Assembly: GCF_002844195.1 (NCBI RefSeq)
Contig: NZ_PEND01000008.1
Span: forward strand, 62,001 to 126,000
Direction of reading: 5' to 3'
Source of the DNA: Halegenticoccus soli
GTDB lineage: Archaea > Halobacteriota > Halobacteria > Halobacteriales > Haloferacaceae
Length of the DNA stretch: 64,000 bases
Shown here: in pieces, positions 1-64,000 of the stretch
Layout: each line of letters opens with the position of its first letter
How positions within the stretch are numbered: position 1 is the first letter of the stretch
Made by a program: the position numbers and the translations under genes
Notes under the pieces: model-generated
The model's input: only the letters and a program-made list of their open reading frames with translations
Told to the model about the DNA's origin: nothing
Databases searched by the model: none

Positions 1-1107
1 GGGGGCGTCCTCGTCGACCGCGTCGGCTCGCGGCGGCTCATCACCCTCTGTCTACTCGGGATGGCGGGGTCGTTCCTCCTGCTCGGTCTGGCGCCCAATC
101 TCGTCGTGATCGCGCTCGCGCTGCTCCTCTGGGGCGCGGCGGCGAGCGTCTACCACCCCGCGGGCCTGGCGCTCATCAGCAAGGGCGTCGAGGAGCGCGG
201 CACGGGCTTTGCGTACCACGGCATGGCGGGCAACGTCGGCATCGGCCTCGGTCCGCTTTTGACGGCGATTCTGCTCCTCTTTTTCGACTGGGAGACCGTC
301 GCCGGGCTGCTCGCCGTCCCGGCGCTCGCGGCGGCGGCCTACGCCTCCCGCGCCGAGTTCAACGAGACCGCCGCGGTCGCCGCCGACGGGGGCGAAGCGG
401 GAACCGGCGGCGATTCGAAGGCCTCGACCGGGGTGAGCTCCCTCGCCGAGTTCCTCTCGGAGTCGCGGACGCTGTTCGCCGGGAGCTTCGTCGCCGTGTT
501 CGCGATCGTGATGTGCTCGGGGCTCTTTTACCGCGGCGTGCTGACGTTCATGCCGGATCTGCTGGCGGATCTCCCCGGGTTCGATCCGATCCCCCTCGCC
601 GCCCTCCTGCCGGGCGGGGCGCTCGACGCGGTCGGTGCCGAGGCCTCCGGCGGCCGGCAGCTCAATCCGGAGCGGTACTTCTACTCCGGCCTCCTGATGG
701 TCGGCGTCGTCGGGCAGTACGTGGGCGGGAAGCTCACCGACCGCATCCCGGTCGAGCGGGGCATCGCCGGCGCGTTCGGCTGTCTCGCCGTCCTGGCGCT
801 CGTCTTCCTCCCGATGGCGAACCTCGGGATCGCCCCGCTCCTCGCGGTCGGGGCGCTCCTCGGCTTCTTCCTCTTTCTCGTCCAGCCGATGTACCAGGCG
901 ACCGTCGCGGAGTACACCCCGCCGGGCACGCGCGGGCTCTCGTACGGCTACACCTACCTGGGCGTGTTCGGCGTGGGCGCGCTCGGCGGGGCCGTCGCGG
1001 GAGCGATCCTCGCGTACGCCAACCCGCCGGCGCTGTTTCTGACGCTCGCCGGCTTCGCGGCGGCGGCGGCGCTCATCGCCGTGTACCTGTCGCGGACGCG
1101 GTCGTGA
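1..1107 (+). CDS. MFS transporter, 5' end cut by the window
   Basis: Membrane carrier of the major facilitator superfamily. The frame is open from base 1, and the first residues include GVLVDRVGSRR, which fits the helix 2-3 loop (motif A) of MFS proteins. The first helices therefore lie outside the window and the ATG at 61 is internal. The visible 368 residues hold about ten hydrophobic segments, with a Gly/Thr/Ser/Asp-rich linker between the two halves near residues 120-145. The substrate cannot be told. The gene converges on the DUF3054 gene, with 14 bases between them. Confidence 0.85.
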   Translation, partial: GGVLVDRVGSRRLITLCLLGMAGSFLLLGLAPNLVVIALALLLWGAAASVYHPAGLALISKGVEERGTGFAYHGMAGNVGIGLGPLLTAILLLFFDWETVAGLLAVPALAAAAYASRAEFNETAAVAADGGEAGTGGDSKASTGVSSLAEFLSESRTLFAGSFVAVFAIVMCSGLFYRGVLTFMPDLLADLPGFDPIPLAALLPGGALDAVGAEASGGRQLNPERYFYSGLLMVGVVGQYVGGKLTDRIPVERGIAGAFGCLAVLALVFLPMANLGIAPLLAVGALLGFFLFLVQPMYQATVAEYTPPGTRGLSYGYTYLGVFGVGALGGAVAGAILAYANPPALFLTLAGFAAAAALIAVYLSRTRS

Positions 1108-1121
1108 GAAGAAGAGGATGT

Positions 1122-1541
1122 TCAGCGGACGGCGAAGGCGAGGTACCGCCAGGCGCCGAGGCCGACGATCCCGGCGACGAGCGTGACGGCGACGAAGGTG
1201 AGCGCCGCCCCGCCCTCGAAGAGGGGCGTCGCGCGGAGGCCGACGCCGACGAGGTCGGCGGGGACCCACGACCGGATCACGAGGGGGACGGAGGCCTTCG
1301 CCGACTCGCCGGCCCCGGCCGAGTACGCTCCGACGAGCGGCGCGACGAGCACCCACCCGATGAGGAACGGGGCGATCACCCCGAGCAGGTAGAGCGGGTT
1401 TCCGACGACGAAGTCGACGCTGCTGTGGTTGATCGTTCCGAAGGTCAGAAGCGCCGCGATCACGAGCACGTCGCCGACGGCCAGCGGGAGCGTCCCGCGG
1501 TCGACGCGCTGTTCCAACACTGACGCGACTGGGTTCGCCAT
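1122..1541 (-). CDS. DUF3054 family membrane protein
   Basis: Small integral membrane protein of 139 residues with four hydrophobic stretches (about residues 20-38, 48-70, 85-105, 112-135). The motif NHSSVDFVVGNPLYLLG and the general shape match haloarchaeal DUF3054 proteins, whose function is unknown. The ATG at 1541 is the natural start. The 267 bases upstream, before the GNAT gene, are GC-rich and full of CGCGGTC-like words, and I see no gene in them. Confidence 0.75.
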   Translation of the reverse strand: MANPVASVLEQRVDRGTLPLAVGDVLVIAALLTFGTINHSSVDFVVGNPLYLLGVIAPFLIGWVLVAPLVGAYSAGAGESAKASVPLVIRSWVPADLVGVGLRATPLFEGGAALTFVAVTLVAGIVGLGAWRYLAFAVR

Positions 1542-1808
1542 ATCCGACGTTTCGTCGGGGGGGTAATTACTGGTCGGGTTCCGGTTTCGCGGCGGCGACG
1601 GCGGGAGTGCGAGTCCGACGACCGCGGCCGCGGTCGGAGCGTCCGAAGCCGCGGTCGCGGTTTATCGGCCGCGGGGTTCATCGGTCGCGGTTCGCCACGC
1701 GGTCTTCCGGACCGCGCGTGTCCGCCGATTCGCCGGTTCGTCGGTTCGCCGAGACCCCGGCCGGGGACGAAGCCCTGGGCTCTTACGGCTCCGTCGCATA
1801 ACGGGGAT

Positions 1809-2537
1809 ATGGAGTTCGCCCTGGTCGGCTGGCAGGAGGACGAACCCACGCTCCGGCTCGACTACCGAACGTTCAGTTACGCCGGCAAGTTCGCGATGTC
1901 GAACACCGGGAAGGCCGTCGTCCGCCGCACCGCGGACGGTGCCCCCGGCGGCGGATCGTCCGAGGACGACGGCGAACCGGCCGAGACCGACGAGCAGGCG
2001 TCGGTCGACGGCGAGTCGGCCGGGTCCGGGTTCGTTTCGGACCCGAGCGAGTTCGACGACGACGTGCTCGCCGCCGTCGCGTTCAACGAGGACCGGACCG
2101 ACCCCGGCGTGCTGTGGCTCCGCTACGTCACCGTCCGCGCCGATCACCGGGGGGCCGACCTCGGCCCCAGGCTCGCGGCGTTCGTCGCCGAGCGCGCCCG
2201 GGATCGCGGGTACAGGCGGATCCGGATCGCCGTGAACAACCCCTTCGCGTACCAGGCGCTGTACAAGGCCGGCTTCGCGTACACCGGCCGGCAGACCGGC
2301 CTCGCGGAGCTCGTCCTCGAACGGCCGGGCGAGCGCGACCGGCCGACCTACCAGTGCGGCTTCGACGTGTTCCGGGAGCGCGACCTCAGCGCCGAGGAGC
2401 GGGCGTTCCTGGACGCGAAGGAGGACGCCGAACCGCCGGCGCGCGTCGAACCGCCCGCCGAGGGGGAGGGCGGGAGCGGGAACCCGGAGATCGACGCGGA
2501 GGGCGACGAGCGGCCCCGGCAGGACTCGGGAGCTTGA
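1809..2537 (+). CDS. GNAT family N-acetyltransferase
   Basis: Predicted acyl-CoA N-acetyltransferase of 242 residues. Residues about 95-165 carry the GNAT core: beta strand 4 (LWLRYVTVRADHRG), then DHRGADLGPRLAAF as the acetyl-CoA pyrophosphate loop (R-x-x-G-x-G/A type), and later NPFAYQALYKAGFAYTG as motif B. A low-complexity acidic insert (about residues 45-75) and a disordered acidic tail are typical haloarchaeal additions. It sits 27 bases before fen on the same strand, so the two may be co-transcribed. The substrate is unknown. Confidence 0.75.
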   Translation: MEFALVGWQEDEPTLRLDYRTFSYAGKFAMSNTGKAVVRRTADGAPGGGSSEDDGEPAETDEQASVDGESAGSGFVSDPSEFDDDVLAAVAFNEDRTDPGVLWLRYVTVRADHRGADLGPRLAAFVAERARDRGYRRIRIAVNNPFAYQALYKAGFAYTGRQTGLAELVLERPGERDRPTYQCGFDVFRERDLSAEERAFLDAKEDAEPPARVEPPAEGEGGSGNPEIDAEGDERPRQDSGA

Positions 2538-2564
2538 AAGCGTTCGCGCGCGAAGCACGACCCA

Positions 2565-3545
2565 ATGGGAAACGCAGACCTGCGCGAACTCGCGGCGCTG
2601 TCGACGGTGTCCCTCGACGACGTTCGGGGGAGCGTCGTCGCCGTCGACGCGCACAACTGGCTCTACCGGTATCTGACGACGACCGTCCGGTGGACGCGCG
2701 ACGAGGTGTACACGACCGCCGACGGGGAGGAGGTGGCGAACCTCGTCGGCCTGGTCCAGGGGCTGCCGCGTTTCTTCGAGCACGACATCACGCCCGTGTT
2801 CGTGTTCGACGGGGGCGTCACCGAACTGAAGGACGACGAGATCGAGTCCCGCCGCGAGCAGAAGCGCAAGGCGAAGGAGAAGCTGGAGGAGGCGCTCGAA
2901 CGCGGCGACAAGATCGAGGCCGCGCGGCTCGAATCGCAGACCCAGCGGCTCACGACGGTCATCCAGGAGACGAGCCGCGAGCTGCTCGACCTGCTGGACG
3001 TGCCGTACATCGAGGCCCCCGCCGAGGGCGAGGCGCAGGCGGCCTACATGGCCAGGCGGGGCGACGCGGACTACGTCGGCAGCGAGGACTACGACACGCT
3101 GCTGTTCGGCGCGCCGCTGACGCTCCGGGGGCTCACGAGCAAGGGCGACCCCGAGCTGATGGACCTCGACGCGACGCTCGAAGCGCACGGCATCACCTGG
3201 GAGCAGCTCGTCGACGTCGGTATCCTCTGCGGCACGGACTTCAACCCCGGCGTCAAGGGGATCGGCCCGAAGACCGCGCTCTCGGCCGTGAAGGAGCACG
3301 GCGACCTCTGGGGGGTGCTCGACGCGCGGGGGCTCCACGTCGAGTTCGCCGACCGCATCCGCGACCTGTTTCTCGATCCGCCCGTGACGGACGAGTACGA
3401 GTACGACGCCGACATCGATCCCGACGTCGCCGCGGCGCGCGAGTACGTCGTCGACGCCTGGGAGGTCGACCCCGACGAGGTCGCCAGGGGGTTCGAACGC
3501 ATCGAGGAGTCGCTCGTCCAGACCGGACTCGATCGGTGGACCTAG
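2565..3545 (+). CDS. fen: flap endonuclease 1
   Basis: Structure-specific 5' nuclease that removes flaps during Okazaki fragment maturation and repair. At 326 residues it has the usual archaeal FEN-1 length. Visible family features are the N-terminal XPG block ([14 protein letters not shown]), VFVFDGG, the helical-arch region rich in Arg/Lys/Glu, the XPG-I acidic cluster ([13 protein letters not shown], then [10 protein letters not shown]), and the helix-hairpin-helix stretch [16 protein letters not shown]. The protein ends QTGLDRWT, a PCNA-interacting peptide in which the last aromatic residue of the usual Q-x-x-L-x-x-W/F-F is Thr. Confidence 0.95.
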
Positions 3546-3598
3546 GCGACGTACCGGTGGACGAATCGATCGACCGGAAAAGCGAAAACGGGACGCGA

Positions 3599-4207
3599 TC
3601 AGGCGCCGCGCGCGCCCGCCATGGGTGAGACGCCCTCGCGGGCCACGTTGCGGCCGTTCATGGCGACCATGATCATCGAGAGCCCGCTCATGAGCAGGTT
3701 CACCCCGAAGAGGAGCCCGACGGCCCACAGCGCCGAACTCGGGAAGCTCGCGATGAGCAGCCCCGCGACGACGAACGCGAGGGCGCCGCTGACCACGAGC
3801 CAGCCCCAGTTCGCCTCCGGTCGGAGCCGGAGACCCATGACGATCTCGACGATCCCGTCGGCCACGAAGTACGCGATCAGCAGGATCGTCAGGGTCGTCA
3901 GCCCGAGCAGGGGGTTCGCCATGAGGCCGATCCCCGCCACGAGGTAGACGATGGCGAGGAGCACCTGGAGGGAGACGCCCTTCCACCCCTTCGCGGAGAA
4001 GGCGTGTGCGACGTGGACCGCGCCGGCCACGATCAGGACCGCTCCCAGCAGGAGCGAGAGCGAGATACCCGTCACGAACGGGAAGATCACGGCGAGGACG
4101 CCGAGCGCGGCGATGACCGCGCCGCCGATCATGAGGGTTCGCCAGCTCTCGCTCACCGCGTTCATCGACGCCATCGATTCGGCACCGCTTTCGGTTTCAG
4201 TACTCAT
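3599..4207 (-). CDS. HdeD/DUF308 family membrane protein
   Basis: Integral membrane protein of 202 residues with six hydrophobic helices, resembling the HdeD (DUF308) family: paired helices with short polar loops and the motif NPLLGLTTLTILLIAYFVADG. In bacteria HdeD is linked to acid resistance; in haloarchaea the role is unknown. The start at 4207 is preceded on the minus strand by an AT-rich promoter region (about 4240-4300), which stands out in this GC-rich area. Confidence 0.8.
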   Translation of the reverse strand: MSTETESGAESMASMNAVSESWRTLMIGGAVIAALGVLAVIFPFVTGISLSLLLGAVLIVAGAVHVAHAFSAKGWKGVSLQVLLAIVYLVAGIGLMANPLLGLTTLTILLIAYFVADGIVEIVMGLRLRPEANWGWLVVSGALAFVVAGLLIASFPSSALWAVGLLFGVNLLMSGLSMIMVAMNGRNVAREGVSPMAGARGA

Positions 4208-4317
4208 TGGGATTTCACCGGGTCGTCAGTAGGCTTCCGAGGGAGATAAAATTCTATCAAATAATTTATTAAATTCGTTTTCACGGTTTCGATTAATTCG
4301 ATACGGCAATCCGATTC

Positions 4318-4728
4318 TCAACGGGAGAGAATCTGTCGCACGGCGCGTCGTCCCGGCGCGGCGACGGCGGAGCGGGTGGGCGGTTCCGAGGTCGACCCGA
4401 GTACCCGCGCCGGAGACGTAGGCTCCGGCGACCCCTCGGAGTCCGGATCGTACCCCGGGTCGGGGCTCCTGTTCGTCGGCCGCGGGGGCGACGCCGACGC
4501 CGTCCCGGGGTCGTCCCTCGGCCGATCGAGGTCGCCGCGGAGCAGCCGGGGGAACACCAGTCGGAGAAAATCGACGATAACGACGAGGACGAGGGGGCCG
4601 AGAAACACCCCGTACCAGCCGAAGATCGCCGCGCCGAGGAGGTACGCGAACAGCATGCGGCCCGTGTGCAGCGATCGGCCGGAGAGGTACGGCCGGACGA
4701 AGTACCTGACGACCGCCCGCGTGATGCG
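4318..4728 (-). pseudogene. C-terminal remnant of an AI-2E (PerM) family transporter
   Basis: From about base 4728 downward the minus strand reads like the last segment of an AI-2E/PerM family permease: VRPYLSGRSLHTGRML, then AAIFGWYGVFLGPLVLVV and a final helix, followed by a long disordered acidic/proline-rich tail. Full-length members have about 330-400 residues and eight helices, while only about the last 100 membrane-domain residues are here. No start codon or promoter is evident. Upstream the frame runs into the BolA gene on the other strand, where it becomes arginine-rich nonsense. I read it as a 5'-deleted pseudogene. Confidence 0.65.
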
Positions 4729-4790
4729 CGCCGCCGACCGACGCTCCGAACCCGCCCGAGTTTTTACCGATCGGTCGCTTCCACTCCGGC

Positions 4791-5060
4791 ATGGACCTCT
4801 CGGAGATCGAGGCGATGATCGAATCGGAGATCGAGAACGCAGAGGCGACGGTGACGCGCCCGCGGAGCTACGACGAGAACCACGAGGACGCGCACTTCGC
4901 CGCGGTGGTCGTCTCGCCCGCATTCGAGGGGAAGACCCTCGTTCAGCAGCACCAGATGGTGTACGACGCGCTCGGCGAGCGCATGACGACCGACATCCAC
5001 GCGATGGAGATCAAGACGTACACCCCGGAGGAGTACGAGGAGCGCGGCGGATCGGCGTGA
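4791..5060 (+). CDS. BolA family protein
   Basis: Small alpha/beta protein of 89 residues in the BolA/IbaG family, which works with monothiol glutaredoxins in iron-sulfur cluster handling. The central block HFAAVVVSPAFEGKTLVQQH and the following VYDALGERM...IHAMEIKTYTPEEY are diagnostic, with the invariant His region and the helix-turn-helix-like fold. The ATG at 4791 follows a TATA-like TTTTTACC about 25 bases upstream, suggesting a leaderless or nearly leaderless transcript. Confidence 0.88.
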   Translation: MDLSEIEAMIESEIENAEATVTRPRSYDENHEDAHFAAVVVSPAFEGKTLVQQHQMVYDALGERMTTDIHAMEIKTYTPEEYEERGGSA

Positions 5061-5178
5061 CGGCGCGGACGGCGGAGCACGCCTCCCCGAGCGCGAGTTC
5101 GGCCGCATCGTCGGGATCGAACAGCCCGATGTCGGCGACCGCACCCTTTTGTGCCGCCGCGCTGTGCGAACGACCGCC

Positions 5179-6441
5179 ATGCACTCGGACACGTACCGCG
5201 ATCCCGCGCGGCTCCGCGACGAAATCGAGGGTGTACTGGAATTCTACTATCCGACCTGCATCGACGAGCGCGGCGGGTACGTCGCGCAGCTCGACGAGGT
5301 AGACGGGCGCGTGTACGACCCGGATCCGAAGCACCTCGTGGCGACCTGCCGGTTCGTCGCGAACTTCAGCGTCGCCGCGACGCTCGGCATCGGCGAGGGA
5401 GGCGAAGGCGGGGAGGAGGACGAACGGAGGAACGGACGCGGCGTCCACGGAAACGAGGACGGGGAGAACTGGTGCGTCGACGCGGCCGAGCACGGCCTCG
5501 CGTTCCTCGAGGGGTTCCACCGGGACCCCGACAGCGGCGGCTACCACTGGCTGCTCGACGTGCGGGAGCCGGTCGATCGGACGCTGTCGTGTTACGGCCA
5601 CGCGTTCGTGCTGCTCGCCGTCGCCCGCGCCGAGGCGGCCGGCGTGCCCGGTTCGGGAGGCGACGTCGAGGCGGTGGCCGACCTCGTCACGCGGCGGTTC
5701 TGGGAGCCGCAGCACGGCCTCTGTGCGAGCGAGTTCGGCCCCGGCTGGGAGGACGAATCCGACTACCGCGGCCAGAACGAGAACATGCACGCGTGCGAGG
5801 CGATGCTCGCCGCCTACGAGACGACGGGGGACGAGGAGTACCTCGACCGGGCGGTCACCATCGCGCGCCGCCTGACCGTCGAACTGGCCGAGGAGACCGA
5901 CGGCCTGATCTGGGAGCACTACACCGATGACTGGGAGCACGACTTCGCGTACAACCGCGACGAACCCGACCACCAGTTCCGGCCGTGGGGGTACCAGCCC
6001 GGTCACCACGCGGAGTGGGCGAAGCTCCTCGGGGGGATCGCCCGGCACCGCGACGACGACTGGCTGCTCAGGCGGGCGTCTGCGCTGTTCGACGCCGCGG
6101 TCGACCGCGGGTGGGACGACGAGCGCGGCGGCTTCTACTACACCTTCGGGCGGGACGGGGAGCCGCTCGCGACCGACAAGTACGGCTGGCCGGTGGCGGA
6201 GGCCATCGGCGCGGCCGCGGTGCTCGGCGAGCGGACCGGCGAGGACCGCTACCGGGACTGGTACGACCGCCTCTGGGCGTACGCCGACGAGCACCTGGTG
6301 AACCGCCCGCGCGCGAACTGGTACGGGAAGCTCACCGAGGGGAACGACCGAATCGACACGGACGAGGGACCCGCAGTCGAGCCGGGATACCACCCGATCG
6401 GCGCCTGCCTCGAAGGGATTCGGTCCGCAGAGGGGTGGTAG
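5179..6441 (+). CDS. AGE family epimerase/isomerase
   Basis: Predicted (alpha/alpha)6-barrel sugar epimerase/isomerase of the N-acylglucosamine 2-epimerase superfamily, 420 residues. Typical segments are FYYPTCIDERGGYVAQLD, QNENMHACEAMLAAYE, FRPWGYQPGHHAEWAKLL and DERGGFYYTF, which supply the His/Trp/Glu-rich pocket. I prefer the ATG at 5179 over an in-frame ATG at 5149 because the family similarity starts with HSDTYRDPARL. It converges with a sugar ABC transporter, so it may isomerise the imported sugar. The natural sugar cannot be read from sequence. Confidence 0.85.
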   Translation: MHSDTYRDPARLRDEIEGVLEFYYPTCIDERGGYVAQLDEVDGRVYDPDPKHLVATCRFVANFSVAATLGIGEGGEGGEEDERRNGRGVHGNEDGENWCVDAAEHGLAFLEGFHRDPDSGGYHWLLDVREPVDRTLSCYGHAFVLLAVARAEAAGVPGSGGDVEAVADLVTRRFWEPQHGLCASEFGPGWEDESDYRGQNENMHACEAMLAAYETTGDEEYLDRAVTIARRLTVELAEETDGLIWEHYTDDWEHDFAYNRDEPDHQFRPWGYQPGHHAEWAKLLGGIARHRDDDWLLRRASALFDAAVDRGWDDERGGFYYTFGRDGEPLATDKYGWPVAEAIGAAAVLGERTGEDRYRDWYDRLWAYADEHLVNRPRANWYGKLTEGNDRIDTDEGPAVEPGYHPIGACLEGIRSAEGW

Positions 6442-6516
6442 CCCCAGTCGGACGCACAGTTCCGTTCCTTCGGGACGCGCGGTTGCGTCTCCTTCGGAGG
6501 CGAGGCTCTGTCCCCG

Positions 6517-7707
6517 TCAGACCCGCGGCTCCGTCTCCTCTAGGTCGTCGAGCGACCGGTTCCGGAGCGCCTCGCCCGTGTCGGCGTCGAAGAGGTGGAT
6601 CGCCGACTCGGGGATCCGCGCGATCGCGGGCTGGCCGGCCTCGACGCTCCGCATCCCGCTTATCGTCGCGACGAACGTGCGCTCGCTCTCCGAGGAGAAC
6701 GCGAGGTAGACGTTGTTCTCGTTGCCCGTCGGCTCGACGACGTCGACGACGGTTTCGAAGTCGTGGGGGCCGTCGGCCGTCCGGACGAGTTCCACGTCCT
6801 CCGGACGGACGCCGAGCGTGACCGCGGACGCGTCGCCGATCGCCTCCCGGGTCTCGGCCGAGACGGGGTAGACGAACTCGTCGCCGTCCTCGGGGGACGA
6901 CCCGCCCGAGGGTTCCGCCGTCCGTTCCGACGCGCCGACGAGGCGATCCCCGCGAACCTCCATCTCGAAGAAGTTCATCGAGGGCTCGCCGAGGAACCCC
7001 GCGACGAAGCGGTTCGCGGGCCGGTGGTACGCCTCCAGCGGCGTGGCCACCTGCATCAGCTTCCCGCCGTTGAGGATGGCGATGCGGTCGCCCATCGTCA
7101 TCGCCTCGGTCTGGTCGTGCGTCACGTACACCGTCGTCACCCCGAGGTCCTCCTGGAGACGCAGAAGCTCGGTGCGCATCTCCGCGCGGAGCTTCGCGTC
7201 GAGGTTAGAGAGGGGTTCGTCCATCAGGAACACCTCGGGATCGCGGACGATGGCGCGCCCGAGCGCCACTCGCTGTCGCTGTCCGCCGGAGAGTTCGCCC
7301 GGCTTCCGGTCGAGGAGGTCCGAGATGCCGAGCATCTCGGCGGTTTCCGTCACCTTGCGCTCGATCTCGTCGTCGGACATGTCGGTCGACTCCTCCAGGC
7401 CGAAGCGCATGTTCCCCCGGACGGTCATGTGCGGGTACAGCGCGTACGACTGGAACACCATCGCGATGTCCCGGTCCTTGGGCGGCTTGCGGTTCACGAC
7501 CTCGTCCCCGAGCCGGATCTCCCCGCGGGTGACCGATTCGAGCCCGGCGATCATCCGGAGCGTGGTCGACTTCCCGCAGCCCGACGGGCCGACGAGCACG
7601 AGGAATTCCCCGTCTTCGATGTCTATCGTGACGTCGTCGACGGCGACGACGTCCCCGCCGTCGTCGTCGAACACTTTCGTGACGCGGTCGAGCGTGAGTC
7701 CTGTCAT
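6517..7707 (-). CDS. sugar ABC transporter ATP-binding protein (MsmK/UgpC type)
   Basis: Cytoplasmic ATPase of a CUT1-type carbohydrate importer, 396 residues. Walker A GPSGCGKST is at about 40-48, Q-loop FQSYALYPHM, signature LSGGQRQR, Walker B VFLMDEPLSNLD, and H-loop VTHDQTEAM. A C-terminal OB-fold (TOBE/MalK-type regulatory) domain of about 150 residues has GVRPEDVELV. The ATG at 7707 sits two bases past the stop of the upstream permease gene, so it is the last gene of a four-gene operon (binding protein, two permeases, ATPase). Confidence 0.93.
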   Translation of the reverse strand: MTGLTLDRVTKVFDDDGGDVVAVDDVTIDIEDGEFLVLVGPSGCGKSTTLRMIAGLESVTRGEIRLGDEVVNRKPPKDRDIAMVFQSYALYPHMTVRGNMRFGLEESTDMSDDEIERKVTETAEMLGISDLLDRKPGELSGGQRQRVALGRAIVRDPEVFLMDEPLSNLDAKLRAEMRTELLRLQEDLGVTTVYVTHDQTEAMTMGDRIAILNGGKLMQVATPLEAYHRPANRFVAGFLGEPSMNFFEMEVRGDRLVGASERTAEPSGGSSPEDGDEFVYPVSAETREAIGDASAVTLGVRPEDVELVRTADGPHDFETVVDVVEPTGNENNVYLAFSSESERTFVATISGMRSVEAGQPAIARIPESAIHLFDADTGEALRNRSLDDLEETEPRV

Positions 7708-7709
7708 GG

Positions 7710-8648
7710 TTATGATTCCCCCGCGACGCCTTCCGCGAACTGCTCGCCGAAGAGAACGTAGACGAGCAGGGTCGGCAGCGCGGCGACGAACGCGCCGGCC
7801 ATCTGGAGGTTGTACTGCTGTACCATCGACCCTTTCAGGGTGTTCAGCGCGAGGGTGACGACCTGGTCGTTGGGGTCGGAGATGAGCACCAGCGCGAACA
7901 GCAGGTCGTTCCAGATCTGCGTGAACTGGTAGATGAGCGTGACCGCGAAGATCGGTCCCGACAGCGGGAGCACGATCCGCCGGTAGATGCGGAACGTGCT
8001 CGCGCCGTCGAGCCGCGCCGCCTCGAGCATCTCGTCGTCCAGGGTGCTGTAGAACGCCCGGAACAGGACCGTCGTGATCGGGATGCCGTAGGCGACGTGC
8101 GTGACGATCAGTTCGATTATCCCCGCCTTCGCCGCGAGCGGGGGGAACGCCGACAGGAGCGACGGGAGGTCGACGATCGTCCAGAAGCGCGTCAGCGGCA
8201 CGAGCACCGCCTGGTACGGGATGAACACGCCGGCGACGAAGAGCAGGAGGACGGCGATCTGTCCGCGCCAGTCGACGTTGGTCAGGCCGTAGGCGGCGAG
8301 GCTTCCGAGGAGCGCGGACAGCACCGTCGCCGGAACGGCGAGGAGGGCGCTGTTTATCAGTCCCGTCGAGAGGCGGTCGAACGCCTCGAACCACGGCTCG
8401 ACGGTGAACCCGCCGGGCGGCGGCGGCGCGAAGGGAGTGGTCCGGAAGAACGCGTCCTGCGTCTTGAACGCCGTCATCAGCCCGCTCTCCAGCGGCGAGA
8501 GGTAGAACGCGACGAGCGCGACGAGCGCGGCGTACAGCGCGATCCGCCGCGCCCCCGTCGCGCGCAGTCGATCGGCGAAGCTCCGGTCGTCGGTCGGGTC
8601 TCCGTCGGAACCCGACGCGGGCGCGCCGGGCGCGTCCGTCGCGGCCAT
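7710..8648 (-). CDS. carbohydrate ABC transporter permease (MalG/UgpE type)
   Basis: Inner-membrane permease of 312 residues with six helices. It carries the EAA loop of binding-protein-dependent transporters (EAARLDGASTFRIYRRIVLPLSGP, about residues 200-225), which docks on the ATPase. The start ATG at 8648 overlaps the stop of the preceding permease gene by one base, indicating translational coupling. Its hydrophilic N-terminal region of about 35 residues is acidic, as usual for haloarchaea. Confidence 0.92.
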   Translation of the reverse strand: MAATDAPGAPASGSDGDPTDDRSFADRLRATGARRIALYAALVALVAFYLSPLESGLMTAFKTQDAFFRTTPFAPPPPGGFTVEPWFEAFDRLSTGLINSALLAVPATVLSALLGSLAAYGLTNVDWRGQIAVLLLFVAGVFIPYQAVLVPLTRFWTIVDLPSLLSAFPPLAAKAGIIELIVTHVAYGIPITTVLFRAFYSTLDDEMLEAARLDGASTFRIYRRIVLPLSGPIFAVTLIYQFTQIWNDLLFALVLISDPNDQVVTLALNTLKGSMVQQYNLQMAGAFVAALPTLLVYVLFGEQFAEGVAGES

Positions 8649-9628
8649 CAGAGCTCACCCCGCCGGTACTGGACGAACAGGTACGGCGCGATGACCCCCA
8701 GCGCGAGCGCGAACAGCACGGTCGCGATCGCCGATCCGTACGCCCAGTTGGTCGTCGAGAACGCCTCGCGGAACATCATCACGGAGAGAATGTCCGCCGC
8801 CGGACCGGGGGTGTCCCCGAACAGCACGAAGAGGAAGTCGAACGCCTTCAGCGCGAACACCATGAGCACCACCGCGGCGCTCGTCGTCGACGCCCGCAGC
8901 TGCGGGATGATGACGCGCCGGTACATCCGGACGGTGCTCGCGCCGTCGACCTTCGCCGCCTCGTACTGCTCTGTCGGGATGGCTCGCAGCCCGGCGAGGT
9001 AGACGACCATGCAGTAGCCGCTGAACTGCCACATCAGCGCGAAGATGACCGCCCAGAGCTTGAACCGGGGGTCGCTGATCCACTGCTGGGCGAGCGCGCC
9101 GAGTCCGACGGCGCGGAGGAACTCGTTTATCACCCCGACCTGCGGGTTGTACATCCACGACCAGAAGATGGCCGTCACGACGAACGAGAGGCTCATCGGC
9201 AGCAGGTAGACGGTCCGGAACCCGTTCTCGAACCGGATGCCCCGGTCGATGAGTATCGCCACCGCGAGCCCCACGAGGAGCGAGGCGAGGGTGAACGCGA
9301 CTAGCAGCACGAGCGTGTTTCGGAAGGCGGCGATGAACGACTGGTCCGACACGAGCCGCGCGTACATCGAGAGGTCGAGCGATCCGTAATCTGGCTGGCC
9401 CAGGCCGCTCCAGTCGGTGAGCGAGATGAGGACGTTCCAGCCGATGGCCCCGTAGACGAAAAGGCCCACGAGGAGCGCCGGCGGCACCCAGAACGGCAGC
9501 GACTGGACGAACTCGCCGTCGAGCGCGAGAGCCGACTTCCGCCCGGTCGTGACGGTCCCCCCGTCGGGTCGGGCGTCGTCCGAATTCCCCGAGCCGCCGC
9601 CGAAGAGCCGTCGAATGCTGCGTCTCAT
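8648..9628 (-). CDS. carbohydrate ABC transporter permease (MalF/UgpA type)
   Basis: First permease subunit of the CUT1 importer, 326 residues, with six to seven helices. The EAA loop reads YEAAKVDGASTVRMYRRV followed by IIPQL. The start lies one base beyond the stop of the substrate-binding protein gene, so it is tightly coupled to it. With its partner at 7710-8648 it forms the heterodimeric membrane pore. Confidence 0.92.
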   Translation of the reverse strand: MRRSIRRLFGGGSGNSDDARPDGGTVTTGRKSALALDGEFVQSLPFWVPPALLVGLFVYGAIGWNVLISLTDWSGLGQPDYGSLDLSMYARLVSDQSFIAAFRNTLVLLVAFTLASLLVGLAVAILIDRGIRFENGFRTVYLLPMSLSFVVTAIFWSWMYNPQVGVINEFLRAVGLGALAQQWISDPRFKLWAVIFALMWQFSGYCMVVYLAGLRAIPTEQYEAAKVDGASTVRMYRRVIIPQLRASTTSAAVVLMVFALKAFDFLFVLFGDTPGPAADILSVMMFREAFSTTNWAYGSAIATVLFALALGVIAPYLFVQYRRGEL

Positions 9629-10960
9629 CTACTGCCTGAGGGCGTCGACGATGCCCTGCGTCGTCCGATCGACGTTCCAGTTCCCGTTGAAGGCGGCGAA
9701 CGTCTCCTCCATGCTCGATTTCACCTCCGGCGGCACCGCGGAGCCGTGCGCGATGGTCGGCGGCTGCGCGTTCGCGCTCTGGAAGTCCTCCATCTGGGAG
9801 GTGAGGAACGGTCCGAACGGGTCGGTCGGGACGTCCTTTCGCGGCGGAATCGACCCCTTCACCGGGTTGAACCGCCTCTGCGCGTCGACCGTCCCGCAGT
9901 AGCTGAGGAACTTCCGGGTCGCGTCGGGCGAGGGGTTGTTCTTCGGGAACACGAACGAGTCCATGACGATGGAGTAGGTGTCCTGCGTGCCCGGGAAGGG
10001 GACCATGTTCCACTCTCCCTCGTAGTTGAAGTTCTCGGCCGAGACGTACTGGCCGGCCGCCCAGTCGCCCTGGTGAATCATCGCCGCCTGACCGTCGACG
10101 ATCTTCCCGTTCGCCTGGTCCCAGGAGATGGACCCCGCGTCCTGATTGAAGTGCTGACGGTACTGGTCGATCCGCCGGAGCGCGCTCCGGATGCCGTCCC
10201 TGAACTGCGCCGGGTCGGTACCCTCCTCGGTCAGTTTCACGTACGCGTCCGGCCCTTGCTCCCCGATGAACACCGTCTCCCAGAGCTGGAGCGTCGGCCA
10301 CGAGTCCTGGGTCGAGTGGGCCATCGGAACCGCGTCGGTCTCCTGGGCGATCGTATCGAGCGCGTCGACGAGCCCCTGCGGGTTCCGGATACTCGACGGA
10401 TCGACGCCCGCCTGTTCGAGGACCGCCGTGTTGTAAAAGAGGTTGTTGAGCCGGTGGATGTTGATCGGAACGGCGACGAACTGCCCGGCGGGTTTGGCCG
10501 CGTTCTTCGGTCCGGGGAGGTACGCGTTCCGCATCTCCTCCGTCCAGACGTTGTCGCCGATGTTCTGAAGCACGTCGCTGTCGGTGTAGGGCTTGAGCGC
10601 GTCGCCGGGCCATATCTGGAACGTGCTCGGCGGATTCTGGTTGAGCACGCGGTTCTTCACCACGGCGTCGAGCGCGCTTCCGGCGCCGCCGGGCGCCGGG
10701 TTGTTGTTCACCTGTACGTCGGAGTGCTTCTCTTTGAACCCGTCGAGGAGCGCGTTCAGCGCCTGCTTCTCCCCGCCCGCGGTCCACCAGTGGACGATCT
10801 CGAGCGTTCCCGATCCGTCGCCGCCGGATCCACCGCCGCCGGACCCGTCACCCTGATCGCCGCCGGTGCAGCCGGCGAGCCCGGCCATTCCGGCGCTCGT
10901 GACGCCTGCGAGCTTTAAATACGACCGTCGCGGGAGACCGTTCGATTTGCGTTCTCTCAT
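9629..10960 (-). CDS. sugar ABC transporter substrate-binding lipoprotein
   Basis: Extracellular solute-binding protein family 1, about 443 residues. The N-terminus has a Tat motif (PRRSYLKLAG) and a lipobox (LAGC), followed by a Gly/Ser/Asp-rich linker, so the mature protein is folded before export and anchored by lipid outside the cell. The block LEIVHWWTAGGEKQALNAL starts the binding fold. I chose the ATG at 10960, just before the signal peptide; a GTG at 10999 is in frame and cannot be excluded. A TATA-like TTTAAAAA lies near 11045-11052 on the minus strand. First gene of the sugar importer operon. Confidence 0.9.
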   Translation of the reverse strand: MRERKSNGLPRRSYLKLAGVTSAGMAGLAGCTGGDQGDGSGGGGSGGDGSGTLEIVHWWTAGGEKQALNALLDGFKEKHSDVQVNNNPAPGGAGSALDAVVKNRVLNQNPPSTFQIWPGDALKPYTDSDVLQNIGDNVWTEEMRNAYLPGPKNAAKPAGQFVAVPINIHRLNNLFYNTAVLEQAGVDPSSIRNPQGLVDALDTIAQETDAVPMAHSTQDSWPTLQLWETVFIGEQGPDAYVKLTEEGTDPAQFRDGIRSALRRIDQYRQHFNQDAGSISWDQANGKIVDGQAAMIHQGDWAAGQYVSAENFNYEGEWNMVPFPGTQDTYSIVMDSFVFPKNNPSPDATRKFLSYCGTVDAQRRFNPVKGSIPPRKDVPTDPFGPFLTSQMEDFQSANAQPPTIAHGSAVPPEVKSSMEETFAAFNGNWNVDRTTQGIVDALRQ

Positions 10961-11207
10961 AGCAGATCCCTCATCAAAGGTCGTGACCGACTCCGCCACC
11001 TCGAAAGTTAAGTGTTTCCCGCATTCTCACTAATCTGAGTGAATTTTTAAACGACGGAGGGATTACCCCCGAATAAATACTGTACCTCGACGGTGGACCT
11101 CTCCGGACAGACGCGTATTCGCGACCGGAGTGCGAACAGCGACTCGGCGAGCCGCGTCCCGTCCGGCATCGGTGGGTTTTACCACCGCGCTACGCGTGCA
11201 CGCACGC

Positions 11208-12614
11208 ATGGGTGAGGACTACCGCACGGAACGGGACAGCCTGGGCGAGATGCGTGTACCGGCGGACGCGTACTGGGGCGCGCAAACCCAGCGCGCCGTG
11301 GAGAACTTCCCGATAAGCGGCATCACCTTCGGCCGGCGGTTCATCAGGGCGCTCGGCGTCGTGAAGAAGGCGGCCGCGCAGGCGAACCGCGACCTCGGGC
11401 TCATCGACGAGGACGTGGCGGCGGTGATCGTCGAGGCGGCCGACGAGGTGATCGCCGGCGAGCACGACGACCAGTTCCCGGTCGACGTGTTCCAGACCGG
11501 ATCGGGCACGTCCTCGAACATGAACGCCAACGAGGTCATCGCCAACCGGGCGGCCGAGCTCATGGGCGAGGAGATCGGTTCCCGCGTCGTCCACCCGAAC
11601 GACGAGGTCAACTTCGGGCAGTCGTCGAACGACGTGATCCCGACGGCGATGCACGTCGCCGCGCTGGAGGCCGCCGAGAAGGATCTCCTGCCCGCGCTTG
11701 AGACGCTCCGCGAGGCGCTCGCCGACAAGGAAGCGGAGTTCGACGGCGTGGTCAAGACCGGCCGGACGCACCTGCAGGACGCGACGCCCGTCCGCCTCGG
11801 CCAGGAGTTCGGCGGCTACCGCACGCAGATCGAAAAGGGGATAGAGCGCGTACAGGACGTCCAGGACCACCTGCGCGAGCTGGCGCTCGGGGGCACCGCC
11901 GTCGGCACCGGGCTGAACACCCACCCGGACTTCCCGGAGCTGGCGGCCGACTACATCTCCGAGGAGACGGGGACCGAGTTCCGCGAGGCCGACAACCACT
12001 TCGAGGCGCAGGCCGCCCACGACGCCATGGCGGAAGCCCACGGCGCGCTCCGCACCGTGGCGGGATCGCTCAACAAGATCGCCAACGACCTGCGCCTGCT
12101 CGCTTCCGGACCGCGAAACGGGCTCGGCGAGATCGAACAGCCCGAGAACCAGCCCGGATCCTCGATCATGCCGGGGAAGATCAACCCCGTCGTCGCCGAG
12201 GCGGTCAACCAGGTCCACAAGCAGGTCGTCGGCAACGACGCCGCCGTCGCGGCGGGCGCGGCCGAGGGGCAGCTCGACCTCAACCTCTACAAGCCGGTGC
12301 TCGCGCACAACTTCCTCGAGTCGGCGGAGCTGCTTTCGAACGCGTCGGAGGTGTTCGCCGAGCGGTTCGTCGCCAAGCTCGAAGCGAACGCGGAGCACTG
12401 CGCCGAGGAGGTCGAACGGAGCATGGCGCTGGCGACGGCGCTCAATCCGACCATCGGCTACGACAGGGCGGCCGAGGTCGCAAAGGAGGCGCTCAAGCGG
12501 AACAAGACCGTCCGCGAAGTCGTGATCGAGAAGGGGTACCTCAACGAGGATGAGGCCGACGAGGTACTCGACCCCGCGAAGATGACGCACCGCGGAATCC
12601 TCGGCGACGACTGA
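11208..12614 (+). CDS. fumC: class II fumarate hydratase
   Basis: Iron-independent fumarase of the TCA cycle (fumarate plus water to L-malate), 468 residues. Superfamily signatures are visible: GRTHLQDATPVRLGQE, TGSGTSSNMNANEV (substrate-binding loop) and GSSIMPGKINP near residue 320, the fumarase/aspartase signature. The ATG at 11208 is used because the family begins YRTERDSLGEMRVPADAYWGA; an in-frame ATG 78 bases upstream would add a basic tail foreign to the family. Confidence 0.95.
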   Translation: MGEDYRTERDSLGEMRVPADAYWGAQTQRAVENFPISGITFGRRFIRALGVVKKAAAQANRDLGLIDEDVAAVIVEAADEVIAGEHDDQFPVDVFQTGSGTSSNMNANEVIANRAAELMGEEIGSRVVHPNDEVNFGQSSNDVIPTAMHVAALEAAEKDLLPALETLREALADKEAEFDGVVKTGRTHLQDATPVRLGQEFGGYRTQIEKGIERVQDVQDHLRELALGGTAVGTGLNTHPDFPELAADYISEETGTEFREADNHFEAQAAHDAMAEAHGALRTVAGSLNKIANDLRLLASGPRNGLGEIEQPENQPGSSIMPGKINPVVAEAVNQVHKQVVGNDAAVAAGAAEGQLDLNLYKPVLAHNFLESAELLSNASEVFAERFVAKLEANAEHCAEEVERSMALATALNPTIGYDRAAEVAKEALKRNKTVREVVIEKGYLNEDEADEVLDPAKMTHRGILGDD

Positions 12615-12732
12615 CCGGCCGACGGCGCGATCCGAAGGCGACGAATCGGTAGACGGCGCGCGTTTTCCTTTCTCAGACCCGCACTCGGGTAGAAACGACA
12701 TTTTCAAGGTAAATGCCGCTGAGTTTTTAGTC

Positions 12733-12927
12733 ATGTCTGGGGTGAACCTTCACCGGGAAACCGGGGGACGGGACATGCTCGTGTGCCGAAAGTGCGGGTC
12801 CGAGTTCCCGGAGGGTCGCGCGACTCGGGACGGGTGGTACTATCGATGTCCCGCGGACGGGTGCGACTCCGAAGGGCTCGGCGAAGGGTTGCGGCGGATC
12901 CGTCGCCGACGGAGTCGCACCCGCTGA
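12733..12927 (+). CDS. small zinc-finger protein
   Basis: A 64-residue protein with CRKCGSEFPEGR and YRCPADGCDSEGLGEGL, giving two Cys pairs (C-x2-C and C-x4-C) that should bind one zinc. It resembles the small CxxC zinc-finger proteins that are numerous in haloarchaea (possibly the HVO_2901 type, from memory). An internal ATG at 12775 would still include the whole finger. The transcript may be short-leadered, with TTTTTAG just before the ATG. Its role is unknown, probably nucleic-acid or protein binding. Confidence 0.65.
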   Translation: MSGVNLHRETGGRDMLVCRKCGSEFPEGRATRDGWYYRCPADGCDSEGLGEGLRRIRRRRSRTR

Positions 12928-13098
12928 ACTACCACCCCGCACCGCGTCGGCGCTCCTCGGCGCCTGACGGACCGCGACACGGCTACTCCTCTTCGCCGTC
13001 GGACGACAGGCCCTCCCGAGCGAACAACGTGGTCCGACGACCCTCGCGCGCGGCGCAGACTGTATCCTTTTTACCTCCCCCGGACCCACACCCCGCTA

Positions 13099-14964
13099 AT
13101 GAGCGAGTACGACTACGAGGACCTCGGCCTCGTCGCGGGGCTGGAAATTCACCAGCAGCTCGACACCGAGACGAAGCTCTTCTGTGAGTGTCCCACCGAG
13201 CGCCGCGAGCCCGACGAGGCGGTCCGGCGGTTCACCCGCTATCTCCACCCGACGAGGAGCGAACTGGGCGAGATCGACGAGGCTGCGCTCGAAGAGAGCC
13301 GCGTCGACCGCGAGTTCGAGTACCTCGCGTACGACACGACCTGCCTGGTCGAGGAGGACGACGAGCCTCCGGGGCTGCTCGACGCGGAGGCGCTCGACGT
13401 CGCGATGCAGATCGCGACGATGCTCGAGATGGGCGTCGTCGATCAGGCGCACGTCATGCGGAAGATCGTCGTCGACGGGTCGAACACGTCGGGGTTCCAG
13501 CGGACGACGCTCGTCGGACAGGACGGCGAGATCGAGACGAGCGAGGGACCGGTCGGCGTCGAGGACCTCCTCCTCGAAGAGGAGAGCGCCCAGCGCGTCG
13601 ACGAGACCGACCACGGCGTCCGATACAGCCTCGACCGCCTCGGCATTCCGCTCGTCGAGATCGGCACCGGGCCGGACATCCGGTCGCCCGAGCAGGCCCG
13701 CGAAGCAGCCGAGACGATCGGGATGATCCTCCGCTCGACCGGGAAGGTGAAGCGCGGGCTCGGCACCATCCGGCAGGACGTGAACGTCTCCATCGCCGAG
13801 GGCGCCCGCGTCGAGATGAAGGGCGTCCAGAGCCTCGACGACATCGACGACATCGTCAGGGGGGAGGTGGGACGACAGGTCGAACTGCTCGCCATCCGGG
13901 ACGAGCTCCGGGACCGGGGCGCGAGCGTGGGCGAACCGCGGGACGTCACGCGCGTCTTCGAGGACACCGAAAGCGGCGTCATCGCGAGCGTTCTCGACGG
14001 CGGAAAGGTCGCCGCCGTCCCGCTTTTCGGCTTCGACGGGCTCGTCGGTCGGGAGATCCAGCCCGACCGCCGCCTCGGAACCGAACTCTCCGACCACGCG
14101 AAGCGCCACGGGGCCGGCGGCATCTTCCACACCGACGAGCTCCCCGCCTACGGCGTCACCGACGAGGAGGTCGACGCGCTGTGCGAGGCGGTCGGCGCGG
14201 GCGAGGACGACGCCGTCGCCATCGTCGCCGCGGACTCCACGACCGCGGATCTCGCGATCGAGGCGGTCGCCGAGCGCGCGCGGGCCGCGATCGAGGGCGT
14301 CCCCGAGGAGACCCGCGGCGCGAACGAGGACGGCACGACGCGCTACCTGCGTCCGCTGCCCGGCGCGGCGCGGATGTACCCCGAAACCGACGTACCGCCG
14401 GTCGAGCCCGATCCGAGCGAGATCGAAGTGCCCGAGCTCCTCACCGAGAAGGTCGAGCGCTATCAGGACGAGTACGGTCTGGACGCCGGCCTCGCCGAGC
14501 AGGTCGCGTTCGGCCGCCGGATGCTCGTCTTCGAGCGGGCGGTCGACCGGGGCGTCGACGCGACGCTCGCCGCCGGCACCCTCGAGAGCACCGTGACAGA
14601 GCTCCGCCGCGACGACGTCCCGGTCGAAAATCTCGCGGACGAGCACTTCCTCGACGTGCTGTCGCTCGTCGAGGAGGGTGATCTCGCGAAGGAGGGCGTG
14701 AGCGAGGTGCTCGCGGTGCTCGCGGAGAATCCGAGCCTCTCGGCGGAGGCGGCCGTCGAGGAGGCTGGCCTGGCGGGCGTCGACGACGAGGCGGTTCGGG
14801 AGGCGGTCGCCGAGGTCGTCGAGCGCAACGAGGCGCAGGTCGAAGAGCAGGGCATGGGCGCGTTCTCGGCGCTCATGGGCGAGGCGATGGGCGCGCTGCG
14901 CGGCAAGGCCGACGGCGGCGTCGTGAGCGACGTGCTGCGCGAGGAGATCCAGAAGCGATCGTAG
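13099..14964 (+). CDS. gatE: glutamyl-tRNA(Gln) amidotransferase subunit E
   Basis: Archaeal GatDE subunit that binds tRNA(Gln) and the Glu-tRNA substrate during synthesis of Gln-tRNA(Gln). At 621 residues it is full length. Seen: the GatB/E N-terminal block GLEIHQQLDTETKLFC, KIVVDGSNTSGFQRTTLV, GTIRQDVNVSI, an AspRS-like insertion domain in the middle (about residues 270-400), and the C-terminal helical YqeY-like tail. Its partner gatD is not in the window. Confidence 0.95.
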   Translation: MSEYDYEDLGLVAGLEIHQQLDTETKLFCECPTERREPDEAVRRFTRYLHPTRSELGEIDEAALEESRVDREFEYLAYDTTCLVEEDDEPPGLLDAEALDVAMQIATMLEMGVVDQAHVMRKIVVDGSNTSGFQRTTLVGQDGEIETSEGPVGVEDLLLEEESAQRVDETDHGVRYSLDRLGIPLVEIGTGPDIRSPEQAREAAETIGMILRSTGKVKRGLGTIRQDVNVSIAEGARVEMKGVQSLDDIDDIVRGEVGRQVELLAIRDELRDRGASVGEPRDVTRVFEDTESGVIASVLDGGKVAAVPLFGFDGLVGREIQPDRRLGTELSDHAKRHGAGGIFHTDELPAYGVTDEEVDALCEAVGAGEDDAVAIVAADSTTADLAIEAVAERARAAIEGVPEETRGANEDGTTRYLRPLPGAARMYPETDVPPVEPDPSEIEVPELLTEKVERYQDEYGLDAGLAEQVAFGRRMLVFERAVDRGVDATLAAGTLESTVTELRRDDVPVENLADEHFLDVLSLVEEGDLAKEGVSEVLAVLAENPSLSAEAAVEEAGLAGVDDEAVREAVAEVVERNEAQVEEQGMGAFSALMGEAMGALRGKADGGVVSDVLREEIQKRS

Positions 14965-15197
14965 TCGCTCTCTCGGAGGCTGACAGACGGCACGGGGAAT
15001 CGCAGCGTCTCGGCTTCGACTCGGGTCCGCGGAACGGGGTGCCGTACACCCGCGAAACCGTCCCGCGGCGGAGCGTCAGGTCACGGGGGTTCTGGTCCCC
15101 TCTTCGTTTATGAACCCTCGCCGACGTGCTCGACGACGGAGGCGCGGTCGACGAGCGGTCCGAATTTACTTACGCGCTCCCGGCATTCGTCTCACCG

Positions 15198-15656
15198 ATG
15201 CCGCGTATCTTCTACGAGGACCTCTCGGTGGGCGACACCGCCGAATTCGGCGAGTACGAGGTGACCCGAGAGGAGATCGTCGAATTCGCCGAGCGCTACG
15301 ACCCGCAATGGTTCCACGTCGATCCGGAGCGGGCCGCGGAGGAGTCGATGTACGGCGGCCTCATCGCCAGCGGCTGGCACACGGCGTCGATCACCATGCG
15401 CGTGCTCGTCGATCACCACTTCGGCGAAGCGGCGTCGCTGGGGGCGAAAGGTCTCGAAGAGCTTCGCTGGCGTCGGCCCGTCCGCCCCGGCGACGTGCTC
15501 TCGGTCCGGACGGAGGTCCTCGACAAGGAGCCGGAGCGCCCCGATCGCGGCCTGGTCACGAGTCGGGCTGAGACGCTCACCGACGACGGTGAGCTCGCGT
15601 TGTCGATGGTGTCGCTCGTGATGTACGCGCGACGGGGTTCCGACGGGGGGAAGTGA
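15198..15656 (+). CDS. MaoC family hot-dog dehydratase
   Basis: Hot-dog fold protein of 152 residues with the MaoC/R-hydratase signature: YDPQWFHVDPERAAEESMYGGLIASGWHT (written from translation; catalytic Asp and His near residues 41 and 46). These enzymes hydrate or dehydrate acyl-CoA or similar thioesters. The ATG at 15198 follows a promoter-like TTTACTTACG and fits the family start PRIFYEDLSVGD. The 3' end is separated by 20 bases from the convergent trmJ gene. Confidence 0.85.
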   Translation: MPRIFYEDLSVGDTAEFGEYEVTREEIVEFAERYDPQWFHVDPERAAEESMYGGLIASGWHTASITMRVLVDHHFGEAASLGAKGLEELRWRRPVRPGDVLSVRTEVLDKEPERPDRGLVTSRAETLTDDGELALSMVSLVMYARRGSDGGK

Positions 15657-15676
15657 GGGCTCCGAGGGGGCCGCGC

Positions 15677-16447
15677 TCACCGCCGGCCGTCCCGGCGGTC
15701 GGACTCGTCGACGACGGCTCGGCGCTCGCGGAGCTGGTCGGTCGCCCGGCGGAACACGCCGAGCAGCGTGTTGATCTCGCGGTCGGTCGGGTGCGCGCGG
15801 CCGACGAGCCGCCGGACGAGGCGGTTCGTCTTCGCGCGCTTTCGCTCGTTGTAGCCCGACGCGTCGAGGAACTCGTCGAAGAAGTCGTAAAAGCGCTTGA
15901 TCTCGCTCTCCTCGGCCCGCGTGAGCTCCACGTCCGGGAGCTGGGTCTCCTCGACCGTGAGGTCGCGCAGTTCGTACAGCGCGACCGTCGCCGCCTGCCC
16001 GAGGTTGAGCACCGGGTACTCGGCGCTCGCCGGGATCGAACACACCTCGTCGAGCCGTTCGAGCTCGTCGTTGTTCAGCCCGCGGCCCTCGCGGCCGAAG
16101 ACGAGCGCGGTCGGGGCGTCGACGGTCCGCAGACGCTCTTTCAGCTCCCGCGGCGTCGAGAACGGAAAGCGGACGTGCCGGCGGCTGTCCTCGTTGGTGA
16201 TGGCGGTGAACCCCACGGTGTGGTAGTTCTCGACGACCTCGTCGAAGGTGACCTCCTCGGCGTTCGGCAGGACGTCCTCGCGGGCGTGCCCGGCGAAGCC
16301 GTACGCCTCGCCGTCGGGGCGGAGCGCGGGAGGGTTCACGAGCTTGAGCTCGGAGAGGCCGAAGTTCTTCATCGCCCGGGCGATGGTGCCGACGTTCCCC
16401 GGCGTCTCGGGCTCGACGACGACCACGACCGGCTTGCGGCGGCTCAT
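15677..16447 (-). CDS. trmJ: tRNA 2'-O-methyltransferase TrmJ (SPOUT)
   Basis: SPOUT-superfamily RNA methyltransferase, 256 residues, resembling archaeal TrmJ, which methylates the ribose of nucleotide 32 in tRNA. Motifs: PGNVGTIARAMKNFG (motif 1, catalytic Arg), ALVFGREGRGLNNDEL (motif 2) and YPVLNLGQAATVALYEL (motif 3, knot and cofactor site). The C-terminal helical extension suits dimer and tRNA contacts. Its start overlaps the end of the upstream gene by four bases, so they form an operon. Confidence 0.88.
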   Translation of the reverse strand: MSRRKPVVVVVEPETPGNVGTIARAMKNFGLSELKLVNPPALRPDGEAYGFAGHAREDVLPNAEEVTFDEVVENYHTVGFTAITNEDSRRHVRFPFSTPRELKERLRTVDAPTALVFGREGRGLNNDELERLDEVCSIPASAEYPVLNLGQAATVALYELRDLTVEETQLPDVELTRAEESEIKRFYDFFDEFLDASGYNERKRAKTNRLVRRLVGRAHPTDREINTLLGVFRRATDQLRERRAVVDESDRRDGRR

Positions 16448-17130
16448 TTCTTCGGATAGCGGATGCCGAAGTCCACGTCGTCGAGCGAGAGGTCGTCCTC
16501 CGGGTCGTCCCCCTCACCGTTCTCTTCGTCTTCGTCGGCGTTCGTATCGGCGTCCGTTCTCGCCGCTTCGACGCCGTCCGCGACGCTGTCGGCGGCGAGC
16601 TTCCCGTCCTCGTCGTCGCCGAAGCCGGTGGCGGTCCCGGCGCGGATGTCGATCCGCCGGCCCTCGAAGTGCTCGTTCAGCCGATCCTGGATCTCCTGCG
16701 GGTCGGGCGGGGTCGGGAGGTCGTCGGGGTCGGTGTCGACGTGTTCGATCCCGGCGTACCCCTCCGGAGCCCGGCCGCCGCCGACGAACCACTCGTGGAA
16801 CGCGTCGCGGAAGTCCTCGTCGCCGACGAGGTCGCGGCCGCCGACCTCGCGGAACCAGAAGAGAAAGTCCGCCTCGTGTCGGTCACAGAGGAGCACCTCG
16901 TCCATCGGTTCGCCGTAGACGATCCTCGCCTGGTTGCACCGCGTTATCTCCTCCTCGCCGTGGATCAGATAGCAGGCGTCGCAGGGCTTTTCGATGAGGT
17001 AGCTCAGCCGGACGAGCCGCTCTTTCGGGTCCGCCGGAATCTCCTCCAGGGGCTTGAACTCGCCCTCGTCGGTGAAGATTTCGGACTCCTCGAACCGCCA
17101 CCCGCGAAGCCCGATGCTGACCTTCGCCAT
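16444..17130 (-). CDS. conserved haloarchaeal protein with a cysteine cluster
   Basis: Protein of 228 residues that I cannot assign to a named function. It has a probable metal site: CDAC, then a Cys in EITRCNQA and LLCDRHEADF, within residues 50-90. The C-terminal third is low-complexity acidic sequence ending in DVDFGIRYPKK. It is the first gene of an operon with trmJ, overlapping it by four bases, which hints at an RNA-related role. Confidence 0.6.
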   Translation of the reverse strand: MAKVSIGLRGWRFEESEIFTDEGEFKPLEEIPADPKERLVRLSYLIEKPCDACYLIHGEEEITRCNQARIVYGEPMDEVLLCDRHEADFLFWFREVGGRDLVGDEDFRDAFHEWFVGGGRAPEGYAGIEHVDTDPDDLPTPPDPQEIQDRLNEHFEGRRIDIRAGTATGFGDDEDGKLAADSVADGVEAARTDADTNADEDEENGEGDDPEDDLSLDDVDFGIRYPKK

Positions 17131-17235
17131 ACCTCGGGACTAACGGGTCTGCCGATAAAAAGAGCGTGACTCCCGGCCGCGCTCGGCGGCTATCCGGCGG
17201 CGGACGAGCGTTCGACGCGGACCGGAGCGCGTCGC

Positions 17236-19335
17236 TCAGCTGTAGGGGTCCCACAGCGAGAAGTCGGACGTGTTGAGGTTCGCGGTGTACAGCAGCGCGG
17301 GATCGTCGTTGACGTTGTGATCGTCGTCGAAGACGTGATCCGCGTTGAGGCGGAGGTCCGTTCCGAGCGCGGCGGCGAGGTCGTTGAAGTTGTTCCGGGT
17401 GTCCGGCGCAATCTTGCCGTAGCCGCTTCCCATCATGATCACCGCGCCGCCGTCGTCGACGAACGCCCTCAGCGCGTCGACTTCGTCGGACGAGTAGCAC
17501 GACCGCGGCGAGGTGACGACGAGGGCCCGAGCCGTCGAGAGCGCGTTGTCTCCGACGCCGTCGAGCGAGTTGACCTGCTCGAACGCGATGCCCTGCCCTT
17601 CGAGGTAGCGCTGGTAGGCGACGGCGTCCTCGTTCGACAGCGAGTGCCGCTCGTTGAACTGCCCGTGGCCGCCTTCGACGAGAATCTGGCCGGTCCTGTC
17701 CGACAGAGAGTCGACGAGGTTCGTCAGGAAGACTTCGTGCTCGTAGTCGGTGACGTCGCCGCGGTACTCCTCGTCGATCGGCAGGCCGCCGATCACGGCG
17801 ACGCGGGCGCTCGAATCGACGCCGACCAGCGGGACGTCGCCGTCGTACGCCACGCCGCCTCGGAGGTCCTGCGTGGCCGTGCTCTCGGCGAACACCGGAA
17901 CGCGGGAGGGCGAGATGGCGCCGCCGCCGGTGCGGACGCTCGACGCGTTCGGGACGAACACCGCCTCGACCGCGCGGTCGCGGACTTCGGAGGTGTTCTC
18001 GGGGTCGCTCTCCTGCCAGACGCGGAGCCCGTTCGCCCGCGCGTCGTCCTCGGCCTCCCAGAACGCGTCGTGTTTCGTCAGGTTGGAGCCGTACACCCGG
18101 GCGTACCCCTTCGCGACCATCTCCTCGTTGAACAGCGTGTCGACGCTGCCGTCGCCGTCCTGATCGTAGTAGACGTACGCCAGCAGGCGTCCGAACGGAT
18201 CCCAGACGTCCTCCGCGGCGTCGATCTCGATCTCGACCGCCTCGCCGTCGAGTTCCTGCGTCGCGTAGTCCTTGGCGCTTTCGCCCCAGTCGGCCAGGTA
18301 GCCGTCGTCTTCGATTCCCTCCCACTCTTCGACCTTCTCGTAGCGGCCGTTCCGTTTCGTTTCCGGCGAGTCGAATCCGAGCAGGCGGACTTCGGCGGAC
18401 GTGCCGTCGGCGAACGTGACGTCGACCGTGTCACCGTCGGTGACGCTGTCGACGGTCGCCTCGTAGCGGACGCCGGCGTCGAGTCCGATACCGCTCCGGT
18501 CCGCGAACAGGTCGAACGCGTTGGCGTTGAACTGGCTCGTGAGGACGTCGTAGTCGTCCCCGCCGACGTTGTTGGTGCCGTCGTTGACGTCGTCGTCGTT
18601 GAACCGGTAGGCGAGGTCGAGAGACGCCGCGATGTCGTTGAGGTACCCGGTCCCGTCGTAGTCGCTGTAATCCGACTGGTCGTGGAGGAACAGTGCGCCG
18701 CCGTTCGACACGAAGTCGACGAGCGCGTCCAGTTCGGCGGAACTGAACGCCTCGCCGGGCGAGGTGATGACCGCGGCGTCGGCGTTCGAGAGGTCGCTCG
18801 CCAGGGACGTCGTGGGCGCGACGGCGTAGCCGTTATCCTCGGCGTAGCTCTCGAACTGCGAGCACGTGTCGAGCGTGTAGTACTGACCGTGCCCCTCGTC
18901 CCAGAGAACGGTGCCGGAACCGCCGAGTTCCGCGTCCCACGCGTTCAGGACGAACTCCTCGTTGCCGTAGTCGAAGTCGACGTCGTCGTCCTGGAGCAGG
19001 ATCGCGCCGAAGCCGTAGACGCCGCGGTCGACCGACGTCAGCGGAATGGGCGTGAGGTCGTCGTAGACGTAGGCGTCGCCGTTCCCGTCGTCGTCGGCGT
19101 TCGTGGCCGTCGGTTCGGCCCAGACGGCGACGACGGACTCGTCCGTCAACGCCCCGTAGTTCGGATCCACCTGGCTGGCCGACGAGTAGAACTCGATCTT
19201 GGGGACGGTGTCGACGGCTCCGCAGTCGGTACCTGCCGCCGCCGCGGCGGGGACGCTGCCGTATTCGATCGAAGCGCTGCCCGCGACCGACGCGGTCGCG
19301 GCGAGCCGTAGGAACGTGCGACGTTCGAATCTCAT
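17236..19335 (-). CDS. exported thermonuclease-domain protein with two flanking repeat domains
   Basis: Secreted protein of 699 residues. It begins with a Tat signal (ERRTFLRLAATASVAG). A staphylococcal-nuclease-like domain covers about residues 305-455: DTVDVTFADGTSAEVRLLGF then DSPET (Arg and Glu of the active site) and DPFGRLLAYVYY (third active-site Arg). On each side is a similar Rossmann-like domain: GTVLWDEGHGQYYTLDTCSQF near 137 and GQILVEGGHGQFNERHSLS near 560, each followed by an ITSP or VTSP stretch and a VDF/AFVxxGG segment, like DUF4350/GATase-like domains. The nuclease appears inserted between two copies. A TATA-like stretch lies upstream around 19355-19385. Confidence 0.8.
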   Translation of the reverse strand: MRFERRTFLRLAATASVAGSASIEYGSVPAAAAAGTDCGAVDTVPKIEFYSSASQVDPNYGALTDESVVAVWAEPTATNADDDGNGDAYVYDDLTPIPLTSVDRGVYGFGAILLQDDDVDFDYGNEEFVLNAWDAELGGSGTVLWDEGHGQYYTLDTCSQFESYAEDNGYAVAPTTSLASDLSNADAAVITSPGEAFSSAELDALVDFVSNGGALFLHDQSDYSDYDGTGYLNDIAASLDLAYRFNDDDVNDGTNNVGGDDYDVLTSQFNANAFDLFADRSGIGLDAGVRYEATVDSVTDGDTVDVTFADGTSAEVRLLGFDSPETKRNGRYEKVEEWEGIEDDGYLADWGESAKDYATQELDGEAVEIEIDAAEDVWDPFGRLLAYVYYDQDGDGSVDTLFNEEMVAKGYARVYGSNLTKHDAFWEAEDDARANGLRVWQESDPENTSEVRDRAVEAVFVPNASSVRTGGGAISPSRVPVFAESTATQDLRGGVAYDGDVPLVGVDSSARVAVIGGLPIDEEYRGDVTDYEHEVFLTNLVDSLSDRTGQILVEGGHGQFNERHSLSNEDAVAYQRYLEGQGIAFEQVNSLDGVGDNALSTARALVVTSPRSCYSSDEVDALRAFVDDGGAVIMMGSGYGKIAPDTRNNFNDLAAALGTDLRLNADHVFDDDHNVNDDPALLYTANLNTSDFSLWDPYS

Positions 19336-19552
19336 TACGAACTCCCAGACCGTTTCTTTTAGTTTATTACTTTATAATATCTTATGGTGCAGTTACGTAT
19401 GCGACAGTCGCTCAGTTTATCCGCGGGCGCAGCGATCGGTGCTCCGCGGGGGGAGAGCGGACCGATTTCGGGGCGAGACAGGATCGGCCGAACGCCGGCG
19501 CGCCGCGCGTCGTATCGGACCGCCTATAGTGATCGGGTCCCACCCACCGCGT

Positions 19553-20698
19553 ATGCGAAACGTGGACGCGGCCGGCCTCGGAATCGGGGACGATCACCCG
19601 CCGCGTATCATGGGCGTGCTGAACGTGAGCGCCGAGTCGCCGTACGAGCCGAGCGTGTTCGACGACCCGGGAGAGGCGGCCGAGTACGTCGACGCGGACC
19701 TCGTCGACGAGGGCGCGGACATCGTCGACGTGGGGCTGGAATCGGCGAACAAGCGGTTCGAGGTGCTCTCGGCGGACGAGGAACTGGAGCGACTGGACCT
19801 CGCGATCGAGACGATGGAGAGCGTCGGCGGCGACGCCGTCTTCTCCATCGAGACGCGCTACCACGAGGTCGCGGACGCGGCGCTGTCGGCGGGCTTCGAC
19901 ATGGTCAACGACATCTGCGGCTTCGCCGACCCGGAGATGCCCCGCGTCTGCGAGGAGCGCGACGCGGCGGTCGTCAAAATGGCGAGTCCGCCGGACCTCG
20001 CGCGGCCGGGGGCGGTCGAGAGCGTTGACGACATCTACGAGGCGCTCGAGATGAACGGGTTCACCGACAAGACCATCGTCGATCCGGCGTTCGGCGGCTG
20101 GAGCGAGGCGAAGACCCTGGAGGACGACCGCGAGACGTTCCGCCGCCTGCGGGAGTTCCGCGGGCTGGGTCGCCCGATCCTCGTCTCGATCAACCGGAAG
20201 AACTTCCTCCGCGACGTCGCCGGCCGGTCGACCGAGGAGGCGCTGCCGGCGAGCCTCGCGGCGACCTCGATGGCGGTCGAACGCGGCGCGCACGTGATCC
20301 GGACGCACGACGTGGCCGAGACGCGCGACGCCGCGCTGATCGGGGCGGCGTTCGCCCGCGAGCGCGTCCGCGAGGAGGGCGACGTGAGCGTCGAGGAACT
20401 GGACGTCACGACGCCCCGGGAGGGCGCGCGCCACCTCGAACGCCTCGGGGCGGACGAGGCCGCGGCCGCGGAGTGCGTCACCCGCGCGTTCGAACTCTCG
20501 GGTCTCGACGCCGAGGAGCGCGGGGCGCTCCGCGCGGGAGCCGCCGACGCGGGAGCGACGGTCGTCGACGCCGCGGACGGGACGGGCGTCCTCCTCTTCG
20601 GGACCCCGCGGGCGCTGGCCGACCTCGCGTCGACGGCGCTCGGGGTCTCCCCCGCGCTCGACGATGCGATCGAAAGTATCGGTCAGCCGTACACATAA
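19553..20698 (+). CDS. dihydropteroate synthase-like protein
   Basis: TIM-barrel pterin-binding enzyme of 381 residues, related to dihydropteroate synthase (FolP). Seen: IMGVLNVSAESPYEPS (the strand-1 block of DHPS), GADIVDVGLESAN (pterin-binding Asp), FSIETRYHEVADAALSAGFD, MVNDICGF, and a RxH-like HVIRTHDVAETRDA near the C-terminal end of the barrel, followed by an extra C-terminal domain of about 100 residues. The ATG at 19553 gives the family start. The next gene, mptE, acts on the pterin precursor, which supports a folate or pterin role. Confidence 0.8.
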   Translation: MRNVDAAGLGIGDDHPPRIMGVLNVSAESPYEPSVFDDPGEAAEYVDADLVDEGADIVDVGLESANKRFEVLSADEELERLDLAIETMESVGGDAVFSIETRYHEVADAALSAGFDMVNDICGFADPEMPRVCEERDAAVVKMASPPDLARPGAVESVDDIYEALEMNGFTDKTIVDPAFGGWSEAKTLEDDRETFRRLREFRGLGRPILVSINRKNFLRDVAGRSTEEALPASLAATSMAVERGAHVIRTHDVAETRDAALIGAAFARERVREEGDVSVEELDVTTPREGARHLERLGADEAAAAECVTRAFELSGLDAEERGALRAGAADAGATVVDAADGTGVLLFGTPRALADLASTALGVSPALDDAIESIGQPYT

Positions 20699-20835
20699 GT
20701 CTTCATGTCGGTCAGTAAGAGAAAACTTATGACGGATTGGCCGGAACCGATCTCGTGGAAGCCGGAACGGCACACGGGTAGGGGTACTTGGTGCCACTCC
20801 GGCCCATACCGTACTACGACCGCGGAGCGACCGCC

Positions 20836-21513
20836 GTGAAGTTCTCGGAGTGGGAGCCGGCCTACGAGTCGATCCTGTCGGATTTCGGATTTAGTCGGGA
20901 AGCTGACGAGGCGTCGCGCGACGCGCTCGCGGACCTCGCGCGCCCGTTCGACACCGGCCGGTTCGCGGGCGTCGAAGGCGCCGCGGTGGCGGTGGCGGGC
21001 GCGGGTCCCTCGCTCGCCGACGAGGCGGAGCGGGCCGCCGAGGCGGACTACGTGTTCGCCGCCTCGACCGCGGCGGACCTCCTTCGGGACGCGGGGATCG
21101 CGGTCGATCTGATGGTCACCGACCTGGACAAGAACGTCGAAACCGCGCGCGACCTGACCCGCGAGGGGGTCCCCGTCGCGGCGCACGCCCACGGGGACAA
21201 TCTCGCGGCGGTGCGCGAGTGGATTCCGGCGTTCGACCCGGAGCACACCCTCGCGACGACGCAGGCCGCGCCGGTCGGTCCGGTGGTCAACTACGGCGGG
21301 TTCACCGACGGCGACCGGGCCGCGTTCATCGCCGACGAGTTCGGCGCGGGGACGCTGACGTTCGTCGGCTGGGACTTCGACGACCCCTCGGTCGATCCGA
21401 TCAAGGCGAAGAAGCTCGGCTGGGCCGAGCGCCTCCTTCGCTGGCTCGAACTCCGCCGCGGGGAACGGTTCTCGATCCTCGACGGACGCCGCGGAGCGAT
21501 CGACCTCCCGTAG
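20836..21513 (+). CDS. mptE: 6-hydroxymethyl-7,8-dihydropterin pyrophosphokinase MptE
   Basis: DUF115 protein of 225 residues. Archaeal MptE transfers pyrophosphate to 6-hydroxymethyldihydropterin, giving the substrate of dihydropteroate synthase. Motifs: VAVAGAGPSLADEAE (Gly-rich loop), VDLMVTDLDKN (Asp-rich metal site) and GFTDGDRAAFIADEF. I use the GTG at 20836, where family similarity starts (KFSEWEPAYESIL), rather than a GTG in frame at 20788. It lies 137 bases downstream of the DHPS-like gene, on the same strand. Confidence 0.85.
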   Translation: MKFSEWEPAYESILSDFGFSREADEASRDALADLARPFDTGRFAGVEGAAVAVAGAGPSLADEAERAAEADYVFAASTAADLLRDAGIAVDLMVTDLDKNVETARDLTREGVPVAAHAHGDNLAAVREWIPAFDPEHTLATTQAAPVGPVVNYGGFTDGDRAAFIADEFGAGTLTFVGWDFDDPSVDPIKAKKLGWAERLLRWLELRRGERFSILDGRRGAIDLP

Positions 21514-21613
21514 CGGAACTCCCAGCGGCGGCGGCCCGCTGTAGCCAGGGCGATCGCGGCGGCGGGGCCGAACGGGACGGTAGCTTAACGGCGCGCGAAA
21601 CGCACAGGGAGAC

Positions 21614-23061
21614 ATGCAGATACACTGGCACCGGCGCGATCTGCGGGCGGCGGACAACCGGGGGCTCGCCGAGGCCGCCGACGCCGTCGACGAGTTCGGC
21701 CGCGTCGTCCCCGCGTTCGTTTTCGACCCGGACGTGCTCTCGTTCGCCGCCCCGCCGCGCGTCCGGTACATGCTCGACGCCCTTTCGGCCCTCCGGGAGT
21801 GGTACCGCGACCGGGGGAGCGATCTCGTCGTCGCGCGCGGCGACCCGCGATCCGTCGTTCCCGCCCTCGCCGAGGAGTACGACGCCGAGCGCGTCGTCTG
21901 GAACCGCGACTACTCGGGGCTGGGGCGCGAGCGCGACGCGGCCGTCCGGAAGGCGCTCGACGGGGTCGGCGTCGCGCGCGCGAGTCGTACCACGACGCGG
22001 TCCACCACGAGCCGGGATCGATCACCACCAACGAGGGCGAGCCGTACTCGGTGTTCAGCTACTTCCGGCGGAAGTGGCGCGACCGCGAGAAGGCGGAGCC
22101 GTACGCCGCCCCCGACGCCGATCGGCTCGCCGAGGTCGAAGGCGACGCGCTGCCGACGATCGGCGATCTGGGGTTCGACGAGCCGGACGCGCAGATCCGG
22201 TCGGCCGGTACCGACGCGGCCCGGGGCCGCCTCGATGCGTTCTGCGACGGCGCGATTTACCGGTACGAGGCCGACCGCGACTACCCGGCGCGGGACGCCA
22301 CGTCGCGGCTCTCGGCGGACCTCAAGTGGGGGACGATCGGGATCCGCGAGGTGTACGAGGCGACGGAGGGGGCGAAGGCGGACGCCGCGAGCGACGCGGG
22401 TAGCGCGGACGCCGCGGACGACGCACGCGACTCGGTCGAGGAGTTCCGGTCCCAGCTCGCGTGGCGGGAGTTCTACGCGCACGTCCTCTTTTTCAACCCG
22501 AACGTGGTCGCGGAGAACTACAGGGCGTACGAGAACGGTATCGACTGGCGGTCGGGGGACGGGCGCGACGAGGAGCTTCTGGCGTGGAAAGCGGGCGAGA
22601 CGGGGTATCCCATCGTCGACGCCGGGATGCGCCAGCTCAGGCGGGAGGCGTATATGCACAACCGGGTCCGGATGATCGTGGCCTCCTTCCTCACGAAGGA
22701 CCTGCTCGTCGACTGGCGCGAGGGGTACGCCCACTTCCGCGAGCACCTCGCGGACCACGACACGGCGAACGACAACGGCGGCTGGCAGTGGGCGGCCTCG
22801 ACCGGCACCGACGCCCAGCCGTACTTCCGGATCTTCAACCCGATGACGCAGGGCGAGCGGTACGATCCCGACGGCGAGTACGTCCGCGAGTACGTGCCGG
22901 AGCTGGCCGGCGTCGACGCCGGGACGATCCACTCGTGGCACGAACTCGGGAACGAAGAGCGCGACGAGGCGGCGCCGGACTACCCGGCCCCGATCGTCGA
23001 CCACGGCGAGCGGCGCGAGCGGGCGATCGAGACGTTCGAGCGGGCGCGCGGCGGGGAGTGA
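21614..23061 (+). pseudogene. phr: DNA photolyase/cryptochrome family gene, frameshifted
   Basis: The first frame (from ATG 21614) starts as a photolyase antenna domain (MQIHWHRRDLRAADNRGLAEA); after about residue 120 it loses all similarity. The +1 frame then continues the protein with SYHDAVHHEPGSITTNEG, KWGTIGIREVYEA, LAWREFYAHVLFFNPN, GYPIVDAGMRQL, ASFLTKDLLVDWR and DNGGWQWAASTGTDAQPYFR, the FAD-binding domain, to the stop at 23061. The break lies in a run of five CG dinucleotides (21973-21982); four CG units would restore one reading frame of about 482 codons (VARESYHDAV). Either a real phase change or an assembly error. Confidence 0.85.
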
Positions 23062-23105
23062 GATCGAGATCGATCCGTTCTCCCGCCGAGACGGCGGCGC
23101 GGCGG

Positions 23106-23369
23106 TCAGACGTACAGCGAGTACGAGATGAGCGCCATCCCCGCCAAGACGAGCGCCGTTCGGACGATTCCGGGCAGCGGAACCACGCCGTGGACGAGGT
23201 CGAAGAGCGAGCAGTCCAGGACGCCCCCGACGCTGATGAGCGCGAACCCGACGGAGAGGTACAGCATCGGCGTGCTCTGGTTGCGCCGGTAGCCCCGGAA
23301 CGCCTGGTAGGCGATGAGGAAGCCGAGCGCGATGGCGAGCAGGTTCCCGGCGATGATCCAGACGCTCAT
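23106..23369 (-). CDS. small membrane protein (DUF7521-like)
   Basis: Protein of 87 residues with three hydrophobic segments and short loops (YQAFRGYRRNQST, CSLFDLVHG). Its start overlaps the stop of the HTH gene by four bases (ATGA), so the two are translated together. This HTH plus three-helix membrane protein pair is common in haloarchaea. The membrane part may be the sensor partner of the regulator, but that is inference. Confidence 0.65.
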   Translation of the reverse strand: MSVWIIAGNLLAIALGFLIAYQAFRGYRRNQSTPMLYLSVGFALISVGGVLDCSLFDLVHGVVPLPGIVRTALVLAGMALISYSLYV

Positions 23370-23722
23370 CCGTCGGTCCTCCGGATGTCCTCCCAGACGC
23401 GGGTGAACCGGTCGGCGACGTCTTCGTGGTGCGTGAGGGTCACGTCCAACTCCCCGTTTCGGATTTCGATGTCGATGTGTTCGACGGTCGACTCATAGAG
23501 CGTGTAGTGGTTGCCCGAGGGATCGAGCTTGGTGTGTTCGACCAGCAGGTCCAGCGTCCTGAGGTCGTCGACTCGGCGGTAGATCGTCGGCAGCGACGCG
23601 TCGCACCGTTCGCTGAGGTCCTTCGCGGACAGCGGTTCCCGGCTCGTCTCGACGAGGATCGTCCGGGCGTACTCGTCGTCCAAAAGCCGGAACACGTCCG
23701 CCGGATCCGGGACCTCATTCAC
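23366..23722 (-). CDS. winged-helix (ArsR-like) transcriptional regulator
   Basis: Protein of 118 residues. Residues about 5-75 form a winged helix: DVFRLLDDEYARTILVETS, REPLSAKDLSERCDASLPTI (recognition helix) and YRRVDDLRTLDLLVEHTKLD. The remainder carries a beta-rich tail (IDIEIRNGELDVTLTHHED). It heads a two-gene operon with the membrane protein at 23106. Its DNA target cannot be told from sequence. Confidence 0.8.
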   Translation of the reverse strand: MNEVPDPADVFRLLDDEYARTILVETSREPLSAKDLSERCDASLPTIYRRVDDLRTLDLLVEHTKLDPSGNHYTLYESTVEHIDIEIRNGELDVTLTHHEDVADRFTRVWEDIRRTDG

Positions 23723-23877
23723 ACGGTGACGACTCGACTCGTCCGGTTAAAGTCTGTCGAGCGTGTTCGGAGTCGGAACACGCCGGCGGGGTCTATAAAG
23801 CCCGGGCGCGAGCCGCCTTCGAACGCGCGTCTCGCCGCCTGGGAAACCGTTTTCTCGCCCCCTCTCGCAGGGACCGC

Positions 23878-24489
23878 ATGGTCCGGATCGACATCGTCCT
23901 CTACGAGGGCTTCGACGAACTCGACGCGATCGGCCCGTACGAGGTGTTCGCGACCGCCGCGGGGTACGGCGCGGGGATCGAGCCGCGGCTCGTCACCCTC
24001 GACGGGCGGGAGGTCGTCGTCGCCAGCCACGGCCTCCGGGTCGAACCCGACGGGGCGCTCCCCGACCCGGACGACGCCGACCGCCCCGACGTCGTCGTCG
24101 TCCCCGGCGGCGGCTGGAACGACCGGAGCGAGGCCGGCGCGTGGAGCGAGGCCGAAAAGGGGGTGATCCCCGAGGCCGCGGCCGCCCACCACGCCGCCGG
24201 CGCGACCGTCGCGTCCGTCTGCACCGGCGGGATGCTGCTGGCGACCGCCGGGCTGACGGACGGTCGCCCGGCCGTGACGCACGCGAGCGCGATCGAAGCG
24301 CTCCGGGAATCCGGCGCGGAGGTCGTGGACGCCCGCGTGGTCGACGACGGCGACCTCCTCACCGCCGGCGGGGTCACCTCCGGCCCCGACCTCGCGCTCC
24401 ACCTCGTCGAGCGCGAGGCCGGCGCGGCGATCGCCGAACGGGTGGCGACGACGCTCGAATACGATCGGGGGACGGTCGTCCGTTCGTAG
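23878..24489 (+). CDS. DJ-1/PfpI family protein
   Basis: Class I glutamine-amidotransferase-like protein of 203 residues. Nucleophile elbow SVCTGGM near residue 118 (Cys), acidic partner in LYEGFDELDAIGPYEVF near residue 15, and the strand PDVVVVPGGGWNDR. This arrangement suggests an intracellular chaperone, deglycase or isonitrile-hydratase-like enzyme; the substrate is unknown. The ATG at 23878 follows GC-rich DNA with no clear promoter. Confidence 0.85.
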   Translation: MVRIDIVLYEGFDELDAIGPYEVFATAAGYGAGIEPRLVTLDGREVVVASHGLRVEPDGALPDPDDADRPDVVVVPGGGWNDRSEAGAWSEAEKGVIPEAAAAHHAAGATVASVCTGGMLLATAGLTDGRPAVTHASAIEALRESGAEVVDARVVDDGDLLTAGGVTSGPDLALHLVEREAGAAIAERVATTLEYDRGTVVRS

Positions 24490-24498
24490 CGGACCCGC

Positions 24499-24568
24499 GA
24501 CAGTGCGGCACGGTGGGCCGGCGGTGACCGCTCGACAGCGCGGTACGGTGGCCCGGCGGTGACCGCTC
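24499..24568. repeat. 35-bp tandem duplication
   Basis: Two adjacent 35-base units (24499-24533 and 24534-24568), each starting GACAG and ending GGCGGTGACCGCTC, differ at only three positions. They lie in the gap between the PfpI-like gene and the first sod gene. Each unit contains a short palindrome (GCGGTGACCGC). Confidence 0.85.
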
Positions 24569-24678
24569 GGCGGCCGGTGCGCCGCCGGCCGCACGTCACG
24601 GGGAGCGACACTCCCACGTAACGATAGCTTGGCTTACATTTAATCCGCTCTCGGTCGATGCTTCGACCGGAGGCGAAG

Positions 24679-25287
24679 ATGACTTACGAACTTCCGGATC
24701 TTCCGTACGACTACGACGCGCTCGAACCGGCCATCGACGCGCGGATCATGGAACTGCACCACGACAAGCACCACCAGGGGTACGTCGACGGCGCGAACAG
24801 CGCGCTCGAAAAGCTGCAGAGCATGCGCGAGGGCGGCGACTTCGGCGACATCAAGGGCGTCGAGCGCAACCTCGCGTTCAACCTGTCGGGGCACGTCAAC
24901 CACACCGTCTTCTGGCGGAACATGAGCCCCGACGGCGGCGGCGAGCCCGGCGGCGAACTCGCCGACGCCATCGAGGAGCGGTTCGGCTCGTTCGACGGCT
25001 TCAAGCGGCACTTCTCCGAGGCCGCAAAGGGCGTTGAGGGCTCCGGCTGGGGGATGCTGCTGTACGACCACCTCGGCGACCAGATGATCGTCGGCATCGC
25101 GGAGAACCACCAGAACCAGACGCCGCAGGGGACGACCCCGCTTTTAGTTCTCGACGTCTGGGAGCACGCCTATTACCTCCAGTACGAGAACAACCGCGGC
25201 GAGTACGTCGACAACTTCTGGGACGTCGTCAACTGGGACGACGTCGCCCAGCGCTACGACGACTGCAAGGGCCGGACGATCCAGTAG
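24679..25287 (+). CDS. sod: superoxide dismutase (Fe/Mn type)
   Basis: Cytoplasmic superoxide dismutase of 202 residues converting superoxide to oxygen and hydrogen peroxide. Metal ligands are visible in LHHDKHHQGYV (His 1), HVNHTVFWRNM (His 2) and LDVWEHAYYLQY (Asp and His). The ATG at 24679 follows GGAGG five bases upstream; a TATA-like ACATTTAAT lies at about 24636-24644. The in-frame ATG at 24658 would place the Shine-Dalgarno inside the gene. A paralogue follows directly. Confidence 0.95.
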   Translation: MTYELPDLPYDYDALEPAIDARIMELHHDKHHQGYVDGANSALEKLQSMREGGDFGDIKGVERNLAFNLSGHVNHTVFWRNMSPDGGGEPGGELADAIEERFGSFDGFKRHFSEAAKGVEGSGWGMLLYDHLGDQMIVGIAENHQNQTPQGTTPLLVLDVWEHAYYLQYENNRGEYVDNFWDVVNWDDVAQRYDDCKGRTIQ

Positions 25288-25434
25288 GCGTCGCCGCCGG
25301 CCCCGTTCACCTTTTCCCCGTTTCGGCCCTCCCCTGATTCGTTCCGCCGCCCCCGGAACCGTGATGCGTGCTATCGTACCACTCCTCAAAGTTTAACAGT
25401 GTTCCTGAATAAACAACGGACGGAGGAATCACCC

Positions 25435-26034
25435 ATGAGTCAGGAACTTCCGCCGCTTCCGTACGACTACGACGCGCTCGAACCGAGCATCTCCGAGCAG
25501 GTGCTGACCTGGCACCACGACACCCACCACCAGGGGTATGTGAACGGCTGGAACAGCGCCGAGGAGACCCTCGCGGAGAACCGCGAGAGCGGGGACTTCG
25601 GGTCGTCCGGCAGCGCGATCCGGAACGTCACCCACAACGGCTGCGGGCACATTCTCCACGACCTGTTCTGGCAGAACATGGGCCCGGAGGGCGGCGACGA
25701 GCCGACGGGCGCGCTCGCCGACCGGATCGAGGAGGACTTCGGCTCCTACGACGCCTGGAAGGGCGAGTTCGAGGCCGCCGCGAAGAACGCCAGCGGCTGG
25801 GCGCTGCTCGTGTACGACAGCTTCTCGAATCAGCTGCGCAACCTGGTCGTCGACAAGCACGACCAGGGCGCGCTCTGGGGCAGCCACCCGATCCTCGCGC
25901 TCGACGTGTGGGAACACTCCTACTACTACGACTACGGGCCGGCCCGCGGCGACTTCATCGACGCGTTCTTCGAGGTCGTCGACTGGGAGGAGCCGAGCCG
26001 CCGCTACGAGCAGGCCGTCGAGATCTTCGAGTAG
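25435..26034 (+). CDS. sod: second superoxide dismutase (Fe/Mn type)
   Basis: Paralogue of the preceding gene, 199 residues. It keeps the metal ligands (WHHDTHHQGYV, HILHDLFWQNM, LDVWEHSYYYDY), so it should be active. The N-termini PPLPYDYDALEP and PDLPYDYDALEP are nearly the same, and later parts diverge. The ATG at 25435 has a GGAGG about eight bases upstream and a TATA-like AGTTTAACA near 25389-25398, giving this copy its own promoter. Confidence 0.95.
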   Translation: MSQELPPLPYDYDALEPSISEQVLTWHHDTHHQGYVNGWNSAEETLAENRESGDFGSSGSAIRNVTHNGCGHILHDLFWQNMGPEGGDEPTGALADRIEEDFGSYDAWKGEFEAAAKNASGWALLVYDSFSNQLRNLVVDKHDQGALWGSHPILALDVWEHSYYYDYGPARGDFIDAFFEVVDWEEPSRRYEQAVEIFE

Positions 26035-26106
26035 GACCGGTCGGCAGATCCGAATTTTTTCGACGCGCGTGATCGACGAGCGACGCGCGGGCGCGACGCC
26101 GTCCCG

Positions 26107-26544
26107 TCACGCGGACGAGCTGAGGCTGTCGACGCCGTCGGAGGGCCTGAACTCCTCGATCGAGTACTCGCCGACGATCTCCCGGATGCGGGCGTCGAGC
26201 GCCGGGAAGTCGTAGCTCCCGTCGCGCCGGTCGAACCCGGCGAACAGGCCGATCCGGGCGTCGGTGTCGGCGAGGAAGGTGCGAAACTGTTCGAACGCCG
26301 AGAAGCCCCTGACCGTGTACTCGTACTCGGCGTAGTACAGCGACTCGTAGGTGTCGCGTGTCACGTATCCGTAGCGCTCGTTGTCGACGAACGCCTCCAC
26401 GTCGAGGTCTGCGATCGCCGCCTCGACGTCCGGTCGGACGTACAGCCGCTCGTGGGTCCACTGGTCGAACAGCCACGCGTCGCGCAGCGAGTCGCCGCCG
26501 AAATCCCGGAGAACGGCCAGGAGTCGATCCGTCGCGTCGCTCAT
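26107..26544 (-). CDS. conserved haloarchaeal protein, function unknown
   Basis: Protein of 145 residues that I do not recognise. It begins MSDATDRLLAVLRDFGGDSL, has a tyrosine-rich centre (YESLYYAEYEYTVRGF) and ends in Ser-rich sequence. Codon choice and acidity match chromosomal genes. The start at 26544 is preceded on the minus strand by a short AT-rich stretch (26545-26585). It diverges from the DUF5827 gene. Confidence 0.55.
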   Translation of the reverse strand: MSDATDRLLAVLRDFGGDSLRDAWLFDQWTHERLYVRPDVEAAIADLDVEAFVDNERYGYVTRDTYESLYYAEYEYTVRGFSAFEQFRTFLADTDARIGLFAGFDRRDGSYDFPALDARIREIVGEYSIEEFRPSDGVDSLSSSA

Positions 26545-26670
26545 ACGTTTGGCAGATTCCCGCGGCAGATAACCATTTTCGTGTGTGACAACCGTGTTAC
26601 AGGATCGGGCGGAGGACGGAGAGCGCGTTCGACCGCCAGTGTTTACGACCGGCCGGTCGTACCTCCGCGT

Positions 26671-26949
26671 ATGCCGAAACCGAAAGACGAGTTTCCGGCC
26701 CTGTATCCGTGCGACTTCTACGCGGCGGAGGAGCTCCTCGATCCGGACCTGATGTACACGGTCTACGAGATCGCCCGCATGCTCCAGGGGCTCGATCCGG
26801 ACGCGGAGATCGACGTGGAGACCGAAGAGATCCTGCTCGACTGGGCCATCCCCTGGATCGTGCGCAACGCGGACGACATGGTCGTCGCCGAACCGCCGAG
26901 CGAGGACGAGCCCGGGTACTACGGCCTGCAAACGGACGGCGACCGATGA
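26671..26949 (+). CDS. DUF5827 family protein
   Basis: Acidic protein of 92 residues (PKPKDEFPALYPCDFYAAEE, then YTVYEIARMLQGLDP) that matches the haloarchaeal DUF5827 family as I remember it; function unknown. Its TGA stop overlaps the ATG of the next gene (ATGA), so the two are coupled in translation. Confidence 0.65.
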   Translation: MPKPKDEFPALYPCDFYAAEELLDPDLMYTVYEIARMLQGLDPDAEIDVETEEILLDWAIPWIVRNADDMVVAEPPSEDEPGYYGLQTDGDR

Positions 26950-27791
26950 CGCTGCTCGTCGCGGGAGCCGACCGCGTCGACGCCGGGAAGACGACCTTCT
27001 CCGTCGGGCTCCTCGCGCACCTCCGCGGGCGGGGCGCGGCCCCGGTCGGGTTCAAACCCCGCGCCGGCAACGACTACTGGTTCGACCACGACGACTACCG
27101 GACGGCGGCAGCGGAGGGACGGCTCTACGGCAAGGACGCCGCGCGCCTCGCTGCGGCGAGCGCGGGCGACTGGACGCCGGAGGAGCTCAACCCGATCCAC
27201 CGGCTGTGGCGACCGACCCCCGGACGGTCGGGGTTGCTCGGCGAGCGCGGCCGGACGTTCCTCGTCGACCGCGTGACGACGCCGGGCGGCCCGCTGTTCG
27301 CCGTCAACGTCGAGGCGAAGGCGAACGGCCGCCTCCCCGACCGCGTCCGCGAGGCGCTCCCGCTGGACGGCGCAGTCCGCGTCGGCGACGTCGGAGCGTT
27401 CAACGACGCGATGGTCGAGTACCACCTTCCGGCGCTCCGGCGGCTGTCGGAGGTGGTGCGGCGGGCGGAGACGGCGGTCGTCGAGTCGTACGGCGACATC
27501 GCGGTTCCCCTGTCGGACCTCGACGCTGACGCCGTCGCGGTCGTCGATCCGGGCCGAGCCCGCGTGTACGACGGCGGGCGGTACCTGGACGCGCGCTCGG
27601 TCGTGCGCGGCAGCCCGCGGGAGGGGCAACTCGAAGAGCGGGTCGGGGCCGTCGTCGAACTGCTCGACCCCGTCGAGACGGTCCCCCTGCCCGCGCTGAC
27701 GAGCGAGGAGCGGTCCGATCCGTCGGCGGTCGCCGAGGCGTACGAACCGGCGTACGGGGCGCTCCTGGAAGCGGCGGCGGCCCGCAGCTGA
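26946..27791 (+). CDS. P-loop ATPase, function unknown
   Basis: Predicted nucleotide-binding protein of 281 residues. The P-loop is GADRVDAGKTTFSVGLL at residues 6-22, followed by VGFKPRAGNDYWFDHDDYR, which resembles the substrate loop of dethiobiotin synthetase/cobyric acid synthase-like NTPases. The walker-B-like segment ETAVVESYGDIAVPLSD lies near 180. Haloarchaeal genomes carry this as a plain ATPase. It is coupled to the DUF5827 gene through a four-base overlap. Confidence 0.7.
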   Translation: MTLLVAGADRVDAGKTTFSVGLLAHLRGRGAAPVGFKPRAGNDYWFDHDDYRTAAAEGRLYGKDAARLAAASAGDWTPEELNPIHRLWRPTPGRSGLLGERGRTFLVDRVTTPGGPLFAVNVEAKANGRLPDRVREALPLDGAVRVGDVGAFNDAMVEYHLPALRRLSEVVRRAETAVVESYGDIAVPLSDLDADAVAVVDPGRARVYDGGRYLDARSVVRGSPREGQLEERVGAVVELLDPVETVPLPALTSEERSDPSAVAEAYEPAYGALLEAAAARS

Positions 27792-27798
27792 CCGGGGA

Positions 27799-28377
27799 TC
27801 AGCCCATCCGTGCGGCCCGGCTCGCCAGTTCGACGTCGTGGTAGGGGTTCGTCACGACGCTCGGACCGTGGCCGACGTGCATCTCGCCGAGCGACTCGTC
27901 GACGGTTTCGAGCACCCGGTCGATGCTCTCGATCAGCGTCGGCCGGTCGCCCTCTTCGAGGTCCGTCCGACCGAAGCTCCCGTTCTGGAAGATCAGATCC
28001 CCCGCGAAGAGCACGCCCGCGTCCTCCGAGTAAAAGCAGAGGTGGTCGTCCTTGTGTCCGGGCGTGTGAAGCGCGACGTAGCTGTGATCGCCCAGCTGAA
28101 CCGTCTCCCCGTCGCCGATCGCGTGGTCGACGGCGGGACGGTCCAGATCGAACCCCCAGACTTCGACGCCGAAGGCGTCCCGGACCGCGTCCACGTTGCC
28201 GACGTGATCCGGGTGCGTGTGCGTCAGGACGACCGCGTCGACCCGCTCGACGCGCTCGCGGAGGCGGGCGACCACGTCGAAGTTCGCGCCAGCGTCGACG
28301 AGAACCGTGCGCTCCCCCTCGACGAGGAAGGCGTTGCTCGTGAACGCGCGGACGCCCTGTGCGACGTTGTGGATCAT
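27799..28377 (-). CDS. metallo-beta-lactamase fold hydrolase
   Basis: Protein of 192 residues with the zinc motif THTHPDHVGNV near residue 52, then HTPGHKDDHLCFY and FAGDLIFQNGSFGRTDL, the pattern of glyoxalase II-like MBL hydrolases. Final His in HVGHGPSV. It probably hydrolyses a thioester or similar substrate. The ATG at 28377 diverges from thyX; the two starts are 87 bases apart. Confidence 0.85.
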   Translation of the reverse strand: MIHNVAQGVRAFTSNAFLVEGERTVLVDAGANFDVVARLRERVERVDAVVLTHTHPDHVGNVDAVRDAFGVEVWGFDLDRPAVDHAIGDGETVQLGDHSYVALHTPGHKDDHLCFYSEDAGVLFAGDLIFQNGSFGRTDLEEGDRPTLIESIDRVLETVDESLGEMHVGHGPSVVTNPYHDVELASRAARMG

Positions 28378-28464
28378 GCCTCTCGTCCGTCTCCCGACGG
28401 ATTGGTTCTGACGGTTCGAGCGAAACCGGTCGTATTTATCCCCCGTGGCGCACGCCGAGGAGGT

Positions 28465-29208
28465 ATGGAGGTACGCCTGCTCGAAGCCACACCGAACCCG
28501 GAGGAGCTCATCTGTAAGGGGGCCCGCAACGACTACTCGGCGGGGTTCGTCGGCGAGCAATCGTTCGAGGAGACGATGGCGCCCGTCGACGGGGAGACGA
28601 CCGAGGAGAAGATGGAGACGCTCATCGGCCACCTGCTCGACCACGGCCACTTCGGCCCGTTCGAGCACCCGCAGGCGACGTTCGCCGTCGAGGGCGTCAG
28701 CCGCTCCTGCATGGCGCAGATCACGCGCCACCGCCACGTCAGCTTCGACGTGCAGTCGATGCGCTACGTCTCCTTCGACGACGTCGACCCCGACGACGTC
28801 GCGGCGGGCGAGATGGTCGTGACGCCGCCCTCGGCGTCGGATCCGAACTGGGTGGGCCGGAACCAGAAGACCGGAGCGGTGGACGAGGAGACGGTCGAGA
28901 GGCGGAAGGAGGTGTTCCGCGAGTCCGTGAGCCGCTCCGTCGCCGACTACCAGGAACTGCTGGATCTCGGGATGCCGCCGGAGGACGCCCGGTTCGTCCT
29001 TCCGATCGGCACCGAGGTCAACATCGTGATGTCGATGAACGTGCGGATGCTGATGCACGTGGCCGACATGCGCGCGGCCGCGGACGCGCAGTGGGAGATC
29101 AGGGAGCTGACCGAAAGCGTCCTCGGCCTCGCCGAGGAGTGGTGTCCGATCACGTTCGCCCACTACAACGAGCACATGCGGAACCGGAAGAACCGCCTCG
29201 CACCGTAA
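28465..29208 (+). CDS. thyX: FAD-dependent thymidylate synthase
   Basis: ThyX makes dTMP from dUMP using methylenetetrahydrofolate and FAD. The ThyX motif R-H-R-x2-S-x4-S-x-R is visible as [14 protein letters not shown] near residue 88, and a second conserved block is [14 protein letters not shown]. Length 247 residues is typical. The ATG at 28465 follows AGGAGG closely. The next gene encodes dihydrofolate reductase. ThyX leaves folate as tetrahydrofolate, so the pairing is notable though seen elsewhere in haloarchaea. Confidence 0.95.
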
Positions 29209-29261
29209 CGCAGTCAGGCGGGAGGAAACGGAGACGAAGGGGGAACAGAACGGAAGCGGGG

Positions 29262-29813
29262 ATGGAGACGGAGACGGAGACGGAGACCGAGATGGAGACG
29301 GAGACGGACGCCGGGATCGAGATCGCGCTGATCGCCGCCGTCGCGGCGAACGGCGTCATCGGGGCCGACGGCGACGTGCCGTGGCACTACCCCGAGGACC
29401 TCGAGCACTTCAAGGAGACGACGACCGGCCACCCGGTGATCGCGGGCCGGCGGACGTACGAGAGCATCGCGGCCCGGCTCGGCGGCCCGCTCCCCAATCG
29501 AACGAACGTCGTTCTGAGCACGCGCGACCCGGAGCTGCCGGACGGGGCCGTTCTCGCGGCGTCGGTCGACGAAGCCGTCGACGCCGCCCGCGAAGCCGCC
29601 GGCGGGGACGGCACCGTCTTCGTGATCGGCGGGGCGACCGTGTACGAGCAGTTCCTCCCGCGGGCCGACCGCCTCGTCCTCACCGAGATCGACCGAGAAT
29701 TCGAGGGCGACACGCGGTTCCCCGAGTGGGACGAAAGCGGGTGGGAGGAGGTGAGCCGCGACGAGCGCGGGGAGCTGGCGTTCGTCGAGTACCGGCGTCG
29801 GAAGGTCGCCTGA
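29262..29813 (+). CDS. dihydrofolate reductase with a repeat-derived N-terminal extension
   Basis: Reduces dihydrofolate with NADPH. Family blocks: [20 protein letters not shown] (substrate loop and Trp), [20 protein letters not shown], and [15 protein letters not shown] (cofactor Gly-Gly). The protein is 183 residues if the ATG at 29262 is used. The first 15 or so codons are a tandem GAGACG repeat giving Met-Glu-Thr-Glu-Thr..., which is not part of the family; a second ATG at 29292 lies inside the repeat. The enzyme core starts at about residue 18. It follows thyX by 53 bases. Confidence 0.9.
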
Positions 29814-29858
29814 CGGGGCGCTGTGCCGCCGTCGTCAGTCGGCGGGACTCTCGGGTTC

Positions 29859-30392
29859 TCAGAACCGGTGGGCGTCGGGTCCCTCCGGCACCGTGTACTC
29901 GTCGATCCACGGCGGCTCGGTTCGGTCCTTGGCCCAGCCGAACAGGTGGCGCTTCTCGTTCGCGTAGTAGAGCCGGTAGGCGTCGACGTAGTCGTCGGCC
30001 TTCCAGCCGCCGGTCACCTGCGGGGGATCAGACCGCCCCGTCTCCGGCCACGCGAGGTCTGAGAGGAGGTCGTCGTCCAGCGTCCCCACCGTGGCCCACG
30101 AACCGTGGACCCGGTCGTCGTCGTGGTCCCAGCGGTAGCGCCACTCGTCGTGGGCGCGGTCGACGTAGTCGTACACGCGCCGCCAGTTCTCGCGCGAGGC
30201 GGCGGCCCACCGGGTGAGCGGATGGCCCGCGTGGGTGAAGTACAGGTCGTCCTCCGGATCGGGATACCCGTTCAGCCGCGCGGCGGTCGTCAGCACCATC
30301 GACCCCTCGAAGACGCTGCTCAGGACGTGCCGGTCGACCAGCCACTCGGCCGCCCGCCGCAGATCCCGATCGAGCCAGAAGGCGTTGACCAT
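29859..30392 (-). CDS. conserved protein with a phage-like His/Asn/Tyr motif
   Basis: Protein of 177 residues, not assigned. It opens MVNAFWLDRDLRRAAEWLVD, then RHVLSSVFEGSMVL, with AGHPLTRWAAASRENWRRVY and HDEWRYRW. The HP-x3-W-x5-N-W pattern recalls small proteins found in phages and near T4 pyrimidine-dimer glycosylase-like families, but the similarity is weak. The C-terminus ends EGPDAHRF. It lies between the dihydrofolate reductase and sufB genes, converging with the former. Confidence 0.55.
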   Translation of the reverse strand: MVNAFWLDRDLRRAAEWLVDRHVLSSVFEGSMVLTTAARLNGYPDPEDDLYFTHAGHPLTRWAAASRENWRRVYDYVDRAHDEWRYRWDHDDDRVHGSWATVGTLDDDLLSDLAWPETGRSDPPQVTGGWKADDYVDAYRLYYANEKRHLFGWAKDRTEPPWIDEYTVPEGPDAHRF

Positions 30393-30483
30393 TGCGCGTG
30401 AGAACGGAGGGATCGAGCGCGGATAGGGGCGTCGGCCCGAAAAGACGGAAGAGGAGGCGAAAGAGGATCGTTCGTCCGGCTGC

Positions 30484-31947
30484 TTACCCGAGGCTGCCCT
30501 CCATTTCGAGTTCGACCAGGCGGTTGAGTTCGACCGCGTACTCGATCGGCAGCTCGTTCGTGATCGGTTCGATGAACCCCGAGACGATGAGCTGCTTTGC
30601 GTCGTCGTCGCCGAGGCCGCGCGACTGGAGGTAGAACACGTCCTCGTCGCCGATCTTCCCCACCGTCGCCTCGTGGGCGACGTCGACGTCGCTCTCGTGG
30701 ATCTCGATGTGCGGCATCGTGTCGCTCTGGCTCTCGTTGTCGAACATCAGCGCGTCGCACTCGACGGAGCAGGCGGCGTCCTTCGCGCCGTGGGCGATGC
30801 GGACCAGCCCGCGGTAGTTGGTGCGGCCACCGTCCTTCGAGATCGACTTCGAGACGATCGTGGACTTGGTTTCGGGGGCGTTGTGGTACACCTTTGCGCC
30901 AGTGTCGATGTTCTGATCCGCGGTGGCGAACGCGATGGTGATGTGGTTGTCGCTCGCGCCCCGTCCGTTCAGGATCGTCGCGGGGTACAGCATAGTGGAC
31001 TTCGAGCCCATGGAGCCGGAGATCCACTCCATGCGGCCGCCCTTCTCGACGATGGCGCGCTTGGTGTTGAGGTTGTAGGTGTTCTTCGACCAGTTCTGCA
31101 CCGTCGAGTACTGCACGTGCGCGTCCTCGCCCACGAACACTTCGACGGCACCGGAGTGCAGGTTGAACACGCCGTACTTGGGCGCGGAGCAACCCTCGAT
31201 GTAGTGGACTTCGCTGCCCTTCTCGGCGACGATGAGCGTGTGTTCGAACTGGCCCATCCCCTCCGAATTCATCCGGAAGTACGCCTGCACCGGCATCTCG
31301 ACGGTGATCCCCTCCGGCACGTAGACGAAGGAGCCGCCGGACCAGATAGCGCCGTGCAGCGCCGCGAACTTGTTGTCCGACGGCGGCACGCACTTCGTCA
31401 TGAAGTACTCCTTGACGATGTCGGGGTGCTCCTGGACGGCCTCGTCCATGTTGCAGAAGATCACGCCCTGCTCTTCCCACTGTTCCTGCATGTTCTGGTA
31501 GACGATCTCGGACTCGTACTGGGCGCCGACGCCCGAGAGGGCGTTGCGCTCGGCCTCCGGAATCCCCAGCTTGTCGAACGTGTCGCGGATCTCCTCCGGG
31601 AGCTCGTTCCAGTCGCGGACGCCGCCGCGGGTCTCCACGTCGGGCCGGATGTACGGGACGATCTCGTTCACGTCGACCTCCGACAGGTCAGGCTGCCCCG
31701 GCCAGCCGGAGGGCATGGGCATCGCGTCGAACATCCGCAGCGCGCGGAGGCGGCGCTTCAGCATCCACTCCGGCTCGCCCTTGTCCGCCGAGATGACGCG
31801 GATCGTCTCCTCGGTGAGGCCCTTCTCGGCCTGGAACGCGGCCTTCTGCTCCTTCTTGAAATCGAACCGGGACTGCGCGTCGGCCGAGCGGAAGTGCTCT
31901 TCGTCCGCCGTGAGTTCTTTCTCGGGCAGTTCCTCTTTCGTACTCAT
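30484..31947 (-). CDS. sufB: Fe-S cluster assembly protein SufB
   Basis: Scaffold protein of the SUF iron-sulfur assembly system, 487 residues. Diagnostic segments: IRPDVETRGGVRDWNELPEE, VFVYVPEG-like SGGSFVYVPEGITVEMPVQ, HYIEGCSAP (scaffold Cys), MEWISGSMGSKSTMLYP and FYLQSRGLGDDDAKQLIVSG. SufC and SufD usually lie beside SufB, but neither is present here, so this copy stands alone in the window. The ATG at 31947 diverges from the DUF1508 gene. Confidence 0.95.
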   Translation of the reverse strand: MSTKEELPEKELTADEEHFRSADAQSRFDFKKEQKAAFQAEKGLTEETIRVISADKGEPEWMLKRRLRALRMFDAMPMPSGWPGQPDLSEVDVNEIVPYIRPDVETRGGVRDWNELPEEIRDTFDKLGIPEAERNALSGVGAQYESEIVYQNMQEQWEEQGVIFCNMDEAVQEHPDIVKEYFMTKCVPPSDNKFAALHGAIWSGGSFVYVPEGITVEMPVQAYFRMNSEGMGQFEHTLIVAEKGSEVHYIEGCSAPKYGVFNLHSGAVEVFVGEDAHVQYSTVQNWSKNTYNLNTKRAIVEKGGRMEWISGSMGSKSTMLYPATILNGRGASDNHITIAFATADQNIDTGAKVYHNAPETKSTIVSKSISKDGGRTNYRGLVRIAHGAKDAACSVECDALMFDNESQSDTMPHIEIHESDVDVAHEATVGKIGDEDVFYLQSRGLGDDDAKQLIVSGFIEPITNELPIEYAVELNRLVELEMEGSLG

Positions 31948-32070
31948 GACGGTAGTCTAGGGGCGCCGCAGCTATATGACGCTGTCTGGCGGGACGCCGG
32001 ACGAGCCCGCCGGGGTTCGGTTAGTTACGCTTCCAACACTGTTTTTACAGTTACTGTCTACTCATATACT

Positions 32071-32268
32071 ATGAGCAAGGCGACGTTCGAGGTGTACGAG
32101 GACGGGCGAGGCGAGTACCGCTGGCGGCTCCGCCACGACAACGGCAACATCATCGCGGACGGCGGGGAGGGATACGCGACGCGCCAGAAGGCGAAACAGG
32201 GCATCGAGAGCGTGAAGCGGAACGCCCCGGACGCCGAGGTCGTGGAGGTCGCGGGGACGCGGGACTGA
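32071..32268 (+). CDS. DUF1508 (HVO_2922-like) small protein
   Basis: Protein of 65 residues with the DUF1508/YegP fold signature: FEVYEDGRGEYRWRLRHDNG, NIIADGGEGYATRQKAKQGI and ESVKRNAPDAEV. These small dimeric proteins have no proven function. The ATG at 32071 lies downstream of a TATA-like TTTTTACAG at about 32042-32050, consistent with a leaderless transcript. Confidence 0.85.
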   Translation: MSKATFEVYEDGRGEYRWRLRHDNGNIIADGGEGYATRQKAKQGIESVKRNAPDAEVVEVAGTRD

Positions 32269-32345
32269 CCGTTTCCGCCTTCCGCTTCCCGAACCGCTCG
32301 CTGGGTGAGGTGCCTTTTTCCGGCGCGGGGTCGTACCGGCCGGTG

Positions 32346-32399
32346 ATGACTGACAGCGTCGCCGCGCCGTTCGCCGGCGAAGGGGGAAGCGGTCGATGA
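32346..32399 (+). CDS. 17-codon upstream ORF overlapping the proteasome gene start
   Basis: An ATG at 32346 opens a 17-residue frame (MTDSVAAPFAGEGGSGR) whose TGA overlaps the psmA ATG as ATGA. The geometry would allow translational coupling. No family is known to me, and it could be chance. Confidence 0.25.
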   Translation: MTDSVAAPFAGEGGSGR

Positions 32400-33157
32400 A
32401 CCGTCCGAATCAGCAGGCGTACGACCGGGGGACCTCGCTCTACTCGCCCGACGGTCGGATCTATCAGGTCGAGTACGCGCGCGAGGCCGTGAAACGCGGC
32501 GCTCCCGGCGTCGGAATCAGAACGTCCGAGGGCGTCGTGCTCGCGGCCCGCCGCCGGGTCGGCTCGTCGCTGATGGTGGCGGAGAGCGTCGAGAAGCTCC
32601 ACAAGGTCGACGACCACGTCGGCGCGGCCAGCGCGGGCCACGTCGCCGACGCCCGCCAGCTCGTCGACTTCGCCCGCCGCCAGTCGCAGATCAACCGCCT
32701 GCGCTACGGCGAACCGATCGGCGTCGAGACGCTGACGACGGCCGTCACGGACCACATCCAGGAGAACACGCAGGCCGGCGGCACGCGCCCGTACGGCGCG
32801 TCGCTCCTGCTCGGCGGCGTCGACGACGCTGGGGCGCACCTGTTCGCCACGGACCCCTCGGGGACGTCGCAGGAGTGGAGGGCCGTCGCCATCGGTGCCG
32901 ACCGGGAGTCGATCCAGGAGCTGCTCGAAGCCGAATACGTCGACGACATGGACCTCGATTCGGGGCTCCGGCTCGCGATCCGGGCGCTCGCGGCCGACGA
33001 GGAGGAGCTCGACGCCGCGGGGCTGAGCGTGATCACCGTCACCGCCGACGAGGGGTACCGGACGCTCCCGACGGAGGAGATCGAACCACTGCTCGCCGAG
33101 GAACGCGACGCCGCCTCCGACGACGCCGGGTTCGACGCCGAGCGGGGCGGGGAGTAG
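32396..33157 (+). CDS. psmA: proteasome alpha subunit (PsmA2-like)
   Basis: Outer-ring subunit of the archaeal 20S proteasome, 253 residues. The alpha-type N-terminal signature YDRGTSLYSPDGRIYQVEYA and REAVKRGAPGVGIRT are clear; these gate the chamber. From memory it looks closer to the PsmA2 type of haloarchaea than to PsmA1 (start NRPNQQAYDRG). The C-terminus is long, acidic and lacks an obvious HbYX partner motif, as expected for an alpha ring. No beta subunit is in the window. Confidence 0.93.
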   Translation: MNRPNQQAYDRGTSLYSPDGRIYQVEYAREAVKRGAPGVGIRTSEGVVLAARRRVGSSLMVAESVEKLHKVDDHVGAASAGHVADARQLVDFARRQSQINRLRYGEPIGVETLTTAVTDHIQENTQAGGTRPYGASLLLGGVDDAGAHLFATDPSGTSQEWRAVAIGADRESIQELLEAEYVDDMDLDSGLRLAIRALAADEEELDAAGLSVITVTADEGYRTLPTEEIEPLLAEERDAASDDAGFDAERGGE

Positions 33158-33171
33158 CGACGGAGCGAACC

Positions 33172-34083
33172 GTGTCAGACGCGGACGATCCGACGCCGAC
33201 GCTCCGGCGGGTCACCACGTTTCCGGTGAAGTCGCTGGATCCGCGCGAGGTGGAGTCGGCGCGGATCGTCGAGAACGGCGGGATCGCCGGCGACCGGGAG
33301 TACGCGCTGTTCGACGCCGAAGGGAACTACGTCAACGGCAAGCGGAACCGGGCCGTCCATCGGCTCCGGTCGGCGGTCGACCCGGCGGCCGGGACCGTGA
33401 CGCTCCGCGCGCCCGATCGCGGGGAGCGAACGTTTTCACTCCGAGGCGACCGCGGGGCGCTGACGGAGTGGCTCTCGGAGTACTTCGGGGAGCCGATCGA
33501 GCTGCGGCGCGACCCGGCCGGCGGCTTCCCGGACGACGCGGAGGCGTCGGGGCCGACGGTCATCAGCACGGCGACGATCCGCGAGGCGGCCTCGTGGTTC
33601 CCGGGGATCGACGAGGAGAGCATGCGGCGGCGGCTCCGCGCGAACCTCGAGATCGGCGGGGTCCCGCCCTTCTGGGAGGATCGGCTGTTCGCCGACCGCG
33701 GGAGCCGCGTCGCATTCGAGATAGGAGGGGCGAGCCGGTCCGTCGCCGGCGAGATAGGAGGGGCGAGTCGACCCGATGCCGGCGAAACCGACGGTTCGGA
33801 CGGTCGTCGCTCCGGCGTGCGCTTCGAGGGCGTGAACCCGTGCCAGCGCTGCGTCGTCCCGACGCGCGATCCCGAGACGGGCGAGGAGTACGAGGGGTTC
33901 GCGGGGACGTTCGCCGAGAAGCGCCGCGAGACGCTCCCCGACTGGAGCGGGGGCGACTGGTTCGATCACTACTTCCGGCTCATGGTCAACACCGTCGTCC
34001 CCGCGTCCGAGTGGGGCAAGTCGGTGTCCGTCGGCGACGAAGTTCGGATCCTGGGCACCGTGCCGGCGGACGGGGACGCGTAG
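33172..34083 (+). CDS. MOSC domain protein
   Basis: Protein of 303 residues related to the molybdenum-cofactor sulfurase C-terminal domain family: TFPVKSLDPREVESARIVEN with GIAGDREYALFD (MOSC N-terminal barrel) and the later FEGVNPCQRCVVPTRDPETG with the conserved Cys, then FRLMVNTVVP. Such proteins handle sulfur or molybdenum cofactor groups. Start is a GTG at 33172, 15 bases after psmA; no ATG in frame fits. A 33-base tandem duplication in the middle adds 11 residues (FEIGGASRSVAG / EIGGASRPDAG). Confidence 0.8.
   Translation: MSDADDPTPTLRRVTTFPVKSLDPREVESARIVENGGIAGDREYALFDAEGNYVNGKRNRAVHRLRSAVDPAAGTVTLRAPDRGERTFSLRGDRGALTEWLSEYFGEPIELRRDPAGGFPDDAEASGPTVISTATIREAASWFPGIDEESMRRRLRANLEIGGVPPFWEDRLFADRGSRVAFEIGGASRSVAGEIGGASRPDAGETDGSDGRRSGVRFEGVNPCQRCVVPTRDPETGEEYEGFAGTFAEKRRETLPDWSGGDWFDHYFRLMVNTVVPASEWGKSVSVGDEVRILGTVPADGDA
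33718..33783. repeat. 33-bp in-frame tandem duplication inside the MOSC gene
   Basis: Two adjacent 33-base units begin GAGATAGGAGGGGCGAG and end GCCGGC (33718-33750 and 33751-33783). Each adds eleven codons (EIGGASR...), keeping the frame, and the units differ at a few positions. The duplicated segment lies in a variable loop before the Cys-containing block. Confidence 0.8.
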
Positions 34084-34226
34084 GCGTCAGCGGACGGAGA
34101 TGAAGACGGGGAGGCGTCGTCCGGTCATTGCGCGGTCGGCCGTCGACCGCCGCGCGTCCGTCCGACCGCCGCCGTCCGCTTCGCCGGAACCCTCGGCTTT
34201 AGGAGCGGTCACATCTACCAAGCCGC

Positions 34227-35381
34227 ATGAACGTATTACGCGGCGGACGTGTCGTCGACGCGGACGGAACCCGCGAGGCGGACGTGGCCGTCGAGGGGGG
34301 CGAGATCGTCGCGGTCGGCGACGTCGACGCCGACGGCGGCGAGGTGATCGACGTTTCCGGGCGGTTCGTCGCCCCCGGCCTGATCGACACGCACGTTCAC
34401 CTGATGATGGACGGACGACCGGACACGGGCACCGTCCACGGCGAGAGCGAGGCGACCGCGGCGTACCGCGCGGCGGCGAACCTCCGGAAGGCGCTCCGCG
34501 CCGGGGTGACGACGCTGCGCGACCTCGGCGCCCGCGACTCGCTCGCGCTCGACGCCCGCCGGGCGGTTGCCGAGGGCGTCATCGAGGGTCCCCGAGTGCT
34601 CGCCGTCGGACAGAACATCACCATGACCGGCGGTCACGGCCACCCGTGGGGGCGCGAGGCCGACGGACCGGACGAGGTGCTCAAGGCCGCCCGCGAGCAG
34701 TTGAAGCGCGGCGCGGACGCCGTCAAGTGCATGGCGACGGGCGGCGTGCTCACGGAGGGCGCGCTCACCGGCGCGCCGGAGCTCACGCCCGACGAACTCG
34801 ACGCGCTGGTCGAGGCGGCGAACGCGAAGGGCGTCCCGACCGCCGCCCACGCCCACGGGGTCGTCGGCATCAAGAACGCCGTCCGCGCGGGGATCACGAG
34901 CGTCGAGCACGGGACGTACATGGACCGCGAGGCCGCCGAACTGATGGCCGCCCGCGGCACGTACTGGGTGCCGACCGCGAGCGCGCTCCGCGGGATCGCG
35001 GATCACGGGACCGAGGCGGGGATCCCCGCGGAAGCCGTCGAGAAGACGGAGGCGGCGATCGAACACTACGAGCGCGCCTTCGAGCACGCGCTGGACGCGG
35101 GCGTCCGAATCGCCATGGGAACCGACGCGGGAACGCCGTTCAACTTCTTCGACGAGATCCCGCGCGAGCTCGAACTGCTCGTCGAGTACGGGCTGACGCC
35201 GAAGGCCGCGCTCGAAGCGGCGACGGTCAACGCGGCCTCGCTGCTCGGGCTGACCGACGTCGGAAGGGTGGCGGAGGGGTACCGGGCCGACCTCGTCGTG
35301 CTCGAAGCCGACCCGAGCGAGGACGCCGCGGCGTGGCGCGATCCCGCCCACGTCTTCAGCGACGGAAAGCGCGTCGTATGA
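34227..35381 (+). CDS. amidohydrolase family protein (imidazolonepropionase/prolidase-like)
   Basis: Metal-dependent hydrolase of 384 residues. Metal-site motifs of the amidohydrolase superfamily: DTHVHLMMDG (H-x-H), AVKCMATGG (Lys that can be carboxylated), AAHAHGVVG, EHGTYMDREA and MGTDAGTPFNF (Asp). The N-terminal beta-sandwich carries the usual VLRGGRVVDADG pattern. Substrate unknown; similar proteins act on dipeptides or hydantoin-like rings. The ATG at 34227 follows GCTTTAGG about 30 bases upstream. Confidence 0.88.
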   Translation: MNVLRGGRVVDADGTREADVAVEGGEIVAVGDVDADGGEVIDVSGRFVAPGLIDTHVHLMMDGRPDTGTVHGESEATAAYRAAANLRKALRAGVTTLRDLGARDSLALDARRAVAEGVIEGPRVLAVGQNITMTGGHGHPWGREADGPDEVLKAAREQLKRGADAVKCMATGGVLTEGALTGAPELTPDELDALVEAANAKGVPTAAHAHGVVGIKNAVRAGITSVEHGTYMDREAAELMAARGTYWVPTASALRGIADHGTEAGIPAEAVEKTEAAIEHYERAFEHALDAGVRIAMGTDAGTPFNFFDEIPRELELLVEYGLTPKAALEAATVNAASLLGLTDVGRVAEGYRADLVVLEADPSEDAAAWRDPAHVFSDGKRVV

Positions 35382-35488
35382 CCGACCGAACCGCCGTCCA
35401 CGCCGGCGCACCGAGTGCGACTCGGTGACTGTTCGCATCCGAAGCCGTGTCAAAAACTCTTTTGCTCCGCCCGAAGTTTATCAGGTCG

Positions 35489-36655
35489 ATGGAAAAACCG
35501 GGCGCGTTCGCTGTGGTTTTGCTCCTCACGGCGCTGTGCGCCGTCTCGCCCGCCGTCGCGGGGGTCGGCGCGCCCGCCGATAGTCACGTCCATCAGGACG
35601 CGAATCCGAACTACGCGCAGGAGTCGTTCGATCGTGATCGGGTCGTCCTCGTCGTCTACGAGAACCAGTCTGCGAGGTGGACGTTCCACTACGAACGAAC
35701 GCTCTCCAACGAAAGCGACAGAGCGGACTTCGAGGCGTTCGCAGAGGAGTTCAACAACGGGGAGACCGAGCTGTACTCGGGTTTCCGGACCGACGCGCAG
35801 AAGCTCGTCCGCGACGGCGGAAACGTGACCGGACGGGAGATGGAGGCGACGAACTTCTCCCGGCGGGCGTACACCGAAAGCAGCCTCGGAAACGAGATCG
35901 GCGTCGTCGAGATGTCGTTCACGTGGACGAACTTCGCCGAACGCGAAAACGAGAGCGTCGTCATGGGCGACGTGTTCGAAGGCGGGCTGTACATCAGCCC
36001 GCGCCAGTCGCTCGTCGTCCGACCCGGACCGGAGCTCGTGTTCGAATCGGTCGAGCCCAACGCGACGCAGTCGAACACCACGTCGCTCCGCGACAGCGAC
36101 TCGGTGACGTGGAAGGGCGAGATGGAGTTCACGGACAACCGCCCGCGCGTCGTGTTCGTCCCCAACGAGTCCGGGGTGAGCGCGCAGCCGACGGCGACGG
36201 AGACGCGGACGGACGGACTCATGGAGGAGCAGCCGTCCGATTCGGGCGCGGGGATGTGGCTCGTCGGCGTCCTCGTGATCGTGCTCGGCGGCGTCGCCGC
36301 GGCGTTCTGGTACGGGAAGAACTCGGGCGACGGCGCGGCGGCGGTCGGCGACGAGCCGCGGTACCCGCCGGACGACGGCGGCTCCGCGCCGTCGGCGACC
36401 GAACCGGCGGTCCCCGACACGGAACTGCTCTCCGACGAGGACCGGGTGATCTCGCTGCTCCGCGACCGGGGCGGCCGGATGAAGCAGGTGAAGATCGTCG
36501 AGGAGACCGGGTGGTCCAAATCGAAGGTGAGCATGCTCCTCTCCGACATGGAGGAGGAGGGGCTCATCTCGAAGCTCCGCGTCGGCCGCGAGAACGTGAT
36601 CAGCCTGCGCGGACACGAACCCGAGGCGGCCGGATCGCCGTTCGACGACGAGTAG
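35489..36655 (+). CDS. membrane-anchored winged-helix regulator
   Basis: Protein of 388 residues: a signal peptide (AFAVVLLLTALCAVSPAVAG), a predicted extracellular beta-rich domain rich in Asn/Ser/Thr, one transmembrane helix (MWLVGVLVIVLGGVAAAFWY near residue 265), a linker, and a C-terminal winged helix (VISLLRDRGGRMKQVKIVEE, then TGWSKSKVSMLLSDMEEEGL). Such haloarchaeal proteins put a sensor outside and a DNA-binding domain inside. A GTG at 35447 is an alternative start. Its target genes are unknown. Confidence 0.75.
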   Translation: MEKPGAFAVVLLLTALCAVSPAVAGVGAPADSHVHQDANPNYAQESFDRDRVVLVVYENQSARWTFHYERTLSNESDRADFEAFAEEFNNGETELYSGFRTDAQKLVRDGGNVTGREMEATNFSRRAYTESSLGNEIGVVEMSFTWTNFAERENESVVMGDVFEGGLYISPRQSLVVRPGPELVFESVEPNATQSNTTSLRDSDSVTWKGEMEFTDNRPRVVFVPNESGVSAQPTATETRTDGLMEEQPSDSGAGMWLVGVLVIVLGGVAAAFWYGKNSGDGAAAVGDEPRYPPDDGGSAPSATEPAVPDTELLSDEDRVISLLRDRGGRMKQVKIVEETGWSKSKVSMLLSDMEEEGLISKLRVGRENVISLRGHEPEAAGSPFDDE

Positions 36656-36769
36656 GTCTTCGACGCGGAGCGACCGTTCGACGGCGAACGGACCGCTTCC
36701 CTTCCCGTCCGCGCCGCGTTCGAGCGCGACAGAGCCACGTTGAAAAGCGTAGACCTGCAATCGGAACAC

Positions 36770-37147
36770 GTGTCCGAGCATCCCGACGACGAAACCGATT
36801 CCGATCCGTTTCCGCCCCCGAACGGCGAGATCGACGATACGCCGATCGTCTCGTGTACGACGTGCGGGCGGGAGTGGGACGTCTCCTACGAACTCGACGA
36901 ACTGGGGGTCGGAAACCAGGCGCTCGAACAGTTCGCGCTCGACCACAAGCGCCACACGGGGCACTATCCCGACGACGTGACGACGTGGCGGGCGGACTGT
37001 CTGCGCTGCCCCGAGGAGGTAGAGCGACTGTCGGGAGACGCCGCGCGCCGGTGGGCCAGGACGCACGCGCGGCACACCCGCCACGCGGTCGAGATCCGCC
37101 ACTCGACCGACGGCGAACCGACGGTCGTCGAGCCGGAGGATCAGTAA
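36770..37147 (+). CDS. conserved haloarchaeal protein with CxxC pairs
   Basis: Hydrophilic protein of 125 residues with two Cys pairs (SCTTCGREW and DCLRCPEE), suggesting a zinc ribbon, and His clusters (DHKRHTGHYP, THARHTRHAV). I use the GTG at 36770 (MSEHPDDETDSDPF); a TTG lies 30 bases upstream in frame. Not assigned to a family. It is the last protein gene before the tRNA and the integrated element. Confidence 0.6.
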   Translation: MSEHPDDETDSDPFPPPNGEIDDTPIVSCTTCGREWDVSYELDELGVGNQALEQFALDHKRHTGHYPDDVTTWRADCLRCPEEVERLSGDAARRWARTHARHTRHAVEIRHSTDGEPTVVEPEDQ

Positions 37148-37468
37148 CGCGTCGATCGCGAATTTCGCCTCCGAATCGGTTTTCGCGCCTTAGGCGGTGG
37201 ATAGTAAGGTAGGACGAGCGCCTACGTGACGGCGGGGACGACGGATCCTGGTCATGGGGGATCCCTCGTTCGGCCTGCGTAGGGGCAGGCCGCGTCCGCC
37301 GCGATTTTACGGAGGTCGGTACCGACGAGCGGCGTCCGCGTCTTCGGCTCCGTCTCCGTCGATCTGATCGGCGGTTTTCGACCGCCCGCGTGCGAATTTC
37401 TCCCAGATCACGATCCAAAACGGAACTGTTTTACGTGGTTCGGGGATAGCTTGGGGTGCAGCAAGCCC
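37148..37468. other. intergenic region before the tRNA gene
   Basis: No convincing gene in these 321 bases. It holds a hairpin at 37272-37291 (GGCCTGC, six-base loop, GCAGGCC) and a TATA-like TTTTACG near 37430, about 40 bases before the tRNA, which is a likely tRNA promoter. Confidence 0.5.
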
Positions 37469-37543
37469 GCTCCGGTAGTGTAGTCCGGCCAATCATATTG
37501 CCCTCTCGAGGCAATGACCGGGGTTCAAATCCCCGCCGGAGCA
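37469..37543 (+). tRNA. tRNA-Glu (anticodon CTC)
   Basis: Seventy-five bases fold as a cloverleaf: acceptor GCTCCGG pairing with CCGGAGC, anticodon stem TTGCC/GGCAA with loop CTCTCGA (anticodon CTC, Glu), and T arm GGGG-TTCAAAT-CCCC. Base 37543 (A) is the discriminator, with no encoded CCA. No intron. The 3' half (from 37500) is the integration site of the element that follows. Confidence 0.95.
37500..37543 (+). repeat. attL (3' half of tRNA-Glu)
   Basis: Forty-four bases from GCCCTCTCGAGG through the anticodon loop, T arm and acceptor end. Identical to 52213-52256. Here it is part of the intact tRNA. Confidence 0.9.
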
Positions 37544-37763
37544 CTCCTACCCCTTCTCCTGCTGGTAGTTATCGCCCGCAAACGGAGATGCAATAAACAA
37601 ATGTTCACGGGCTATCCGACTCAGAAGGCCGGTCGAAGTCGCCGCCATCTGGCGATTAGCCGAAAAACGCCGGCAAGTGGACTCGAACGGAAAAATCAAC
37701 CGCCGTCTCGCGATCGTGAAACACCCGGGGCAAGCAACCGGGCCGTCCAGCGGGGGTCAGGCG

Positions 37764-38889
37764 ATGAAAAACGCCGAAGAGGCAACGAACCCCCTCGAAG
37801 GGATCTCGGTCGTCCCCGAACCATCAGAAGCGGTCCTCAATCAACGCCAGCTCATCGACTACCGCTCCCAGCGCGAGCAGTGCCTGGAGTGGCTGCTCAC
37901 GTTCGGCAAAGAACCCGAGCGCGCAGAGGGATACGCGTACATGACGGTCAAGAACCGCAGCCATCGGATGGACGCGTTCTACCGGTGGGTGTGGGAGGAG
38001 TACGGTGGCTATACGGCCAACATCGCACGAGCACGGGGACGCCTGGCTGCAACACCTCGCCCGCCAGGAGAAGAGCAACGCGCATAAAGCGAACGGCCGG
38101 AAGGCGGCCCGAATGCTGTTCAAGTGGCGCGAACACCAGCACGGACTCGACGAATGGAAGCCGCAGATCTCGTTCGCCACACGCGACAAGACCACCGCTC
38201 CGCGAGACTACCTGACGCGCGAAGAACGGACCGCTATTCGAGAGGCAGCGCTCGAATACGGGACCGTTCCTGCGTACGCGAACCTCTCACCATCGGAGCG
38301 AGACCGCTGGAAGGCGTACCTGGCCCAGCGATTCGAGAAACCGAAGTCGAAGGTCTCACCGGAAGACTGGGAGAAGGCGAACGGCTGGAAGATCCCGAGT
38401 CTCGTGTGGGTGAGTCTCGACGCTGACCTGCGTCCAATTGAAGTTGAGCGTGCAGTGACAAGCTGAGTCGATCTCGAAAACGGGGTGCTGCGCATCCCGA
38501 AGGAACAGAGTTCGAAGAACGTGGGGAACTGGATCGTCGGCATGCAGCAACGGACCGTGGACATCCTCGAACGCTGGTTGAATCAGCGTGCGGCCTACGA
38601 GAAGTACGAGGACACGGACAGGCTGTGGCTGACGCGACAGGCAAATCCGTACCAGACTGCGTCGTTGCGATACGTCCTGCACCGGCTCTGCGAGCTTGCA
38701 GACATCTCGACCGAGAACCGGCAGATGAGTTGGTACGCGATCAGGCACTCGACGGGTACCTATATGACCCGTGAGGAGGACCTCGCGGCCGCACAGACCC
38801 AGCTCCGACACCACAGTCCAGAGACGACGATGAAATACGACCAGACGCCTGTCGAAGATCGGCGTAACGCACTGGACCGTATGGGGTGA
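37764..38889 (+). pseudogene. tyrosine integrase (XerC/D-like), broken by a frameshift and a stop
   Basis: From ATG 37764 the frame reads as an integrase N-terminal SAM-like domain (YRSQREQCLEWLLTF, MDAFYRWVWEEYGGYT). Near base 38028 the reading shifts: the next frame continues HEHGDAWLQHLARQEKSNAH, KAARMLFKWREHQHGLDEWK, LDADLRPIEVERAVTS. An in-frame TGA follows at 38464-38466 where family members probably have Trp, then VDLENGVLRIPKEQSSKN, WYAIRHSTGTYM and QLRHHSPETTMKYDQT (catalytic Arg-His and Tyr) to the stop at 38889. Two lesions make it inactive unless recoded. Confidence 0.85.
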
Positions 38890-39149
38890 CGACGATGCGA
38901 AAAACGGTCACGACTGTCGAACCGACACGCGTTCGCTCTCGCCTCGTCGACGGGCAAGTGTCCATGGAGGTTGACACGGAGGATGTCCGGCTGCACGTTC
39001 AACAAGCCGGTGAGACAACCAAGAGCGTTGAGTCAGAGGGTGGAACAGTTGTAATGGAATCGGACGGATCCATGGTAGACACCGAGGTCGAACTCGCTAG
39101 AGCAGATGTAGAAGCCCTGGTGGATGGACTAGCCGTACTACTTGAATAG
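38886..39149 (+). CDS. small hypothetical protein coupled to the integrase
   Basis: Protein of 87 residues starting GTG at 38886, which overlaps the integrase stop (GTGA); an ATG at 38895 is also possible. It is hydrophilic and beta-rich: VEPTRVRSRLVDGQVSMEV, VRLHVQQAGE, VELARADVEALVDGLAVLL. No family recognised. Its coupling to the integrase suggests a mobile-element function, but nothing more can be said. Confidence 0.45.
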   Translation: MTTMRKTVTTVEPTRVRSRLVDGQVSMEVDTEDVRLHVQQAGETTKSVESEGGTVVMESDGSMVDTEVELARADVEALVDGLAVLLE

Positions 39150-39346
39150 ACGGCGTCCAACTGGTCCAGGTTTCCTTCAGAACTCTAGGCCATCCTATGA
39201 GATAATACGGGATAAATAGCGTGTTCCCTATGCTGGGATCTTCTTGATAGGATCGGGTTGTTGAAGACAGAGACAGACTCTATCTTGGTGCATCCCAGAA
39301 GTAGACGGAGGACAACGTTTTCGTTCATCAGCCAGGAATAGTGTGT

Positions 39347-39553
39347 ATGGCCACGAGAGTAGAGACCCCTGACGCCGACGAAGTTTGTGCGTATTGCAGT
39401 TCCCGCGTTTTCGACCACGATCCAATCTGTGTCCGTGACTGTACCGCTGACTGTGGTTCGCCGACATATTTCTGTAACTACGCCTGTCTGTCGGCGTATA
39501 TCGACGAGAACGAACTGAGCTACGGTAACGCTTGTAAGTGGTCGCCCGAGTAG
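39347..39553 (+). CDS. small cysteine-rich (zinc-binding) protein
   Basis: Protein of 68 residues from ATG 39347. Eight cysteines: VCAYCSSRVF, ICVRDCTADCGS, YFCNYACLSAYI. The last part looks like a treble-clef/TRASH-type finger (YFCNYACLSAY), a fold also used in metal-sensing TRASH domains. Role unknown; a metal-related role would fit its place upstream of the MerB-like cluster, but this is inference. Confidence 0.55.
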   Translation: MATRVETPDADEVCAYCSSRVFDHDPICVRDCTADCGSPTYFCNYACLSAYIDENELSYGNACKWSPE

Positions 39554-39593
39554 CTCATTACCCTCGGATTTTCCATTTAGACTAGCCGTCCAC

Positions 39594-39608
39594 CCCCAAT
39601 ACACTGGG
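39594..39608 (+). promoter_or_regulatory. operator-like palindrome 1 (before the HTH_10 gene)
   Basis: CCCCA, six bases (ATACAC), TGGG; 38 bases before the ATG at 39647. Same motif and spacing as at six other starts in this element. A TATA-like TTTAG lies at 39576-39580, further away than at the other sites. Confidence 0.6.
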
Positions 39609-39646
39609 CACAATGATTTACTCGCAAGCCTCCCTACCAGCCAAGT

Positions 39647-40288
39647 ATGCGTGAGGCTGTTTTGTCCGTGAGCGACGATGAACTCGCCGCGTTGGGAATA
39701 CAGGATCTCGTTGCCCTCTGCCGGTCGGCCGGCCTCAGAGACTTCGAAGAACTTGAGTGCCAACCGACGGGAGCAGTCATCCGCATCGAAGTCGAATCCA
39801 GGCTCGATGAGGACCGACTCCAAGCAATGGACTACGTGAACTGGTGGGAACGGGTGACATCGTCGGACGATTCACAGCAGTACATCCTCTCATTCACTGC
39901 ACCGAATCTTTCGGAGACTATCTCGGATCATGCTGACGACTTAGTCGGCACCTGTAACCCAGAGATGACGGATCAAGGAGCAACCCTCTCTATTGTCGGT
40001 CCCCACGATGCAATTAGCGGGACACTTGACGAATACCGGTCATCGGGGATGTCCCCTCGTCTTCGGAGAATCACCTCGTACAATGGGACAGAGCGACCGC
40101 TGGACAGACTCACTGATAGACAGCAGGAGGTGATTCAAACCGCCTACAATATGGGATTTTACGAAGTCCCCCGAGAGACGTCAACAGAAGACGTCGCTGC
40201 TACACTGGACATCGATCCGTCAACGGTCGCAGAGCATCTACAACGTGCGGAACGGAACTTGTTATCCCGATTCCTCGATACCGAATAG
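39647..40288 (+). CDS. HTH_10 (bacterio-opsin-activator-like) transcriptional regulator
   Basis: Protein of 213 residues. The C-terminal part is the HTH_10 domain of Bat-like haloarchaeal regulators: LTDRQQEVIQTAYNMGFYEV, PRETSTEDVAATLDI, STVAEHLQRAERNLL. The N-terminal 140 residues form a beta-rich sensor-like region with WWERVTSSDDSQQYILSF. It is the only clear transcription factor inside the element and has the element's palindrome in its own promoter, so it may control the seven-promoter set and itself. That link is inference. Confidence 0.8.
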   Translation: MREAVLSVSDDELAALGIQDLVALCRSAGLRDFEELECQPTGAVIRIEVESRLDEDRLQAMDYVNWWERVTSSDDSQQYILSFTAPNLSETISDHADDLVGTCNPEMTDQGATLSIVGPHDAISGTLDEYRSSGMSPRLRRITSYNGTERPLDRLTDRQQEVIQTAYNMGFYEVPRETSTEDVAATLDIDPSTVAEHLQRAERNLLSRFLDTE

Positions 40289-40867
40289 AGATCAAGTACG
40301 TTCCACCTCCCATCATAAACCGAACGACGAAGAACACAGCAAATCAGCTCAAGCCTGCTGATTCTCTGCCGAGCCGGGTGATTCGTCTCATTAATCCAGT
40401 GTAGAGCAGCCATCTCCAAACTGAGGATAACCATTATTGCATTGCAGTCTATCGCCAGCAGACTGTCGCAGTGATCACTGTAGTGGGCCGAAGCTGAATA
40501 AGACGAAATGAATGTCAGTGGCCCCGGCGGTGGTCATATCACGGATGACACAGCCAACCATCGTGGCTAGCGCGAACGTCAACTATTGGCAGAGGGTAGA
40601 TGCTGCCGATACTGCCGTGAAAACCACCGTTGAACGGGAAGCACGCGTACTTAGGACGGTCTACGTTACGGGCCCATCGGTCGAGTTCAAGGCTTCTGGA
40701 TCACCCCAAAACCGTTCGTCCCGATGGAGGACCCACTGGGGATCAGAACTGGGCTCCTTCAGGCAAGTCATAGCCAGCTAGTGTCACTGTTTGTTATGAT
40801 TTCAGAAGGGTTCAACAGAGTCCGTTTCGACTCAGCGTTATGGGATACTCGGCGTCACCATAAACCT
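40289..40867 (+). other. intergenic stretch after the HTH_10 gene
   Basis: No gene can be supported in the 579 bases before the micro-ORF promoter. Frames here are short and lack recognisable protein patterns; one 89-codon frame at 40512-40781 is mostly non-biased sequence. From about 40816 the first copy of the 225-base repeat begins. Confidence 0.4.
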
Positions 40868-41040
40868 CCCCAGATAACTGGGAGATGGACCTTTGGTGGT
40901 ACCGGAGGTATGACCGAACAGAATGGATCCCGATACTGAGGGAGGGGAGCAACGATTCCTCCATTATCGGTCTTGGTGGAGTAAGGTATGCGGTTGGCCG
41001 GTGCTAAAAATAGACGGCCTACCGAAAGTTCGGCACAGAG
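40816..41040 (+). repeat. imperfect direct repeat, copy 1
   Basis: About 225 bases recur at 42317-42543 with roughly four-fifths of bases the same by eye. Each copy holds a promoter, the palindrome and a micro-ORF. They lie on either side of the PQQ-type lipoprotein gene. Confidence 0.75.
40868..40882 (+). promoter_or_regulatory. operator-like palindrome 2 (before micro-ORF A)
   Basis: CCCCA, GATAAC, TGGG, directly after a TATA-like ATAAAC at 40860-40865 and 40 bases before the ATG at 40923. Sits between TATA and the expected start of transcription, so a bound protein would probably repress. Confidence 0.6.
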
Positions 41041-41066
41041 CAAGCAGGTATCGGTTGCTTCTGTGA
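40923..41066 (+). CDS. micro-ORF A, 47 residues
   Basis: Short frame with a promoter and palindrome like those of the larger genes nearby. It begins MDPDTEGGEQRFLHYRSWWS and includes KVCGWPVLKIDGLPKVRHR. Its paralogue at 42425 shares PDTEG-EQR, WSKVC, WPV and IDGLPKVR, although the rest differs. I know no family. The conserved amino acids and ATG spacing argue for a translated product; the small size leaves room for chance or for a regulatory RNA. Confidence 0.45.
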   Translation: MDPDTEGGEQRFLHYRSWWSKVCGWPVLKIDGLPKVRHRASRYRLLL

Positions 41067-41126
41067 ACGGACTACTGAGTAGGTTCACAAAACCCATACA
41101 TAATCGTCCACGACTATTTATCTAGA

Positions 41127-42314
41127 ATGCCCTCCGACACGTCATCCCCGCCGACACGCCGTGCGTTCCTCGCGGCCTGCGGAGCAATCACGCTTTCTGG
41201 GTGTACAGGTGTCTTCGCACAGAGCAGATCGTCCCCACCGGTTGAGTGTTCTCCGACGGAGTCATCCTGGCCGATGTACGGATACGACGCCGCTCACAGG
41301 AGCTATGTACCGTCTCGGGGGCTCCCGCCGGCAACTGCTGATGCGCATCGATTCTCCCAGACCGGCACGAGCCGAAACGGAGGTGGGAGTACCGAGGCCC
41401 CGCCCGCTATCGGCGATGGGGTCGCCTACATCGCGGGTGACGTCCGGATTGAGGCCCGTGACATCGAGACGGAAGAGCGCCTCTGGGAGATCGATCCCGA
41501 AGATAGCGTCGCTACCAGTCCCGTCCTCGCCTGCGGGGTTGTCTACGTAACGACACTCAATGAAACGCTCGCACTCGATCCAACTGACGGATCCGTGGTA
41601 TGGCGAGCGGAGGGTGGCGCACCCGGTGACGTGTCTGCCTCGCCTGTTGCCGTTGACGATCGACTCTACGTTGCGACGGGAGGCGTGGCCGCGCTCGATG
41701 CTGAAACCGGGAGCGAACGCTGGCACGCGAGTACTGAGCACGTTGTCCAGGGTGTCGCCGTGGATGATCGCGTCTACGTCGGTGCGGCAAGCAACGGGAG
41801 CGGCGAAGTCGCCGCCTTCACGATTGATGGCGACCGCTGGTGGCGAACCACCGAACCCGGACAGGTGTACACCACGCCTGTCGTCACCGAGAACACAGTG
41901 TATGCGGTTTCGAAGACCGGGACGGTGACGGCGCTCGCCGCGACTGATGGGCACGTTCGGTGGCAGGAGAGCGTCGAACCTGGCGTCTTCCAGCCGCCGG
42001 CACTCGCCAATGACCGAATCGTGGTGGGAGCAGGCAACGGCACCCAGACGATAGCGCTCGACGCGACGACCGGTGAGCGCCTGTGGACGTACGAGACAGG
42101 CGTCAGTAAGAGCGCGCCGGTCGTAGTCGGTGACCGGGTGCTCGCCACGGGGGCGAACACTGGAATTTACCTGCTGGACGCCGCGACCGGTGATCGCGTC
42201 CGGCACTGGGCCACCGAGAACGTGGGATCGCAGCCAGTAGTCGCTTACGAGCGGCTGTTTTACCGGGCGTGGAACGTTTCAGACGTGTTCGTAATCAAGG
42301 ACACCCCGGCCTAG
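41127..42314 (+). CDS. PQQ-like beta-propeller lipoprotein
   Basis: Exported protein of 395 residues. Signal: PTRRAFLAACGAITLSGC, a Tat motif followed by a lipobox Cys. The body shows repeated propeller blades: GVVYVTTLNETLALDPTDGS, RLYVATGGVAALDAETGSER, YAVSKTGTVTALAATDGHVR, IVVGAGNGTQTIALDATTGE. No catalytic motif of PQQ dehydrogenases is seen, so it is likely a binding or assembly scaffold outside the cell. It follows micro-ORF A by 60 bases. A TATA-like ATACATAAT lies at about 41096-41104. Confidence 0.85.
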   Translation: MPSDTSSPPTRRAFLAACGAITLSGCTGVFAQSRSSPPVECSPTESSWPMYGYDAAHRSYVPSRGLPPATADAHRFSQTGTSRNGGGSTEAPPAIGDGVAYIAGDVRIEARDIETEERLWEIDPEDSVATSPVLACGVVYVTTLNETLALDPTDGSVVWRAEGGAPGDVSASPVAVDDRLYVATGGVAALDAETGSERWHASTEHVVQGVAVDDRVYVGAASNGSGEVAAFTIDGDRWWRTTEPGQVYTTPVVTENTVYAVSKTGTVTALAATDGHVRWQESVEPGVFQPPALANDRIVVGAGNGTQTIALDATTGERLWTYETGVSKSAPVVVGDRVLATGANTGIYLLDAATGDRVRHWATENVGSQPVVAYERLFYRAWNVSDVFVIKDTPA

Positions 42315-42316
42315 AG

Positions 42317-42543
42317 TCACAGTCTGTTTTGACTCAACGTTGTGAGATCCGCGGCGTCACCATAAATCCTCTCAGGTGACTGGGAGATAGACCTTCGGTA
42401 GTACCGGAGATGTGACCGAACGTAATGGAGCCCGATACTGAGGGAGCGGAGCAGCGAGTTCTCCGGCATCAGTTTTTGTGGAGTAAGGTGTGCTATTGGC
42501 CGGTGGTAGAAATAGACGGCCTACCGAAAGTTCGGTACAAAGA
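42317..42543 (+). repeat. imperfect direct repeat, copy 2
   Basis: Second copy of the 225-base repeat at 40816. It keeps ACCATAAA, the palindrome region, GATACTGAGGGAG, TGGAGTAAGGT and AGACGGCCTACCGAAAG in the same order. Confidence 0.75.
42371..42384 (+). promoter_or_regulatory. operator-like palindrome 3 (before micro-ORF B, degenerate)
   Basis: CTCA, six bases (GGTGAC), TGGG, after a TATA-like ATAAAT at 42362-42367. The left half differs at one base from CCCA. Forty bases separate it from the ATG at 42425. Confidence 0.5.
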
Positions 42544-42553
42544 AACTACGTAA
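42425..42553 (+). CDS. micro-ORF B, 42 residues
   Basis: Paralogue of micro-ORF A: MEPDTEGAEQRVLRHQFLWS then KVCYWPVVEIDGLPKVRYKE. It ends 23 bases before the lipoprotein gene and probably shares its transcript. Function unknown. Confidence 0.45.
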   Translation: MEPDTEGAEQRVLRHQFLWSKVCYWPVVEIDGLPKVRYKETT

Positions 42554-42576
42554 CCAGTTTAGCAATAGACAACAAT

Positions 42577-43032
42577 ATGAATCGGCGACGGTTCCTCGTT
42601 ATCGCTGGAGGCGCATCCCTCTCTGCCCTCTCCGGTTGTCTCAGCAATCCGGGGGTGAATGGTGGATTGTTGGAAGTACTGTCCGCCGAGGTGCCACCTC
42701 AGGCTAAGGTCACCGACGCGACCGACGAACGGATCGGCGACATCGAGCCAATACAAACTGGGCTTCAGCAGGCCCAGCAATACGGCACGGCGAACGTCGA
42801 CGTGACCGACGACGAGTATGAGATGGTAGCGCAGACGCTGTCGGTCCTCCCATGGTATTCCCGACTCGAACGTGACTCTGACTACATTTCGGGAATCTAC
42901 ATCTAATATGAAGACGCCGCGTACGTAGTCGTCCTCACACCGTACTGTACCGACTCGTGGCTTTGGGACGCGCACAGTGAACGCGGTGACTACGGATGGG
43001 GAGGGTGTATCGACCTGCGAGAACAGAAGTAA
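42577..43032 (+). pseudogene. small lipoprotein gene with an in-frame stop
   Basis: From ATG 42577 the protein starts with a Tat/lipobox signal (MNRRRFLVIAGG, LSALSGCLSNPG) and runs 109 residues to a TAA at 42904-42906. The same frame continues beyond the stop with convincing sequence, YEDAAYVVVLTPYCTDSWLW and GDYGWGGCIDLREQK, to a second stop at 43030-43032. A single base change (for example GAA to TAA) explains this, giving an original protein of 151 residues. The truncated form could still be exported. Not assigned to a family. Confidence 0.6.
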
Positions 43033-43199
43033 TGGCAGAATCATAGCCCTCATTCGAGGGTAATCAGAAAGTGCCACAACGATTCTCCCCGACCTACGGG
43101 GAATACTCAGTCCACAGTCCGAGCGGATCGAGGGGAGAAGTAGGATGACAACCCGTGATACAGTCTCTGCCGACAACTAAACCAATTCAAGTTAAACCT

Positions 43200-43215
43200 C
43201 CCCAGTAAGGTGGGG
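43200..43215 (+). promoter_or_regulatory. operator-like palindrome 4 (before MerB-like 1)
   Basis: CCCCA, GTAAGG, TGGGG, directly after a TATA-like TTAAAC at 43192-43197 and about 40 bases before the ATG at 43255. Confidence 0.65.
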
Positions 43216-43254
43216 GATAGACAATTCGAAAGGAATACTGTATCCCGATGTGCG

Positions 43255-43881
43255 ATGGATTCCGAATCAGAGCACTCTGCGAGACGAACGAAACTCCCGA
43301 CTGACTTCGCTAAGCATGCAGCTGCCGCGACTGGTATCGACGCTCTCCCAACGACGTTGGAGGAGTGGTGGTCGGTAGTTCTCGACCAGTACCAAGCAAA
43401 CGACCTCACGATAGGACTTGATGATTTGTACAGTGAGACTCCGACTTGCCACGAAGTCCACGTGAACGGCTGCGTCCGGTACACGCACTGTGCTCTGGAC
43501 GCTCTGGAGGCGGCAGTGATAGTCGAACAGGATGAGGTGACTGTCCGGTCAGTTGATCCAGTGTCGGGGACTCCTGTGACGTTCGCGGTGGACGACGACG
43601 GCGTAACGGTATCGCCCGAGGAGGTGCTGGTCTGTTTCGGAGCGAACCTGGATCCAGACGCTATCGAGGCTGCGGGGTCACTCGCTGCGTGGTCCGTGCA
43701 AGACGACAAGACCGAAATCAAGAGTGGAGTCTGCCAGTACACCAATGCCTTCGAGAGCGAGGTGACCTACGAACAGTGGGCAACGGAAACAGATAGCGTA
43801 ACTGCACCGGTACCGCCGGCCAATGTTATGCCGTTACTACGTAAGCTGCCGTACGACAGTGACGACTCGGCTAGTAGTTAG
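43255..43881 (+). CDS. alkylmercury lyase (MerB) family protein 1
   Basis: Protein of 208 residues. It keeps the MerB catalytic pattern: CALD (Cys79, Asp82) corresponds to Cys96/Asp99 of E. coli R831 MerB, and VCQYTNAFESEVTYEQWA (Cys160) aligns without gaps to the Cys159 region, including Phe, Ser and Trp-Ala. MerB splits carbon-mercury bonds to Hg(II) and a hydrocarbon. The N-terminal part is not the usual winged domain in any obvious form. A GTG at 43210 is in frame but lies inside the palindrome, so the ATG at 43255 is chosen. Organomercury as substrate is unproven. Confidence 0.7.
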   Translation: MDSESEHSARRTKLPTDFAKHAAAATGIDALPTTLEEWWSVVLDQYQANDLTIGLDDLYSETPTCHEVHVNGCVRYTHCALDALEAAVIVEQDEVTVRSVDPVSGTPVTFAVDDDGVTVSPEEVLVCFGANLDPDAIEAAGSLAAWSVQDDKTEIKSGVCQYTNAFESEVTYEQWATETDSVTAPVPPANVMPLLRKLPYDSDDSASS

Positions 43882-43919
43882 CTGTCGAAGCAGGGCCCAG
43901 TGAAGGAGAGTCTACCTCT

Positions 43920-44540
43920 TCACTTTCCCACGTGGGTACGAGCTGCTTGCTTTGAAAGGGAGAACGCCTTCTCGACGGAAAGCTCCACCAGGGCTGCCTC
44001 CGAAATTTCTGCCGCCCATCGTTCGAACGACGCGGAGTCCGGGAAGGCGTTGGTCACCGCACAAGTGGTTGGAATCGGTGCATCTGGAGCATTGAGCGTG
44101 TCCTTGACCGAATCAAAGTCAGGGTTCGTCGATTCCTTGATACCGAGTCCGAACGAAATGACGGCACTCGTCGGGACCACGGTGACGCCGTCTTCGGTGA
44201 CGCGGAAGCGAATTGTCACACCGGCTTCGGGAGATTCCGAGTAGATTTCGACTGTGTCGTCTTCGTGGAGCAACGCCACGATCAGCGCGTCCATCACGCA
44301 GGGGACGTACTTGACTGTGCCATCGATGTGTACCGCGTGTCGCGTCGGCTCGGGCTGATACATGTCTTCGGGCGTGATTGTTACTCCGGCCTCGTTCAGC
44401 CGATCCGTAACGGCACTGTGTCCCGCTTCGAGGGATTCAGGTCGCTCGTCGAGGCTGCCAGCGCGACGGAAGGCTTCGGCCAGGTCTGACGGCAGGTCAG
44501 TTCGGTCAGCGAATCTGGTTTCCCTGTTTGAGTTCACCAT
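43920..44540 (-). CDS. alkylmercury lyase (MerB) family protein 2
   Basis: Protein of 206 residues, divergent from the first paralogue. Catalytic pattern CVMD (Cys81, Asp84) and TTCAVTNAFPDSASFERWA (Cys160) keep the Cys-Asp-Cys triad and the Trp-Ala spacing. The block YQPEPTRHAVHIDGTVKYVP parallels YSETPTCHEVHVNGCVRYTH of paralogue 1. It is 111 bases downstream of the MFS gene on the same strand but has its own TATA-palindrome promoter. It converges with MerB-like 1 (38 bases apart). Confidence 0.7.
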   Translation of the reverse strand: MVNSNRETRFADRTDLPSDLAEAFRRAGSLDERPESLEAGHSAVTDRLNEAGVTITPEDMYQPEPTRHAVHIDGTVKYVPCVMDALIVALLHEDDTVEIYSESPEAGVTIRFRVTEDGVTVVPTSAVISFGLGIKESTNPDFDSVKDTLNAPDAPIPTTCAVTNAFPDSASFERWAAEISEAALVELSVEKAFSLSKQAARTHVGK

Positions 44541-44577
44541 ATGAGACCGAGACGAACTGGATTAGGAGAACTGTTAT

Positions 44578-44592
44578 CCCCATCGTGTGGGG
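44578..44592 (-). promoter_or_regulatory. operator-like palindrome 5 (before MerB-like 2)
   Basis: CCCCA, five bases (TCGTG on the plus strand), TGGGG. On the minus strand it follows an A-rich AGAAAAG element and lies 38 bases before the ATG at 44540. Confidence 0.65.
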
Positions 44593-44651
44593 ATGGCTTT
44601 TCTACTGTCGTACGTTTTGTATCGACAAGCGTGTTCGAAATCGGAGTGGAG

Positions 44652-45944
44652 TCAGTCTTCGAGCACTGTCCGAGTCGGTGATTTTGGGGTTGGGACCGGT
44701 GGTTCGTGTGTGCCGAAGTCGGGATGCGTCTCTTCCATCCATGCGTAAACGATTGTACCGGAAGTGAACATCAGGATTGATGTGAGATAGAAGGCGGCCT
44801 CGGTGTGGACGATCTCCATCGTGAGCCCAATCAGGATTGCGCCGACGGCGTAGCCGGCGTCACGCCACATCCGGTAAACGCCCATACCTGCCGACCGCCA
44901 TGTCGGATGCGCCGCATCGCTAGGAACGGTCATCAGGTTCGGGTACAGTAATGCCATGCCCAGCCCTGAAGTGGCTGCTACAATCGTCCACGAGAAGTAT
45001 CCTTCGACGAAAACCATTCCGAGCACACCGCCTCCCGCGAGGAACATCCCCACGAGTACTGGAGGACGACGACCGATCTGATCAGCAAGGCCGCCGGTCA
45101 CAATCTGGAGGAAGTACATCGCAGTATGCACGCCGACGACGATACCGACTGCTGTGATGTCGAGTCCCTGGCTCGTGAGGTACAACGGTACTGCGATCCA
45201 GAATAACGTGTCCACGAAGTTCTCGACGTGGCCGGCCTGCGCTGCGGCGAACAGCGTCCTGTCGCCATAGGTCGCTCGCTTCAGAACCTCAGTGAAGGGA
45301 AGATCGGCATCGTAGTGATCACCATCGCTTTCGGCTTGGGCGTACTGGACGGTCTCCTTGATGAGGAAGATCGAGATGAGGAACGCCAGCAGGACGACCG
45401 CTGCAAGGAAGTAGAACGGTTCGGGCCGGTAACTCTGAGTCTGGCCAGCGATGAGACCCGTAACCCATGCGCCAACGGCGACGCCGGTGTAGCCGAATGC
45501 TTCGTCGATGCCGACTGCGAGCCCACGCTGGTCGGGGCCTGCGAGGTCGATCTTGGCGTTGATCGCCATACTCCAGGTCAAGGCTTGGTTGATTCCCAGC
45601 AGAATGTTCCCGAGAGTGATCCATCCCCAACTGGGAGCGAAGATGAGGATAATCGGAAGCGGTAGTGCGGTTGCCCACCCGAGGATGAGCACTGGCTTGC
45701 GGCCGTACTCCTCGCCCCACTTGCCGGCGTAGAGGTTGAGCAGCGACTTGACGAATCCGAACGAGACGACGAACGACCCGATAACGAGGAACGACTCGAC
45801 GCCGAGCACTTCTTCTCCCAGAACGGGGACGACGGTGCGTTCGGACCCGATAGTCAACCCGGTGGCGAACACTAAGAGGACGTGCAGTGAGAACTGCCCG
45901 AGGTGTTCGCGGATCCCTCGTTTGAGGTCCGTGGGTTCGCTCAT
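44652..45944 (-). CDS. MFS transporter of the MerB-like cluster
   Basis: Membrane carrier of 430 residues with twelve predicted helices. Motif A appears as GKWGEEYGRKPVLILG in the first half and GLADQIGRRPPVLVG in the second. Other features: NILLGINQALTWSMAINAK and GLAVGIDEAFGYTGVAVGAW. It is three bases downstream of the rhodanese-MBL gene, so both are on one transcript controlled by palindrome 6. It probably exports a product or imports a substrate linked to the MerB-like proteins. The direction and substrate are unknown. Confidence 0.85.
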   Translation of the reverse strand: MSEPTDLKRGIREHLGQFSLHVLLVFATGLTIGSERTVVPVLGEEVLGVESFLVIGSFVVSFGFVKSLLNLYAGKWGEEYGRKPVLILGWATALPLPIILIFAPSWGWITLGNILLGINQALTWSMAINAKIDLAGPDQRGLAVGIDEAFGYTGVAVGAWVTGLIAGQTQSYRPEPFYFLAAVVLLAFLISIFLIKETVQYAQAESDGDHYDADLPFTEVLKRATYGDRTLFAAAQAGHVENFVDTLFWIAVPLYLTSQGLDITAVGIVVGVHTAMYFLQIVTGGLADQIGRRPPVLVGMFLAGGGVLGMVFVEGYFSWTIVAATSGLGMALLYPNLMTVPSDAAHPTWRSAGMGVYRMWRDAGYAVGAILIGLTMEIVHTEAAFYLTSILMFTSGTIVYAWMEETHPDFGTHEPPVPTPKSPTRTVLED

Positions 45945-45947
45945 AGG

Positions 45948-47060
45948 TCACTCAGCAGCGCAGTTATTCGGTCCTAATTCCAGGTCAGCCAATTCGTCGG
46001 TGGGAACGGATTCCTGCCCCACGTTTACTCGCTTGACGCGCTCGAAGTTCGGCGGGTGGTCTGGGAGATCTGACGCGAGTTTCTGGACGAATTCCTCGCG
46101 GTCACGTCCCAGATCGGCGTTCCGCTCTCTGAGTTCACCGAGCGTCGCGGTAACTGGCGGTTCTGGTGAGCCAGGGTCGTGTGCTGGCAGCACAACGGTG
46201 TCGTCCGGCCGGTCGAGCAACCGCTGGAGGCTCTCGTAGAGCGTCTCCGCGTTCTGTTCGACGTCGGTGTCTTCGATTCCGGATTCGACGCCGAGTTCGA
46301 CCCGTCCCACGCTCTCGTGGAAGAGTGTATCACCCGTGAGCAGCGCTGCACCGTCGATATCGAACGAGACGCTTCCTTCGCTGTGACCAGGGGTGTGGAT
46401 GACCTCGATGTCGAGCCGACCGACAGAGATGGTCTGTCCATCCGCAACAGGTATTGCATCTATAGCGAGCGCATCCTTCGAATGAAGGTGGTAGGGAATG
46501 CCGTGACAGTCGGCGAGTTCCGCCGCCCCAGACACGTGGTCAGCGTGGGCATGTGTATCGAAGACGCCGACGAGTTCGGCGTCGTACTCGTCGATGATTT
46601 CCTCATACTCGGAAAGATACTGTGACGGGTCGAAGACAGCAGCTTCCCCATCCGAGACGAGGACGTGGGAGAGACATCCTTTCCCGGGACGGGTGACTTG
46701 CACGAGCGTCCCCTGGAATCCTGTCTTGATCGGGGCACTCCGGTGGACACGGCTCCATCCGTTCATCCCGTCAACGAGCGTTTTCGCATCGTAGCCCAAC
46801 GTCTGGAGACGCTCCGTCGCTTTTCGAGAGATGACGCCAGCCGCGCAGACTGTGACTATCTCGTTCTCGTCCGGCACGTCCGACAGAGCACGGTCAGCGT
46901 TCGCTGGGTTCTCCTTCAGTTCATCGTAGACGGGAACATTTTCGCTTCCGGGAATGTGCCAGTCTTCGAACTCGTCCTCGTTCCGAATATCGAGAACGAA
47001 GAGTATCTCGTCGGCAGCCTGGAGTCGCGTACTTAATTTATCGGGCGTGATTTCGGACAT
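45948..47060 (-). CDS. rhodanese / metallo-beta-lactamase fusion (persulfide dioxygenase-like)
   Basis: Protein of 370 residues. Residues 1-105 are a rhodanese domain: DKLSTRLQAADEILFVLDIR, DWHIPGSENVP and the active-site loop VCAAGVISRK (Cys72). From 115 onward is an MBL domain with THAHADHVSGA (His170, His172, Asp174, His175), HTPGHSEGSVSFD, LLTGDTLF and a final His in LPAHDPG. This build resembles ETHE1-type persulfide dioxygenases combined with a sulfurtransferase. It heads an operon with the MFS gene and shares a divergent promoter region with MerB-like 3, so sulfur or thiol chemistry probably belongs to the system. Confidence 0.85.
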   Translation of the reverse strand: MSEITPDKLSTRLQAADEILFVLDIRNEDEFEDWHIPGSENVPVYDELKENPANADRALSDVPDENEIVTVCAAGVISRKATERLQTLGYDAKTLVDGMNGWSRVHRSAPIKTGFQGTLVQVTRPGKGCLSHVLVSDGEAAVFDPSQYLSEYEEIIDEYDAELVGVFDTHAHADHVSGAAELADCHGIPYHLHSKDALAIDAIPVADGQTISVGRLDIEVIHTPGHSEGSVSFDIDGAALLTGDTLFHESVGRVELGVESGIEDTDVEQNAETLYESLQRLLDRPDDTVVLPAHDPGSPEPPVTATLGELRERNADLGRDREEFVQKLASDLPDHPPNFERVKRVNVGQESVPTDELADLELGPNNCAAE

Positions 47061-47098
47061 ACCATCCGTAACTTGTCGTATTCGTCCGAATTCGTGAT

Positions 47099-47114
47099 CC
47101 CCACCACACTGGGG
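47099..47114 (-). promoter_or_regulatory. operator-like palindrome 6 (before the rhodanese-MBL/MFS operon)
   Basis: CCCCA, CCACAC, TGGGG. On the minus strand a TATAA (47119-47123) precedes it by four bases, and the ATG at 47060 is 39 bases beyond it. Confidence 0.65.
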
Positions 47115-47182
47115 CCCCTTATACTGGCGGTCTCTACTGTCCCGACGGAGTGTTTTGGCCGCTCATGACCATGGATAAACGC

Positions 47183-47197
47183 TCCCAACTAGTGGGG
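47183..47197 (+). promoter_or_regulatory. operator-like palindrome 7 (before MerB-like 3)
   Basis: TCCCA, ACTAG, TGGGG, after a TATA-like ATAAAC (47175-47180) and 38 bases before the ATG at 47235. Fits the others in everything but one base of the left half. Confidence 0.6.
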
Positions 47198-47234
47198 GGG
47201 CACATCAATTGACGGCCGGGTGCTGACTCCAGCC

Positions 47235-47882
47235 ATGACAGACGAGCCATGTCCATGTTGTGGTAACGTTGATGAACTGGCTTCCGAAATCGAAACGTCT
47301 GCGGGTCAGTGGATTAGAGAAGAATCCGTTCTCGACACGGAACTTCCCCGGGGCATGCGAGTGGCTCTCGGCCGGTTCCTCGGATCGGATTCAATTGAAA
47401 CGTTGGGCGAGTGGGCCTGTGAAGTACGTCAACACGTCGGTGGATCAATTAGTGTCGAGGAACTGTGTCTATCCAGCGAACAGACGGAACACTGGGGGAT
47501 AGTAGACGGTGACCAATACTATTTCGCGTGCTTCTACGACGCGGTGATACTAGCAGCCCTATCGGATCAACCGGTCGATATTCACACTGTAAGCCCAGCT
47601 GGAGACACTATCGAGGCCCACGCAATCGGGAGCAGTGAACTTACAGTTGCACCAGAAGAAGCTATTTTCTCGTTCGGTATCGAGAAAACCGTAGAACCAT
47701 CATCAGACGATAGCCCAACCCTGGAACAAGGATACGCCTCGATCTGTCCATACGTCAAAGCATTTCCTAATTTCGCAGCGTATGAACGATGGGCGAAGCG
47801 TGTCCCGGCAACCACCGTCGCTATGCCGCTCGCTGGAGCGACAGAACTCGCGGCTGAACTGGTGAGAAGAGCACCCGAGTAA
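47235..47882 (+). CDS. alkylmercury lyase (MerB) family protein 3
   Basis: Protein of 215 residues, the most divergent paralogue. Catalytic pattern CFYD (Cys99, Asp102) and ICPYVKAFPNFAAYERWA (Cys171) keeps the triad and spacing. It adds an N-terminal CPCCG motif that could bind a metal (MTDEPCPCCG). The start at 47235 is chosen over GTG 47220 because it gives the 38-base spacing from the palindrome. It diverges from the rhodanese-MBL operon. The order of MerB-like genes, MFS and rhodanese-MBL is compact enough to be one functional set. Confidence 0.7.
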   Translation: MTDEPCPCCGNVDELASEIETSAGQWIREESVLDTELPRGMRVALGRFLGSDSIETLGEWACEVRQHVGGSISVEELCLSSEQTEHWGIVDGDQYYFACFYDAVILAALSDQPVDIHTVSPAGDTIEAHAIGSSELTVAPEEAIFSFGIEKTVEPSSDDSPTLEQGYASICPYVKAFPNFAAYERWAKRVPATTVAMPLAGATELAAELVRRAPE

Positions 47883-47974
47883 CCGTCAAGATAAATCCAC
47901 CCAGCAGATTCGGCACAGTCTGCTTGCTCTTTCGACAGTACCGTTGATTTGATGACGACTATACCAATCAAGCG

Positions 47975-48586
47975 TTGGCACTACTCGAACAGCGGAATGC
48001 ATCGGCATTTCTAGTGACTAGTGTGCTGATTCTCGCCAGCCTCGTCGTTCCAGTCGGCCTCGAACCGCTCACTGACTTGTCGTGGGTGTCGGGACTTGTG
48101 CTGATTGCTCTGGCCGTCGTATCGGTTGCAGCTGGTCTGGTCGGATTATACCCGCGGGTGAATAATCGAACTCCAAAATTAGCACTGGCTGGTGTGGGGG
48201 CTGCGACAGTGGCAGGAGTTGCAGCTCTTGGACTTGTTGGACTCACCGGTGTTGCCGTCTGGAACGAGTTCGATTTCGGCCTGATCGTAGCTAATCCGAT
48301 GCGTGTATTCATGCTGGTCGGATTGTTGATAGCTGGTGGATTTTCTTTGAGTCTTCTCCTATTTGGGGCGGCAGTCTGGAAAACAGAATCGTCCTCACGA
48401 ACGGTTGGTGGACTACTCATTGTAGGAGGCGGAGCACTGCTCGCCCCAGTAGCCGTTGAACTCCTTGGCCTGCTGTTTGAGGTAAACGCCCCTGCATGGT
48501 TACTCTTTCCGGTAATCGGCGGACTCGCTCTCGATACAGCAGCAGTCGGCTACAGTCTTAGAATTCAGAGAACGTCTTCTAAATAA
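47975..48586 (+). CDS. hypothetical membrane protein
   Basis: Protein of up to 203 residues with about six hydrophobic helices (FLVTSVLILASLVVPVG, SGLVLIALAVVSVAAGLVG, LALAGVGAATVAGVAALGLV). The only start in frame is a TTG at 47975; just upstream the frame reads DDYTNQA, natural-looking sequence with no ATG or GTG before a TGA. The true start may therefore have been lost, or the TTG is used. No family recognised. Confidence 0.5.
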   Translation: MALLEQRNASAFLVTSVLILASLVVPVGLEPLTDLSWVSGLVLIALAVVSVAAGLVGLYPRVNNRTPKLALAGVGAATVAGVAALGLVGLTGVAVWNEFDFGLIVANPMRVFMLVGLLIAGGFSLSLLLFGAAVWKTESSSRTVGGLLIVGGGALLAPVAVELLGLLFEVNAPAWLLFPVIGGLALDTAAVGYSLRIQRTSSK

Positions 48587-48706
48587 GCTACCTGATTAAA
48601 ACCATGAATATTTTGTGTGCTTTGGGAGTCCTACTGAATACGCGCCCAGTTCAGCAGCCTGGAGGAAAATAGTAATAATTGAAAGGTTGAACAAGGTAAT
48701 CCAATC

Positions 48707-49438
48707 TCATTCACTATGGGGTTCTGTGAGGAATTGCCGCATGAACTGGTCTCTTCCTTCTGGCGTGTTCTCGATCACTGCGTCGACGTGTTTCACAGGC
48801 ACAGATTGTTGGTCGGTACTTGACCGAGGTACTTTGGCCGCAGACGAGGGCGTCCTCTTTTGGCCCCCGTCCGCGTATGGGTTGAACCCGGGATCTTCTG
48901 CGGCCCGCTGAGCCGTTTCGTTGACCTTCTCAAGAGTATGACGTCGGCTTTCGATGGACGAAGTAGCGTAGAATAGCTTCATTGTCTCGATGCTTTTGTG
49001 CCGGAGTTGATCACTGGCCTGTGACAAATCCTCTTCTTCTTCGATGGATTTGCCGAGACTGTGTCTTAGCGAGTACCAGACGATTTTCCGGTCTTCGTGA
49101 TCGATACCGGCCTCTTCGCAGAATCGACGGACGAGGTAACAGAGGTTTTTCGAGGTGTAGGGATTTCCGTTTCTGTTCAGCCAGAGGCGATTCGTCCCGT
49201 CATACTGTTCGTAGTGTCGTCGCTCCTGAATCCACTTACTCAACAGGTTGACCGTGTCTTCGGTGAGCGGTAACTCGGTCGTCGGTCGATCCTTCGATGC
49301 GAACTCATTCGGTATCCGGAGGAGGTTGCGTTTCGGCTTGTACCAATCCACTCGCGCCTCTTGGACCTCTATCGGTGTGATTCCCGTTTCCAACGCCTTC
49401 GTGATGAGCGAACTCCACTGGGCGATCCGCGCCTCCGT
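48707..49438 (-). pseudogene. catalytic half of a second tyrosine integrase
   Basis: Minus-strand frame from 49438 down: ARIAQWSSLITKALETGITP, IEVQEARVDWYKPKRNLLRI, IVWYSLRHSLGKSIEEEEDL and QLRHKSIETMKLFYATSS. It corresponds to the C-terminal catalytic domain only. Where functional relatives have a catalytic Arg (as in DADLRPIEV of the first integrase) this one has Thr (ETGITPIEV), so it is probably inactive. A TAG stands at 49439-49441 in frame, and the N-terminal half is gone at a junction with the next fragment. Confidence 0.7.
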
Positions 49439-49439
49439 C

Positions 49440-49712
49440 TATGGGCACGGTATCACCGAGAGCAAGGTTGAGTTCGTCTGGGAGGGGATTAAAGAGCTGC
49501 GGGAAGTGGCCAAAGCGATAGACTATGACATTGACCTTGACTTCTCCTATGATGAGATTAGCCAACTCGTTAAATCTGAGAGAGCAAATGGAGCAGTGGC
49601 GGTGTTCCCACAGGAACAAGAGGGATTCTTTGACCGCCTCGTCTCGGATATCGATGTGCCGGAACTCGACTTCAAGATAGACCTGCCGAGTCTGTCTGAA
49701 TTATTGGATTAG
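49440..49712 (+). pseudogene. 3' fragment of an unidentified gene
   Basis: From the junction at about 49440 the plus strand reads GHGITESKVEFVWEGIKELR, EVAKAIDYDIDLDFSYDEIS, GAVAVFPQEQEGFF and ends LPSLSELLD. It looks like a genuine C-terminal coding part, with its start deleted at the same point where the integrase fragment loses its N-terminus. An ATG at 49441 lies in another frame. No family recognised. Confidence 0.4.
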
Positions 49713-50099
49713 ATGCTATGCAGCATAAGAACCGGGGAACCAAGGGTTAAAGGCGAGATTGAAGCATATTTGGTGTCAAGGCAGGCGAATGATTCAGCGA
49801 CAGAGGGTCCACAGCTGTACAGGCAATTGATGTCAGTGAATAGCAGCTGGGTACTCAGCGCGTAATTCCTTTAAGTATCACTTGCAACAATATGACTATA
49901 TGAAGAGAGGGACGCTCTGTCGTTCCGACGATTTCTCAAACACAACCTGTCGCTGGGACAGGTTTCTAATTCGTGCCGACAACTGCATCTCGACGATCCA
50001 ACTGATTTCCGAGCCTGCAGCCTCGGCACAGATCCGATGCAAGCGCTCCAGCTCGCAACGCGCAGACACCGCTGTCCCTCTCTCACCTGAATCCTACGC
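49713..50099. other. intergenic region with a perfect hairpin
   Basis: No gene is supported. The region holds AACCTGTC, five bases, GACAGGTT (49944-49951 and 49957-49964), a perfect 8-bp stem that may be a terminator or a binding site. Confidence 0.4.
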
Positions 50100-51203
50100 A
50101 TGACGAACGATGACCAGTCCACCGCATCCGGAGATGCCCCGGAGGCGGTCCAAGACATCTCGACAGGCGAACTGATCGACAACAACTACGACACCGCTCT
50201 CTCAAGCCATAACCGCGGTCCTGGCGGTGAGGGCGACCACCGCGACGAGTTTATTGATCACGGGGCGTACGACGATCCAGGCCGGATGCGCAATGACGAT
50301 AGTATCGCGGCGTCCTCCACCGACAATCCGCGCGACGACGACGGCTACACGTTCTCTGCGGGCTACGAAACGAAAGCCGCGACTGGTGTCGGCAAACCCG
50401 GTGATCCGCACTACGACGAGCAACTGCAGCGCGTGAACGATGGCCGTGATGGGACAGACGGCACACTCAGCCACCGGCAGGCTGACTGGGATAAGAAGCG
50501 GATCGCGCAGGCCCTCTGCTCGGACCTCCCGATCTCAAAGCGACAACGCGAACAGGTCGTGCTCGCCATGGAACGACTTGACCTTGATCGGTTCGGCCAC
50601 CAGAAGGCGATCGAACGGGTCTGCCTCGGCGTGGTCACCGTGATCGTCAACGACCAGCGCGTCGAACAGTCGGCGAATCTAGAGGACGTAACGCCGGTGA
50701 CCTGGGAAGACGAGTTCAAGGAAATTGCCGCGAAGTTCGACGTCGGGATGAGCGATCTCGCCACGATCAAAGAACTGGTCCGGGAGCAGCTCGGTGAACG
50801 GCCACCGGAACCGGCGAACGCTGGCGTGAATCGGGACGTGAGCCTCCCCGAGATATCGCCGGCGGAGAGACCGGACGAGTACTGGGAACGAATGGGGCAC
50901 CGATTCTGGGTTTCGTTGGCCCGGTATTGGGAGCATCGTGATGCCGAACTCAAGGCGGCAATCCCCGAGGAGAAAAAGGAACTCGTCGACCTACTGCGGC
51001 AGTGGGAGCCTTGGGAAATGCCGCAGACGGAGTCCTCGCATCCGCTCATCCAGGAGGCAACCGATCACGCTCCAGCAGATGACGCGGACGACGCGGAAAC
51101 CACGTCTGACGTGACGGAGGCCGAGGATGTTTCGGAGGAGGTCCGGGCGGAAGCGGAGGCCCTAATCGAACGAATGATCGACGACGCTGCCGACTCCAGC
51201 TAG
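50100..51203 (+). CDS. hypothetical protein with acidic ends (element-borne)
   Basis: Acidic protein of 367 residues. The first 130 residues are disordered-looking, then helical: WDKKRIAQALCSDLPISKRQ, REQVVLAMERLDLDRFGHQK, AIERVCLGVVTVIVNDQ, which recall cyclin-like/TFB-like or RNA-polymerase-associated helical domains of haloarchaeal proteins. Later: FDVGMSDLATIKELVREQL and a Glu/Asp/Ala-rich tail. Similar genes occur in haloarchaeal proviruses and plasmids as far as I recall, but I cannot name one with confidence. The ATG at 50100 follows a GC-poor leader. Confidence 0.55.
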   Translation: MTNDDQSTASGDAPEAVQDISTGELIDNNYDTALSSHNRGPGGEGDHRDEFIDHGAYDDPGRMRNDDSIAASSTDNPRDDDGYTFSAGYETKAATGVGKPGDPHYDEQLQRVNDGRDGTDGTLSHRQADWDKKRIAQALCSDLPISKRQREQVVLAMERLDLDRFGHQKAIERVCLGVVTVIVNDQRVEQSANLEDVTPVTWEDEFKEIAAKFDVGMSDLATIKELVREQLGERPPEPANAGVNRDVSLPEISPAERPDEYWERMGHRFWVSLARYWEHRDAELKAAIPEEKKELVDLLRQWEPWEMPQTESSHPLIQEATDHAPADDADDAETTSDVTEAEDVSEEVRAEAEALIERMIDDAADSS

Positions 51204-51342
51204 TTCTTCCGGCGAGAGTCGCGCCAACGGTCTGGAGTTGCATCGCTCGCCGACAGCCTCTGACGCGAACCCTTCCATGGTGTTCTATCTGTTCAGCATG
51301 TCTCTCCGCTGCTACCCCGTCAACCACTTGTTGAGGTGACCA

Positions 51343-51699
51343 TTGGCCCGTGACAGTTCTGACCGCCCTCCGGCCCTTCGATTAGAGATATCTAAACTCA
51401 AATACAGATTCTACGGGTCGTTCGAGTGCCCGCTGGCTGTGAAGACTTCCCTGGTCTTTCTCGCCGGATGTCTTGTCTTCTGTGCGGCTGTCCTCTCATT
51501 CGTAGGCAGTCAGGACGCAGCGACGGTTTCGTACATAGGTGTTGCCCTAGGACTGTTTGGAAACGCAATCCCATCTAACCTCTCGATTACTGTATCCGTC
51601 TATATACAGATTGTATGGCGGAAATGGGATAGTCGGACCGGAGAAGTAGACATTCACGTTGAGACAGCAGTTGATTCCGACACTACGCAGACCGACTGA
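51343..51699 (+). CDS. small membrane protein
   Basis: Protein of 118 residues from a TTG at 51343, with two membrane helices (TSLVFLAGCLVFCAAVLSFV and VSYIGVALGLFGNAI) and a charged tail ending DSDTTQTD. The start codon is uncertain because no ATG or GTG fits. No family recognised. Confidence 0.4.
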   Translation: MARDSSDRPPALRLEISKLKYRFYGSFECPLAVKTSLVFLAGCLVFCAAVLSFVGSQDAATVSYIGVALGLFGNAIPSNLSITVSVYIQIVWRKWDSRTGEVDIHVETAVDSDTTQTD

Positions 51700-52212
51700 A
51701 CAATGGAGGTGGAGACCCTGGTGTCGACAACGAAAAGTTGCAACTTCAGGAAAGTCTTCTTTCCTTCTTGATAAAGAGGGCGAGCACCAAACCTCTGGGT
51801 GTGGGAGGGCTCATGCTGGCTAATACGAAACAAAGGACGGTCCAATCAATGGAGTACTTAAACAGACTTCAATTGAGTAAGAAAATTCTTAATTGCGATC
51901 GTGAATCGAGAGAGTATACATAAAAATACCCGCGGCCCACAGTAACTATGACGACGATGGCAGAGAAATCTTATAAAGAGTTTAAGGACTGCTACCCCCG
52001 TTGCTTGCCCCCCTTGCCAGTTTGGGCAGTATAGCAAGCAGGACTGATAACACCCAATGAGGGAATTTGGCCGGATGGAAGTATCCCGGAGGGCAACGAC
52101 GTGGGTAAAGTATATAAACACGGGTTCCGTCGACGTCCGATACGGTCGATAACAACCCTCTCAGGGAAGGGGAAAACCCGCACACGCGGGTGATTCCCAG
52201 AGGGCAGGTCTA
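51700..52212. other. AT-rich right end of the element, no gene
   Basis: No convincing gene. The stretch has many short frames with no protein-like pattern. It contains the hairpin ACCCGC-ACAC-GCGGGT at about 52177-52192, just before attR. Confidence 0.4.
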
Positions 52213-52256
52213 GCCCTCTCGAGGCAATGACCGGGGTTCAAATCCCCGCCGGAGCA
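52213..52256 (+). repeat. attR (copy of the tRNA-Glu 3' end)
   Basis: Exact 44-base copy of 37500-37543 lacking the tRNA 5' half, so it is not a functional tRNA. It marks the right junction of the element. Confidence 0.9.
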
Positions 52257-52285
52257 TTCTGCGAGGAACGTCCGTGACGAGCGAA

Positions 52286-52319
52286 TGCGACTCGCTCGCT
52301 CCAATCTCCGCGAGTCGCA
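52286..52319. repeat. inverted repeat beside attR
   Basis: TGCGACTCGC (52286-52295) and GCGAGTCGCA (52310-52319) are perfect 10-base inverted arms with a 14-base loop. It may act as a terminator for the original tRNA transcript. Confidence 0.55.
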
Positions 52320-52349
52320 GCGCGCGAACGGAGTGAGCGCGACCGTTTC

Positions 52350-52374
52350 GCCCCGTTCAAGTCCCCGCCGGGGC
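52350..52374 (+). repeat. decayed second copy of the tRNA 3' end
   Basis: CCCCGTTCAAGTCCCCGCCG then GGGCA resembles the tRNA T arm and acceptor end (GGGGTTCAAATCCCCGCCGG, AGCA), with five differences over 24 bases, and is followed by ATTC as at attR. It could be an old attachment site from another integration. Confidence 0.4.
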
Positions 52375-52394
52375 ATTCCCTTCTCCCGCCGTCT

Positions 52395-52691
52395 GGTGAT
52401 TTCGTCCGTGGCAGAAAGTCCTCCGAGCCGACGACCGGTCGCGCTCGAAAGAAGGAGCTCGGGTTCGCCGTCCTCGAGGTCCTCGACCGGTTCGGAGATC
52501 CCCCGGGCAAGCAGCTCCGCGGCTGTCTGGAGCGGGAGGTCACCGACTTGCGTCCGCGGGAGTTCGCCGACGCGCGACACCGACTGGAGACGCTCGAACT
52601 GGTCGAGGACATCGACCCCGGATACGGGTTCGTCTACGCGATCACGAACCGGGGAATCGTGGCGCTCGAAGCACACCGCCAGGCTCGCTGA
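52395..52691 (+). pseudogene. winged-helix-like protein fragment without a start codon
   Basis: This frame reads as a small helical protein: ARKKELGFAVLEVLDRFGDP, PGKQLRGCLEREVTDLRPRE, FADARHRLETLELVEDIDPG, YGFVYAITNRGIVALEAHRQ. This looks like a PadR-like or similar winged helix of about 85 residues. No ATG, GTG or TTG fits upstream in frame, so it appears 5'-truncated. It lies just outside attR. Confidence 0.45.
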
Positions 52692-52917
52692 AAACGGAGA
52701 CTTCTCCATTCACTATCACGAGACGCAAACGGAGAGAGCGTTCGACCATCGCTGGGATCGCCATCCATCGACCCACAACGCTCGTGACCACATTCACCCG
52801 GGACCGGATGCGCCCACGCCCGGTGCTAACGCGTCGCATCCGACAGACTGGCGAGATGTGCTCTCGATGGGCCTCTCGGAAGTCGAGGAGCGACAGCGCG
52901 GTTTCTGGTCGGACTAA
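52690..52917 (+). pseudogene. fragment resembling a haloarchaeal TumE-like protein
   Basis: Overlapping the stop of the previous fragment in another frame: GDFSIHYHETQTERAFDHRW, DRHPSTHNARDHIHPGPDAP, HPTDWRDVLSMGLSEVEERQ, RGFWSD. The Arg-Trp-Asp-x-His-Pro and His-rich pattern recalls small TumE-type toxins or related proteins. It has no start codon, so a toxin-antitoxin-like pair may have decayed here. Confidence 0.35.
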
Positions 52918-53302
52918 TTTCTCTCGAACTGGTCGAGCCCGACCCGACTCGGACGTGGTTAAACGGGGCCAAGAGTGCTCTCACGCTCGGATCGATCGCC
53001 TCGCTGGCGAGCCATCGATCCGAGGAAAACTGCGTATCTGCGACGACGTAGCTATCCTCGGCGTCGTCCGGGAAGAGGCGGCGCTTCGTGTGCGCGAGAA
53101 CCCGCGGTTCCGTCAAATCGCGCGCCGCGCTCGCCATGCGACGCCCGTTGAGACAGCCGGAACATGAAGGTTCGCACTCGGAGTCGAACGCGGAGGACGA
53201 CCGTGTCGGCTGAGGTCGCGCGCTGAGAGCTTCGACGACGTCCGTCTGAGTAGACTCGACCGCCCGACGGAGTCGCGCGAGCTCGTCCGACAGTCTGAAC
53301 AT
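52826..53302 (-). CDS. hypothetical protein with an AT-rich leaderless promoter
   Basis: Frame of 158 residues starting FRLSDELARLRRAVESTQTD and containing a Cys triplet (CEPSCSGCLNGRR). The ATG at 53302 is immediately preceded on the minus strand by AAATATAATTTAAT, an unusually strong TATA region for this genome. The C-terminal part (SSREISPTRNRAVAPRLPRG) looks non-coding and overlaps the fragment at 52690, so the true gene may be shorter. Low confidence. Confidence 0.35.
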   Translation of the reverse strand: MFRLSDELARLRRAVESTQTDVVEALSARPQPTRSSSAFDSECEPSCSGCLNGRRMASAARDLTEPRVLAHTKRRLFPDDAEDSYVVADTQFSSDRWLASEAIDPSVRALLAPFNHVRVGSGSTSSREISPTRNRAVAPRLPRGPSRAHLASLSDATR

Positions 53303-53611
53303 ATTAAATTATATTTTTCCGCACGCGTCTCGGCGAACGTTATGGCTCGTGCCTGAAGAACAGTTTTCCCGAAATAGGGCTATAGACGGCCTCTACTGGT
53401 ATGTTACGGGGAAAGGTCGAGGTTCCTGATCTCGCCCCGCCAAGAGTCAGGAAGTAGACATTTTGGAGGAGAGGGTAGAAAGCGATTAAGATGGGGCAGA
53501 ACGGAAGGATAGGAAAGAAGCGTCAATACTCTTGTATTTGGCCGTCAAACACGGTTTTATCCAACTATTTCTATCACAGCTCCCGGCGGCCGGCTCGTCA
53601 CGGTCCCGACC
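53303..53611. other. intergenic region, no gene seen
   Basis: Between the hypothetical gene and the nucleoside hydrolase: no gene supported. It has the AT-rich promoter stretch at 53303-53320 and otherwise no clear signal. Confidence 0.4.
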
Positions 53612-54547
53612 TCACGCCAGCTTTTCCAGGTTCTCCAGGACGATTTCGGGGTACGCGTCGTGATCGATTTCGAGCGCGACCCGGGCGTTGGGCTCGCGGC
53701 CGAGCACGCCGTGTTCGTCGTAGATCGTCGCGCCGTTCGACGGCCCGCCCGTCGTGTCGATCTCCACGTACGCCGCCTCGAACGTGAGCAGGCCGCCGAT
53801 GACGTCGGAGACCACGACCGCGTCGCTCGCCAGGCCGCCGTCGTGGCCGAACTTGCTCTTCACCTCGTCGACGCTGAACGCCAGGATCTTCGCGATCGTC
53901 GAGAGCGGAGCCGGCTCGTCCAGCAGCCGCTCTATCTCGTCCGTTCCGACGTAGACGTGTTCGGTCACGTCGAGCCCCACGATCTTGGGGTTCGCCTCCT
54001 GTACGACCCTGCTCGCGGCGGGGGCGTCGACGTAGAAGTTGAACGACGCCTGCGGCGTGACGTTCCCGGTCGTCTTCATCGCCCCGCCCATGAGGAAGAT
54101 GTTGCCGACCAGATCGGGTAACTCGGGCTCCAGGGCGATCGCCAGGGCGAGGTTGGTCGACGGTCCCACCGCGGCGATGGTGAGGTCTTCGCCGTGTTCG
54201 CGCGCCTGCTCGACGATGAACTCGACCGCGTGCGCGTCGATCGGCTCTGCCGTCGGCTCGGGGAGCTCCGCCCGCACGTCCTCGGGGAGGCCGCCGGGGC
54301 CGTGGACGTGCTCCGCGGTTTCGAGGTCGTCGGAGAGCGGACGCGCGGCGCCCGCGGCCACGGGAACGTCGGCCCGATCGACGAGTTCCAGCAGCGAGAG
54401 CGCGTTGTGCGTCGCGTTCTCCAGCGTCGTGTTGCCCATCACGGTCGTGAGTCCGACCACGTCGACGTCCTCGTTCGCCAGCGCGACGAACGTGGCGATT
54501 GCGTCGTCGTTCCCCGGGTCGACGTCCAGTAGGAGCTTCGTAGACAT
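53612..54547 (-). CDS. nucleoside hydrolase 1
   Basis: Inosine/uridine-preferring nucleoside hydrolase family, 311 residues, cleaving the N-glycosidic bond of ribonucleosides. The Ca-binding Asp cluster is LLLDVDPGNDDAIAT at the start; other blocks are TTVMGNTTLENATHNALSLL, FIFLMGGAMKTTGNVTPQ-like NIFLMGGAMKTTG and ASFNFYVDAPAASRVV. It begins at ATG 54547. A paralogue lies at 58837-59781; between them is an ECF transporter, suggesting uptake then hydrolysis of nucleosides. Confidence 0.92.
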   Translation of the reverse strand: MSTKLLLDVDPGNDDAIATFVALANEDVDVVGLTTVMGNTTLENATHNALSLLELVDRADVPVAAGAARPLSDDLETAEHVHGPGGLPEDVRAELPEPTAEPIDAHAVEFIVEQAREHGEDLTIAAVGPSTNLALAIALEPELPDLVGNIFLMGGAMKTTGNVTPQASFNFYVDAPAASRVVQEANPKIVGLDVTEHVYVGTDEIERLLDEPAPLSTIAKILAFSVDEVKSKFGHDGGLASDAVVVSDVIGGLLTFEAAYVEIDTTGGPSNGATIYDEHGVLGREPNARVALEIDHDAYPEIVLENLEKLA

Positions 54548-54608
54548 GCTAGCTACCTCCATAATTTTCGATCGGAGTGATAAGCGTTTCCGTGCGAGGG
54601 AAAACCGA

Positions 54609-56456
54609 TCAGTGCGTCTGCACGTCGAGCCGGCGGTAGAGTTCGTCGAGCGAGAGCACGGGCTCCGCGAGGCCGATCGCCGTTCCGATGCGGGTGACCT
54701 GCGGCGGCCGGACGTCCGCCTCCGAGAGCGTCTCCCGGTCGCTCAGCACGGTCGCCGGATCGCCGTCCAGGAGGACGGTCCCCCGCGCGAGCGCGATGAC
54801 GCGGTCCGCGTGCTCCGCGACGAAGTCCATGTCGTGGGCGATGACGACGACGAGCTTTCCGTCCTTGACCAGCGCCTCGACGATGTCGCCGAGCAGGTCG
54901 TGACCGGGGGCATCCTGCCCGCCGGTCGGTTCGTCGAGGACGACGATCGGCGTGTCCATCGCGACGACCGACGCGACCGCGACCCGCTTTCGCCACGGAT
55001 CGCCCAGGTCGTACGGGTTCTTCTCCCGCACATCGGTCAGCCCGGCGCGCTCGATCGCCCGCTCGGTCAGCTCGTCGATCACGTCCTCGGAGTAGCCCAT
55101 GTTCCTCGGGCCGTATCGGACCTCCTCCTCGACGGTGCTGTGAAAGAGCTGATCGTCGGGGTTCTGGAAGCTCAGGCCGACGCGGCGCGAGAGCTGCGCG
55201 ACGCGCTGCTCGGTCGTGTCGACGCCCTGGATCGCGACGCGCCCCTCGGTCGGCTTGAGCAGCCCGTTGAGGTGCTTGACGAGCGTCGACTTGCCCGCGC
55301 CGTTCTGGCCGACGAGACAGACGCACCCGTCGTCGAGGGAGAACGAAACCCCCCGGAGCGCGTGGACGCCGCCCTCGTACGTGTGGTGGAGGTCGTCGAG
55401 GACCACCTCCCCGCGCGCCTCGACGCGCCCGTTCGCGTCGTCGGAGCGACACGCGGAATCCGCCGCGGAATCGGTGACTGGTGCGGTCGAGGCGGAGTCG
55501 ACGGCCGACTGGGGAGACGCCGCGTCGTTGGGCGACGTTGCGCCTGGGGACGGAGGGACGTCGTCGTCGACGGCGGAGGCGACCCCTCGGTCGGACGCGG
55601 TCTCGACGACGCCGGACAGCTCCTCGGCGCACTCTTCGAGCGTCAACGGGAGCGGCTCGGCCGCGGGGATCCGGCCGCTTTCGCGCAGCCGGTACCCGAT
55701 GCGGACGGGCGGGGGGACGAGGACGGGGAGGTCGTCCGCCTCGGCGGTCCCGAGGACGTCGCGGGGCGGGCCGTCGAGGGCGATCCGCCCCCCGTCGAAC
55801 ACCGCCAGTCGGTCGAGGTGGGGCGCCAGTCGTTCCAGGTCCTGGCTGACGAAGACGACCGTGTACCCCTCGCGGTTCATCTGGGCGACGACCTCCATGA
55901 CCTCCTCGGTCCCTTCGGGGTCGAGCTGGGCGGTCGGCTGTTGCAGGACGAGGATTCGCGGCCGCATCGCGACGACGGACGCGATCGCCACCCGCTGGGA
56001 CTGACCGCCCGAAAGCTGCATCGGATCGCGGTCGGCCAGCCCCTCGACGCCGATGGTCGCGAGGGCGTCGCGGGCCCGCCGCTTCATCTCTTCTCGGGAG
56101 TCGACCAGGGTTTCGAGCCCGAACGCGACCTCCTCCAGCACGGTCGAGGTCGCACCGGTCAGCTGATTGTACGGGTTTTCGAACACGAAGCCGACATCGG
56201 TTGCGAGGTCGCCGATCGATCTGGCTCGGGTGTCGACGCCGTCGATCCGCACGGTTCCGTCGAACTCGCCCTGGTAGAAGTGGGGTATCTGTCCGGCGAG
56301 CGTCCGGCAGAACGTCGACTTGCCCGCTCCGCTCACGCCCGTGATTCCGACGAACTCGCCCTCCTCGATGGAGTAGCTCACCCCGCGGAGCGCCCGCTCG
56401 TCGCCCGGCTGCGTGCTGTACCGAAACGAGACGTCGTCGACGTCGATCAGAGCCAT
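54609..56456 (-). CDS. ECF transporter fused double ATPase with one degenerate half
   Basis: Energizing ATPase of an ECF-type vitamin/nucleoside importer, two ABC domains in one chain of 615 residues. First domain: Walker A GVSGAGKST (40-48), signature LSGGQ (148-152), but the Walker B reads LVLQQPTAQLDP, so the Asp-Glu pair is Gln-Gln (172-173), and the H-loop reads FVSQDLERL (no His). Second domain: Walker A GQNGAGKST (383-391), intact VVLDEPTGG (Asp508, Glu509) and IAHDM, but the signature is LGDPW (484-488). An acidic linker (285-345) joins them. It starts at ATG 56456, overlapping EcfT. Confidence 0.9.
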   Translation of the reverse strand: MALIDVDDVSFRYSTQPGDERALRGVSYSIEEGEFVGITGVSGAGKSTFCRTLAGQIPHFYQGEFDGTVRIDGVDTRARSIGDLATDVGFVFENPYNQLTGATSTVLEEVAFGLETLVDSREEMKRRARDALATIGVEGLADRDPMQLSGGQSQRVAIASVVAMRPRILVLQQPTAQLDPEGTEEVMEVVAQMNREGYTVVFVSQDLERLAPHLDRLAVFDGGRIALDGPPRDVLGTAEADDLPVLVPPPVRIGYRLRESGRIPAAEPLPLTLEECAEELSGVVETASDRGVASAVDDDVPPSPGATSPNDAASPQSAVDSASTAPVTDSAADSACRSDDANGRVEARGEVVLDDLHHTYEGGVHALRGVSFSLDDGCVCLVGQNGAGKSTLVKHLNGLLKPTEGRVAIQGVDTTEQRVAQLSRRVGLSFQNPDDQLFHSTVEEEVRYGPRNMGYSEDVIDELTERAIERAGLTDVREKNPYDLGDPWRKRVAVASVVAMDTPIVVLDEPTGGQDAPGHDLLGDIVEALVKDGKLVVVIAHDMDFVAEHADRVIALARGTVLLDGDPATVLSDRETLSEADVRPPQVTRIGTAIGLAEPVLSLDELYRRLDVQTH

Positions 56457-57223
56457 CGGAAGACCCTCCACGCGCCCGCGCCGATCACCGCGAGGACCGA
56501 GGCCCACCGCAGCGCGCGCTCGCCCGCCGGATCGGCGACCTCGTAGAGGAACACCCGGGGGGTGCGTCGGTTGAACCCGCGGGCGTTGAGCGCGAGCGCT
56601 CGCGTGTTGGCCACGATGAGCGTGCCAATGAGCAGCGGCGCCAACAGTGCGACGAGCGACTTCGAACGCGTTCTGATGTCCGCCTCGCGGTCGAGTCCGC
56701 GCGCCTGCTGGGCGTCGGCGATCGCCTCGGCGCGCGCCTGAATCTGGGGGATGATCTGCAGCGACGCGATGAACACGTACGCCAGCTGCGGCGGAACGCC
56801 CTTCTCCATGAGCGCGATCCGCAGCTTCTGAGGCTGGCTGGTGGTCGCCATCAGCAGGAACGAGAGCACCAGCACCAGAACCCGAAAGAAGATCAAAAGC
56901 GTCTCCGCGACGCCCGCCTCCCAGAGCGTCACCGGTCCGACGACGAAAAACGGCGCGTCGTGGTTGGCCGGGTTCAGGATCCCCTGAATGACGAGCAACA
57001 GCGCGCCGAACGGAACCATCGCCAGTCCGACGAGTCGGAGCACGATCCCCGAGACGCCCGCCACGGCGACGCCGACGAACAGGGCGAGCGAGATCGCCAG
57101 CGCGAACCGATAGTTCGGAACGAGGAACACGAGGATTGAGACGGCGGCGGCGACCACCAGCTTCGTGACGGGGTTGAGGCGGTGAACGACGCTCTCGCCC
57201 GGCTTGTAAATCGACGTGTTCAC
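56447..57223 (-). CDS. ECF transporter transmembrane subunit EcfT
   Basis: Integral membrane coupling protein of 258 residues with five or so helices and the EcfT signature region AIADAQQARGLDREADIRTR (Ala-Arg-Gly type), which docks onto the ATPase. N-terminus STIYKPGESVVHRLNPVTK-like sequence (NTSIYKPGESVVHRLNPVTK). Starts with GTG at 57223 and overlaps the ATPase gene by ten bases. Confidence 0.85.
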   Translation of the reverse strand: MNTSIYKPGESVVHRLNPVTKLVVAAAVSILVFLVPNYRFALAISLALFVGVAVAGVSGIVLRLVGLAMVPFGALLLVIQGILNPANHDAPFFVVGPVTLWEAGVAETLLIFFRVLVLVLSFLLMATTSQPQKLRIALMEKGVPPQLAYVFIASLQIIPQIQARAEAIADAQQARGLDREADIRTRSKSLVALLAPLLIGTLIVANTRALALNARGFNRRTPRVFLYEVADPAGERALRWASVLAVIGAGAWRVFRWL

Positions 57224-57296
57224 GTCACCGCCCTCCGTCGCGGGCGCGGAAGCCCGCCGTCTTGATCCGGATCGGGATCGAGTTCATGCGTCGGGT

Positions 57297-57935
57297 CTAC
57301 TTCTGCGACGAGTATATCTGTTGCCCCTGTGGGGGAAGGTAGCGCGGCGGCACGGCCTTGCCGATGAAGTAGGCGATGAACGTGGTCGCGCCCTTGTCGA
57401 AGAACTCCACGAGGAACTGCGCGGTCAGCGCCGACTCCACCAGCGCCCGGCCGGACGCCACCAGCACGCCGGTCACGAGGCTCGGGCCGGCGCCGGTGAC
57501 GCCGCCGAAGACGACCACGACGATCGGCGTCGCGATGAGCGTCGCGACGATCCAGATGACGAGCGCGGAGACGAGCACGCGCTTCACGTCGTCGAACCAT
57601 CCCCGTCGGGCCAGCACCCCCGCGACCAGGCCGATCGCGACCGGCACGGGAAGAAATGCCAGCTGCTGGGGGCTTCCGAGCATCGCGCTGACGAAGTTAC
57701 TCAGCGCGCCGGTCAGCGCCGCCGCCCACGGGCCGGCCATGATCGCCAGCAGCACGGTCCCGATGTTGTCCATGAACAGCGGGAGCTTGAGCAGGTTGAC
57801 GATGAAGCCGCCGACGGCGTTGAGACCGATGCCGATCGGGATCAACACCCAGGTGGTGGTCGTGAAATCGTCACCGATCCGCGATACGAACGATCGATCA
57901 CTTCCCGTCTCGTGGCCTGTCGAAGACTCTGCCAT
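57297..57935 (-). CDS. ECF transporter substrate-binding (S) component
   Basis: Membrane protein of 212 residues with about six helices: VLIPIGIGLNAVGGFIVNLL, KLPLFMDNIGTVLLAIMAGP, SNFVSAMLGSPQQLAFLPVP. Such S components bind the substrate and dock to EcfT. It is first in a four-gene run with EcfT, the ATPase and nucleoside hydrolase 1, so a nucleoside or base is the likely cargo (inference). Confidence 0.75.
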   Translation of the reverse strand: MAESSTGHETGSDRSFVSRIGDDFTTTTWVLIPIGIGLNAVGGFIVNLLKLPLFMDNIGTVLLAIMAGPWAAALTGALSNFVSAMLGSPQQLAFLPVPVAIGLVAGVLARRGWFDDVKRVLVSALVIWIVATLIATPIVVVVFGGVTGAGPSLVTGVLVASGRALVESALTAQFLVEFFDKGATTFIAYFIGKAVPPRYLPPQGQQIYSSQK

Positions 57936-58077
57936 TTGTTATCACGACTTACCCCACAGACTACGGTTACTTAACTTTTGCTCTGCGAGCCGGCCGAGCC
58001 GGCTCGGTCGAATCGGGGCGACGGCGAACGAACCGATCAGGGTGAATAATTAGTACCCCGGAACGAAGAGGTCACGT

Positions 58078-58251
58078 ATGGACGCGGCAACAGTCGGACT
58101 CGCGCTCGCTACCGGGCTGATCACGGGTGCAGTATTCAGGTTTCTGGAGGTACCGATACCGGCGCCGCCGAACCTCGCCGGCGTGATGGGGATCGTCGGA
58201 ATCTATCTCGGGTACAAACTCGTCGAAGCGCTGCTGACGGCGACCGGGTGA
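58078..58251 (+). CDS. XapX domain small membrane protein
   Basis: Fifty-seven residues too short for most gene finders: DAATVGLALATGLITGAVFR, FLEVPIPAPPNLAGVMGIVG, IYLGYKLVEALLTATG. The XapX pattern (two helices with a P-x-P-A-P-P-N-L-x-G hinge) is clear. XapX proteins are of unknown role, often next to xanthosine permease/phosphorylase genes. Here it lies between the ECF transporter and nucleoside hydrolase 2. TATA-like TAATTAG about 28 bases before the ATG. Confidence 0.85.
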   Translation: MDAATVGLALATGLITGAVFRFLEVPIPAPPNLAGVMGIVGIYLGYKLVEALLTATG

Positions 58252-58345
58252 CGCCGACCAAGCGGCCGTGCACGGACGCCGGCGACCGCGCACAGACACC
58301 GACGACCGTGCACGCACCCCGGCGACCGGTTGCTCCGTCGGCCGG

Positions 58346-58801
58346 TCACTCCGCCGTCGAGACGGTGACGTATCCGTCGAAGTTCAGCACGACCGACTGC
58401 GTCGTGTCGCCGAAGATGGCTTTGCCGGTCGGCGAGCGTCGCCTCCCGGGGATGAAGACGTGGTCGCAGTCGTGGCCGTCGGCGACTTCGATGATCCGGT
58501 CCGACGGGCGGCTCGTCTCCACGACGTCCCAGACGACGCGATACGGGACGGTCAGATCGCCCAGCGCTCGTTCGCTCACCCGTTCTGCGAACAGCCGGAC
58601 GGTTTCCGCGTCGCTTCGGGGCGGCCGCGTCCCGGCGTCGCCGAGCGCGGCCCGCATTTCGTCGACGGCGTCCGCGTCATCTCCGCCGAGGACGAGCGCG
58701 AGCACGACGAGTTCCGCGCCGACGCCCTGCGCGAGCGACCCCGCCTCGCGGAGCAGGTCGGCGGCGGGGGACGTATCGATCACAACGAGTGCACGATCCA
58801 T
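58346..58801 (-). CDS. universal stress protein (UspA) family protein
   Basis: Alpha/beta nucleotide-binding protein of 151 residues: RALVVIDTSPAADLLREAGS at the start and DHVFIPGRRRSPTGKAIFGD, TTQSVVLNFDGYVTV at the end (G-x2-G-x9-G-S/T type loop). Starts at ATG 58801, with a 35-base gap to nucleoside hydrolase 2 upstream. May respond to stress in the nucleoside locus. Confidence 0.85.
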   Translation of the reverse strand: MDRALVVIDTSPAADLLREAGSLAQGVGAELVVLALVLGGDDADAVDEMRAALGDAGTRPPRSDAETVRLFAERVSERALGDLTVPYRVVWDVVETSRPSDRIIEVADGHDCDHVFIPGRRRSPTGKAIFGDTTQSVVLNFDGYVTVSTAE

Positions 58802-58836
58802 GGTGCGGGTAGCGCTCGCACCTGTGTTAAAGGTTG

Positions 58837-59781
58837 TCAGCGGTCCTCCGCCGCGTTGATGCTGTCGACGACGACGTCCCGACACCGCTCGACGTCCACT
58901 TCGAGGGCGACCTCGCAGTTCGGTTCGCGATCGAGCACGCCGTGTTCGTCGTAGATCGTCGCGCCGTTCGACGGCCCGCCCGTCGTGTCGACCTCGACGT
59001 ACGCCTCCTCGAAGCCGAGCACCTCGTCGTCGAGAACGCCCGCGAGCACGACCGAATCGCTCACGATCGATCCGTCGAACCCGTGGGTGCTGTCGGGACC
59101 CTGCGCTTTGAAATCAAGGACGTCCGCGACGACGCGCTGGAAGTCGCTCCCCTCGCGGAGTCCGTCCGCGACCGAGGTCGGCAGGTACGCCGGTTCGGTC
59201 ACGTCGAGGCCGACCACCTTCGGCGACCCCCGTTCGATCACGCGGGCGGCCGAGGCGGCGTCGACGTAGAAGTTGAACGACGCCTGCGGCGTGACGTTCC
59301 CGGTCGTCTTCATCGCCCCACCCATCTGGTACACGTCGGCGACCGTGTCGGGCAGCGCGGGTTCGATCGCCATCGCCAGCGCGACGTTCGTCTGCGGGCC
59401 GACCGCGGCGATGGTGAGGTCCTCGCCGTGTTCGCGCGCCTGTTCCAGGATAAATTCGACCGCGTGCGCCTTGATCGGCTCCGTGTTCGGCTCCGGGAGC
59501 GCCTCGCGGACCGACTCGGGCATGCCGCCCGGCCCGTGGACGTACTCGGCCATGACGAGCGAGTCGGCGAACGGCTCCCCGGCCCCCCGGGCGACCGGAA
59601 CGTCAGTGCGGTCCACCCATTCGAGCAGCGCGAGCGCGTTCCAGGTGGTGTTCTCGACGGTCGTGTTACCCATCACGGTCGTGAGCCCGACGACGTCGAC
59701 GGCGTCGTTGCCGAGCGCCATCAGGATCGCGAGCGCGTCGTCCAGCCCCGGATCGACGTCCAGGAGGAGTTTGCGAGTCAT
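58837..59781 (-). CDS. nucleoside hydrolase 2
   Basis: Paralogue of the hydrolase at 53612, 314 residues. The Asp cluster LLLDVDPGLDDALAI is kept, plus TTVMGNTTVENTTWNALALL and YQMGGAMKTTGNVTPQASFN. Several stretches of about 57-60 bases are identical at the DNA level to the other copy. A TTG six bases upstream is in frame, but the ATG at 59781 is preferred. Confidence 0.9.
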   Translation of the reverse strand: MTRKLLLDVDPGLDDALAILMALGNDAVDVVGLTTVMGNTTVENTTWNALALLEWVDRTDVPVARGAGEPFADSLVMAEYVHGPGGMPESVREALPEPNTEPIKAHAVEFILEQAREHGEDLTIAAVGPQTNVALAMAIEPALPDTVADVYQMGGAMKTTGNVTPQASFNFYVDAASAARVIERGSPKVVGLDVTEPAYLPTSVADGLREGSDFQRVVADVLDFKAQGPDSTHGFDGSIVSDSVVLAGVLDDEVLGFEEAYVEVDTTGGPSNGATIYDEHGVLDREPNCEVALEVDVERCRDVVVDSINAAEDR

Positions 59782-59906
59782 ACTCAACCGGGTGAACGCT
59801 TGGGTCAGTGGGCGATAAAATTTTGCATCGAATCGAGGTGGGCGCGGCGGCCCGCCCGACTCTCGGGGATCGGCCTACTCGACGAGTGACCCGCCCAGGA
59901 GGTGAC

Positions 59907-60728
59907 CTACTCGGGGGGTGAGTCCCACTCCTCGCCGTTGTCCTGCGGCTCGTAGCCGATGACCTCCCGCGCGTGGTCGATGTCGAACCAGCGCCGGTCG
60001 TTGGCGCTGACGCCGTAGAAGACGTCGAACTCGACGCTGTCGTCGCGCAGACACCGGTCGACCATCTGGGCGAGATCGCGGCGCGACTGCCACATCGCCT
60101 TCATCCGGGCGACCATCTCGTCGTACTCATCGCTGCCGCGCTCCCACGTACCCTCGTCCACGCCGAGTTCCGCGTCGCCGTAGGGGTGGTCGTACTCCTC
60201 GTGGCGCACGCTGCAGATGCGCAGCGCGTAGAACCGCTTCGGGAACTCGAAGTTCTCGACGTAGTAGCGGCCCAAGTCCTCGTCGTAGGCCTTCGACGCG
60301 CCGTAGTACGAGTCGGGGCGGTGCGGCGCGTCTTCGTCGACGGTGAGCCCGAAGTCGGGGTAGTAAATGTCGGGGGCGTTCTCGACCTCGTACATCCCGA
60401 CGACGTGGTTGGTCGACCCGAAGACGAACCGCTCCACCTCGGCGTCCTTGGCGGCCTCCAACACGTTGTACATCCCCCGGATGTTGTTGTCGAGGGTCTG
60501 CTCGAACGTGCCGTCGGTCTCGGGGTAGCCCGCCAGGTGGACGACCGCGTCCGCGCCGTCGAAGGCGGGCCGGATGGCATCGTAGTCGGCGACATCGGCC
60601 ACGAACGTCTCGTACTCGTCCCTGTCGGAGCGGTTCAGGTAGGTGTAGTCGTACTCGTCGCGCTCGGCGAGATGGTCGATGATCGCGGTGCCGACTCTGC
60701 CGAACGCGCCCGTCAGGAGCACATTCAT
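59907..60728 (-). CDS. NAD-dependent SDR, uronate-dehydrogenase-like
   Basis: Extended short-chain dehydrogenase of 273 residues. N-terminal LLTGAFGRVGTAIIDHLAE is the NAD-binding loop; catalytic YGASKAYDEDLG (Tyr-x3-Lys) lies near residue 144; TNHVVGMYEVENAP and DAVVHLAG resemble uronate dehydrogenases, which oxidise hexuronates to lactones. The neighbouring enolase-superfamily dehydratase and fumarylacetoacetate-hydrolase family protein would continue that route. Other sugar SDRs are possible. Confidence 0.75.
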   Translation of the reverse strand: MNVLLTGAFGRVGTAIIDHLAERDEYDYTYLNRSDRDEYETFVADVADYDAIRPAFDGADAVVHLAGYPETDGTFEQTLDNNIRGMYNVLEAAKDAEVERFVFGSTNHVVGMYEVENAPDIYYPDFGLTVDEDAPHRPDSYYGASKAYDEDLGRYYVENFEFPKRFYALRICSVRHEEYDHPYGDAELGVDEGTWERGSDEYDEMVARMKAMWQSRRDLAQMVDRCLRDDSVEFDVFYGVSANDRRWFDIDHAREVIGYEPQDNGEEWDSPPE

Positions 60729-61028
60729 GAGTGAGAGTCACGGTCCCCCTACAAAAACGTTCAGGGTGTGACCGTGTGTTCAAATGAAACGCGTGAAGTC
60801 GCCGGCGACGGTGAGACCGCCTCGAAAGCCCCCGAGCCGAGAGGCCGGCTCCTTTCAGTCCCACCCGGTCGAGGCCGATTCGCCCGCGACTGCGTCGCTG
60901 AACACTGCCGCGATCGCGGGTACTCGCGGTATCCGCGCGTCCATAGCGGCGGTAGATGGTGAACGGCGACGACGGTGTTCGTTCGCGGCGGCAGTAGATT
61001 CATGTCGCAGGCCGGAGAGTCGAGAACG
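60729..61028. other. divergent intergenic region
   Basis: About 300 bases between the SDR and the MBL gene, transcribed outward in both directions. It holds a GGAG element before the ATG at 61029 and a TGTTCAAATGAAACG stretch at about 60777. No gene supported. Confidence 0.4.
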
Positions 61029-61748
61029 ATGACACGCCAACTCACGCTGGAGTACTACGGCCTCTCGTCGTTCTGCATCGAGCACGGGGAGACGCGGATC
61101 CTGGTCGACCCGTGGATCGAAGCGCCCGACTGGTCGAACCGGGCGGTCGAGGAGTTCGCGGACGTCGATTACGTCTTCGTGACCCACGGTGCCTACGACC
61201 ACCTCGGCGACGCCCGCGCCGTCGCGGCGCTGTCGGGCGCACCCGTGATCACCGAACCGGCGGTCGCGGACCACCTCGTCGCGGAGGGACTTTCGAACGA
61301 ACAGGTCCGGAAGGTGATCTGGGGGAACGCGCTCGACGAAGGGGAGTTCGGCGTGCGGGTGCTCGAAACCCGCCACCTCTCGTACTTCGAGACGGCCGCC
61401 GGCCACCGGTCCGGCCTCCCGCTCGGCTTTCACTTCGAGTTCGACGGGGCGAGCCTGTACTACGTCGGCGACACGTCGATCTTCCGGGACCTCGAACTGT
61501 TCGTCGAACTCAACGAACCCGACGTCGTGTTGCTCCCCGTCGGGAGCGCGCCCGGCGATCTCGCGCCCATGCCCCCGCGCGACGCGGCCGTCGCCGCCTC
61601 GTGGTTCGATGTCGAGACGATCGTCCCCGTCCACTACGTCCCCGGGAGCGACGAACTCGACGAGTTCGAACGCCGGCTTCGAGCCGCGTCGCCGGAGGCG
61701 GGCGACGCCGTCGTCGCGCTCGACGTGGACGACCGGTTCGAGCTGTAG
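61029..61748 (+). CDS. UlaG-like metallo-beta-lactamase fold hydrolase
   Basis: Protein of 239 residues: TLEYYGLSSFCIEHGETRIL, LVDPWIEAPDW, then VFVTHGAYDHLGDA (MBL zinc site with Gly-Ala-Tyr instead of the usual third residue), GASLYYVGDTSIFRD, VPVHYVPGSDEL. This is the UlaG-type branch, which includes lactone hydrolases. An ATG at 61029 is chosen, with GGAG upstream; ATGs at 60975 and 61002 are in frame. Its place near sugar-acid genes fits lactone opening (inference). Confidence 0.75.
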   Translation: MTRQLTLEYYGLSSFCIEHGETRILVDPWIEAPDWSNRAVEEFADVDYVFVTHGAYDHLGDARAVAALSGAPVITEPAVADHLVAEGLSNEQVRKVIWGNALDEGEFGVRVLETRHLSYFETAAGHRSGLPLGFHFEFDGASLYYVGDTSIFRDLELFVELNEPDVVLLPVGSAPGDLAPMPPRDAAVAASWFDVETIVPVHYVPGSDELDEFERRLRAASPEAGDAVVALDVDDRFEL

Positions 61749-61802
61749 CCGCGCCGGGGTCCGTCGGGCCGCGGGGAACCGCGGATCGACGGGAGCCCGC
61801 AG

Positions 61803-62906
61803 TCAGATGCGGAACTGTTCGAGCCTGTCGTCCTTGAGAGTCACGCCGTGGCCCGGTCGATCGGGCAGCTGAATCGCGCCGTTCTCCGGTTCGATGGGGT
61901 GTTCGAGCACGTCGTCGAACGCCTTGACGTCGGAGTCGCGGTAGAAGTACTCGATCCAGAGGCCGTTCTCGATGGCTGCGAGCAGCTGGATGTGGAGGTC
62001 CCAGTTGTAGTGCGGCGCGACGAAGATATCCCGGGAGGCCGCGGTGTGGGCGACGCGCATCCACTCCGTCACCCCGCCGACGACCGTCACGTCGGGCTGG
62101 ACGATGTCCACCGCGTTCTCCCGCATGAGTTCCGCGAATCCGTAGCGCGAGAACTCGAGTTCGCCCGCGGCGACCGGGAAGTCGAGCGCAGCGTTGACCT
62201 CGGACATCAGTTCGACGCTGTCGGGCATGACCGGTTCCTCGATGAAGTACGGGTCGTACTCGGCGAACCGCCGGCAGGCGTTGACCGCCTCCTGCTTGTT
62301 CTTCCACTTGCCGTTTGCGTCCATGAGGAGCGTGCGCTCCGGGCCGATCGCCTCGCGGGCCACCCGGACGCGCTCGACCTCCTCTTCGACCGACAGCCGG
62401 CCGACCTTCATCTTCACGACGTCGTGACCGCGCTCGACGTAGCGCTCCATCTCCTCGCGGAGCCCCTCCAGCCCCTTGCCCTCGCGGTAGTACCCGCCGC
62501 TGGCGTAGGCCGGCACCTCGTCGGTGTACGCGCCGAGGAGCTTGTAGAGCGGCTGATCGGCGGCTTTCGCCTTGATGTCCCAGAGCGCGGTGTCGATCAT
62601 CGAGATGGCGCGCATGACGACGCCCTTCCGTCCGATCTGGACGCTGCCGTCGAACATCCGCCGCCAGAGCTTCTCGGTGTCGCGGGGGTCCTCGCCCTCG
62701 ACCATCGGCGCGAGCACCGTCTCGACGGCCGCGGCGATGACGCTCGCCCCGCCGTAGCCGAGCGAGTAGCCCAACCCCTCGATCCCGTCGTCGGTCCGAA
62801 CCCGCACGATCGCGTGGTCGCGCTCCTCGACGACCCGCGTGGCGAACGCCACCGGCTCCTTCAGCGGGATGGAGACCGCAAAGCTTTCCACTTCGGTGAT
62901 TTCCAT
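61803..62906 (-). CDS. enolase-superfamily (mandelate racemase type) sugar-acid dehydratase
   Basis: Protein of 367 residues with capping domain and TIM barrel. Catalytic and metal residues: VVKMKVGR (Lys-x-Lys base, about 167-170), LLMDANGKW (Asp ligand), FIEEPVMP and VAAGELEFSRY (Glu ligands), HYNWDLHIQ (His, catalytic). Such members dehydrate sugar acids to 2-keto-3-deoxy acids. Its stop and the plus-strand MBL gene converge. It lies beside a fumarylacetoacetate-hydrolase family gene that could act on the product. Confidence 0.88.
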   Translation of the reverse strand: MEITEVESFAVSIPLKEPVAFATRVVEERDHAIVRVRTDDGIEGLGYSLGYGGASVIAAAVETVLAPMVEGEDPRDTEKLWRRMFDGSVQIGRKGVVMRAISMIDTALWDIKAKAADQPLYKLLGAYTDEVPAYASGGYYREGKGLEGLREEMERYVERGHDVVKMKVGRLSVEEEVERVRVAREAIGPERTLLMDANGKWKNKQEAVNACRRFAEYDPYFIEEPVMPDSVELMSEVNAALDFPVAAGELEFSRYGFAELMRENAVDIVQPDVTVVGGVTEWMRVAHTAASRDIFVAPHYNWDLHIQLLAAIENGLWIEYFYRDSDVKAFDDVLEHPIEPENGAIQLPDRPGHGVTLKDDRLEQFRI

Positions 62907-63038
62907 GAGTCCGTTCCAACGGATTCCGTCCGTCTATAAGAATCTTTGGTCGAGAACCGTCTCGGTCGGTCTCGCGGCACCGACGCCGCGTCCCGCGGCC
63001 GAGCGCCGGAGGGCGACCTTCCGGGGAACGAACGCGTT

Positions 63039-63860
63039 CTATCGGACGACGGGGGCCGAAACGGCACCCACCCGGTCGACTTCGGCCCGGACGTCGTCGC
63101 CCGGATTGATCGGGCACGCGCCGGGCGTCCCGGTCGAGATGACGTCGCCGGGCCGGAGCGTCATCACGCGCGAGTGGAAGGCGACCAGCTCGCGGGGGCG
63201 CATCATCATGTTGCGCACGCCGTTTTCGGCGACCACCTCGTCGTTGACGACCGTCCGCACCGCGAGCTCCTCCAGGGGACCGACCTCGTCGGGCGTGACG
63301 ATCCACGGCCCGAGGACGAGGAACGAGTCGAAGCTCTTCGCTCGCGTCAGGTAGCGCGGGTTGCGCTGGAGGATGTCCTCCGCGGTCATGTCGATGATCG
63401 GGAGGTAGCCCGCGACGACGTCGTCGACCGCGTCCTCGGGGAGATCCGAACACTCGCGGCCGATGACGACGCCGAGTTCGGCCTCGGCGGTCACCCGTTC
63501 GCTCTGTTCGGGCGGCGGGAGGCGGATCGGGCCGCCGGGGCCGGTCACGGTCGTCGCCGGCTTCATGAAGCTCGCCGGTTCGTCCGGCCGCGTCTCGTTC
63601 AGGTCGGACGCGTGCTCCGCGTAGTTGAGACCGATGCCCCAGAGCTTCCCGATCCGATCGAGGGGAACGGTCAGAGAGAGGTGCTCCGCCGGGGTTCGGC
63701 GTGCGGTCGACTCACCCAGGTCGGGCAAGTCGCCGCTCGTCGCGGCCCGAAGCGCGCTCTGTACGTCTGTGAGTCCGGGGTCGGCGGCGGCGAGCGGGGT
63801 GAACCCCTCGTCGTCGCCGACGACCGGCGTTCCGTCCGTCGTTCTGGCAATTCTCGTCAT
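63039..63860 (-). CDS. fumarylacetoacetate hydrolase family protein
   Basis: Protein of 273 residues. Family marks: KLWGIGLNYAEHASDLNETR, FMKPATTVTGPGGPIRLPP, VTAEAELGVVIGRECSDLPE (metal Glu pair), LGPWIVTPDEVG, and VISTGTPGACP. The family cleaves or dehydrates keto acids; here possibly 2-keto-3-deoxy sugar acids. Its ATG at 63860 is a short distance from the stop of the SDR that runs out of the window. Confidence 0.88.
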   Translation of the reverse strand: MTRIARTTDGTPVVGDDEGFTPLAAADPGLTDVQSALRAATSGDLPDLGESTARRTPAEHLSLTVPLDRIGKLWGIGLNYAEHASDLNETRPDEPASFMKPATTVTGPGGPIRLPPPEQSERVTAEAELGVVIGRECSDLPEDAVDDVVAGYLPIIDMTAEDILQRNPRYLTRAKSFDSFLVLGPWIVTPDEVGPLEELAVRTVVNDEVVAENGVRNMMMRPRELVAFHSRVMTLRPGDVISTGTPGACPINPGDDVRAEVDRVGAVSAPVVR

Positions 63861-63895
63861 GGTGTGGGTATCGAGTGTGGTCGGGCGGTCGGCGG

Positions 63896-64000
63896 TCAGA
63901 GGTTCGAGTCGCCGAGGCCGCCGTCGATCGGGACGGCGACGCCGTTGACGTATCCCGAGCGGGGCGACGACAGAAACGCGACCGTGTCGCCGAGTTCTAT
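63896..64000 (-). CDS. short-chain dehydrogenase, C-terminal end only
   Basis: The minus strand from the window edge reads ELGDTVAFLSSPRSGYVNGV and AVPIDGGLGDSNL before a TGA at 63896-63898. The FLSS-x3-G-Y-V-N-G-x-A-x-x-I-D-G-G pattern is the end of classical SDRs. It lies upstream of the fumarylacetoacetate-hydrolase family gene on the same strand, so it is likely part of the same sugar-acid operon. Confidence 0.75.
   Translation of the reverse strand: MELGDTVAFLSSPRSGYVNGVAVPIDGGLGDSNL

Follow-up and report, generated by a model that had tools for sequence, protein, structure and literature searches.

In the 64,000-nucleotide stretch of Halegenticoccus soli DNA analyzed here (the window), a palindrome with the core CCCA-N6-TGGG recurs within a 7-kb gene cluster, and it very probably acts as the on/off switch of an undescribed archaeal regulon centered on MerB-like enzymes of the organomercury-lyase family. 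Our preferred reading, which we regard as likely, is that the palindromes are operators of a conserved haloarchaeal regulon under the HTH_10 protein encoded at position 39647, and that this protein represses its targets. Judged from sequence comparisons, the regulon is conserved and the HTH_10 protein is the best candidate for its regulator.

Palindromic sites and genes of the cluster

Palindromic sites were located between positions 39594 and 47913, among them all seven of the original prediction, with gaps to the ATG of about 37 to 40 nt. Site 1 (core 39595 to 39608, plus strand, CCCAATACACTGGG) lies 38 nt from the ATG of the HTH_10 gene, and its TATA element, gaTTTACT, is 3′ of the palindrome, a geometry suggestive of autoregulation. 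Site 2 (40861 to 40882, core 40869 to 40882, plus strand, TAAACCTCCCCAGATAACTGGG) and its duplicate, site 3 (42363 to 42384, core 42371 to 42384, plus strand, TAAATCCTCTCAGGTGACTGGG, one mismatch), both have an ATG gap of 40 nt. Site 4 (43193 to 43214, core 43201 to 43214, plus strand, TAAACCTCCCCAGTAAGGTGGG) is 40 nt from the ATG of MerB-like protein 1, and site 6 (47100 to 47121, core 47100 to 47113, minus strand, TAAGGGGCCCCAGTGTGGTGGG) is 39 nt from that of a rhodanese-metallo-beta-lactamase (MBL) fusion. Site 7 (47176 to 47197, core 47184 to 47197, plus strand, TAAACGCTCCCAACTAGTGGGG) precedes MerB-like protein 3 with a gap of 37 to 38 nt. Site 5 (44578 to 44592, minus strand, CCCCACACGATGGGG, gap about 37 to 38 nt) is weak; its composite score is not significant by itself (shuffle P of 0.075), and no TATA was seen there at the usual position. 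Both site 5 and site 7 can be parsed in two ways, with an N5 spacer or with N6 and one mismatch. An eighth site, missing from the earlier list (47892 to 47913, plus strand, TAAATCCACCCAGCAGATTCGG), stands 38 nt from an ATG at 47952 that opens only a 20-codon frame; downstream of it, in another frame, is a 203-amino-acid membrane open reading frame (ORF) that has no clear start.

Sites 2 and 3 both sit in a 228-bp direct duplication (82% identity) and therefore count as one event. The two copies of this promoter-leader segment, at 40816 to 41043 and 42318 to 42545 (both plus strand), contain site 2 and site 3, respectively. Two micro-ORFs here had been counted among the controlled genes, which was not borne out: the two differ from each other at codon positions 1, 2, and 3 in numbers of 6, 7, and 5, a lack of codon-position bias on which the micro-ORFs were rejected as genes. 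No convincing homologue of either was found outside the H. soli genome among the relatives' loci examined and plasmids. They are probably leaders ahead of two lipoprotein genes, and because they lack a coding signal and the sites are duplicated, these downstream genes are the likelier targets: a PQQ-repeat lipoprotein (41127 to 42314, plus strand; PQQ_2, 2.5e-34; lipoprotein-type N terminus) as the probable gene of site 2, and a small lipoprotein (42577 to 42906, plus strand; identified from its translation, with no Pfam family) as that of site 3.

The remaining genes encode MerB-like protein 1 (43255 to 43881, plus strand; Pfam MerB, 8.8e-20, in a longer frame from 43210; triad conserved), MerB-like protein 2 (43920 to 44540, minus strand; 2.2e-18), MerB-like protein 3 (47235 to 47882, plus strand; 4.2e-15), the persulfide-dioxygenase-like rhodanese-MBL fusion (45948 to 47060, minus strand; Lactamase_B, 9.3e-15; Rhodanese, 6.9e-14), and, as the second gene of the rhodanese-MBL operon, a major facilitator superfamily (MFS) transporter (44652 to 45944, minus strand; MFS_1, 1.2e-43). 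Residues C81, D84, and C160 of MerB2 correspond to C96, D99, and C159 of MerB and are invariant in 14 homologues. MerB1 and MerB3 are 26 to 29% identical to MerB2. A PDB sequence search with MerB2 alone gave no match; a search with the MerB profile found MerB structures. Sequence family and catalytic-residue equivalents liken these proteins to the bacterial alkylmercury lyase MerB (R831b; PDB 1s6l and 3f0p), but they score below the NCBIfam MerB equivalog cut-off (26 to 46 bits versus 193 to 200), and the equivalent of Cys117 appears to be missing from the alignment. Detoxification of organomercurials or other thiophiles by the cluster is plausible, and the intact catalytic residues hint at a mercury-type signal. 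No MerA is encoded in the cluster. A MerA that passes its family cut-off is encoded on a different contig (G000:C2:512494) and was rejected as a regulon member, as no composite site with up to two mismatches occurs near it.

The HTH_10 protein and its own promoter

The candidate operator-binding protein (39647 to 40288, plus strand) is a one-component regulator of 213 amino acids, whose C-terminal residues 155 to 206 match HTH_10 (PF04967; 1.3e-19) with 70.2 bits against a cut-off of 23.1. An AF2 model (pLDDT 85) places alpha/beta sensor-like repeats ahead of the HTH, and in a fold search with the regulator nothing reached significance, Ta1207 (5m86, TMq 0.42) being the best of the meaningful matches. 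At least 20 HTH_10-type matches are present in the H. soli genome. Orthologues with 50 to 59% identity occur in many haloarchaea, several of them on large plasmids, and usually adjoin a MerB-like gene. Cys38 and Cys103 are common to the five closest aligned orthologues; Cys103 is missing in most of the 40% clade.

Most close orthologues carry the element CCCARTATAYTGGGCACAAcgcTTTA in their own promoter, with the palindrome kept at 50 to 59% protein identity; it is absent in the close orthologues at loci L056, L060, L061, and L065 to L067. In the HTH_10 promoter, 8 bp separate the palindrome from the TATA that follows it, and the mRNA probably has almost no leader, which puts the palindrome at or above the BRE.

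Two minor features were recorded at these loci. A small Cys-rich (zinc-finger-like) protein is encoded at 39341 to 39553, directly upstream of the HTH_10 gene, and among the relatives' loci examined similar proteins occur only near L156 and L074. At L042 (G087:C4:40153-40713), the HTH_10 orthologue is read with one in-frame stop codon.

Specificity of the motif in the genome

Shuffled sequence predicts 0.03 exact CCCCAN5-6TGGGG palindromes for the window, which contains four; one of these, at 53975, does not belong to the site set. The expectation that the motif does not occur at random genome positions held for the palindrome combined with its TATA but not for the palindrome itself: bare exact CCCCAN4-7TGGGG is found at 8 places genome-wide and the pattern read backwards at 17, and the bare form was rejected as a marker. 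Pattern searches of the 4.6-Mb genome with the composite TAAA-N4-CCCA-N6-TGGG (TAAANNNNCCCANNNNNNTGGG), allowing up to one mismatch, returned 7 places (8 for the reversed control), and 6 of the 7 are inside the cluster (40861, 42363, 43193, 47100 on the minus strand, 47176, and 47892). Even with two mismatches, every match in the window falls within the cluster. The seventh place is upstream of an ABC-transporter gene adjoining an HTH_10 paralogue; the regulon is thus not as fully self-contained as had been proposed.

The paralogue (42%; L045:8715 and 9483, C3:300701-302114 of the H. soli genome) adjoins an ABC transporter whose promoter carries CCCAGAATAAGGGG after TAAA-N4, a site of the same type. 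A similar paralogue/ABC-transporter pair is present at L073.

Promoter geometry and the sign of regulation

The gap of 38 to 40 bases to the ATG, originally described as fixed, about holds in the cluster but ranges from about 27 to 51 nt in relatives; the invariant distance is that to the TATA. Among the 26 high-scoring promoters of MerB genes linked to an HTH_10 orthologue (see below), 17 have the palindrome exactly 4 nt after TAAA (counted by eye), and most of the others have near-variants of TAAA at the same offset. The site is downstream of the TATA at targets and upstream of it at the HTH_10 gene only, so its proposed position between TATA and start applies to the targets (TAAA-N4-CCCA) but not to the regulator's own gene. 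With a start about 25 bp after the TATA, transcription at targets is predicted to begin a few nucleotides past the palindrome. The predicted start falls on a conserved A (position 18, 87%) in a set for which many sites were picked for a TATA-like element, so that the TATA conservation partly reflects selection.

The operator at targets lies between or over core promoter elements, as for archaeal operator-blocking repressors. Because protein bound there would block initiation, this geometry makes repression the most likely mode at targets. An HTH_10 dimer probably binds the palindrome; it would cover the stretch from TATA to start and shut off the MerB-like and rhodanese-MBL/MFS genes, along with the SAM methyltransferase and ABC-transporter genes that carry the operator in relatives. 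An inducer would release it, perhaps an organomercurial or some other organometal or thiophile. At its own promoter, the palindrome just upstream of the TATA, beside or over the BRE, would allow autoregulation of either sign.

Activation at all genes is an unlikely alternative, although the related HTH_10 proteins NarO and DmsR are activators (PMC11218638) and the own-promoter palindrome occupies the usual place of an activator site: directly downstream of the TATA, with a rigid 4-nt spacing, an activator at the targets would clash with polymerase.

Conservation across Halobacteriales

Within a comparison set of 392 Halobacteriales genomes, an HTH_10 orthologue (E ≤ 1e-30) was found in 33 and MerB-like genes in 68. 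A strict-pattern scan of the set, blind to genes, gave 21 places versus 9 for the reversed control; 12 of them are directly upstream of MerB ORFs, 2 precede a SHOCT ORF beside HTH_10 homologues, and 1 is site 2 of H. soli. For every MerB domain match, the preceding 450 nt were scored, with a score of at least 19 taken as the element. Of 28 MerB genes no more than 8 kb away from an HTH_10 orthologue, 26 carried it (16 genera), compared with 3 of 11 whose genome has the orthologue at a more distant place and only 1 of 42 in genomes without one (Fisher, 9e-16, with genomes treated as independent and no correction for phylogeny). Mapped onto the MerB tree, the element requires three or more changes on well-supported branches, and independent contrasts are about three for and none against, which is not significant.

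MerB genes neighboring HTH_10 have the promoter (T)TAAAC-n3-CCCA-N6-TGGGAG, and the element also precedes SAM methyltransferase, rhodanese-MBL, ABC ATPase, and SHOCT genes beside HTH_10. Since it stands before non-MerB genes as well, and MerB1 to MerB3 are distant from one another, plain descent with a single MerB lineage does not account for it. In four annotated loci from plasmids, each with a close HTH_10 orthologue, the HTH_10 gene adjoins merB and is the only regulator common to all four. Together, this linkage in relatives and the palindrome at the HTH_10 gene strongly support the proposal of a shared operator with the HTH_10 protein as candidate binder.

That another regulator binds the operator, HTH_10 being merely one of its targets, appears quite unlikely. 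Genome G149 (86% complete) has the element with no HTH_10 orthologue detected, and locus L099 has a site although no close orthologue is listed for its genome, which speaks for this reading; it is countered by the co-occurrence and linkage with HTH_10 in 16 genera, by the site at the HTH_10 gene itself, and by the lack of any other regulator common to the four annotated neighborhoods. The L099 site (G425:C45:10843-10866) is a clean composite 40 nt before a 129-amino-acid ORF that contains an ACC motif and matches no Pfam family.

An RNA hairpin in the 5′ leader, which a GC-rich inverted repeat 38 to 40 nt ahead of the ATG might suggest, is very improbable: the predicted RNA start at targets lies downstream of the palindrome, the spacing is tied to the TATA and not to the ATG, the 6 nt at the center differ among targets with no discernible pattern, and there is no Rfam match. 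Chance, or shared ancestry through duplication alone, is practically negligible, for although sites 2 and 3 arose in one duplication, the other promoters are unrelated beyond the element, which is specific both genome-wide and across genomes.

Relation to known regulatory systems

To our knowledge, few HTH_10 proteins have a known operator, though they are numerous in haloarchaea. On the repressor reading, one HTH_10 subfamily would gain a precise candidate operator, a promoter layout predictive of repression, and a set of targets open to testing, and MerB-like enzymes, present in 68 of 392 genomes, would come under what may be a regulator of their own. No description of an HTH_10/MerB regulon was found in searches of the literature.

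NarO of Haloferax volcanii and DmsR of Halobacterium are HTH_10/Bat-type activators without PAS or GAF domains (PMC11218638). By class and description, the 39647 protein resembles them as a one-component HTH_10 regulator that would control neighboring haloarchaeal genes; whereas they are described as activating anaerobic respiration genes, its proposed regulon has detoxification-like genes and a site between TATA and start that points to repression. MerR/mer control, including merRHAI of Sulfolobus, also sets a dedicated regulator beside mercury-resistance-family genes and involves repression without inducer (PMC3600143), as is predicted for the 39647 cluster. Here, however, the regulator is an unrelated HTH_10 protein, the operator is different, and MerB-like genes occur without MerA. 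MerB homologues have been reported in only 11 archaeal genomes, with no demonstrated archaeal demethylation (PMC8261052).

A broader reading, which we consider possible but would stop short of calling probable, is that the 39647 protein represents an undescribed family of HTH_10-class one-component repressors that use one operator in two geometries, sense organometals or thiol-reactive compounds, possibly via Cys38/Cys103, and control a widespread haloarchaeal MerB-centered detoxification regulon. Separately, at one relative's locus (L039:6739-7634), the MerB3 orthologue is split by a transposase-like insertion, and HTH_10 and the rhodanese-MBL/MFS pair remain.

Follow-up and report, generated by a model that had tools for sequence, protein, structure and literature searches.

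Three merB genes within one mobile element are known from Bacillus, where TnMERI1 carries merB1, merB2 and merB3, and where MerB1 and MerB3 are reported to prefer different organomercurials (PMC6920998; PMC8261052). TnMERI1 is a class II transposon in which merR, merT, merP, merE and merA stand beside merB (PMC6920998; PMC8261052). The available text of a survey of 1959 archaeal genomes reports MerB in only 11 of them, always as a single copy, states that demethylation of methylmercury has not been described in Archaea, and finds about half of the surveyed MerB genomes to be without MerA (PMC8261052). Among the titles listed for archaeal MerB or mercury resistance and for the rhodanese/metallo-beta-lactamase pair in openly licensed PMC papers, none concerns archaeal multi-MerB sets or HTH_10 control. 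An element with three merB genes is known in bacteria and, as far as found, has no earlier description in archaea.

The window analysed here comprises 64,000 nucleotides of the haloarchaeon Halegenticoccus soli (contig NZ_PEND01000008.1, positions 62,001 to 126,000). It contains an element of about 14.7 kb, bordered on one side by a tRNA-Glu gene and on the other by a 43-nt repeat of this gene's 3′ end. This island is probably a haloarchaeal organomercury-detoxification regulon, integrated at tRNA-Glu and split from merA, in which an HTH_10 regulator would take the place of MerR. Its features are as follows.

37501-37543, plus strand: left att copy, the 3′ part of the tRNA-Glu gene (37469-37544; ARAGORN), with exact 16-mers recurring at 52214-52256
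37677-38889, plus strand: tyrosine integrase remnant, spread over three ORFs that occupy two frames, the last piece matching Phage_integrase (E 4.6e-11)
39347-39553, plus strand: Cys-rich protein of 68 aa, TRASH-like by eye
39647-40288, plus strand: HTH_10 regulator gene, candidate controller (PF04967, E 1.3e-19)
41127-42314, plus strand: PQQ-repeat beta-propeller lipoprotein-like gene
43255-43881, plus strand: B1, MerB family, merA-linked lineage (PF03243, E 2.8e-20; model pLDDT 88, Z 14.3 to MerB 3f0o)
43920-44540, minus strand: B2, MerB family, divergent lineage (PF03243, E 2.2e-18; model pLDDT 86)
44652-45944, minus strand: MFS transporter, in an operon with MBLR (PF07690, E 1.2e-43)
45948-47060, minus strand: MBLR, a rhodanese and metallo-beta-lactamase fusion (PF00581, E 6.9e-14; PF00753, E 9.3e-15)
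47235-47882, plus strand: B3, MerB family, placed by tree in the CFYD lineage common among haloarchaea, with an N-terminal CPCC (PF03243, E 4.2e-15)
48707-49393, minus strand: tyrosine recombinase, catalytic part only (Phage_integrase, E 2.9e-10)
52214-52256, plus strand: right att copy, with exact 16-mers common to 37501-37543

One frameshift and one stop interrupt the integrase at 37677-38889, and no merR, merT or merP was recognised at the island. The 68-aa Cys-rich protein is without any Pfam match; its relatives have a metal P-type ATPase and MerB nearby at one locus (L080) and an MBLR gene nearby at another (L151).

A first-pass annotation of this DNA had placed three MerB-family genes at 43255, 43920 (minus strand) and 47235, each with an intact Cys-x2-Asp...Cys triad. 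All three ORFs lie at these positions and on the strands given, and the triads are present (CALD...VCQY in B1, CVMD...TCAV in B2, CFYD...ICPY in B3). The family assignment is borne out by the Pfam profile, by the structural matches of the B1 and B2 models, and by the occurrence of the B1 clade in annotated merA-merB operons. With 73, 66.8 and 56.3 bits, B1, B2 and B3 all exceed the curated PF03243 cut-off of 27. The structure prediction that the annotation had proposed agrees for B1 and B2, whose models match MerB structures only; for B3 the fold is suggested by its profile match. All 11 PDB matches of B2 at E ≤ 1e-3 are MerB; a PDB search with the single B2 sequence gave no match, but a profile search did give matches. 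A profile built from 66 haloarchaeal MerB recovers both E. coli MerB (2.9e-8) and MerB2 (0.0088). Triad retention is high among 70 haloarchaeal MerB ORFs (Cys96 in 68, Asp99 in 67, Cys159 in 69), and the later Cys, Phe and Trp show no variation across the 66 aligned haloarchaeal MerB. B2 has no cysteines other than those of its triad.

Cys117 of canonical MerB is absent from B1, B2 and B3, and no Cys occupies this column among the 70. Judged from their sequences, the three fall outside canonical MerB as defined by Christakis et al. 2021, a definition that adds Cys117; such proteins are called 117alt variants there, and the available text describes their activity as untested (PMC8261052). The NCBIfam MerB equivalog (NF009710, cut-off 193 bits) is not reached by B1 (44.1), B2 (45.5) or B3 (31.2), nor is SaoL (NF040728, cut-off 140 bits), against which B1 scores 15.9 bits and B2 and B3 are unlisted.

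The three proteins are only distantly related, with pairwise identities of 30.3, 25.1 and 27.9%. In the tree they fall into three separate haloarchaeal lineages, B1 in a clade of six rows with a support of 100/99, B2 on a long branch, and B3 in a clade usually without merA. The merB genes were therefore assembled rather than duplicated in place, as identities of 25-30% and three separate tree positions rule out tandem duplication of one merB. No further MerB was found in this genome. MerB occurs at E ≤ 0.001 in 58 of the 391 genomes of the class, 57 of them over the cut-off, and in the match table for these genomes three full-length copies are found only here and in one other genome (G384), where two of the three score identically. 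That three MerB within a few kilobases are unusual, as first proposed, holds for the sampled haloarchaea but not in general, since Bacillus TnMERI1 also carries three merB (PMC6920998). The sampled haloarchaea offer MerB in 58 genomes, multi-copy sets, named loci and a candidate operator.

This operator-like element is a CCCA-N5-6-TGGG palindrome, located 38-41 bp before five start codons.

39595-39608: before the HTH_10 gene, 39 bp between near edge and ATG
43201-43214: before B1, 41 bp between near edge and ATG
44579-44591: before B2, 39 bp between near edge and ATG
47100-47113: before the MBLR-MFS operon, 40 bp between near edge and ATG
47184-47196: before B3, 38-39 bp between near edge and ATG

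The strict palindrome occurs six times between 39.6 and 47.2 kb and once in the remaining window, compared with 46 times across 956 kb of flanking DNA. It marks 15 of 20 HTH_10-linked merB, none of 38 HxlR-linked merB and 117 of 5000 random 190-mers, in a comparison where the motif was refined on the HTH_10-linked loci themselves and these loci are partly related by descent. From their sequences, the five island promoters are apparently controlled together; the HTH_10 protein, linked to the palindrome by position only, is the candidate controller. A palindrome common to merB promoters, the MFS-MBLR operon and the HTH_10 gene is new here, and the problem of MerB without MerA gains two cleanly separable haloarchaeal classes, HTH_10-linked and HxlR-linked.

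The palindrome is not a constant companion of these genes. At five other B1-type or related loci it lies within 160 bp of only 6 of 16 genes, and B1 orthologues at four loci (L152, L155, L156 and L158) are without it over the same distance, the starts in both cases being partly alignment starts. MBLR is not always accompanied by it either, as positions read by eye place it within 160 bp upstream at 0 of 29 other MBLR loci. Within the island, the palindromes at 40869 and, weaker, near 42369 both belong to a direct repeat of 235 nt and lie more than 160 bp away from the starts of the PQQ gene (41127) and the lipoprotein gene (42577), so these two genes are left out of the regulon.

The MFS-MBLR pair is common in genomes without MerB, which rules out that it is specific to mercury, and it is also found on plasmid records of Halobacterium NRC-1. 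MBLR is present in 84 of the 391 genomes, 26 of 58 with MerB versus 58 of 333 without (p 1.6e-5). The module itself, (MFS-)MBLR together with HTH_10 and a pair of MerB, is found again in Halomarina halobia and Haladaptatus halobius.

The first-pass annotation recognised no merA in the window, which is right, since the whole contig of the window is without any MerA match. Its hint that the missing merA might signal another role is weakened by the genome-wide check, which places a MerA on another contig (C2, 512494-513930; the merB genes are on C8). This MerA scores 512 bits against an NCBIfam cut-off of 454, has GTCVNVGCVPSK and C-terminal Cys-Cys motifs, and shares its operon with genes for an ArsR regulator, for TlpA-like and CcdA-like proteins and for another MerA-like protein. 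The merA and merB genes do not share an operon here but occur in the same genome, as a split mer system. A single palindrome regulon including merA was dropped, because the core motif was not found near the merA promoter; by this test merA does not belong to the regulon of the island.

Across the class, MerA is found in 53 of 391 genomes, in 6 of 58 with MerB versus 47 of 333 without (p 0.54), which rules out a general MerA-MerB coupling; since MerB overall is not associated with MerA, many haloarchaeal MerB may do something else. The family could have shifted to other organometals or to metal binding (organotin, organoarsenic, Cu), with mercury as a side substrate. The 52 of 58 MerB genomes without MerA fit such a shift, as do the Cu-type P-type ATPases that adjoin MerB in several loci and the metal binding reported for MerB-like 99Ser variants (PMC8261052); it is nonetheless unlikely for this island, given that 67 of 70 proteins retain Asp99 and that merA accompanies six of the seven B1-type cases, with an isolated plasmid record as the remaining one. 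In Halorussus vallis, Halorussus aquaticus and Halosimplex carlsbadense merA adjoins the B1-clade merB, while in Haladaptatus halobius, Halomarina halobia and the present genome it lies elsewhere.

A mixed set, in which B1 is a merA-coupled mercury lyase and B2 and/or B3 have drifted to metal sensing or storage, would suit the long branch of B2 with its two triad cysteines, and the N-terminal CPCC of B3 and its clade usually without merA. Whole triads in all three proteins and their common promoter element make this division quite improbable. A decaying island of remnant resistance genes without present function would explain the broken left integrase and the right one lacking its N-terminal part, but is very hard to reconcile with three intact frames at 25-30% identity, intact triads and regularly spaced promoter palindromes.

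In the favored organomercury regulon, the HTH_10 protein would bind beside the TATA box, at the palindrome, and control all five promoters in response to mercurials. Each MerB would cut R-Hg(+) by protonolysis between two Cys and Asp, yielding R-H and Hg(II), and the distant MerA would reduce Hg(II) to Hg(0). With three lyases, the host may cover a wider range of organomercurials, as Bacillus does with MerB1 and MerB3. The MFS and rhodanese/metallo-beta-lactamase pair would be accessory, serving export or the handling of mercury-thiol or persulfide adducts, a chemistry that is a guess. More tentatively, haloarchaea might possess an organomercury response of their own, in which HTH_10 instead of MerR senses mercurials and a CCCA-N5-6-TGGG operator drives multiple MerB, MFS and rhodanese/metallo-beta-lactamase genes, giving the liberated mercury a route besides MerA. 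Hypersaline basins act as sinks for mercury, and the identity of their methylmercury degraders therefore matters.

Among described proteins, E. coli MerB (1S6L, 3F0O) and Bacillus MerB2 (5C17) share the fold of B1 (Z 14.3 and 12.9) and have equivalents of Cys96, Asp99 and Cys159, Bacillus MerB2 with Ser at position 99; they differ from the island proteins in sequence (16-21% identity) and in Cys117, which the latter lack. The Halorussus merA-merB operons (NZ_CP100403.1, NZ_CP100003.1) encode a merB 49% identical to B1 (tblastn) with an adjoining HTH_10 gene and the same palindrome before both, but have one B1-type merB next to merA and, over the stretch read, lack an MFS-MBLR pair. Plasmid unnamed3 of Haloarcula sp. 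JP-L23 (CP050017.1) likewise combines, in a span of no more than 3 kb, an HTH_10 gene with a trio of MerB genes, their products annotated as hypothetical; one of the trio is orthologous to B1 (61.6%). Unlike in the island, the other two belong to a lineage different from B2 and B3, and no MFS or MBLR was found on the stretch; MerA was not found on that record. Bacillus TnMERI1 resembles the island as a broad-spectrum module and as a mobile element that unites three divergent MerB genes (PMC6920998; PMC8261052), whereas the island sits in tRNA-Glu, has its merA on another contig, and shares its promoter element with HTH_10 and MFS-MBLR.

The 4.6-Mb haloarchaeal genome of Halegenticoccus soli encodes, on its contig C8, three proteins with Pfam MerB (PF03243) matches above cut-off, here termed B1, B2 and B3. 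The genes for B1 and B2 are convergent with 38 bases between them, and an operon for a transporter (MFS) and a rhodanese and metallo-beta-lactamase fusion (MBLR) separates B2 from B3.

37469-37544, tRNA-Glu gene
43255-43881, + strand, B1, MerB
43920-44540, - strand, B2, MerB
44652-45944, - strand, MFS gene
45948-47060, - strand, MBLR gene
47235-47882, + strand, B3, MerB

B1, B2 and B3 alike contain the Cys-x2-Asp...Cys triad, corresponding to the MerB residues Cys96, Asp99 and Cys159 (PMC8261052). Across 70 haloarchaeal MerB ORFs from a class survey, Cys96 is retained in 68, Asp99 in 67 and Cys159 in 69, the exceptions being fragments and a single ORF, L091, where GVLV replaces the Cys-x2-Asp block. 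Cys117, a component of one published MerB definition, is absent from the whole alignment column of these 70 ORFs. An N-terminal Cys-x-Cys, often CxCC and in B3 CPCC, lies within the first 45 residues of 33 of 66 aligned haloarchaeal MerB proteins; it is possibly a metal-binding tail.

AlphaFold2 models built from 66-row alignments (pLDDT 86.3 for B2 and 88.0 for B1) support a MerB fold for these two of the three proteins. The B2 model matched 11 PDB chains at E <= 0.001, every one MerB or MerB2. The best match of the B1 model was MerB 3f0o (Z 14.3, rmsd 3.0 over 145 residues), and all eight structure entries listed for it are MerB or MerB2.

In a 78-row MerB tree, B1 falls in a six-row clade (support 100/99) with proteins of Halorussus, Halosimplex, Haladaptatus, Halomarina and Haloarcula JP-L23. 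B2 is a long branch near this clade, joined to another long branch, and its placement is unsure. B3 lies within a large CFYD-motif clade, among proteins linked to HTH_10 genes. From these separate places it follows that the three were brought together from different lineages, not duplicated in place.

The genes reside in an element of about 14.7 kb bounded by repeats of the tRNA-Glu 3' part, at least 43 nt of which (37501-37543) recur at 52214-52256. The element has a G+C of about 0.51-0.62, against mostly 0.63-0.74 in the surrounding sequence. The element is probably chromosomal, since GatB and SufB/D genes are found on the same contig. The integrase at its left end has a broken reading frame, and just the catalytic part of another recombinase is encoded at 48707-49393. 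A 235-nt direct repeat (82% identity; 40816-41050 and 42318-42552) precedes a PQQ-propeller gene and a small lipoprotein gene. A small Cys-rich protein (39347-39553) shows TRASH-like Cys spacing by eye and had no match in a Pfam search; it has a 76% relative in L080, close to a copper-type ATPase and MerB, and a 62% relative in L151, close to MBLR.

Similar gene sets occur in other haloarchaea. In survey loci L064, L082 and L085 and in Halomarina halobia, MFS-MBLR and MerB are no more than about 7 kb apart, and in Haladaptatus halobius the same holds for MBLR without MFS. The latter two species share the order MBLR, HTH_10, MerB1, second MerB; in Haladaptatus a third MerB and an HTH_10 gene adjoin the merA operon, and Haloarcula JP-L23 has HTH_10 and three MerB inside 3 kb. 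MBLR orthologues are commoner in genomes with MerB (26/58) than in those without (58/333), but most do not lie close to MerB. L064 (5334-6996, genome G360) contains MFS-MBLR, HTH_10 and two MerB ORFs, one of just 129 aa; G360 also encodes MerA. Two regulatory classes of MerB appear in the 391-genome survey, adjacent to HTH_10 (20 ORFs) or to HxlR (38 ORFs). Five loci (L042, L046, L055, L060, L088) show an overlap between MerB and the gene for a DoxX-like membrane protein. A P-type metal ATPase (over 1200 bits with a CopA query; domain identified by Pfam in L044) is directly beside HTH_10-linked MerB in L044, L047, L050, L051, L094 and L097.

Reading of upstream DNA revealed a shared palindrome, CCCA-N5-6-TGGG, with a TATA-like stretch beside it (by eye). 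Its near edge precedes the start codon by 39 bp for the element's HTH_10 gene (39647-40288, + strand), 41 for B1, 39 for B2, 40 for MBLR and 38-39 for B3. Six of the seven strict copies in the 64-kb window fall within 39595-47196; other haloarchaeal flanks hold 46 per 956 kb. A relaxed form, fixed after inspection of these same loci, was counted near the starts of 69 MerB ORFs (L057 left out): 15/20 with an HTH_10 neighbour vs 0/38 with HxlR (Fisher p 5e-10, the ORFs' shared descent ignored), 3/8 with neither, and 3/3 in the window. Random 190-mers gave 117/5000. In later-found loci (L152, L155, L156, L158, L163) this form lies within 160 bp of 6/16 gene starts, some being alignment starts, vs 1.9% of random 160-mers; the B1 orthologues of L152, L155, L156 and L158 have no copy within this distance. 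In merA-linked L153 (a repeat of L048) and L158 it lies 39 bp before the HTH_10 gene.

MerB cuts the C-Hg bond by protonolysis, and the Hg(II) is handed on and reduced by MerA. The element lacks merA; the genome encodes MerA on contig C2 (512494-513930; 512 bits vs a cut-off of 454), with GTCVNVGCVPSK and a C-terminal Cys-Cys. It is grouped with genes for a divergent ArsR-type regulator, a lipoprotein resembling TlpA, a membrane protein resembling CcdA and a further MerA-like protein, and this gene set recurs in Haladaptatus halobius. The further MerA-like protein (about 400 bits, below cut-off; e.g. L070 7500-8906, - strand) accompanies MerA in the source genome, G384, Haladaptatus, Halomarina and Halosimplex. 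Across the 391 genomes, MerB (58) and MerA over cut-off (53) show no association (6 with both, Fisher p 0.54). MerA accompanies B1-type MerB in 6/7 cases, the starting genome included: over cut-off in Halegenticoccus soli, G384 (Halorussus vallis), Halosimplex, Haladaptatus and Halomarina, and adjoining the B1-type merB in Halorussus aquaticus. For the seventh, Haloarcula JP-L23, no MerA was found at the limit used in the single plasmid record searched. B1, B2 and B3 probably cleave C-Hg bonds by protonolysis and pass Hg(II) on for reduction by MerA. HTH_10 would be the regulator, MFS and MBLR may act in the same pathway, and the three MerB may differ in substrate.

Because the element lacks merA and the three proteins fall outside both the Cys117 definition and the NCBIfam MerB equivalog, we file them as 117alt-type PF03243 members, not canonical MerB. 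For Archaea, one source reports MerB in single copies only and demethylation as undescribed (PMC8261052). Sets of several merB are already known from Bacteria: multiple plasmid-borne MerB are reported to raise phenylmercury resistance in Pseudomonas K-62 (PMC3737084), and Bacillus TnMERI1 carries three merB in one element (PMC6920998; PMC8261052), as does the Halegenticoccus soli element.
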